Below, piece after piece: positions 1-27,042 of a DNA stretch of 27,042 nt. Within the stretch, counting starts at the first letter, position 1. Every line of letters begins with the position of its first letter. The notes beneath the pieces are model-generated. The model saw only the letters and a program-made list of their open reading frames with translations, was not told where the DNA came from and ran no database searches. The DNA comes from a virus: positions 1-27,042 of IMG/VR virus record IMGVR_UViG_3300023184_003201. One strand, written 5' to 3'. A program made the translations under genes and the position numbers.

Positions 1-218
1 TGTTCAGCGTTGTGCTTGAACAGTCCGTCAAACGAATCAGCATCACCGAACCCGCCAGGAACAGCAATCATATCCACGTCATCAAAGAACACGTCTTCTA
101 GTTTGTTTTTTCCAAATATTTTGAATTTGTAATGGTCACCTAGGGCTCGCATAAGTCCATTACCACTTTGTACACTACATTTGGGGTCGTGCAAAAATAG
201 GGCTATGGTGGGTTTCAT
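1..218 (-). CDS. Class I amidotransferase-like protein (BPL_N type), N-terminal part
   Basis: The gene starts at an ATG on the minus strand (218-216) and stays open to the window edge, giving 72 residues. The protein opens with MKPTIALFLHDPKCS and continues with a VPGGFGDADSF stretch. A beta-strand followed by a Gly-rich PGGF turn is typical of class I glutamine amidotransferase folds, and the early Cys-Ser resembles the biotin-protein-ligase N-terminal (BPL_N) branch of that superfamily. The catalytic part would lie outside the window, so activity cannot be judged. It is separated from the next gene upstream by an intrinsic terminator at 268-294, so it probably has its own promoter within 219-267, but I see no clear consensus there. 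The family assignment is tentative. Confidence 0.6.
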   Translation of the reverse strand, partial: MKPTIALFLHDPKCSVQSGNGLMRALGDHYKFKIFGKNKLEDVFFDDVDMIAVPGGFGDADSFDGLFKHNAE

Positions 219-267
219 TCAGTATTTAGTGACCTCAAATTTTTGACAGTTTTATGACTTGACACTC

Positions 268-294
268 AAAAAAATACCCCAAAACTTGGGGTAT
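268..294 (-). terminator. Intrinsic terminator of the radical SAM gene
   Basis: On the minus strand a perfect 7-bp stem (ATACCCC/GGGGTAT, 7-nt loop) is followed by a run of seven T. It lies 80 bp beyond the radical SAM stop codon and upstream of the next minus-strand gene, so it should end transcription between them. Confidence 0.85.
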
Positions 295-373
295 CTGCTG
301 GTTACGAGTTCCAGCGCCACTCTATCGTTGTGGTCGGTTATGTTTATTTAATTGGACTTGTGTTACAATTTTA

Positions 374-1960
374 TTACAAACTAGTGGTCAATATTTTGTT
401 CAGGCGTTGATTTATGCGATGTTTGATCACAACCTTTTGTTGATCCATTATTTCCTCTGTGACACTGCCGTTATGTATGTTGACAATTTGCTCATGGGTC
501 AAACCACCAGAACGAACGTCAGCGTATATGTATTGATTGAACCTTCCAGACCATGGATTAGGAGATTTGTATCGATGCACCGCTTCAAGGGCCATGGTGT
601 TTGTTACTCCCACACTATTGATCCAATTATTGCGATCTAGCCACTTCACACCAAATTTGTCAAAGTCACTGTCAATTCGATTTTTAGAGTCAGGTGGCAA
701 ATTGTTAATAGGAATTAAGTTAATGTCTGGAGGCGTCAGTTGTAGGTACTGCCAGGTTGAACCGTGAATCAAATCTGTTGTCATGGTCCAGTCTATGCTT
801 TCATAAATGCTTTCAATTGGTTCAAATGGCAAACCTGCAATCATGTTGGCTCCGATCAACACCTGATCTCCCCAAACTTGTTTTAGATGTGTAAGCGTTT
901 CTATTATTCGTTTTTTGCCAAGACCTTTGCCAATTCGTTTGCCTGCTTGATCGTTTAGTGTTTCAATTCCAAAACCCCCATATCTGGCACCGCTGGCCAT
1001 GACTATTTCAGCACTTTCGGGGTCGGACCAGAACATGTCAAGTCTCATGAAACTAATCCATTCTGGTTTGAATGGTAGTCGACTCCATACCTCATCATAA
1101 AGAAATCTGACTTTTTCTTTACTGTCGTTGTAAAGATCATCTACCAGCGTATATTTGGTAACTCCAAATTGTTCATAATTTCTTATTAATTCCTCTCGCA
1201 TGGATTTTGCATGCCTGTAACTATCAAATTCGCCTCTTCTAGGATAGTTACAATAGGCACAATTGAAAGCACAGCCTCTGGCTATTTCAATCGGCAGCCA
1301 ATCATTAGGTTCTATGAAGTCTGTGTCAGTCCAATAAATTTGACTGTCTTTGAATTCTGTATTATCGTAGTGGTCGTTATTGACTATGTAAGGAACTTCT
1401 TGCTTGGGATTACTAGATCTAGCCCGAGTAAGTTCTTTTGTGTGGGCTTCAGCATATCCTTTGACCACATGCATATTGGGGTGCGCCAATGGTGCTCTAG
1501 TATCCACCAAATTGACATAGGCTCCTCCAATTACAAAAGGTACAGAGTACTTGGATGCCAACAGATGACTAATTCTTCCTAGTGTTTTTGCATTCCAAAG
1601 AAGCACATCTGTTTTGGCATCATCAACCTTTTTTACCAAGAAATCTATATCTATAATGGTGTCTGGTGATTTAACCCATAGATCATAGTAGTCTTCTCGA
1701 TCCTGTTCTGTAACTCGCATGCCCATGAGAGTAGTACTTAATCCTACCCATAGTAGATTTTTTTTGTTATTTTCAATAATTTGTTTTATGCCAGCAAGAC
1801 TCAAATTCATGCAGTTGGGCACAATCAACACATCCTTGCCATCTTTTCTTAACTCTGATGCTATTTTTGCGGCGCCGGCAAAATGTGTGTAGTGTAGACT
1901 GGTAAGATCTAATGCTCGTGTTCTTGGAGCTCTATCTACAAATATGATAGCATGGGCCAT
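374..1960 (-). CDS. Radical SAM protein with B12-binding-like N-terminal region
   Basis: This 528-residue protein carries the canonical radical SAM iron-sulfur motif CX3CX2C at Cys230, Cys234 and Cys237 (ARGCAFNCAYCNYP), which binds a 4Fe-4S cluster and S-adenosylmethionine. The roughly 220 residues before it have the alternating strand/helix and GGAYVN-type turns of a cobalamin-binding-like Rossmann domain, an arrangement typical of B12-binding radical SAM proteins. I do not see the DxHxxG cobalamin-binding motif, so B12 binding may be lost. A second Gly-rich segment (GFGIETLND, about residue 336) fits the SAM-binding part of the barrel. Substrate is unknown. There is no strong Shine-Dalgarno before the ATG. 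It is flanked by terminators on both sides, so it forms its own transcription unit. Confidence 0.88.
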   Translation of the reverse strand: MAHAIIFVDRAPRTRALDLTSLHYTHFAGAAKIASELRKDGKDVLIVPNCMNLSLAGIKQIIENNKKNLLWVGLSTTLMGMRVTEQDREDYYDLWVKSPDTIIDIDFLVKKVDDAKTDVLLWNAKTLGRISHLLASKYSVPFVIGGAYVNLVDTRAPLAHPNMHVVKGYAEAHTKELTRARSSNPKQEVPYIVNNDHYDNTEFKDSQIYWTDTDFIEPNDWLPIEIARGCAFNCAYCNYPRRGEFDSYRHAKSMREELIRNYEQFGVTKYTLVDDLYNDSKEKVRFLYDEVWSRLPFKPEWISFMRLDMFWSDPESAEIVMASGARYGGFGIETLNDQAGKRIGKGLGKKRIIETLTHLKQVWGDQVLIGANMIAGLPFEPIESIYESIDWTMTTDLIHGSTWQYLQLTPPDINLIPINNLPPDSKNRIDSDFDKFGVKWLDRNNWINSVGVTNTMALEAVHRYKSPNPWSGRFNQYIYADVRSGGLTHEQIVNIHNGSVTEEIMDQQKVVIKHRINQRLNKILTTSL

Positions 1961-2003
1961 AAAGGATTTTACTCGGATTGATGTTTAGTTTTACCAAGTT
2001 GGT

Positions 2004-2027
2004 AAAAACATGACGTTGCTGTCATGT
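2004..2027 (-). terminator. Intrinsic terminator downstream of uvdE and the small membrane gene
   Basis: On the minus strand a 7-bp stem (ACATGAC/GTCATGT, 6-nt loop) runs straight into five T. It sits 20 bp past the stop of the small membrane gene. A second short inverted repeat (ACCA/TGGT with T/A flanks) follows directly. Confidence 0.7.
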
Positions 2028-2046
2028 GTGTTGCTTATAGATTTAT

Positions 2047-2334
2047 TTATGTTAACATTCTTACAAGTCCCACGGAATCGATTGTGACTAGTAAGATGTA
2101 GTTAGCCAGCATACCAAACGATCGACGTGTCCAACTAGCCCAAGCATACATAGCACAACCAGAGATCCATATAGGGTAAAGTACAATGAGAGGGGGATTA
2201 GGTACAGTGGTAGCCATCGTAATACTGCACCCAATGCTAACAGCCCAAGCCAGTACCTCAACGACGAACCTAAGTGGGTTAGTTTTGTAATCACTGCGTA
2301 TCCATTCAACAATGTTGAGAAATATATTGTTCAT
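2047..2334 (-). CDS. Small membrane protein of unknown function
   Basis: The 95-residue product has about three hydrophobic segments (roughly residues 22-40, 47-63 and 74-93) separated by short loops, so it should sit in the inner membrane. The last segment is preceded by a basic stretch (WTRRSF). The general look recalls the PnuC-type nicotinamide riboside transporters, but at 95 residues it is far too short for one and I do not assign it. The gene starts inside the last codons of uvdE (29-bp overlap) and should be co-transcribed and perhaps translationally coupled with it. A terminator follows. Confidence 0.75.
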   Translation of the reverse strand: MNNIFLNIVEWIRSDYKTNPLRFVVEVLAWAVSIGCSITMATTVPNPPLIVLYPIWISGCAMYAWASWTRRSFGMLANYILLVTIDSVGLVRMLT

Positions 2335-3337
2335 AAAGTTGTTCGCTGGCTAGATTCTTGCCTTTGGCTTCGACCTGTATGTCAAACTGGTCACTAAAGC
2401 CCAAGACCCAGTTGTTCACAGCCCGATTCCAACAGAAGTCACTGTGTGCTCGGAGTTTCTGCTTCTTATAACCTCTAGCAAGAAGTTCAGCAAGGTCTGG
2501 TCGAACGCTTCGATCATGGTCAACCAAAACGTCCTCGCGACTAGTACTAAAATGCATTGCAGGACGAACACCGCGCCAAGAGTCAATAACCCTACTTGTA
2601 CGAACGTCCTGCGGTTCGATGTATTCGCCGGTGTTGATCCAGTGGTGGTGTACATCCAACACAAGAGCCACATGCTGAGCCACAGCCAAAGTAGTGTCCA
2701 ATCCATTTGTCATCTCGTCATTTTCGATGGTTATCAAGTTCCTGGCCTCTGGAGTGAGACGACCCAAGGTCTTCAGGAATTTAGCGGGACCACCTTTACC
2801 CGATAAATGCACATTGATCTTAAAACCGTGATCGTGCCACTCATGACCATATCCCATCCAACGAGCCATGTCTGCATGATATTCAAATTCTAATATGCTA
2901 CGTTCTACAATTTCGTCTGATTCGCTGGCTAGCACACAGAACTGTCCAGGATGGAAACTGAGTCGCACACCTAGTCGTCTTGCAGTTTCGCCTATGGGTG
3001 CAAAGATATTTGCACAGTGGTCTTGTATCTCCGGACGTTGCCACCAGTCAATCCAATCTTTCTCAGTGTAGCCTTGTAGCATTTCACTACCCAGTCGCAC
3101 CATGCGTCTGCCTTCGGGTAGTGTGGCCACACGTTCAACCATGAGAGTGGCCGCACGAGCATTATGATTCATAATATCCCATTGGCGTTGTTCGGCCTCA
3201 CTTTTGTGCTCGCGAAGCCAGCGCATGGTGGTTGATCTGCCGTTTAGGTCACGGTCCTTTGCATTGACTTTCATGCCGCCAGTTTCACTGGGGTCATTAA
3301 GCCATTTGCAACAAAAGCCAATTTGTGGTATAGTCAT
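2306..3337 (-). CDS. uvdE: UV damage endonuclease UvdE
   Basis: UvdE nicks DNA 5' of UV photoproducts and other lesions and starts alternative excision repair. The protein shows the TIM-barrel metal-site motifs of the family: HPGQF (near residue 130), IENDE (near 205), DVHHHW (near 230), HSDFCW (near 298) and EAKGKNLA (near 324). With the start chosen here it has 343 residues, close to family size. An in-frame ATG lies six codons upstream (3355), but it falls inside the core promoter: the -10 box occupies 3344-3349, so transcription would begin at about 3337 and only the MTIPQIG start would be on the mRNA. The gene is probably a phage repair function for sunlit water. Confidence 0.92.
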   Translation of the reverse strand: MTIPQIGFCCKWLNDPSETGGMKVNAKDRDLNGRSTTMRWLREHKSEAEQRQWDIMNHNARAATLMVERVATLPEGRRMVRLGSEMLQGYTEKDWIDWWQRPEIQDHCANIFAPIGETARRLGVRLSFHPGQFCVLASESDEIVERSILEFEYHADMARWMGYGHEWHDHGFKINVHLSGKGGPAKFLKTLGRLTPEARNLITIENDEMTNGLDTTLAVAQHVALVLDVHHHWINTGEYIEPQDVRTSRVIDSWRGVRPAMHFSTSREDVLVDHDRSVRPDLAELLARGYKKQKLRAHSDFCWNRAVNNWVLGFSDQFDIQVEAKGKNLASEQLYEQYISQHC

Positions 3338-3355
3338 GCTGTAATTATACAGCAT
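3336..3355. promoter_or_regulatory. Palindrome over the uvdE -10 box (possible operator)
   Basis: Arms ATGCTGTA and TACAGCAT (8 bp each) are separated by four bases and cover the -10 box and the transcription start. The core is CTGT-N6-ACAG, similar to an SOS box but two bases shorter than the CTGT-N8-ACAG of gamma- and beta-proteobacterial LexA. A repressor binding here would block RNA polymerase. Confidence 0.5.
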
Positions 3356-3372
3356 TTACAAATACCTGTCAA
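3344..3372 (-). promoter_or_regulatory. Consensus sigma70 promoter of uvdE
   Basis: Minus strand: TTGACA (3372-3367), 17-bp spacer, TATAAT (3349-3344), a perfect match to the sigma70 consensus. The TGA stop of the amidinotransferase gene is embedded in the -35 hexamer. Six bases after the -10 box comes the ATG, so the mRNA is predicted to be leaderless. Confidence 0.88.
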
Positions 3373-4286
3373 CCGCGTTCCAAATCCAAAGTCACGCAAT
3401 GAAAGCCACCCCCCAGTGTACGTGAATGGCGTAATTCCAAAGGAATCACTGTGAATTTATAGGATTCAAGTGTTTGTATCAATTCAGTTTGGTTTCGGTC
3501 GCATATGACAGTATGTGGATCCACCACCAACATGTTCATTGCTATCCATTTTGATGCATATGGATACTCATAGAATCCTTGTGCTACCACTTCGTTTACC
3601 CAAATCTTGTGCCAGCCGTCAAACACTCGGGGTACTGTATCAAAACTAACCCGGCTAGCATTGAGCATAACCACGCCTTCGCGCAAGGGCACAATGGTTG
3701 AATCGATATGCACACCACTGTAAAAATTACACAGTTCAATTTCAACGTCAGGAAACGCATCACACAACCATTCATAGGCTTTGCGATTACCCGAATCTGA
3801 TTCCAAGAACAACATCCGGTCGCCTAGTCTGCATACGTTGGCCGCATCCAACACCATGCCTTCGTTTCGCGGCATGAACAAATAATGGTCTGCTTCATCC
3901 ACAATGTCATGATAGCATTGCAACTCCATATCTCTGCAGGGATACATCATGGCAGGATTGATGATAGTTGAGCCGTGTACAAGAAGTCTGTCGCGTGGGC
4001 AATAATTGTACATGCCATCGTGGACCTGGAAGTTGAGTGGATCTGGACGCACAACTTCCACGCCCAGGCTCATCAGGGTCGTTGCTAAACCATCCAAATC
4101 TTCGTTGGCTTCATTGATTATCCACGGTGGAACTGGTCCACGTGGAACAGGTGTTTCTCGCCAGGTTGTTTTTTCACTCTCTTTGGAAAATACAGGATCG
4201 TTGACAGGCCAGTTGGCATCAGTGGCTGAACCTACTACTATGCGTTTTAGTGGACTCCACTCATCGTAACTGCTAATCATACCCAT
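3369..4286 (-). CDS. Amidinotransferase (glycine amidinotransferase-like)
   Basis: This 305-residue protein belongs to the guanidino-group modifying superfamily, whose amidinotransferases move an amidino group from arginine to an amine. The catalytic triad can be placed: Asp147 (VLDAANV), His193 (GVHIDS) and Cys297 in GGGFHCVTLD near the C-terminus. The N-terminal SYDEWSPLKRIVVG is also characteristic. It is somewhat shorter than vertebrate AGAT. Its start overlaps the end of the 2OG oxygenase gene by 10 bp, and both follow the nucleotide-sugar dehydrogenase, suggesting one pathway. The acceptor amine is unknown; inosamine, glycine or a sugar amine are all possible. Confidence 0.85.
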   Translation of the reverse strand: MGMISSYDEWSPLKRIVVGSATDANWPVNDPVFSKESEKTTWRETPVPRGPVPPWIINEANEDLDGLATTLMSLGVEVVRPDPLNFQVHDGMYNYCPRDRLLVHGSTIINPAMMYPCRDMELQCYHDIVDEADHYLFMPRNEGMVLDAANVCRLGDRMLFLESDSGNRKAYEWLCDAFPDVEIELCNFYSGVHIDSTIVPLREGVVMLNASRVSFDTVPRVFDGWHKIWVNEVVAQGFYEYPYASKWIAMNMLVVDPHTVICDRNQTELIQTLESYKFTVIPLELRHSRTLGGGFHCVTLDLERG

Positions 4287-4795
4287 CCTGTAATTTGTAA
4301 TGTATACCTTGGTTCCAGCCCAAGGTTGGCAGCCAAGTGTGGTGTATCATATGCCCATTCAACCACATCACCGGCTCGCCAGTTGACCTTGGCCGCACCG
4401 TTGCCTTCAAAATAGTGGCCGGATTTCCAATTTTCTAAAAACACAATGGCTCGGCGTATGCGATGCTCTTGCCCTTGTAATTTAAACAATTCAATGTAGC
4501 GCAGATACAAATCACCATGTGTGGGCAACACTGTACCGGTTGGCATTCTATAATAACTAGTGCCAATGTCTTTCCAACCTAGATCAGTGTAGATGTTGAC
4601 AAACTGATTGTTCCAAGCCGGTTGATGACTACGCATGTCGCACATGTCCCCAGTGAATCGATTGGCATACCCTTGAGAGGTCCAACGCTCAAGACTTTCT
4701 ACATCATTGAACTGTTCGTTTATGTAAAGTAATTGTTTAAATTCATCATCCCAAAATTTAGGAATGTGATATTTGACTATTTCGTGTGTTGCCAT
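4277..4795 (-). CDS. 2OG-Fe(II) oxygenase / aspartyl-hydroxylase-like protein
   Basis: The 172-residue protein has the facial-triad signature of 2-oxoglutarate, iron(II)-dependent oxygenases: HGD (His93, Asp95), a distal His153 (DTPHLAANLG), and Arg163 (EPRYTLQITG), which would bind the 2OG carboxylate. Spacing fits the compact aspartyl/asparaginyl-hydroxylase type often seen in aquatic phages. The start overlaps the dehydrogenase gene by 38 bp and the end overlaps the amidinotransferase by 10 bp, so the three are translated from one mRNA. The substrate cannot be read from the sequence; a small molecule or sugar made with its neighbours, or a host protein, are both possible. Confidence 0.82.
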   Translation of the reverse strand: MATHEIVKYHIPKFWDDEFKQLLYINEQFNDVESLERWTSQGYANRFTGDMCDMRSHQPAWNNQFVNIYTDLGWKDIGTSYYRMPTGTVLPTHGDLYLRYIELFKLQGQEHRIRRAIVFLENWKSGHYFEGNGAAKVNWRAGDVVEWAYDTPHLAANLGLEPRYTLQITGWV

Positions 4796-6011
4796 ATGGT
4801 ATTACAGTTAAGTTTTCAATTGAAGGGAGTTTTCGCCAGGGATCAACAATGATGCTATTGCGTGGGATCGCACAGTATGGCATGGTGTCAGTTTGATCAT
4901 CAATATAATTGTAGGTAATTTTACGATTGTGTGCCCACAATATAACTGCAGGTCCTGCTAGTTCAGTAATGACTTCTGCAAGATCATCAGCAAGAGGATC
5001 AAGATATTTAACATCAAATCCTGCCTGTTTGACATAGTGACCAACCAAAGTAGAATAAGACCCAATGCAATAGGCCACATCGGGTTTGTAGGCTTTGCCA
5101 TGTATCACAATGCTCATGCCATGTTGTTGGGCTTGTTCAACTAGGAACATGGCAAGATTACGTGCTTGTATTTCACGAGCATGCATCACTGTGTCAAACA
5201 AGTCATAGCCAATATTGTATTCTTCGGCCAACCAACGTAGTGCAATGTTGTCACGTGGATGACATGCACCTGCGTCACCCATGCCTGCGGTCATGTACTT
5301 TGGTCCCATGATACGCAAGGTTGAGCGTGCCAATGCGTTGGTTACCACATCCACATTGATATTGCCAATGCGCATGGCAAAGTCTTGAATCATGTTCACA
5401 AGGCCAATCTTGGCCGAGATAAATGTGTTGTAGAATATCTTGATGGCCTCACACTCGTCCCAGGTGCCAATTTCATAGCGTGGATCGTTTTGCATCACTG
5501 TATTATACAACTCACGTAGTTCGCCAGCCAAGGCATTGGGATTGCCATCTTCTGTGCCAATCATGATCATTTCAGGGTTTACCATGTCCCACTTTACGCT
5601 ACCCATGGCAATTAGATAAGGATTGTATAAAAATTGGTGCTGTCTGGCTAACCTAGGAACAAATTCTCTACGTGTTGTGCCCGGCAATACTGTAGAGATT
5701 AACACAACTTTTTTAGATTCACGGGCATGGAGGTTAATTTTATCGATAGCATCAATCACAGCATCATAACCAAAATCTCGGGGCTCCAAGTGTGAACTGG
5801 GTACTGCGCCGTCATAGCCTTCGGCATGCGGTGTTGGTACGGCAATAAAGATCCATTCGCTTTGGTTAACCAAATCATCAATATCGCAAACTTTTACTGA
5901 GTCGCTTGAACGTGGGTAAATATCGTAACCTCTGACTTCATGCTTTTCTGCCATGACTTCAGCACAATCGAGACCCAATTTGCCGATCCCAATAAATCCA
6001 ATTTTTTTCAT
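4758..6011 (-). CDS. Nucleotide-sugar (UDP-glucose/GDP-mannose) dehydrogenase family protein
   Basis: The 417-residue protein starts with an NAD-binding Rossmann motif (IGFIGIGKLG). The central domain has FYNTFISAKIGLVNMI with Lys201 and the catalytic-cysteine loop in the variant form MGDAGACHPRDN (Cys250; usual form GxGGSCFPKD). A C-terminal domain with HGKAYKPD corresponds to the family's UDP-binding domain. These enzymes oxidise a nucleotide sugar to a uronic acid in two NAD-dependent steps. It heads the cluster with the 2OG oxygenase and the amidinotransferase. Its ATG directly abuts the ATG of the divergent plus-strand gene (CATATG). A Shine-Dalgarno (AAAGG) lies inside the first codons of that gene. 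Confidence 0.85.
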   Translation of the reverse strand: MKKIGFIGIGKLGLDCAEVMAEKHEVRGYDIYPRSSDSVKVCDIDDLVNQSEWIFIAVPTPHAEGYDGAVPSSHLEPRDFGYDAVIDAIDKINLHARESKKVVLISTVLPGTTRREFVPRLARQHQFLYNPYLIAMGSVKWDMVNPEMIMIGTEDGNPNALAGELRELYNTVMQNDPRYEIGTWDECEAIKIFYNTFISAKIGLVNMIQDFAMRIGNINVDVVTNALARSTLRIMGPKYMTAGMGDAGACHPRDNIALRWLAEEYNIGYDLFDTVMHAREIQARNLAMFLVEQAQQHGMSIVIHGKAYKPDVAYCIGSYSTLVGHYVKQAGFDVKYLDPLADDLAEVITELAGPAVILWAHNRKITYNYIDDQTDTMPYCAIPRNSIIVDPWRKLPSIENLTVIPYGNTRNSQISHS

Positions 6012-7328
6012 ATGAGTGTACCTTTAGATAGATTATACAATTTTCTGTATGATATTGCAAATCGCGATGACTTATTAATTTATCAGTTTTATCCGCATGG
6101 CTCAAGAAAATTAGAGGATCTAAATGACCTGTTTACTATTAGAGGTAGTCGTTCTTGGGGTGAATTAATGATTAGACCTTGCATGATAATGCACGATCAA
6201 GAACCCTTGATGTATCATTTATATACCAAAAAAGATTTTAAAAAGTACCTAGAACACAATAGGCACAAATTATATCCCAAAGCATTAATTGATATTGTTT
6301 CCGATTTACATTTAAGAGCCTGCGTACACTCAGCAACTAATGCATACGACCAGACTCTATTGTGCCACTCAGAAAAAAACAGTCAAGATCTTGAACTATA
6401 CCGACAACACGAATTCATTGGGGTATATTATTGGAGTCATGCGTTGATTGCTCGAGATTGGTACAGGTATGCTGAGTTTGATCCCAAACTAGTGGTAAAT
6501 TTTAAAAATATCACTCACGACTTTTTAATCTACAATCGTGCCTGGAGCGGCACTAGGGAATATCGGTTGACTCTGGTAGAAATGTTGGCCAACAATGATT
6601 TAATATCTTATTGTCGCACAACATTCTCTGCAGTTGATAATCAGTTGCACTACACTCAACATCAATTTGCCAATCCTGATCTTGCTATCTCTCGCAATGA
6701 TTTACATGAACGGTACCCAGCCAATACTCATGACGCTAGTGCTAGTGCTGATTACAACAGCGAAGACTATGCCACTATAGGGATTGAAATTGTGCTTGAA
6801 ACATTATTTGACGACCGGCGGCACCACCTTACTGAAAAAACCTTGCGCACGATTGCATGCGGGCGACCTTTTATGTTAGCATCAACCCCAGGAAGTTTGC
6901 AATACTTAAAGCAATATGGATTTGAAACGTTTGATGGTTTAATAGATGAAACATATGACACTATAACAGATTCCCGACAACGACTTGACGCAATTGTTCA
7001 AGAAATCAAAAGAATTAGTCTTTTGGATTGTGATCAAAAAAGATTGTTATGGATCAAACTGTATGCTATCGCTAAACGCAACAAACGATTGTTCTTTTCA
7101 ACCAAGTGGCATGATTTCATTGTAGAGGAATTCAAAGATAATTTTAATTCAGCAATAAATCAAATGACTGCCACAGGAAAACATCAAAACAAATTGGACA
7201 AAATAGCATCAAATAATGATCCAGAAATGATACGCTGGAGAAACTACGTTCGTCCTGGAATGCCAACCCTTGAAGATCGTAAAAAAGTCACCAATTGGAT
7301 CCAAGAATTTAATTCAAAGAGAAATTAG
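6012..7328 (+). CDS. Glycosyltransferase-like phage protein
   Basis: The 438-residue protein is one of the few plus-strand genes. Its C-terminal third contains IEIVLETLFDDRRH, then LTEKTLRTIACGRPFML and STPGSLQYLKQYGFETF. The pattern of an acidic loop, EKT, GRPF and a Gly-x-leucine-rich helix resembles the nucleotide-sugar-binding end of GT-B glycosyltransferases and of phage proteins often annotated so. I cannot name a substrate. The first ATG of the open frame lies at 5940, but that part is antisense to the dehydrogenase start; the ATG at 6012 is preferred because it abuts the dehydrogenase start codon. No Shine-Dalgarno is visible before it. Base composition is more AT-rich than its neighbours, which could indicate separate acquisition. 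Confidence 0.65.
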   Translation: MSVPLDRLYNFLYDIANRDDLLIYQFYPHGSRKLEDLNDLFTIRGSRSWGELMIRPCMIMHDQEPLMYHLYTKKDFKKYLEHNRHKLYPKALIDIVSDLHLRACVHSATNAYDQTLLCHSEKNSQDLELYRQHEFIGVYYWSHALIARDWYRYAEFDPKLVVNFKNITHDFLIYNRAWSGTREYRLTLVEMLANNDLISYCRTTFSAVDNQLHYTQHQFANPDLAISRNDLHERYPANTHDASASADYNSEDYATIGIEIVLETLFDDRRHHLTEKTLRTIACGRPFMLASTPGSLQYLKQYGFETFDGLIDETYDTITDSRQRLDAIVQEIKRISLLDCDQKRLLWIKLYAIAKRNKRLFFSTKWHDFIVEEFKDNFNSAINQMTATGKHQNKLDKIASNNDPEMIRWRNYVRPGMPTLEDRKKVTNWIQEFNSKRN

Positions 7329-7680
7329 TATCCTTTACTATAATCGCTGTCCAGTCAGACGGCACACCAGTTTCTTTGTGTTGGCTGACACGAGTCAATA
7401 AGTCTGCGTAGAATGTATCAAGTTCACCGCTCCATTTCCCCATCAATCCCGCAATTGCCTGTTCGCAATAGTTCCAATGTTGATTGCGATAAGCATCAAT
7501 CAAATCTGCATGAATCTTTTTGTACGACTTCATGGTGGCGAATTCGTCCAATGCTAATTTTTCAACAACACAGTACGCGGTGACTGTTTTGTCACTATCA
7601 ACTGTGCGAAAAGTATCTAGTTCTAGTACGGTGTACTGATCTGGTATGCTGTTAACTGAGTCGCCAAATATAATGTTCAT
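7309..7680 (-). CDS. Hypothetical protein
   Basis: The 123-residue protein begins MNIIFGDSVNSIPDQYTVL, followed by an alpha-helical, mildly acidic body with no signal peptide, membrane segment or motif I recognise. A good Shine-Dalgarno (AAAAGGAA) precedes the ATG. Its 3' end overlaps the convergent glycosyltransferase-like gene by 20 bp and it diverges from the metallophosphoesterase gene across 24 bp. I do not assign a function. Confidence 0.75.
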   Translation of the reverse strand: MNIIFGDSVNSIPDQYTVLELDTFRTVDSDKTVTAYCVVEKLALDEFATMKSYKKIHADLIDAYRNQHWNYCEQAIAGLMGKWSGELDTFYADLLTRVSQHKETGVPSDWTAIIVKDTNFSLN

Positions 7681-7704
7681 TGTGTTTCCTTTTAAATATG
7701 TATC

Positions 7705-8496
7705 ATGAGCCTAGCATTTGATTTAATTTCTGACTTGCACCTTGAAACCTGGTCCACTGAATTTGATTGGACCTATCAAGCCACCAGCCCAGTGTGCGTT
7801 GTTGCTGGTGATGTCTGCCGAGATCAAGACATGTTGGTACGCACCTTAAAGCACCTGGGTAAATGTTATCAGGCTGTGTTCTATGTTGATGGCAACGACG
7901 AACATTACACGCAACTGGAGGATTTAGGTCATAGTTACAGCGTACTTGCTCGACGTTTGCGCCGTATTCCCAATGTGGTTTATTTGCAAGATAATGTTGT
8001 AATAGTAGACGGTGTTGCTATTTTGGGCACCAACGGTTGGTGGGGATTTGATTTTGATCTTGGTATTGATCCTGAACAAGCCGCACAATGGGCACAGGAA
8101 AGATATCATATCAGTGAAACGGCTACCAAAGGCATTGCCAGAATGAGCAATACTGATGCCACATACATGATATCTAGTGTGGCTAAATTACAAAATCATA
8201 AAGATGTTAAAAAGATTGTTATGGTTACTCATACTGTACCCGATCCTGCACTAGTAGCACATGATATGGATCTAGATGGTACCATGCGATTTAATACCAT
8301 GGGCAACAGACTCATGATGCAGGCCCTGACAGTTGACACTGAAAACAAACTGCATACCTGGTGTTTTGGTCACTATCACGGTAACGTAGATCAAACACGT
8401 TCGGGTATACGTTTTGTCAACAACTGTCGTGGCAGGGGAGATACCCCTTATGCTAAACCGGTATACTATCCACAACGAATTGTTGTGGATTTTTAA
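7705..8496 (+). CDS. Calcineurin-like metallophosphoesterase
   Basis: The 263-residue protein has the full set of metal ligands of the calcineurin-like family: Asp10 and His12 (SDLHLE), Asp36 (GDV), Asn64 with Glu66-His67 (GNDEH), His176 (VTHT) and His223/His225 (GHYHG). It should be a cytoplasmic di-metal phosphohydrolase; substrates in the family range from nucleotides to phosphoproteins and nucleic acids. It is a plus-strand gene in a minus-strand region. There is no Shine-Dalgarno before the ATG. Its last codons encode an intrinsic terminator, and it overlaps the convergent clpS gene by 4 bp. Confidence 0.88.
   Translation: MSLAFDLISDLHLETWSTEFDWTYQATSPVCVVAGDVCRDQDMLVRTLKHLGKCYQAVFYVDGNDEHYTQLEDLGHSYSVLARRLRRIPNVVYLQDNVVIVDGVAILGTNGWWGFDFDLGIDPEQAAQWAQERYHISETATKGIARMSNTDATYMISSVAKLQNHKDVKKIVMVTHTVPDPALVAHDMDLDGTMRFNTMGNRLMMQALTVDTENKLHTWCFGHYHGNVDQTRSGIRFVNNCRGRGDTPYAKPVYYPQRIVVDF
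8468..8494 (+). terminator. Intrinsic terminator inside the phosphoesterase 3' end
   Basis: A 9-bp perfect stem (ATCCACAAC/GTTGTGGAT, 5-nt loop) is followed by five T on the plus strand. It is built into the last codons and also overlaps the 3' end of the convergent clpS gene. No U-tract follows the stem on the minus strand, so it should act on plus-strand transcription only. Confidence 0.8.
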
Positions 8497-8804
8497 ACTG
8501 CGCCTTCGGGCTCGACTCTAATCTGCAATGGATAGTTTTGTGCTCGTGCCTGCATGGTTACCTCAATACCTTTTTGTTCGGCAATTTCATAAGGTAACAC
8601 CGCTACACAAGCCGATCCAGCGTCGTGAATATCGCTTGTGATTGTGTGTGCAGTATCTGCGGTATAGTCAAAATACTGCATTAATGTTTCAACCACAAAC
8701 TCGTATGTTGTTTGATTATCATTAAGATATACAACACGGTACATGGGTGGTTCTTTAAAGTCTTCAGCCGGTTTAATTCGTGTTCTTGTATCGCTTTGCG
8801 CCAT
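8493..8804 (-). CDS. clpS: ClpS adaptor protein
   Basis: ClpS binds proteins with N-degrons and hands them to ClpAP. The 103-residue product has the ClpS core from YRVVYLNDN to the C-terminus after a short flexible N-terminal tail, which is needed for delivery in the family. Of the E. coli N-degron pocket residues (Asp35, Asp36, Met40, His66 by alignment), the phage keeps Asp29 and His60 but has Asn30 and Tyr34 in the other two places. The ClpA-contact Glu and Lys (IAEQK, Glu76 and Lys78) appear kept. No clpA or clpP is seen in the window, so it would work with host ClpAP. It has its own promoter and a 5' stem-loop. Confidence 0.92.
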   Translation of the reverse strand: MAQSDTRTRIKPAEDFKEPPMYRVVYLNDNQTTYEFVVETLMQYFDYTADTAHTITSDIHDAGSACVAVLPYEIAEQKGIEVTMQARAQNYPLQIRVEPEGAV

Positions 8805-8821
8805 TTCAGTTCCTTGTTGTT

Positions 8822-8846
8822 CAGTAGCGGGACAGTCCCGCTACTG
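8822..8846. repeat. 25-nt perfect palindrome in the clpS leader
   Basis: Arms of 12 bases (CAGTAGCGGGAC and GTCCCGCTACTG) flank one central base. In RNA it gives a very stable GC-rich hairpin. It has no T-run on either side, so it is not a classical terminator. With the promoter at 8857-8885 it would lie at the very 5' end of the clpS mRNA. It is followed by the Shine-Dalgarno AAGGAA before the ATG. Confidence 0.85.
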
Positions 8847-8856
8847 TATTTACACT

Positions 8857-8885
8857 ATTATATTACAGAGTATATGTGATAGCAA
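8857..8885 (-). promoter_or_regulatory. Probable sigma70 promoter of clpS
   Basis: Minus strand TTGCTA (8885-8880), 17-bp spacer, TATAAT (8862-8857), a 10/12 match to consensus. It overlaps the last codons of hsp20, and the -10 box follows the hsp20 stop directly. Confidence 0.65.
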
Positions 8886-9315
8886 TAGTCTTTGGCTTGG
8901 CGTCTTCTGGCACTTCACGTCGCAAGTGAACGCTTAAGATACCAAGTTCAAGGTGAGCATTGCTAATTTCCACATGATCAGCCAACTGAAATTCTCTGCG
9001 GAAACTTCTTTCACTGATGCCTTTGTGCAAATAGTTTGGCACAGTCTTTTCGCTATCAGACTGATACTCTTTACCTTCAATGATCAAGAAGTTTTTGTCC
9101 TTGGTCACTGAAAGGTTATCAAGCCCAAAGCCAGCCACAGCAAGGCTAATCGTGTACTCATCTTCATTGATTTGTACTATGTTATAGGGTGGATAGTTTG
9201 AAGTGGATTGCTGAGTACTCACACGCATGAGATCATCAAACATGTTATCGAAACCGATACCAAATTTGTGAAGTGCGGGAATATCGAAAGAACGAAGGGT
9301 GAGAGTTTTTGTCAT
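8863..9315 (-). CDS. Small heat shock protein, Hsp20/IbpA family
   Basis: The 150-residue protein has an alpha-crystallin domain (about residues 42-138: YNIVQINEDEYTISLAVAGF, then the family's LSVHL strand) and a C-terminal IAI, the I-x-I anchor used in oligomer assembly. Small heat shock proteins hold unfolding proteins for refolding by DnaK/ClpB. Hsp20 genes are known from cyanophages and other aquatic phages. The gene has its own promoter inside the end of the bS21 gene and a structured leader of about 60 nt that can occlude its Shine-Dalgarno (see the thermometer entry). The Shine-Dalgarno AAGGAG is 7 bases before the ATG. Confidence 0.92.
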   Translation of the reverse strand: MTKTLTLRSFDIPALHKFGIGFDNMFDDLMRVSTQQSTSNYPPYNIVQINEDEYTISLAVAGFGLDNLSVTKDKNFLIIEGKEYQSDSEKTVPNYLHKGISERSFRREFQLADHVEISNAHLELGILSVHLRREVPEDAKPKTIAITYTL

Positions 9316-9321
9316 TTGTTT

Positions 9322-9375
9322 TCTCCTTTATAAGCAAGATGACTTGTAATGTAGCCCGACCATCGGCACTACATT
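9322..9375 (-). promoter_or_regulatory. Candidate ROSE-like RNA thermometer in the hsp20 leader
   Basis: The leader has two hairpins. The first (9375-9348) pairs AATGTAG with CTACATT and, inside, CCGA with TCGG. The second pairs UCUUGCU (9339-9333) with the Shine-Dalgarno stretch AGGAGA (9327-9322) across a UAUAA loop. Its pairs are U-A, C-G, U-A, U.G, a G.G mismatch, a bulged C and U-A, the geometry of the U(U/C)GCU/AGGA element of ROSE thermometers. Confidence 0.6.
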
Positions 9376-9382
9376 GTTATTT

Positions 9383-9411
9383 ATTATACAGAAAAAAATT
9401 GGCTTAGTAAA
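9383..9411 (-). promoter_or_regulatory. Probable sigma70 promoter of hsp20
   Basis: Minus strand TTTACT (9411-9406), 17-bp spacer, TATAAT (9388-9383). The -35 box overlaps the stop codon of the bS21 gene. Predicted start of transcription is near 9376, giving a leader of about 60 nt. No heat-shock sigma32 consensus is seen. Confidence 0.6.
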
Positions 9412-9628
9412 GTTTCTTTGGCAAAGCCTGTTCGTTGAGTTTCTTTTTCCAACGATTCTTTGCGGCGCCGGCTTTGAGTTTACGAGCAGTAGTGGGTTTG
9501 GTGTAAAATTCACGATTACGAACATCGTTCAAAATTCCCGATTCCATGATCTTCTTTTTGAACTTGCGTAGAGCCTTGTCTACATTACCGTCCTGAACCA
9601 GCACCGATCTACCCCTAAGTTTTTGCAT
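9404..9628 (-). CDS. rpsU: Ribosomal protein bS21
   Basis: The 74-residue, very basic protein matches bS21 in size and in its central signature REFYTKPTTARK and ends in LY like bacterial bS21. bS21 sits on the small-subunit platform near the anti-Shine-Dalgarno end of 16S rRNA and helps initiation on natural mRNAs. Phage copies are known from large aquatic phages and are thought to enter host ribosomes. It overlaps the 3' end of clpX by 14 bp, so both are probably translated from the same mRNA. Confidence 0.95.
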   Translation of the reverse strand: MQKLRGRSVLVQDGNVDKALRKFKKKIMESGILNDVRNREFYTKPTTARKLKAGAAKNRWKKKLNEQALPKKLY

Positions 9629-10823
9629 TCGCTTCCTTTAGTTCTGTAGGAGTATTTACCTGATCTGCGTCAATAAACACATGGTTAATACCTTGCCTGC
9701 GATAGCGGGCCAAATAGAACATGTGTGGCAATAACACACGTTCTAGTTCCGAATGCAAGCCTCTAGCACCAGTTTTGTTTAGTATAGTTCGATCTGCAAT
9801 CATTTCCAGGGCATCAGGTGAAAATTCTAGTTCAACCTTGTCCTGGCCAAATAACCATGAATATTGCTCGATATAACTGTGTTTGACATCTAGTAGAATA
9901 CGAATTAAATCTTCTTTACTGAGTTCTTGTAATGCTACCCAACTAGGAAAACGTCCCACAAACTCTGGAATCATGCCAAACTTGATCAAGTCTTCTGGAG
10001 TAGTTTGATCTAAATGTGTTACGGTATCGTTTTTAATCTTAGCACCAAATCCAATACTGGTTCCTTGCACACGATTTTTAACCACATTATCAAGTCCCAC
10101 AAATGCGCCGCCAGCAATAAACAAGATGTTAGTGGTATCAATTTCAATCATCTCTCCCGAAGGATGTTTGCGATTGCCTGTGGGAGTGACTCTGCACTTG
10201 GTGCCTTCTACCAATTTGAGCAAAGCCTGTTGTACACCTTCTCCTGACACATCTCGGGTGATACTGGCACTCTCGCTACGGCGACTAATTTTGTCAATTT
10301 CATCAATAAACACAATACCACGTTGTGTCTTGGCAATGTCACCACCGGCGGCTGCAAATAGTCTAGAAATCAAACTTTCTACATCATCACCCACATAACC
10401 TGCTTCGGTTAAACTTGTGGCATCTGCAATAACAAAAGGCACATCCAAGTAACGTGCTACAGTTCGAGCCAGCAATGTTTTGCCCGACCCTGTAGGGCCA
10501 AGCATGAGAATGTTACATTTTTCAACTTCTATGTTAGGGTCAGGATTAGTGATACGTTTGTAGTGATTGACCACTGCCACGCTTAACACTTGTTTGGCTC
10601 GATCTTGACCAATCACATACTGGTCCAAATGTTCTTTGATCAAGATTGGATCAAGTTCTATTGGCTCACTTGGTTTGATGACAAGTTCATCAGTGAGTAA
10701 GGTTTCACAAAGTTCTACACATTCGTTACAGATTGCAACTTGTTCACCAACTATGAGTTTTGTTACCGTGTCTTTGTGTTTAGTGCAAAAACTACAGGTA
10801 TCGATTGTGTCGTTAGATTTCAT
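9615..10823 (-). CDS. clpX: ClpX, ATP-dependent unfoldase
   Basis: ClpX unfolds tagged proteins and feeds them to ClpP. All parts look intact in 402 residues: zinc-binding domain (Cys10, Cys13, Cys32, Cys35), Walker A GPTGSGKT (109-116), pore loop GYVG (142-145), Walker B VFIDEID (171-177), the RKH loop (218-220), the ClpP-docking IGF loop (257-259) and the sensor Arg in EFVGRFP. Length is close to E. coli ClpX (424). Keeping IGF implies docking to a ClpP, and none is encoded here, so the host peptidase is the likely partner. The start overlaps the stop of the upstream membrane-protein gene (TAATG). Confidence 0.96.
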   Translation of the reverse strand: MKSNDTIDTCSFCTKHKDTVTKLIVGEQVAICNECVELCETLLTDELVIKPSEPIELDPILIKEHLDQYVIGQDRAKQVLSVAVVNHYKRITNPDPNIEVEKCNILMLGPTGSGKTLLARTVARYLDVPFVIADATSLTEAGYVGDDVESLISRLFAAAGGDIAKTQRGIVFIDEIDKISRRSESASITRDVSGEGVQQALLKLVEGTKCRVTPTGNRKHPSGEMIEIDTTNILFIAGGAFVGLDNVVKNRVQGTSIGFGAKIKNDTVTHLDQTTPEDLIKFGMIPEFVGRFPSWVALQELSKEDLIRILLDVKHSYIEQYSWLFGQDKVELEFSPDALEMIADRTILNKTGARGLHSELERVLLPHMFYLARYRRQGINHVFIDADQVNTPTELKEANAKT

Positions 10824-12379
10824 TAGGATTGTTTTGTTTCTAAATAATATGCCACTTGTTCACGTTCGCTATCACTCAACAAGTCCGGGTCGTATTCACC
10901 AGTACTTATTTTATCTATCAGATGCTCAATATAAGCAGAGTCGTAAGTATAACTATCGCTTAAATTTTTGTCAATCGCAATCCAGTTAGACCCGTTGTAT
11001 TTGTATAATACGCTGGGCATGATATCCACTCGTACAAAAGTATCACCTTTGTTAGGATCTTCTGGAAAACTGATACCAAATCCACTGCGACTTTCTCTGC
11101 CACTGGCATTGTCGGCTACCAGACCCATCCAAGGCAATTCAGCAATTTCGCCGCGCATGAACTTATAGCGTTGATTCTTTATGGTGTCATCGGGATTGGC
11201 TAATTTCCATTTTTTAATGGCGGCTTTAATCTCATCATCATCGTTATCGTCAATCTCTTCGTCTGGTGGCTCAATAGTCTGCATCTTGTCAAACTTTGAT
11301 ACCAAGCGTTCATCATCGTACACGTGAAGGTCTGGGTCATGATCTGGTTCATGATGTTCGTCTACAAATTTGTATTCAATTTCAATTGGTGCAAACTTGA
11401 CAGGTTCCTCACCGTTGACATTGTCTATAACATCGCATTGTTTGTTGGGGCAGAACAAACCAATGCCCGGAGCATCAACTAGATCACTACCACACTTGTA
11501 GCAAGGTATAGGATCGTCAGGTGGCTCTGGTACTGACGTTTTTATTTGTTCAATTTGATCTTCAGAAAGTGGTCCATCATCGGGCTCGTACTTGGGCTCA
11601 TCATGTATAAAGCCGCCTGTACCTTCTCTAGCCCATTGAAATTGTTTGTTGGCGGCCAGAATAAGTGTAAGTGCCAGTGGATCAAACACCAACACAATCA
11701 TAATGATCACTAAACGCACAGCACGTTCTAACACATTTGAGTCAGGGTTGTCTCCATACACCAAGGCCGCAATGTATTTTATAGGCCCAACCTCACTCTC
11801 TACCTTACGGAACTCGGCCGCCAAAGGCGCCCGCTCTTCATTAAGGCCAGTAATCTTTTTTTGTTCGGCTTCAATGTCAGCAAGTATGCGAGCCCGTTCT
11901 CGTTGTTGGCCTCTTCGTATTGCAACTGCTTTATCGGCACCTTTTTCATCTGCTGATCGGCCCATAACTTGGTCCACAGCCTCATCCATCTGTTTAAGTG
12001 CCTTGCGGTCGGCTTCAATATTGTCACGAGATATTTTGATCTTTTCATCGTAGATTGCTACCTTTGCTACTGCATCACCCGACACTAGGCTTTGATCTGA
12101 GTGGGCCTTGGAGAGATAGCCAAAGATGCCCATTGACGTCAACAGCATTAGGAATGCCACAGCAGGCACTAGATATGCCTTGAACAAGAACCCAGCACGT
12201 TGCCAATTGTTGTGCAACCAAACCGTGGCCACAATCTTACCCAGTTCCAATGAGCCACCCATGATGATGACCGGAATGGTTGCCGCGGAGAAGATAGCAG
12301 TTAAACCTGCTACAGAGTAATAAGCGGCCACACAACTGAGTAAAATTGCTGTGGCCAGTATGCTGAAACCAAATATCAT
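10823..12379 (-). CDS. Membrane protein with coiled coil and zinc ribbon, unknown function
   Basis: The 518-residue protein has hydrophobic segments at about 3-25, 28-48, 66-88 and 222-243. Between the third and fourth lies a charged, heptad-rich helical region (about 105-195) that looks like a coiled coil. After the last membrane segment comes an acidic cytoplasmic tail with a CxxC...CxxxxC zinc-ribbon-like motif (Cys293, Cys296, Cys310, Cys315), then long Asp/Glu-rich linkers and a short folded C-terminal part around FMRGEIAELPWMG. I do not recognise a named family, although similar proteins occur in aquatic phages. Its stop codon overlaps the clpX start, so the two are translationally coupled. 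Confidence 0.85.
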   Translation of the reverse strand: MIFGFSILATAILLSCVAAYYSVAGLTAIFSAATIPVIIMGGSLELGKIVATVWLHNNWQRAGFLFKAYLVPAVAFLMLLTSMGIFGYLSKAHSDQSLVSGDAVAKVAIYDEKIKISRDNIEADRKALKQMDEAVDQVMGRSADEKGADKAVAIRRGQQRERARILADIEAEQKKITGLNEERAPLAAEFRKVESEVGPIKYIAALVYGDNPDSNVLERAVRLVIIMIVLVFDPLALTLILAANKQFQWAREGTGGFIHDEPKYEPDDGPLSEDQIEQIKTSVPEPPDDPIPCYKCGSDLVDAPGIGLFCPNKQCDVIDNVNGEEPVKFAPIEIEYKFVDEHHEPDHDPDLHVYDDERLVSKFDKMQTIEPPDEEIDDNDDDEIKAAIKKWKLANPDDTIKNQRYKFMRGEIAELPWMGLVADNASGRESRSGFGISFPEDPNKGDTFVRVDIMPSVLYKYNGSNWIAIDKNLSDSYTYDSAYIEHLIDKISTGEYDPDLLSDSEREQVAYYLETKQS

Positions 12380-12385
12380 AGAGTA

Positions 12386-12703
12386 TTATTTACCGGGTGA
12401 TTCCACTTGTCTAACAGCATGTTTAATTGCTACCCAGGTTCCAAACTTGGGATCGGGCACCTCAAACCACACACGTTCTGCGGTGCCTCCTAGTCTCCAG
12501 AGGCTGGCATGTTCTAGTCGGCGTTTGACGTGTGCTTGACTGCGCCAGTTCTTGCCAAACTGAGCCCGTGCTTCTCGCATGATAGTATACCATGTGTCAA
12601 CATCACTCAGTTCAAAATATAATTTGTGCATGGGCAAAGCCGTTGTTTTAAGAGAGTCAAGGGACGGAAGCATGGCGTCAGAGGCTTCTATTTTAACAGA
12701 CAT
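12386..12703 (-). CDS. Hypothetical protein
   Basis: The 105-residue protein is soluble and rich in Trp and Arg in its centre (RAQFGKNWRSQAHVKRRLEH), with no motif I recognise. A good Shine-Dalgarno (AAAGGAAG) lies six bases before the ATG and falls inside the last codons of the preceding small gene, which overlaps it by 11 bp. It ends six bases before the membrane/coiled-coil gene, so it should belong to the clpX operon. Confidence 0.75.
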   Translation of the reverse strand: MSVKIEASDAMLPSLDSLKTTALPMHKLYFELSDVDTWYTIMREARAQFGKNWRSQAHVKRRLEHASLWRLGGTAERVWFEVPDPKFGTWVAIKHAVRQVESPGK

Positions 12704-12896
12704 TTAAACTTCCTTTCACTGTGATTTCCAACTTGAGCATACACCGGGTATCAGCCGGTTTTGATCTGTTTCCAGATCTTGGACAGTGTCTCAACCTTGT
12801 GGGCATTATATCTACCTGCCACGGCTGTGTCGGGCCCGGGCGTTCAATCACCCCGCTCACGCCATTAGATCGCCACCAATCTCCTTGCTCATGCAC
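12693..12896 (-). CDS. Small hypothetical protein with a predicted leaderless GTG start
   Basis: The predicted product has 67 residues: HEQGDWWRSNGVSGVIERPG near the start, then IMPTRLRHC and a basic centre. No family recognised. The frame is open further upstream to a TTG at 12932, but that TTG is the -35 box of a near-consensus promoter. The GTG at 12896 lies exactly six bases after the -10 box, as the ATGs of two other genes here do, so I chose it. Local GC content is higher than in the neighbours. The region could instead be a structured leader of the next gene: two hairpins (GATCTG-loop-CAGATC at 12763-12778 and ACCGG/CCGGT at 12743-12759) lie in it. Confidence 0.5.
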   Translation of the reverse strand: MHEQGDWWRSNGVSGVIERPGPTQPWQVDIMPTRLRHCPRSGNRSKPADTRCMLKLEITVKGSLNVC

Positions 12897-12902
12897 ACGT
12901 AC

Positions 12903-12932
12903 ATTATACAAGGAATCAGGTGGCTGTGTCAA
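12903..12932 (-). promoter_or_regulatory. Near-consensus sigma70 promoter at the head of the clpX operon
   Basis: Minus strand TTGACA (12932-12927), 18-bp spacer, TATAAT (12908-12903). It begins two bases after the stop codon of the upstream gene. Six bases after the -10 box is an in-frame GTG. It would drive the small genes, the membrane protein, clpX and bS21. Confidence 0.75.
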
Positions 12933-12933
12933 C

Positions 12934-13317
12934 TTACTGTTGTTCTAAATCTAGTGGTCCATGAAACCAAGTTTCTGTGTCATCGTTTGACCAACCTTCT
13001 TCTTCCCAAGCACTATAAGAATCTTCATCCCACAGTTCGTCCATGCGTTCTTGTTCTTCTTCGCTCATGTCGTCTGGATATTCAACATCACAGTAATGTC
13101 CATCATCCAAGTTGTCAAGCTCAAAGTCATAATCAGTAGCAAATACTTCAAGCCCATCTGGGTTCTCTAAATCAATCTCAGGCCGTTCATCACTTTCGCA
13201 ATAGACTGTGCCCCAACGAAAGCCAGTACTGCGTTTGATTGTTTTTCCTTCTTTGTACCAGAACTCAGTCTCTACGACGTTTTTCTTTTCTAATGTTGTT
13301 AGTACCCAGGTAGCCAT
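12934..13317 (-). CDS. Hypothetical acidic protein
   Basis: The 127-residue protein starts with a short beta-rich part (MATWVLTTLEKKNVVETEF) and becomes strongly acidic, with many Asp, Glu and Trp in the C-terminal half (MSEEEQERMDELWDEDSY). No signal peptide or membrane segment. Shine-Dalgarno AGGAAA precedes the ATG by about seven bases. It starts two bases after the BI-1 stop codon, so it is co-transcribed with that gene. Strongly acidic small phage proteins can mimic DNA or bind host enzymes, but nothing here shows that specifically. Confidence 0.75.
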   Translation of the reverse strand: MATWVLTTLEKKNVVETEFWYKEGKTIKRSTGFRWGTVYCESDERPEIDLENPDGLEVFATDYDFELDNLDDGHYCDVEYPDDMSEEEQERMDELWDEDSYSAWEEEGWSNDDTETWFHGPLDLEQQ

Positions 13318-13319
13318 GA

Positions 13320-14009
13320 TTATTTCCTATCACCAAACAATTGCAACAAGTTCAAAAACAAGTTGATAAAGTCCATGTACAAGGTCAACGCACCACGCAC
13401 TTCTGCGGCGTCGCTGGTTTCATACATGAGTTCTTCGCGGATCTGTTGTGTGTCATAGGCAGTAAGGCCCAAGAAGATAATGATAGCCAAGGCGGAGATC
13501 ACCATCTGCATCACGGTGCTGCCAATAAAGATGTTCACAATACTGGCAATACAGATGGCGATCAAACCTACAAACATGAACCGGCCAACACTGTCTAGGC
13601 TACGCTTGGTAAAGTAGCCATAGCCACTCATTACACCAAACAGGATGGCCGCACCCATAAATGCACTAACAATCGATCCCATGGCAAACACAGCAAAGAT
13701 CATTGAAAAACTCAAGCCCATCAGGGCCGCGAAACCATGCAAACACAACTGTGCTACAGGTTTACTTGGATTGTTACCCAGTACCATGCTCACACCAAAT
13801 ATTGCCGCTAGCGGTGCAAAGATTACAATCCATTTTGTTATGCCAGTAAAAAAGAACTGTAGTAACTCAGGTGTGGTGCCCACCCAGTAACTGATCAGCA
13901 TACTCACAATCACTGCTAAACTCATATGTCCGTAAACACGGCCCATGGCCGAGTTGATTTGTTCGGCTGAACGGTATTGTTCATCGTTAAAAATAAGTGT
14001 ATCATTCAT
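13320..14009 (-). CDS. Bax inhibitor-1 family (YccA-like) membrane protein
   Basis: The 229-residue protein has about seven hydrophobic segments after a short charged N-terminus (SAEQINSAMGRVYGHMSLAV, the family's opening). It contains the helix pattern with SGYGYFTKRSLDSVGRF in the middle and the conserved AYDTQQIREE near the C-terminus. Bacterial relatives include YccA, which in E. coli binds and restrains the membrane protease FtsH; other members are calcium-leak proteins. In a phage, delaying FtsH-driven turnover or lysis is plausible but inferred. Shine-Dalgarno AAGGAG lies a few bases before the ATG. Confidence 0.88.
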   Translation of the reverse strand: MNDTLIFNDEQYRSAEQINSAMGRVYGHMSLAVIVSMLISYWVGTTPELLQFFFTGITKWIVIFAPLAAIFGVSMVLGNNPSKPVAQLCLHGFAALMGLSFSMIFAVFAMGSIVSAFMGAAILFGVMSGYGYFTKRSLDSVGRFMFVGLIAICIASIVNIFIGSTVMQMVISALAIIIFLGLTAYDTQQIREELMYETSDAAEVRGALTLYMDFINLFLNLLQLFGDRK

Positions 14010-14020
14010 AGTTTTCTCCT

Positions 14021-14956
14021 TTAAGGTCTATTGGTTGGCCACTCAGTGGCATCCGGATCTTGTGTTAGTCCTTGCCACTCTTTTATCTTGATTGCTTTTT
14101 CAGGATCGTCGTAGTCTGCTTCATCTGTCCAAGAGTTAACCCATTGCTTGCCGGTCCAACGTGCTTGGTATGTATAACTGTTCTTGCCAGCAATACGAAT
14201 ATTGTAGTTGCCTACATACGCGGGCTTGACTTTCTTGGGAAACCATTCAGTCATTTCATACTTGATGTCATCCATGGTGGTGTATTTTTCCCAGGTGTTG
14301 CTATCTTTAATTAGGTAAAAACCAAACTCACTGCTTTTACCGTTAGTGTCGCCTCCCCAATTGTCAATCTGCTCACCATCGTATTTAACATTATTGATAA
14401 TATCATTGCCATCAATTTCGTCGTAGCCCAATTCAAGTTTGGAGATATCAAATGGCATTGTTAGTGGGAGTTCACCTTCAAAGAAAGTGCCCTTTTCGTT
14501 GCTGATGCCAAAAAACACTACTGTGCCCACAGGCTTCATACCAATCCAGTATTCCTCGCCACCACCCCATTCGGGTTCAGGATTGCCATCGCTATCTTCA
14601 TAGCCTGTGATGTCCTCTAGTCGCCGTTCGTACACAACTTCTTCGTTCTCGTCTAGAATCTGTAGTGTACCAGCATTGCGGTCAACGCCGTGTTCGTGGC
14701 AAATGTCATCGCAGTCATAGTAACTGCCCGGTGTGAATGGCCACATTTCCTCGGGAATATTGTTTTCATCTGCATAGTCACTGTCCCAAGCAAAGTCACT
14801 TAGGTCTAGTCTGCGTTGTCGAAAGTAATCGTAAATCTTGCGATCTACTGTACCCATGATATACTCACCACCATAGCCCCACAATTGAATCTTGTAGGTG
14901 CGAGGTGTGAATTTTAAAACTTCAATCAGTTTCTCTTGTTCGTTTATAGTAGCCAT
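14021..14956 (-). CDS. Hypothetical protein, 311 aa
   Basis: A soluble, acidic protein rich in Asp, Trp, Tyr and Gly, with long beta-type segments and no signal peptide. Segments such as MPFDISKLELGYDEIDG and NIRIAGKNSYTYQARWTGKQ look like real folded domains, but I do not recognise a family. It starts one base after the stop of a 36-codon gene whose last codons contain its Shine-Dalgarno (GAGGA). It belongs to the coupled chain that starts at 15844. Whether it is structural or regulatory cannot be told. Confidence 0.8.
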   Translation of the reverse strand: MATINEQEKLIEVLKFTPRTYKIQLWGYGGEYIMGTVDRKIYDYFRQRRLDLSDFAWDSDYADENNIPEEMWPFTPGSYYDCDDICHEHGVDRNAGTLQILDENEEVVYERRLEDITGYEDSDGNPEPEWGGGEEYWIGMKPVGTVVFFGISNEKGTFFEGELPLTMPFDISKLELGYDEIDGNDIINNVKYDGEQIDNWGGDTNGKSSEFGFYLIKDSNTWEKYTTMDDIKYEMTEWFPKKVKPAYVGNYNIRIAGKNSYTYQARWTGKQWVNSWTDEADYDDPEKAIKIKEWQGLTQDPDATEWPTNRP

Positions 14957-14957
14957 A

Positions 14958-15068
14958 CTAGTCCTCTATTAAAAAATATCCCGAAGCCGGGTACTGCACT
15001 TGTAACCATTCCAGCAGGCCTGGTTCCCATGGTAATTGTATTTCTAAATTTCGAGATGAAATTTTCAT
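14958..15068 (-). CDS. Small hypothetical protein, 36 aa
   Basis: A 36-residue frame opens with an ATG overlapping the stop of the upstream gene (ATGA) and closes one base before the start of the 311-residue gene. The product begins MKISSRNLEIQLPW and contains the segments LLEWLQVQYP and SGYFLIED. The exact fit between two coupled genes and the protein-like composition support a real gene. No Shine-Dalgarno is obvious, consistent with coupled re-initiation. Function unknown. Confidence 0.65.
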   Translation of the reverse strand: MKISSRNLEIQLPWEPGLLEWLQVQYPASGYFLIED

Positions 15069-15505
15069 CTGTAACTCTTGTCTAGTCGGGTATTGGTCAA
15101 ACCTGCAATGGTCTGGAACTGGTCCCAGGCATCTTTCACTGCGGGACGATTCATCATCTCTGAATCAGGTAACACAGTTTCCAACCATATTTCAGGACGT
15201 CGAGCAGGCTTGGCGCCGAACTTGCGTGGCTGATGTAGTTTGCCAGTTTCCCACAACTCAATGCTAACGCTACGGAATTGATCTTCGTCATGATAGCCGG
15301 CCCATTCGGGGTTGCTGTGACTAAAGAATCCACTGCTGTACGCATTGTCCGTACCACCACCGTAGCCAAGCCAAATGCCCTGCCATTGCTTGTCATCATG
15401 CGGATCAAAATCTGTGCGAGTGATGAGAACCAACACATCATCAATGTCCACCACACCGTCCACAATGTCACGAACACAACGACTGTAACTGAGTCCAATT
15501 TTCAT
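15065..15505 (-). CDS. Hypothetical protein, 146 aa
   Basis: A soluble protein starting MKIGLSYSRCVRDIVDG, with acidic segments (VDIDDVLVLITRTDFDPHD) and an aromatic, Gly-rich centre (WLGYGGGTDNAYSSGFF). No recognised motif. Its ATG overlaps the stop of the 39-residue membrane gene (ATGA) and its own stop overlaps the next small gene (ATGA), so it lies in the middle of a translationally coupled chain. Function unknown. Confidence 0.8.
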   Translation of the reverse strand: MKIGLSYSRCVRDIVDGVVDIDDVLVLITRTDFDPHDDKQWQGIWLGYGGGTDNAYSSGFFSHSNPEWAGYHDEDQFRSVSIELWETGKLHQPRKFGAKPARRPEIWLETVLPDSEMMNRPAVKDAWDQFQTIAGLTNTRLDKSYR

Positions 15506-15621
15506 TTTTGTTCCGCTTTCTTTTCAATAGGTGGAGGGAAGTGTGGCTCAATTACATAGTGTGTGGCACTCCACCACCCAAAGGCTGTGATAAAACCGTA
15601 TAAAAATATTTCAAGTACCAT
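15502..15621 (-). CDS. Small single-pass membrane protein, 39 aa
   Basis: The ATG lies inside the last codons of the upstream gene and the stop overlaps the start of the 146-residue gene (ATGA). The product has one hydrophobic segment (FLYGFITAFGWWSATHYVI), then a Pro-rich stretch and a Lys-rich C-terminus (PPPIEKKAEQK). This pattern, one aromatic membrane helix plus Pro/Lys tail, recurs among tiny proteins of aquatic T4-like phages. Function unknown; an envelope or membrane-complex role is possible. Confidence 0.75.
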   Translation of the reverse strand: MVLEIFLYGFITAFGWWSATHYVIEPHFPPPIEKKAEQK

Positions 15622-15844
15622 CTTGTATTCCTAATGTCATGGGAGCGTGATCCAGAATGTCTTGTTCATTTCGACGATAAAAATATGCATCTGGATCTGT
15701 AATTGTGATGCATAAGTCACTGTGATGTATGTCATAGTCCACAAAGTCATGCTTATCATCATACACACGGAACACATACTCTCCGTTGAATAAATTTAAT
15801 AAGTGTCCGCGAACACCATTGGCTGATTTTGTTTGTTGATTCAT
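15611..15844 (-). CDS. Hypothetical protein, 77 aa
   Basis: The product starts MNQQTKSANGVRGH and contains EYVFRVYDDKHDFVDYDIHH, a mixed beta-type soluble sequence with no known motif. An upstream TTG (15850) is in frame, but the ATG at 15844 lies exactly six bases after a TATAAT box, so the mRNA should start at or next to this ATG and be leaderless. No Shine-Dalgarno is present, consistent with that. It heads the coupled chain of five genes down to 14021. Confidence 0.75.
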   Translation of the reverse strand: MNQQTKSANGVRGHLLNLFNGEYVFRVYDDKHDFVDYDIHHSDLCITITDPDAYFYRRNEQDILDHAPMTLGIQDGT

Positions 15845-15850
15845 ATGCAA

Positions 15851-15879
15851 ATTATACTAGAAGTTAATTAAAATGTCAA
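15851..15879 (-). promoter_or_regulatory. Consensus sigma70 promoter of the 15844 operon
   Basis: Minus strand TTGACA (15879-15874), 17-bp spacer, TATAAT (15856-15851), a perfect consensus. The -35 box is part of the last sense codons of the lipoprotein gene. The ATG follows the -10 box by six bases. Confidence 0.88.
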
Positions 15880-17223
15880 CTGGCTTTTGGCATATCCAAA
15901 ATAGGTTATGGTAAACGCACCATTACTCCAACTGTTACATATAGCAAAATTCCAAGCACCGTTTATTTTGACTGGAATCATAATGCCTGCGGTGTTGCTA
16001 TTACTACCACTCAACAGATTGTAGGCCTGTACCACAGTATTCAGGTAAGAGCGTTTGGTCTGAGTGAATATGCCCGATCCTGAGTTTATCCAGGCCTGAT
16101 TGGCACTCTCAGCCGTACCACTCGAACTCACAGTACTATTAGTATTCATCAACCAAAGATCCAACTTGCCATCACCGTTCAAGTCAACTAATTTTGGAGT
16201 ATAACTGGCCAAGACGTTTTGATTATAACCTGCTATGGCCATATCTGTAGTTTCGACAAAGGTTAAGTTGCCTTGATTCATGTATATCTGAACCTGACTC
16301 TGCGGTCCTGCTGTGTCAGTAACTGAGTTATCGTACAAATAACTAACTACCACAATGTCTAACCGGCCATCGCTGTTCAAATCTCCTATTACGCAACTAA
16401 CGTCGTGACTGCGACGAGTGGTAGTACTAGCACGATCAAAATACGGCACTGCAAGCGAAGCCACTTTGACCGGCCGCAAGTTGCCATCAAGTTTGTAAAT
16501 CCATGTGTCATCAAAAAATGTAGCACCAGTAACCACGTCGGTTACTACAATTGATGTTGTACCTGAATTATCTAAGTCTCCCGAGCACAAGCCACTTCCT
16601 GACCAAGTTTGAGTGGTAAGATGTGCTTGATATATGAAATTACCTGCTTGATTATTAATCCAGTAGTCACCTTGTGCATTGGCCACATCCAGCCACCCAT
16701 CACTATTTAGGTCTACAACTGTGGTACCGTGACTCCAAGTAAGTCCCGATACATCCACACGCAAATGGCTCTGTCCTGAGCGGCTCATGAATGCTACAGA
16801 TTGATTTGATTGACTGGCGTTGTTGCCGTCAGTAAATCCTGCAAAAAAGATATCATCAATGCCGTCACGGTTAAAGTCGGCTATCTGCGGATAATTTACT
16901 GACAAAGAAAAACTGCCGCCTAATATATCTGTGGTTGCATCTGTCGCTCCAGTTGAGTCGACCTTGTATATTTTTACGCTGGGTACCGTGGTGCCAACGA
17001 CCCAACCACTAAGCACCACATAGGTGCTTCCGTCACCTTTAAAGTCACCTGTGGCTAAACTGGGAATAAAAGGATGACTGTTGCTGACAGCATTCATGCT
17101 TGATATTGATGCGTTTGTGGTAACCACAGTGCTAGTAGCACTAGATGTTCCGGATCCGCCACCTCCGCCACCACACCCTGTTAGAGCCACTGCCAAGGCA
17201 GAGATTACAAGTGCAAGTTTCAT
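15868..17223 (-). CDS. Lipoprotein with FG-GAP/VCBS-type repeats
   Basis: The 451-residue protein starts with a lipoprotein signal peptide ending in the lipobox LTGC (Cys17), followed by a Gly/Ser/Thr-rich linker. The body holds at least five repeats of the FG-GAP/VCBS kind with calcium-loop motifs (DFNRDGIDD, DLNSDGWLD, DLDNSGTTS, DLNSDGRLD, DLNGDGKLD), as in beta-propeller proteins. It should be lipid-anchored in the envelope, outer membrane if the host Lol system accepts it, and bind ligands or surfaces. The leader GATAGAAACTAAAGGA resembles those of the genes at 19641 and 19854. A lipoprotein of this kind is unusual in phages and may be a moron acquired from a host. Confidence 0.85.
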   Translation of the reverse strand: MKLALVISALAVALTGCGGGGGGSGTSSATSTVVTTNASISSMNAVSNSHPFIPSLATGDFKGDGSTYVVLSGWVVGTTVPSVKIYKVDSTGATDATTDILGGSFSLSVNYPQIADFNRDGIDDIFFAGFTDGNNASQSNQSVAFMSRSGQSHLRVDVSGLTWSHGTTVVDLNSDGWLDVANAQGDYWINNQAGNFIYQAHLTTQTWSGSGLCSGDLDNSGTTSIVVTDVVTGATFFDDTWIYKLDGNLRPVKVASLAVPYFDRASTTTRRSHDVSCVIGDLNSDGRLDIVVVSYLYDNSVTDTAGPQSQVQIYMNQGNLTFVETTDMAIAGYNQNVLASYTPKLVDLNGDGKLDLWLMNTNSTVSSSGTAESANQAWINSGSGIFTQTKRSYLNTVVQAYNLLSGSNSNTAGIMIPVKINGAWNFAICNSWSNGAFTITYFGYAKSQLTF

Positions 17224-17232
17224 ACTAATCCT

Positions 17233-17436
17233 TTAGTTTCTATCAACTTTCAAACAAATATAGGCTCGGATTCTTTCTCGTTCCCGGAGTCGTGCCTGTA
17301 GTTTACGTTCCTCTTTCAAACATGTACTCCATGAATTGTAGTAGTCTAGCGGTTGGTACTCCAACGTCAGAGGTCCACCTGCAGGTCCCTGAGTTACCAT
17401 CACAGCCACCAACACTATTTCATACAAGGGGATCAT
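17233..17436 (-). CDS. Small exported or membrane-anchored protein, 67 aa
   Basis: The ATG overlaps the stop of the ligase gene (TGATG), showing coupling. The product begins with a hydrophobic stretch (MIPLYEIVLVAVMVTQG) that could be a signal peptide or anchor. It is followed by a tail with two Cys spaced 18 residues apart and a very basic helix (RKLQARLRERERIRAY). The two cysteines could form a disulfide in the periplasm. The gene ends 10 bases before the lipoprotein start. Function unknown. Confidence 0.7.
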   Translation of the reverse strand: MIPLYEIVLVAVMVTQGPAGGPLTLEYQPLDYYNSWSTCLKEERKLQARLRERERIRAYICLKVDRN

Positions 17437-18809
17437 CAAACTTTTTCTCCAGCCTCAAAATCTCGGAATCTCAAGAACCTTGGGAATCGGAGGCTGTAGG
17501 TTCCGTCTTGATTTTGGGTGACTGCGTCCGCTTGGACTTCAACCAGGTGACCAAGTAACTGATCCCTACTGGTCCAATACTCATTACGAAGAGTATCACT
17601 AAAGCCAGTACCAACATTAACACGAATTCTACGGTCATTATCTTTTCCTTCACAAATTATAGCACCCAACCGGCCCGCATTGCGACCGGTACCTTCTTCA
17701 AATCCCACAATGTTGAGATCGACACTTATAGTGGGTTTCCATTTCATCCACGAGTCCGAGCGTTTGCACTCATAAGGTGCGTCCATGCTCTTGATCATGA
17801 TGCCTTCAAATCCTTCAGCCACCGATGCTTCGGCAAATCGTTGCATGATGTCATGACCTTCGGCCGTGTCCAAGTCTACTTCCAAACCGTTCATAATACG
17901 CAGGCAAGGTGTATCTTTGACACGATCTTTAGCACTCTCGATCCACTCAATGCGTTTGTACTGTTGCAGATTACAATGGCCTTCTTGCAATGACTCCAAT
18001 GGAAGGATATCAAATATGTGATACACCATACCTTCGGTCTTAGCATCACTCTTGCGATGTGCCTGCTTCATGAGTTTCTGGAAACTTTCACCCACAATCT
18101 CACCATCCAACACAAAGCGACCGCCTGTGCCACGTCCAAATTGAAAGTGCTTGCGGGCGTCTTCAATAGCGTCTGCAATCTGTGGAAAGTTCTCAAACTC
18201 TTTGCCATTGCGACTGAACAGGGTAACATTGCTACCATCAATTACTGCCAACACACGCACACCATCCAGTTTGACTTCTAGGCGTTTGATACCTTTTAGT
18301 TTTTTGGGTTGGTCTGTGGAGTCTTGTGCCAATTGACAAGTAAACACAGGAATTTTATATTCGGTTTTGCCTAGCACTTTGTTTAGTGTTTTTTCACTAA
18401 TACCACAACGCAGATCTTTGATCATTACACGGCGGGCTAGGTTGTTCCATTCGTCTGAGTCAAATTCTTGGCTCAGTAGTTCAATGCTTTCACGGGCACG
18501 ATTGCCTGTGGTCGATCTCGTGCGTAATGCTTCTAGCAATGCCCAAAATTTTGTCCAAGGATTAGGGCGGCCAGTCAAGCCTTCAGTCTCAGGCACTTGA
18601 CGGATGTTAAAGGTGTAGAAAGGATTGTAAGCCTGGTAGCAGTTAAAGAGGAAACATTGTGCATCGGCACTGCCTAATCGGGCGGCCATCAATGCTTTTT
18701 CAATTGTTTTTTCTTTGTGTATGCGACTGTCCGAACTTTCTAGATCACGGATCCATCCTGCCGCCACTATGCTGTCAAACCTTTCGTTTGAGAAGTCAGT
18801 TTCATTCAT
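17436..18809 (-). CDS. ATP-dependent DNA ligase
   Basis: The 457-residue protein contains the nucleotidyltransferase motifs of ATP-dependent ligases: motif I EVKLDGVRV with the AMP-accepting Lys, motif III FVLDGEIVG, motif IV EGFEGIMIK and motif V WMKWKP, followed by an OB-fold region ending in FPRFLRFRDF. It seals nicks in DNA, using ATP, during replication, recombination and repair. Size and layout match T4-type phage ligases. Two ATGs overlap near the start; the 18809 ATG was chosen because it gives the longest consistent N-terminus. There is no strong Shine-Dalgarno. Confidence 0.93.
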   Translation of the reverse strand: MNETDFSNERFDSIVAAGWIRDLESSDSRIHKEKTIEKALMAARLGSADAQCFLFNCYQAYNPFYTFNIRQVPETEGLTGRPNPWTKFWALLEALRTRSTTGNRARESIELLSQEFDSDEWNNLARRVMIKDLRCGISEKTLNKVLGKTEYKIPVFTCQLAQDSTDQPKKLKGIKRLEVKLDGVRVLAVIDGSNVTLFSRNGKEFENFPQIADAIEDARKHFQFGRGTGGRFVLDGEIVGESFQKLMKQAHRKSDAKTEGMVYHIFDILPLESLQEGHCNLQQYKRIEWIESAKDRVKDTPCLRIMNGLEVDLDTAEGHDIMQRFAEASVAEGFEGIMIKSMDAPYECKRSDSWMKWKPTISVDLNIVGFEEGTGRNAGRLGAIICEGKDNDRRIRVNVGTGFSDTLRNEYWTSRDQLLGHLVEVQADAVTQNQDGTYSLRFPRFLRFRDFEAGEKV

Positions 18810-18821
18810 ATATTTAAGTGA

Positions 18822-19178
18822 TTACCACGATGAGTTATAAAACACTTTAAGTCCCAGAAACAATTCTGCCCGGGCATTCTTGATAAATTCAAGATCTTGT
18901 TCTTTATAGTAGTCATCTGCTTCGTTGCCAAAGAAGAATCCTTGTGTGGAAGGCAGTTGGCCGTGCGTTACTGCACGTTCTAGTTCATCTAAGTCTTCCC
19001 AAGTGAGTTCTAGTTCAACCCCGTTGAATGTGCTGTACTCTACATTTTTAGATTCAGCAAGTCGTTCCATCCAACCGTGCAGATTAGGGTGTTTACGCCA
19101 GTAAGCAATTTCACGCTGGCCGGTTTCATAGTCCGCCTTTTCCTTGGCGGCGGTGTATGCATACATATCGAGACCCAT
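18822..19178 (-). CDS. Conserved phage protein of unknown function (MGLDMY type)
   Basis: The 118-residue protein starts MGLDMYAYTA and includes AYWRKHPNLHGWMERL. This opening, an MGLDMY followed by a YWRK/H-rich helix, is shared by small proteins of many tailed phages with no known function. The body is soluble and rich in Trp, Tyr and acidic residues. The start overlaps the stop of the small gene upstream (TAATG) and a good Shine-Dalgarno (AAGGAG) is inside that gene's last codons. Confidence 0.8.
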   Translation of the reverse strand: MGLDMYAYTAAKEKADYETGQREIAYWRKHPNLHGWMERLAESKNVEYSTFNGVELELTWEDLDELERAVTHGQLPSTQGFFFGNEADDYYKEQDLEFIKNARAELFLGLKVFYNSSW

Positions 19179-19333
19179 TATTTCACTCCTTGCTGATGTT
19201 TAAATTCACGTTTGAGCCAAAATTTATATCGATCAAAATATTCTTGTGCGGTGAACTGTGGTTTAAGGCCATAACTGATCAGTTCGTCGATGTGCTCGTA
19301 CCACTTTTCTCTGCACCAGTTACGGAAGTTCAT
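19178..19333 (-). CDS. Small hypothetical protein, 51 aa
   Basis: The ATG overlaps the TGA of the 103-residue gene (ATGA) and the TAA overlaps the next ATG (TAATG), so the frame fits exactly between two coupled genes. The product begins MNFRNWCREKWYEHIDEL and ends with a basic helix (YKFWLKREFKHQQ), rich in Trp, Tyr, Arg and Lys. It is soluble and could bind nucleic acid, but no motif supports that. The fit and composition make a real gene likely. Confidence 0.75.
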   Translation of the reverse strand: MNFRNWCREKWYEHIDELISYGLKPQFTAQEYFDRYKFWLKREFKHQQGVK

Positions 19334-19641
19334 ACTGTTGCCATCTGTCCTTCAACGATCTCCAGCATGTTGGCAGGAATCTTCCATAAGCCGCCGTCTC
19401 GATCATTGCGAACTGTGACATATTTAATAGCAATCTTTTTCACTGTGCCTGTAGCACCTGCGGGGTTCTTGGAACTGACCCAACGCACTCGAACACCCAC
19501 GTCTAGGTTACGTTTGACCTGCTTGCGAAGACTGATCTGGTTGAAACGAATGGCATCGGCCATGCTACGAAGTTCAACGTCCGTCCACGTGCCAAACATG
19601 ATAGCGCGGTTGATCTGCTGAATCGATGTAAGTTTTTCCAT
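19330..19641 (-). CDS. Hypothetical protein, 103 aa
   Basis: The protein starts with a helical part (MEKLTSIQQINRAIMFGTW) and has a basic beta-rich second half (VGVRVRWVSSKNPAGATGTV), which has the look of a small KOW/SH3-like barrel, the type used for binding RNA or ribosomes. That is only a fold impression. It has a good promoter (19671-19699), a leader of about 28 nt and a strong Shine-Dalgarno (AAAGGAG) before its ATG. Confidence 0.75.
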   Translation of the reverse strand: MEKLTSIQQINRAIMFGTWTDVELRSMADAIRFNQISLRKQVKRNLDVGVRVRWVSSKNPAGATGTVKKIAIKYVTVRNDRDGGLWKIPANMLEIVEGQMATV

Positions 19642-19670
19642 TCTGGGCTCCTTTTAGTTTCTATACAAGT

Positions 19671-19699
19671 ATTATAACAAATTGGGATTTATTGGTCAA
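19671..19699 (-). promoter_or_regulatory. sigma70-like promoter P1 of the gene at 19641
   Basis: Minus strand TTGACC (19699-19694), 17-bp spacer, TATAAT (19676-19671). The TGA stop of the upstream 52-residue gene lies inside the -35 box. Its leader is nearly the same as that of promoter P2 (19885-19913). Confidence 0.82.
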
Positions 19700-19854
19700 T
19701 CTACATAATAGTCCACAGCCTGTGTCAGTGCAGACAACTTGTCCATGATGTCTCGATAGACTTGGCCGCATTCGGCCAGTTGGTCGCCACTGCAAGAGGA
19801 TTCGTCTAGCATAGTTTCAACTTCACTAAGTTTGGTAAGAATTGCTTCGCGCAT
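19696..19854 (-). CDS. Small hypothetical protein, 52 aa
   Basis: The product starts MREAILTKLSEVETMLDES and is a single acidic helical protein, possibly a short coiled coil, with two Cys in its centre. A strong Shine-Dalgarno (AAAAAGGAG) lies eight bases before the ATG at 19854. An in-frame ATG at 19878 would add METKKELT and sits six bases after the -10 box, matching the leaderless pattern seen elsewhere, so both starts are possible. The parallel leader of promoter P1, which has ATA at that spot, favours 19854. Confidence 0.65.
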   Translation of the reverse strand: MREAILTKLSEVETMLDESSCSGDQLAECGQVYRDIMDKLSALTQAVDYYVD

Positions 19855-19884
19855 TGTCAACTCCTTTTTAGTTTCCATACAAGT

Positions 19885-19913
19885 ATTATAGCAAAAACCC
19901 AATTATTGGTCAA
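19885..19913 (-). promoter_or_regulatory. sigma70-like promoter P2 of the gene at 19854
   Basis: Minus strand TTGACC (19913-19908), 17-bp spacer, TATAAT (19890-19885). The bases after it (ACTTGTATGGAAACTAAAA) differ from those of P1 by one G/A and one extra A. A terminator stem-loop lies directly upstream, which gives a stem-loop plus promoter cassette. Confidence 0.82.
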
Positions 19914-19921
19914 GTCAAAGA

Positions 19922-19946
19922 AAAACCCTGCACAAGGCAGGGTTTT
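19922..19946 (-). terminator. Intrinsic terminator of the porin-like gene
   Basis: A 10-bp stem (AAAACCCTGC/GCAGGGTTTT) with a 5-nt loop is flanked by T-runs on both strands; on the minus strand it ends in TTTTTCTTT. It lies 22 bp past the porin-like stop and makes that gene a single-gene transcript. Confidence 0.88.
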
Positions 19947-19967
19947 GTAGTACTAAAGTATTACTTT

Positions 19968-20513
19968 TTAGAAACCGCGTGTGTATGCCACTGCGATAAC
20001 CTTTTGGTTGCTGTCGCCTTTTACGCGATCATACTTGACAGCAACAGTATCGTCTTTGCTCACGGCATAGGCCAATGAGTAACGTGCTGTTTGTGTTTGG
20101 TCATTGTTCTGTGAACCATCAAAGGCACTACGGAAACGGTAACCAAATTTACCAGTCAAACCTGCCACACCTGGAACAGCGGCAGAGATACCTGGCTCAA
20201 CTGAGTAGTATGAGAAGTCTGTTGTGTTGCTATACTTTTGACCAACTGCGGCACGAGCATACAAGCCAACTGGACCAGCCACTGTGGCACCGGCTTCAAG
20301 ACGTGTGCTCAAGGCATTGGTACCTTCAGTTTGTGCATTTGAGAATGCCAAGTCACCAGCAAAGCCTGTGAACTCTTTCTTTACGCCCAGAACATATTGT
20401 TGTTGAGCGGCAGCACCTGCGTTGTTAATGTGCTGACCTTCGACAGTGAAACTGTCGGCTGCCGATGCAGTACCTGCGATGGCCAAGGCCAAGATTGCGA
20501 AGATTTTCTTCAT
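19968..20513 (-). CDS. Porin-like outer-membrane beta-barrel protein
   Basis: The 181-residue protein starts with a Sec signal peptide (MKKIFAILALAIAGTASAAD, cleavage after ASA). The mature part has alternating polar/apolar beta strands with Gly/Ala/Thr-rich turns and ends in Phe (VIAVAYTRGF), the C-terminal signal recognised by BAM for barrel insertion. It should form a small barrel of about eight strands in the outer membrane. It has its own strong promoter, a Shine-Dalgarno (AAAAGGA) and a terminator. Phage-coded outer-membrane proteins are known from lambdoid prophages (Lom) but are unusual in T4-like phages. Possible roles: blocking superinfection or altering permeability. Both are inferences. 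Confidence 0.85.
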   Translation of the reverse strand: MKKIFAILALAIAGTASAADSFTVEGQHINNAGAAAQQQYVLGVKKEFTGFAGDLAFSNAQTEGTNALSTRLEAGATVAGPVGLYARAAVGQKYSNTTDFSYYSVEPGISAAVPGVAGLTGKFGYRFRSAFDGSQNNDQTQTARYSLAYAVSKDDTVAVKYDRVKGDSNQKVIAVAYTRGF

Positions 20514-20555
20514 TTAGTTTTTCCTTTTAAAAGTAGAATGACATAGTCAATCTGT

Positions 20556-20584
20556 ATTATATATGCGTACTTGTACTAAGTCAA
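20556..20584 (-). promoter_or_regulatory. Strong sigma70 promoter of the porin-like gene
   Basis: Minus strand TTGACT (20584-20579), 17-bp spacer, TATAAT (20561-20556), 11/12 to consensus. The leader is about 35 nt and ends in a Shine-Dalgarno. A weak imperfect stem (ACGAAATC/GATTTTGT) lies just upstream and may end the preceding operon. Confidence 0.82.
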
Positions 20585-20615
20585 TACAAAATCACCATCA
20601 AAATAGCCGATTTCG

Positions 20616-22655
20616 TCAAGTAACTGGATCAATTACCGGAATTGGTGCTACTTCTGCATTGCTAGGAATTTGATTGGTGTTGTACATACTGGCCGCACTC
20701 AATCTTGCATTGTTGCGACCTTCACGCATGGAACCCACAATGGCTTGACCACCCAGGGTTGTGGTGTCGGCGATGTTCTCTAAGAACTCAGCCGCATCGC
20801 CGGCGGCTGTGAGTAATCCGTAATAAGGTAAGTTTTGTACTAGAGCATAAACACTATTCTTATCATCGGGTTGCAAGAGAAAATAGTCAATGCCGGCTTC
20901 GGTAGTGTACTTGGCACTCAAGTTCATTAGATTGGCCATGTAGGTCCAGGCTGTATTGAGTATAGTCACATTGGGATTGGCACTGAGTGCGGCAATGGCT
21001 GAGTTGGCATTGCCAATTTGTGTAACGACCCCGGCATTGTTGATTGCCGATAAAATATTTACGTATGCTGTGTTAAGTGTGGCAAGACTACCGGCACCTT
21101 GCAAACTATTGATAGCCGCAGTGGCGGTGGCCAGTTGTGCGGCAAAGTTGTTGCTGTCAAGTGCCAGTCCCAGTACATCATAAGTGGTAATAGTACCATT
21201 AGGTCCAGTGCCTGTGGCCATTGTGGTTGTGACATAATCAGTTACTGAACTATCTACTGGTGTGGTCTGTGCTTGTATTAGTGGCAAGCCAGCCATGGTG
21301 CTGAGTCCACCTAGTGTGGTAGGAGTCCAATAGGCAGTGTTGTTGATATCTACTCCAGCAGGCACATCCGTTGTTGCACGATAATAAATGGGCACAGGAG
21401 CACCAGTACTGACCACTGCGTTGGCCAGGTATGGTTGTGTCACAGTCCAAGGATTGTCTGCATTGCCTAGTACTGCATCTGCCAAGCGTGGCAATGTGGT
21501 AGTGGGTATGTTATTGATTTGTTGAAATGCCACCTGAATGGCCTTGTTGGCTGTGGCCTGTGCTGGTGGAATAATCTTGCCTAATTCATCACAACCGCTT
21601 GCTGTGGGCAGATAACTGTTGACTATAGGTGTGATACTAGAGTTCACTGCACCGGTTGAATTAAAAATAGGTATGGCGCCAGCGGGACTGGGAGTTTGCA
21701 ATGATGCATAACTGAGTGGGAACATCTTTACAGGATTCAACAAATCATCAAGACTATCAATACCCGGAGTGGTTACTCCTAGTATGTCCAAGATCTGTGC
21801 CAATGCATCACCTGATATCATAGTGGTAGCACTGTATGCCAACAACTGTAATTTATCAAATTCGTTTTGTGTTAGACCTGTGGGATTGTTCAAGCCCACA
21901 CGATTGTCGTTAACTAGGTCAGCAATATCACCAGCCGATAATCCCATGGCAAGCATGGCGTTTTGTAGTTCAGGAACTGTGCGTCCTCTTATACCGGCCA
22001 AGGCTGAAATCTGTTGTATCAGGCCAGCAGGTGTGCCATACAAATCCAGTTTGGCCATGTTCCACAAGTTACCTTGCTTGGCCAAGTCCACACCATAGTT
22101 AGGCAAGTCAGTGGTCATGCTGGCTATGTTGGCTGTTACTAAATCATCCATGTTGGTAAACAACGGACCAAGATACTGATTGGCATTTACAGAACTGTTG
22201 ATATACTGATTGGTACTAGCAATATAACCTTGCACAGCCACAAAGCCTTGACTGAAGCGGCCAGCATCACCATTACCCAGGTAAGCCGCACAGGTTTGTT
22301 CTATTAGGTTTGAGAATCCTGAAGGATCAATTGTGGATCCATCTGCGGCACCAAGATAGTTGATCAAATATTCACTGTCCAGGTAAGGATAATTACCCAC
22401 AGGCGTTTCCGGTATACTGTTGCCCAGCGCAGGACATACTGTGGCACCAATAGTCAACAAACTAGTCAAAGTTGATTCGGTAGCAAATGATTGTGCTTTA
22501 TAAAAACTCACTGCCGCAAGAAAGTTGCTGATTACTGTGGTAGCATTGAAGGTTTGAATAGCCACAGCCAGTGCGGCTGGGAAAGGTTTTAGTCCTTGAT
22601 TTTGCAACAAGGCAACAGATGCTGTCAACTGTAGTGGACTAAGAATGCTGGGCAT
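20616..22655 (-). CDS. Probable virion protein, 679 aa
   Basis: A large Ala/Asn/Thr-rich protein with no signal peptide or membrane span, of helical and beta-type stretches. Around residues 415-445 (TQPYLANAVVSTGAPVPIYY, then NNTAYWTP) it shows a pattern like small chitin/carbohydrate-binding modules of the CBM5/12 kind that occur in phage tail proteins. It starts at the stop of the PAAR gene (TAATG), so it is made together with a spike-tip protein and is likely a baseplate or tail-tip component. It is a poor match to anything specific in T4 that I recognise, so the structural role rests on context. Confidence 0.65.
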   Translation of the reverse strand: MPSILSPLQLTASVALLQNQGLKPFPAALAVAIQTFNATTVISNFLAAVSFYKAQSFATESTLTSLLTIGATVCPALGNSIPETPVGNYPYLDSEYLINYLGAADGSTIDPSGFSNLIEQTCAAYLGNGDAGRFSQGFVAVQGYIASTNQYINSSVNANQYLGPLFTNMDDLVTANIASMTTDLPNYGVDLAKQGNLWNMAKLDLYGTPAGLIQQISALAGIRGRTVPELQNAMLAMGLSAGDIADLVNDNRVGLNNPTGLTQNEFDKLQLLAYSATTMISGDALAQILDILGVTTPGIDSLDDLLNPVKMFPLSYASLQTPSPAGAIPIFNSTGAVNSSITPIVNSYLPTASGCDELGKIIPPAQATANKAIQVAFQQINNIPTTTLPRLADAVLGNADNPWTVTQPYLANAVVSTGAPVPIYYRATTDVPAGVDINNTAYWTPTTLGGLSTMAGLPLIQAQTTPVDSSVTDYVTTTMATGTGPNGTITTYDVLGLALDSNNFAAQLATATAAINSLQGAGSLATLNTAYVNILSAINNAGVVTQIGNANSAIAALSANPNVTILNTAWTYMANLMNLSAKYTTEAGIDYFLLQPDDKNSVYALVQNLPYYGLLTAAGDAAEFLENIADTTTLGGQAIVGSMREGRNNARLSAASMYNTNQIPSNAEVAPIPVIDPVT

Positions 22656-22921
22656 TATCCTGCTCTTACATCATCGGAACCGCCTGCACGTCCGTGACCA
22701 CAAGAATCTGGGCACCCAGTTGTTACAACTGGTATTCCACCGGCTCGCACAGAGCCATTACCACCAGCAGTAACAGGACCTGCGTGTGGTCCCCTTCCAT
22801 GCCCGCTTACAGATTTGCCATCAACAACAATTGCACGACCGTTGACACGTACAGAATCTATGCCGGCCAAGGCCACACCTCCTCCTCCGTCTGCGTCGCC
22901 TACTCGTTGTACTGCTGGCAT
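22655..22921 (-). CDS. PAAR-repeat spike-tip protein
   Basis: The 88-residue protein is rich in Gly, Val, Ala and Asp with the repeating short beta turns of PAAR proteins (MPAVQRVGDADGGG, SVRVNGRAIVVDGKSVS, then a GHGRGPH segment). Its Cys and His residues near the C-terminus (TGCPDSCGHG) fit the zinc site at the tip. PAAR proteins sharpen the central spike of contractile tails (T4 gp5.4) and type VI secretion systems. Its stop overlaps the start of the 679-residue gene. Confidence 0.88.
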   Translation of the reverse strand: MPAVQRVGDADGGGGVALAGIDSVRVNGRAIVVDGKSVSGHGRGPHAGPVTAGGNGSVRAGGIPVVTTGCPDSCGHGRAGGSDDVRAG

Positions 22922-22922
22922 G

Positions 22923-23222
22923 TTATCCCAATATAAGTTTCTTGTCCGGAACTTTGATGCCTGTAGTTGCTTCGATGTATTTCATTTTAACAGCATCTTC
23001 GGCAAAGGCATAAAGTGATATGCTGTTGATATTTAGTTGTATTTCTTGCTTGATATCTGCGGTAAACATTGAAGGCACAAGTCCCATGCCTTGTGGACCT
23101 GGGGCCACGCTCACAGGATCGCTGATTGTGATCCATTCTGTACCGGGCTTTTCCACACGGGCAATCAACTCTTCTCCAGAGTTGAGTTTGAATGTGTACA
23201 CTTGATTTTGATCGAATTGCAT
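22923..23222 (-). CDS. Conserved phage protein of unknown function, 99 aa
   Basis: The product begins MQFDQNQVYTFKLNSGEE and contains ISDPVSVAPGPQGMGLVPS and YIEATTGIKVPDKKLILG. This type recurs in T4-like marine phages next to virion and nucleotide genes. The N-terminal part looks like a small Sm/SH3-type beta barrel. No function is assigned. It begins one base before the methyltransferase stop and ends one base before the PAAR gene. Confidence 0.8.
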   Translation of the reverse strand: MQFDQNQVYTFKLNSGEELIARVEKPGTEWITISDPVSVAPGPQGMGLVPSMFTADIKQEIQLNINSISLYAFAEDAVKMKYIEATTGIKVPDKKLILG

Positions 23223-23223
23223 T

Positions 23224-23895
23224 TTAAACTTTCTGTATAATGTATTGATAGTTAATCATTTTGACTTCTATGTGCTTTTGAAACATGTTTACAAAAGCAT
23301 CAATGGACATCTTGGGGCGATCTAACGAATCCACAGCAGCCTTCCACAGATAGTCATCAAAGATCATGTAACCTTTGTTTTTTAACAATCCAAACGCCAT
23401 CACAGCATCTGCTAGTACTTCATCTGCGCTGTGACTTCCATCAACGTAGATGAAATCAAATTGTGCACCTTCTGTTACCAATTCGGCCAGGGCATAAAAA
23501 CTCAAGGTTGGCATGAGTCTAATTGTTTGCCCCGGCTGTCGGGCCAAGTCAGTGTTATGTAAAAATATCTCTTGAATGATTCTGTTTTCAGGAGGATGCT
23601 CGTTTCTAAATGCACTGAGTGGTTCGTTTGCAAAAGGGTCTATACAAGTAATTGAGCCATTTGGTGTCAGTAAATTTTCCAACATCCAACAGGTACTGCG
23701 ACCTTCGTGACATCCAATTTCCAAAATTGAGTCAGGAAGTGCATCCATCTGTGCCTTGGCATATTCAAAGTTTATCAGGCCGTTTGTGAACCAATCAGCA
23801 GTGAAAAATTTATTGGTCGCAAGGTCTGGTATTTTTTCTTTCAACCATGACATGGTCATTGCATCAGGATCAAACAAGTCGTTTTCTAAGTTCAT
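23224..23895 (-). CDS. Class I SAM-dependent methyltransferase (Methyltransf_24 type)
   Basis: The 223-residue protein has motif I ILEIGCHEGRST for S-adenosylmethionine binding, an acidic strand end (CIDPF) as motif II and FDFIYVDGSHSADEV with MIFDDYLW, the pattern of Methyltransf_24 enzymes that act on sugars or small molecules. The ATG at 23895 is chosen over one at 23919 because a strong GGGAGG Shine-Dalgarno lies just before it; the gene then overlaps the glutaredoxin gene by 26 bp. The substrate is unknown. Confidence 0.85.
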   Translation of the reverse strand: MNLENDLFDPDAMTMSWLKEKIPDLATNKFFTADWFTNGLINFEYAKAQMDALPDSILEIGCHEGRSTCWMLENLLTPNGSITCIDPFANEPLSAFRNEHPPENRIIQEIFLHNTDLARQPGQTIRLMPTLSFYALAELVTEGAQFDFIYVDGSHSADEVLADAVMAFGLLKNKGYMIFDDYLWKAAVDSLDRPKMSIDAFVNMFQKHIEVKMINYQYIIQKV

Positions 23896-24091
23896 TGAAC
23901 CCTCCCACGAGTTCTTCATCTAAAAATATTTGTGGCAACGTTCGGGCTGTTGGCACAGCGGCCAACAAATCTTCTTTGTCCCATCCATCTTCGATATTGC
24001 GTTCTTCGTATTCAATACCTCGAGATTCTAATAATGCCTTTGCTTGAGTGCAATAAGGACATTGATTTTTGCTCCATACAATTGCTTTCAT
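23870..24091 (-). CDS. Glutaredoxin
   Basis: The 73-residue protein has the active-site CPYC (Cys11-Cys14), the TLPQIF segment with the conserved cis-Pro and the GG pair (LVGGFNE), so it is a full glutaredoxin. Its reducing power would serve ribonucleotide reductase, whose genes lie just upstream. It overlaps the methyltransferase start by 26 bp and follows the PGDYG gene by two bases. A Shine-Dalgarno (AAGGAG) lies before the ATG. Confidence 0.93.
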   Translation of the reverse strand: MKAIVWSKNQCPYCTQAKALLESRGIEYEERNIEDGWDKEDLLAAVPTARTLPQIFLDEELVGGFNELRKRLV

Positions 24092-24093
24092 TA

Positions 24094-24546
24094 TTATTCT
24101 CCTTGTAGTTGTGATGTGTCGTATGTTTTGAAAAAGATGTCTTTCTTAACCGGGCCGTAGTCGCCAGGACCATGACGCACAATGTAGTCGTTGCCACGAG
24201 TGTATTCTAAGTTGCCCCAAGTGGCTTTAATTATACCGTCATGGTCCGCTAGTTTGGCCAGTTTAGTAACGCCACCTTTTGGTGTGCCAGTACCATCTCC
24301 GTTATCATCATACTTGCTGTGAAAGTTGTCTGGGTCCATGGGCCAGAATTCTCCTTTGGCACCCGGGCCCATAATGTAGTGACCCTTTTTGTGCGGAACA
24401 GGACCTTCTAAAGTTTTAGTAACACCGTCCTGCTTTGCAATAGTATATGGAACAGGAATAGGCTTTTTAAACGTTTCAAATCCGCCGTCACGGAACCATG
24501 CATCTGTAACGCCTTGGTCTTCCATTAAATTAATTAAGTTTCTCAT
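24094..24546 (-). CDS. PGDYG-domain protein
   Basis: The 150-residue protein carries the signature HGPGDYGPVKKDIFFKTY in its C-terminal part, with a parallel segment (PHKKGHYIMGPGAKGEFWPM) in the middle that looks like an internal duplicate. PGDYG proteins are short, of unknown biochemical role, and occur in phages and bacteria. Its ATG overlaps the NrdB stop (ATGA), which ties it to nucleotide metabolism by context only. Confidence 0.72.
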   Translation of the reverse strand: MRNLINLMEDQGVTDAWFRDGGFETFKKPIPVPYTIAKQDGVTKTLEGPVPHKKGHYIMGPGAKGEFWPMDPDNFHSKYDDNGDGTGTPKGGVTKLAKLADHDGIIKATWGNLEYTRGNDYIVRHGPGDYGPVKKDIFFKTYDTSQLQGE

Positions 24547-25643
24547 AGTTCTGGTAATTCTTCATAGTCAATTGAGTCACTCATGACACCAATAACATAG
24601 TTAGTTGACTCATTCTCTTGCAGTGCGGTTTGTTTCTTGCTGGTATCCACGTGCTTGGTAAACCAAGGAATAGGAGTGCTACGTGGATGATCTTGTGTGT
24701 ACTTGATGCCAATCTCTTTGAGTGCATTGAATGCTGTGAAGTCCACAAAGTCTTTGAGAATGTTTGCGTTAAGGCCAATCACTGGACCTTTCTGGAACAA
24801 GTAGTCAGCCCAGGCTTTTTCTTCACGGATCACATCCAGGTACATTTGGTATACTTCGGCTTCACATTCGGCCTTGGCAGCGGCAAAGCGAGCATCTTCT
24901 TTGACCACTTGATTGATCAACCAGCCGGTCCATTCTTTGTGTAGCATTTCATCTTGAAGGATCAACTGAATGATGTTGCCATTGCCGATGAAGATTTTGT
25001 TTTCTACCATGGCCAGGCTTGTGGCAAATGATACCATGAAGCGGAACGCTTCTAAGGCATAACTTGCGTTCAAGGCCAACCAGATGGCTCGGATGTGTTC
25101 TGGTTCACTACCAGTGATGCCCAGTTCAACACTACAATTAAACCGGTGTAGATCATCATAATACTTGCCCACACTTGACGCCATGTCCACAATCTCTTGT
25201 GTGTCGTGGATCGTGTTAAACACATCCTTGGGCACGTTGTAGATGTTGCGAATGATGTGACTGTAACTTCTTGAGTGAATGTTGGTTTCAAAGAAGGTCC
25301 AGTTGTATACTAGGCTTTCTAGTTCTGGAATTGATACCACAGGTGTAAAAATTTGACTGGGACCGCGTCCTTGTAAACTGTCCAAGGCTGTTTGACGCAA
25401 CAGATTACTTGTAAAGATATGTTTGACAGTGTCACTTGCATCTTTGAAGTCTTGTGCATCTTTGGTCAAAGAGATCTCTTCAGGCACCCAGAAGAATCCA
25501 CGTGCTTCTTGTTCGTACTTGACCAGTTTGTTGTATTTGACTTCTTCAAATCGTTGAATGGTCACAGGACCTGCAGGGTCCAAGAACATCTTGCGACTGA
25601 GATAATCAGTTTTTGTTTTTAAATTGTATTGTTGTTTTGACAT
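24543..25643 (-). CDS. nrdB: Ribonucleotide reductase class I beta subunit
   Basis: NrdB carries the di-iron/tyrosyl-radical cofactor that starts reduction of ribonucleotides by NrdA. Motifs: ALDSLQGR (Asp88), FFETNIHSRSY with Glu119, His123 and radical Tyr127, ALEAFRF and LQDEMLHKEW for the other iron ligands. The first ligand pair is spaced ETNIH, one residue longer than the usual ExxH. The ATG at 25643 (MSKQQYNLK) is chosen over an upstream one (25676) because it has a Shine-Dalgarno (AGGAAAA) and overlaps the aldolase stop (TAATG). With this start the protein has 366 residues, a normal size. Confidence 0.94.
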   Translation of the reverse strand: MSKQQYNLKTKTDYLSRKMFLDPAGPVTIQRFEEVKYNKLVKYEQEARGFFWVPEEISLTKDAQDFKDASDTVKHIFTSNLLRQTALDSLQGRGPSQIFTPVVSIPELESLVYNWTFFETNIHSRSYSHIIRNIYNVPKDVFNTIHDTQEIVDMASSVGKYYDDLHRFNCSVELGITGSEPEHIRAIWLALNASYALEAFRFMVSFATSLAMVENKIFIGNGNIIQLILQDEMLHKEWTGWLINQVVKEDARFAAAKAECEAEVYQMYLDVIREEKAWADYLFQKGPVIGLNANILKDFVDFTAFNALKEIGIKYTQDHPRSTPIPWFTKHVDTSKKQTALQENESTNYVIGVMSDSIDYEELPEL

Positions 25644-26278
25644 TAATATTTTCCTGATGCAAGTACTATCTTGCAAATATGCTCTAATCTTTCAATGTGC
25701 TCATAGGCACGCCATGGTGTGACATCAATGGCCACAACTCCATGTCCCTTGATACCCACTATGTCGTAGGCAATATTACCACGATCATCTAATTCCAGTC
25801 TATAGTGACACTGATCAGCAAGTTCTTGACTGATTGGTCTCACATCTCCTACATTTGGTGCCACTCGTGTGTAACGATTGAGTTCTGGAAAACTATCACT
25901 GATCGTACTCAAATCAATGCCAGCATGCATGGCCGCAATACAGTAGGTAGGATGCACATGAACAACTACCCTGACTTCTCCTGCATGTTGTCCCAGTTCT
26001 CGTTGTAGGCCGAAGTGTAAAGGAATCTCTCCACTGGGCTTTAGATTGGCACTAATGTCAGTATAAGGCAGTTCGGTCCAGTTATATCGATTTACTGGTT
26101 GCTTCATTATGCCAATCTTTTTAAACTGATCTGGTTGTAGTGTTTGCTTTCGCACACCACTAGGTGTGATATAAAAGTGATCACGGTCGTGATGACGTAT
26201 AGAAATGTTGCCATCTCTACTGGTTATCCAATTGCGTTGGTATGCATCTACTAATATATCACAGCAGGTTTCTAACAT
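25643..26278 (-). CDS. Class II aldolase/adducin family protein
   Basis: The 211-residue protein has the zinc-site pattern of class II aldolases: the Glu in KPSGEIPLH, HVHP (two His), and a third His in IKGHGVVAI. The family includes L-fuculose-phosphate aldolase, ribulose-phosphate epimerase and methylthioribulose-phosphate dehydratase, so the exact reaction cannot be fixed. It lies between nrdA and nrdB, an odd place for a carbohydrate enzyme; a role in sugar salvage or cofactor supply is conceivable. Its stop overlaps the nrdB start. Confidence 0.88.
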   Translation of the reverse strand: MLETCCDILVDAYQRNWITSRDGNISIRHHDRDHFYITPSGVRKQTLQPDQFKKIGIMKQPVNRYNWTELPYTDISANLKPSGEIPLHFGLQRELGQHAGEVRVVVHVHPTYCIAAMHAGIDLSTISDSFPELNRYTRVAPNVGDVRPISQELADQCHYRLELDDRGNIAYDIVGIKGHGVVAIDVTPWRAYEHIERLEHICKIVLASGKY

Positions 26279-26279
26279 G

Positions 26280-26477
26280 TTAACTATTCCAGTGTCTGAT
26301 TGTGTTGGCTATAATAAAACCACAGGTCACAACATGTATTATAACCCAAAACGTTTTGAAGAACAAGGCTATTCGGGCTTCTCGCAAAGTGAGAATAGGC
26401 ACATCCGGACGGTCATGATCTGACTCGCCCATTAAGTGTCCTGTGGCTCTGGCCCAGATTCGTTCAAAACTGTTCAT
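26280..26477 (-). CDS. Small single-pass membrane protein, 65 aa
   Basis: The product begins MNSFERIWARATGHLMGE and has a hydrophobic segment near the C-terminus (FWVIIHVVTCGFIIANTI), so it should be a tail-anchored inner-membrane protein with a cytoplasmic N-terminus. Its ATG overlaps the nrdA stop (ATGA). Similar small proteins sit in this spot in aquatic T4-like phages. Function unknown. Confidence 0.75.
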   Translation of the reverse strand: MNSFERIWARATGHLMGESDHDRPDVPILTLREARIALFFKTFWVIIHVVTCGFIIANTIRHWNS

Positions 26478-27042
26478 AACTTGCAGGCTTCGCAGTCTTC
26501 ACCTTCAAGATCAAAGTCAATGATCTCTAGTGGTGCTACTTCGTCTACTTGTTTGCTACCTTGTTTGTTGATCAGGCTGTAGTAGAATGTTTTCAGGCCC
26601 CAGTAGTGCGCCTGCATCAAGTTCTTGGCAATCAATGTAGTTGGCACTTTACGATCTGCAAAGTGCGCCGGATTGTAAAACGTATTGGTGCTGATGCTTT
26701 GATCAATGTAGGCCGCCAACACAGCCGCTGTCTTCAAATAACCATCACAGTCTTTTTGTGCCCACATCATTTGATACTTGTTCTTGAGTTTATGATACTC
26801 AGGGACAACTTGTGTAAGGGAACCTGCTTTTGATTCCTTAACTGAAATAAGCGACATAGGCATTTCAATGCCATTAGTGCTGTTGATAACAACACTAGAA
26901 CTTTCAACAGGGGCAATAGCCATAAGGGTAGCATTTCTAACTCCATAACTTCTCATTTCAGCACGTAGGCCTTCCCAGTTCAGTTCAGGTGAGAAGTCCG
27001 TGAGTTCATTTACCCCGGCGCTACGCCTCTCCCAAGGAAAGA
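26474..27042 (-). CDS. nrdA: Ribonucleotide reductase class I alpha subunit, C-terminal part
   Basis: The frame runs from the window edge to 26474, giving the last 189 residues of NrdA. Visible are SYGVRNATLMAIAPVESSSV of the catalytic barrel, the radical-transfer Tyr pair (LKTFYYSL) and the C-terminal CEACKL whose cysteines reduce the active-site disulfide. The start and the active-site cysteines lie outside the window. It is followed by overlapping small-membrane, aldolase and nrdB genes. Confidence 0.95.
   Translation of the reverse strand, partial: FPWERRSAGVNELTDFSPELNWEGLRAEMRSYGVRNATLMAIAPVESSSVVINSTNGIEMPMSLISVKESKAGSLTQVVPEYHKLKNKYQMMWAQKDCDGYLKTAAVLAAYIDQSISTNTFYNPAHFADRKVPTTLIAKNLMQAHYWGLKTFYYSLINKQGSKQVDEVAPLEIIDFDLEGEDCEACKL

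Follow-up and report, generated by a model that had tools for sequence, protein, structure and literature searches.

The window analysed here belongs to a lake phage and is the whole of IMG/VR phage record IMGVR_UViG_3300023184_003201, 27042 bases long. One of its strands carries clpX, the gene for ribosomal protein bS21, hsp20 and clpS, a group that is a proteostasis cassette, and the interval under study runs from the stop codon of the bS21 gene (9404) to the start of hsp20 (9315), where the minus strand reads TGTATAATAAATAACAATGTAGTGCCGATGGTCGGGCTACATTACAAGTCATCTTGCTTATAAAGGAGAAAACAAATG. Elsewhere in the window, positions 13320-14009 encode a phage membrane protein of the Bax inhibitor-1 family (PF01027, E 2e-53). 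The features of the leader and its neighbours are collected in Table 1.

Table 1. Features of the hsp20 leader and its flanking genes, in window coordinates
Feature	Coordinates	Strand	Basis
clpS adaptor gene, downstream of hsp20	8493..8804	-	PF02617
hsp20, 150 aa small heat shock protein, downstream of leader	8863..9315	-	PF00011 8e-15, phrog_432 4e-40
Complete element according to covariance model	9321..9372	-	R1 69.6 bits; R2 51.1 bits, E 5e-15
Shine-Dalgarno (SD) partner of anti-SD, AAGGAG	9323..9328	-	sequence and covariance-model alignment
ROSE anti-SD core U(U/C)GCU, reading CUUGCUU	9332..9338	-	sequence and conservation
Lower clamp GUCAU, complementary to AUGAC at the start codon, specific to the window clade	9339..9343	-	folding and clade leaders
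Hairpin I: outer stem AAUGUAG/CUACAUU, U.G pair, bulged G9367, inner stem CCGA/UCGG, loop UGG	9348..9375	-	folding and covariation
T4-type late-promoter-like box AATAAATA	9378..9385	-	TATAAATA match in homologous stretches; overlaps TATAAT at 9383-9388
Ribosomal protein bS21 gene, upstream, ends before promoter (stop at 9404)	9404..9628	-	PF01165

The leader can be drawn as two hairpins. Hairpin I, at the 5' end, is present in all predicted structures from 5 to 50 °C. In hairpin II, the strand UCUUGCU (9339-9333) lies opposite AGGAGA (9327-9322), and the core CUUGCUU pairs with AAGGAG through C9338-G9323, U9337-A9324, U9336.G9325, U9333-A9327 and U9332-A9328, with G9335 opposed to G9326 and C9334 bulged. 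The 5' hairpin and this pairing, mismatch and bulge included, had been described in a first-pass annotation of the DNA and were confirmed on the minus strand. The leader folds better than its dinucleotide shuffles, with a z of -2.66 (3 of 200 shuffles were as good). The minimum-energy structure from RNAfold places hairpin II in a different register (GUCAU:AUGAC, UUG:CAA, CUU:GAG), so that energy alone would not have chosen the ROSE register; the latter is based on conservation and not on computed energy.

The first-pass annotation had taken TATAAT (9383-9388) as the promoter. For the window, a T4-type late box is a likelier promoter than a sigma-70 TATAAT: the T4 late-promoter box, TATAAATA, occurs with at most one mismatch in 129 of 209 distinct homologous upstream stretches, no more than 25 nt ahead of hairpin I, compared with 23 after shuffling, and most or nearly all of the matches lie 2-5 nt before the hairpin. 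With the box AATAAATA at 9385-9378, transcription would start at the foot of hairpin I, which is near the start that had been assumed with TATAAT.

Conservation and covariation of the leader

Nearly all of 80 close relatives in IMG/VR retain both hairpins with differing stem sequences, and among the matches listed for the pattern GCTT...AGGAGAAAACAAATGAC, 79 of 80 precede hsp20, genes for very divergent proteins included. Named isolates that bear the element are Pelagibacter phages HTVC008M and HTVC115P, Methylophilales phage Melnitz-3, Sinorhizobium phage Phosso and the Synechococcus and Prochlorococcus phages S-PRM1, S-CRM01, S-CAM9, P-RSM6, S-PM2, Syn9, S-RIM12, S-WAM1 and S-SSM4; Pseudomonas phage 30-2 has it with slight changes. 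Hsp20 homologs were searched with single-protein queries, a profile of 15 divergent Hsp20s being too variable. Across four phage query groups, U(U/C)GCU stands before AGGA in 48/50, 45/47, 59/59 and 26/36 distinct leaders, and the arrangement is kept where the phage Hsp20 is only 32-40% identical to that of the window. Nearly all leaders keep the mismatched G and the bulged C, where a perfect anti-SD would be CUCCU.

The motif is also specific to its genes. Among phage genes with AGGAG before ATG, it precedes AGGAG at 245 of 254 distinct hsp20 sites and at about 1 of 236 other genes. The set of other genes had contained 241 members, six with the motif, five of which the sorting rule had missed and which were reassigned by their translations: three hsp20 (L168, L403, L406) and two groES (L134, L186), the groES of L134 being separately confirmed. 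A check set beforehand, that related phages should keep UUGCU facing AGGA, was decisively passed, both in the four groups and across the hsp20 sites. The earlier remark that a thermometer on a phage chaperone would be unusual does not hold, as the arrangement is near the rule among hsp20-bearing phages.

Several loci depart from the common form. The ROSE-like motif was not found in the hsp20 leader of cyanophage S-TIM5 (L210), and the phage hsp20 genes at L430, L440 and L442 are likewise without the ROSE-like core; the S-TIM5 leader contains CCACGC...AAGGUGG, possibly a different SD hairpin. A variant anti-SD, UUACU, stands before dnaK at L592, L598, L602, L613, L617, L622, L626 and L646, with A rather than G opposite G and the mismatch retained. 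At L051:1390-1508, hsp20 lies right after an apparent dnaK end and has lost its own hairpins, as if the upstream element were enough. Phage-like hsp20 leaders also occur in two bacterial assemblies, Rhodobacteraceae Water_Bin34 (G050; L445/L446) and Nonlabens (G054; L513), and these sequences are probably phage contigs inside the assemblies.

Hairpin I was surveyed in 81 leaders less than 84% identical, 73 of which could be anchored on the motif. The bulged-G hairpin was present in 68 of these 73 diverse leaders, compared with 7.8 expected from shuffles, and its outer stem shows all pair types; the core of the hairpin is stable and is capped by UUCG or GAAA loops. RNAalifold returned no structure on a first MAFFT alignment because the loops were misaligned, and a covariance model seeded on one loop class was used instead. 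When 58 distinct sequences were aligned with the covariance model, 98.0% of cells were paired (76.7% when shuffled), the covariation score of hairpin I was 0.547 (0.182 when shuffled, with 0 of 500 shuffles reaching it), and double changes were seen at 8 of the 9 hairpin I pairs. This alignment was fitted to the model; the seed alignment A4 gave the same result, with slid-partner controls near 0.1.

Because the ribosome fixes the SD side of hairpin II, double changes are not expected in its core; changes on the free strand are mostly exchanges of U and C facing G. Below the anti-SD core, the first pair that is free to vary, the second one counted from the core, is formed in 38 of 73 leaders, compared with 26.3 for shuffled partners (0 of 2000 as high). 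C at the variable pyrimidine goes with loss of this lower pair and U with its presence (Fisher p 4e-4, a test inflated by relatedness), as if stability were held constant. In the window clade, 47 of 48 leaders keep at least 5 pairs to the start codon, where 3.5 would be expected by shuffling; this is partly due to common descent. Of the compensatory changes that had been proposed as a check on the hairpins, hairpin I gives clear examples, and some can be seen at the nearest free pair beneath the anti-SD core.

The anatomy of the leader, its conservation and covariation, and its gene specificity are matters of direct observation, and they bear on the alternative that the likeness to ROSE arose by chance or merely reflects the common ribosome-binding site of this phage group, AAAGGAGAAAACAAATG. 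The only relevant Rfam match of the window leader, freshwater-2 (RF02980), is compatible with that alternative, as it rests mainly on AAAGGAGAAAACAAATG, that is on the SD and spacer; at 21.6 bits, against a gathering score of 49.9, it was rejected. However, the motif is absent from other AGGAG genes, covariation and gene specificity exclude chance, and the comparative data already refute this explanation, to which we attach practically no weight.

Other phage genes carrying the element

Two covariance models, R1 and R2, were used to locate further copies. The R1 score of the window is not independent, since the window sequence is in the seed; with R2, the next best match in the window reaches only 8.0 bits, compared with 51.1 bits for the leader. 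R1 gave two matches outside hsp20, both before phage dnaK. R2 found a match in every one of 45 whole phage records, and its top match was the hsp20 leader in 15 of 15 named isolates, several of them outside the training set; the match in HTVC008M was weak (E 0.02). Strong R2 matches are few in these records, and those that were read sit on chaperone genes and one small gene, the additional ones standing before a 76-92-residue protein or, at a distance, before groES.

A scan of 80 phage dnaK loci (L576-L655) placed the element immediately upstream of dnaK in 70, immediately downstream in 59 and at both places in 55, the copies lying at ~740-797 and ~2690-2800; the downstream copy usually precedes hsp20, and two dnaK leaders were in the training set. 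The gene for the 76-92-residue protein has the element in 54 of 63 loci (L657-L719; also L556-L574), none of which were in the training set. A phasin identity, suggested by eye, was rejected for weak Pfam support (best 0.0026, 6 of 26 members), and from a low-confidence fold prediction the protein is probably all-helical, with no clear Pfam family. For groES, the element lies directly upstream in L134 (847-1146; the same record as L656) and in L186 (about 4747), and groEL stands beside groES in L134 and G015. In G015 (L568), the element precedes a 14-codon ORF and groES is behind a separate sigma-70-like promoter; a scan for phage GroES gave one locus only.

The element so marks a phage chaperone regulon comprising hsp20, dnaK, groES (in few loci) and the 76-92-residue protein. 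On balance, we lean towards regarding it as an RNA-only heat-shock or folding-stress regulon, in which copies of one short ROSE-type element, joined to late promoters on these four genes, would let temperature or folding load gate the chaperones produced in infection without sigma-32.

This distribution also speaks to the possibility that hairpin I merely stabilises late mRNAs at their 5' end or marks where they are processed, with the anti-SD lowering translation constitutively and no signal being sensed. The hairpin does lie where the mRNA is predicted to begin, next to a late-type promoter, its core and its UUCG or GAAA loops are those of a stable structure, and computed energies reveal no special occlusion of the SD. 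However, other genes are without the element, strong matches in the 45 records are few and those that were read are on chaperone genes and one small gene, and constitutive weakening needs no near-invariant G.G mismatch and bulge; we consider such a role very improbable.

Proposed thermosensing and competing signals

The data presented above have led us to propose, as the likely reading, that the leader acts in cis to switch translation, as short ROSE elements do. The late-type promoter would start transcription at the foot of hairpin I and yield a leader of ~60 nt, whose hairpin I would form a stable 5' structure that remains closed. In hairpin II, CU(U/C)GCU would pair weakly with AGGAG, through U.G and U-A pairs interrupted by the G.G mismatch and bulged C, and conceal the ribosome-binding site, with GUCAU additionally pairing to the start codon in the window clade. 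Heat would open hairpin II, allowing the ribosome to bind and Hsp20 to be made; since dnaK, groES and one unknown small gene bear copies of the element too, the chaperones would increase together. Melting in the physiological range, the translational effect and the start site are inferred, and thermosensing is argued by analogy, from homology of design and the kind of genes controlled, in the absence of any temperature measurement. The presence of the element on a small protein not known as a chaperone counts against a thermometer.

Folding across temperatures, another check proposed at the outset, gave a divided answer. Hairpin I stayed closed and the predicted probability that the SD is open in the window rose from 0.015 at 20 °C to 0.083 at 42 °C, but control genes rise too. 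Nearest-neighbour SD accessibility did not differ from that of other AGGAG genes (p 0.32) or of shuffled leaders (p 0.08). Nearest-neighbour energies handle the ROSE G.G mismatch and bulge poorly, and with the leaders no different from controls such thermodynamics was dropped as proof of thermosensing.

The signal might instead be the folding load of virion production. E. coli IbpA binds its own thermometer leader and represses its own translation via Arg93 (PMC10474464), and on this precedent the leader could be a protein-binding operator through which phage or host Hsp20 holds down translation of its own gene and of dnaK, groES and the small gene, a block lifted once Hsp20 is titrated by unfolded proteins, temperature not being the signal. 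The equivalent Arg is kept in the window protein (KGISERSF) and in 222 of 243 distinct element-bearing phage Hsp20s, and a leader common to several unrelated genes is what a common trans factor predicts. However, the Arg is equally retained without the element (8 of 9) and was discarded as uninformative on self-regulation, 18 element-bearing phages have a Lys that is non-functional in E. coli IbpA, and the conserved ROSE mismatch is not explained by self-repression alone. We therefore hold this account to be unlikely; self-repression may nevertheless act jointly with melting.

As regards the thermometer reading, the occurrence of similar leaders on chaperone genes in hundreds of diverse phages suggests that phages turn on their own chaperones by RNA melting, although melting is unmeasured. 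If true, this would constitute a large RNA thermometer class in genomes other than those of cells, present in T4-like phages that infect Synechococcus, Prochlorococcus, SAR11 and Methylophilales as well as in jumbo phages and numerous phages from lakes, and would provide a concrete route from water temperature to phage protein folding and virion yield. ROSE-type control would extend to dnaK and groES, the unknown small phage protein would probably be part of the same response, and the natural sequence sets would reveal how ROSE stability is tuned.

Relation to known RNA thermometers

The search with the Rfam ROSE models, advised by the first-pass annotation, gave matches below the cut-off in relatives and none at the window leader itself. 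With ROSE_3 (RF02523), the best match of the whole genome fell exactly on the hsp20 leader in Melnitz-3 (34.1 bits, E 1.6e-6), C48C1, P-RSM6, S-PRM1 and Syn9 (E 1.6e-6 to 0.03 over the five), and in a second set 7 of 8 Rfam matches at E<1 were ROSE_3 on such leaders, including members of the window clade and one dnaK leader. The phage leaders match the full length of the model (1-69) at about 18-34 bits, all below the gathering score of 43, and the window leader was matched by none of ROSE_3, ROSE (RF00435) and ROSE_2 (RF01832). With no match above the Rfam cut-off, the element is called ROSE-like and not a member of an Rfam family.

The anatomical features of the ROSE-like class are nonetheless present: (i) U(U/C)GCU facing the AGGA of the SD, with a G.G mismatch and a bulged C; (ii) a place in the 5' UTR of a small heat shock gene, here predicted, as the start is unmapped; and (iii) two to four stem-loops, with the SD in the last and a stable hairpin before it. 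The functional feature of the class, an SD hairpin that opens on heating so that translation rises, is inferred only. Structure and kinship both lend the ROSE-like interpretation good support, and more was found than the single leader first noted, namely a phage-wide leader family on chaperone genes. Two other thermometer types were considered and rejected. A FourU thermometer requires four consecutive U pairing with AGGA, and the anti-SD here is CUUGCU; the cyanobacterial hsp17 thermometer is a single hairpin with a 1x3 bulge between the start-codon and ribosome-binding-site stems, whereas the window leader has two hairpins and a ROSE core and resembles it only in the start-codon clamp.

Phage ROSE-like leaders are apparently previously unreported: no report of ROSE elements in phages was found in the open-access literature (subscription papers were not covered), and two papers on cyanophage small heat shock proteins do not mention a thermometer. 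ROSE-like elements outside small heat shock genes have been described on bacterial ABC transporter genes (PMC11342760, PMC12857270); these are bacterial and not on chaperone genes, and phages are not mentioned in PMC11342760. The lambda cIII leader is a phage mRNA thermometer, but it works in the opposite direction and through two alternative folds (PMC4166951).

The closest characterized counterparts are the short two-hairpin ROSE elements of Pseudomonas ibpA, proven thermometers with a 4-6-fold response from 25 to 42 °C in which only hairpin II melts (Krajewski et al. 2013, PMC3669281). Like these, the phage leader is ~60 nt long and has two hairpins, of which hairpin I is stable and hairpin II sets U(U/C)GCU against the SD, flanked by G-C pairs; a small heat shock gene lies downstream. 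Unlike them, the phage element is phage-encoded, lies behind a late-type promoter and not a sigma-32 promoter, has a bulged-G hairpin I and, in the window clade, a start-codon clamp, and is also found on dnaK, groES and the small unknown gene. Bacterial small heat shock leaders, mostly from alpha- and gammaproteobacteria, carry the motif in 62 of 76 cases and hairpin I in 54 of 68, and many hsp20 leaders of SAR11, other alphaproteobacteria and Saccharospirillum share both the bulged-G hairpin I and U(U/C)GCU-AGGA with the phages. In six SAR11-type genomes, the phage model gave one strong match in five, on hsp20 and on no other gene, whereas the phages extend the element to other genes.
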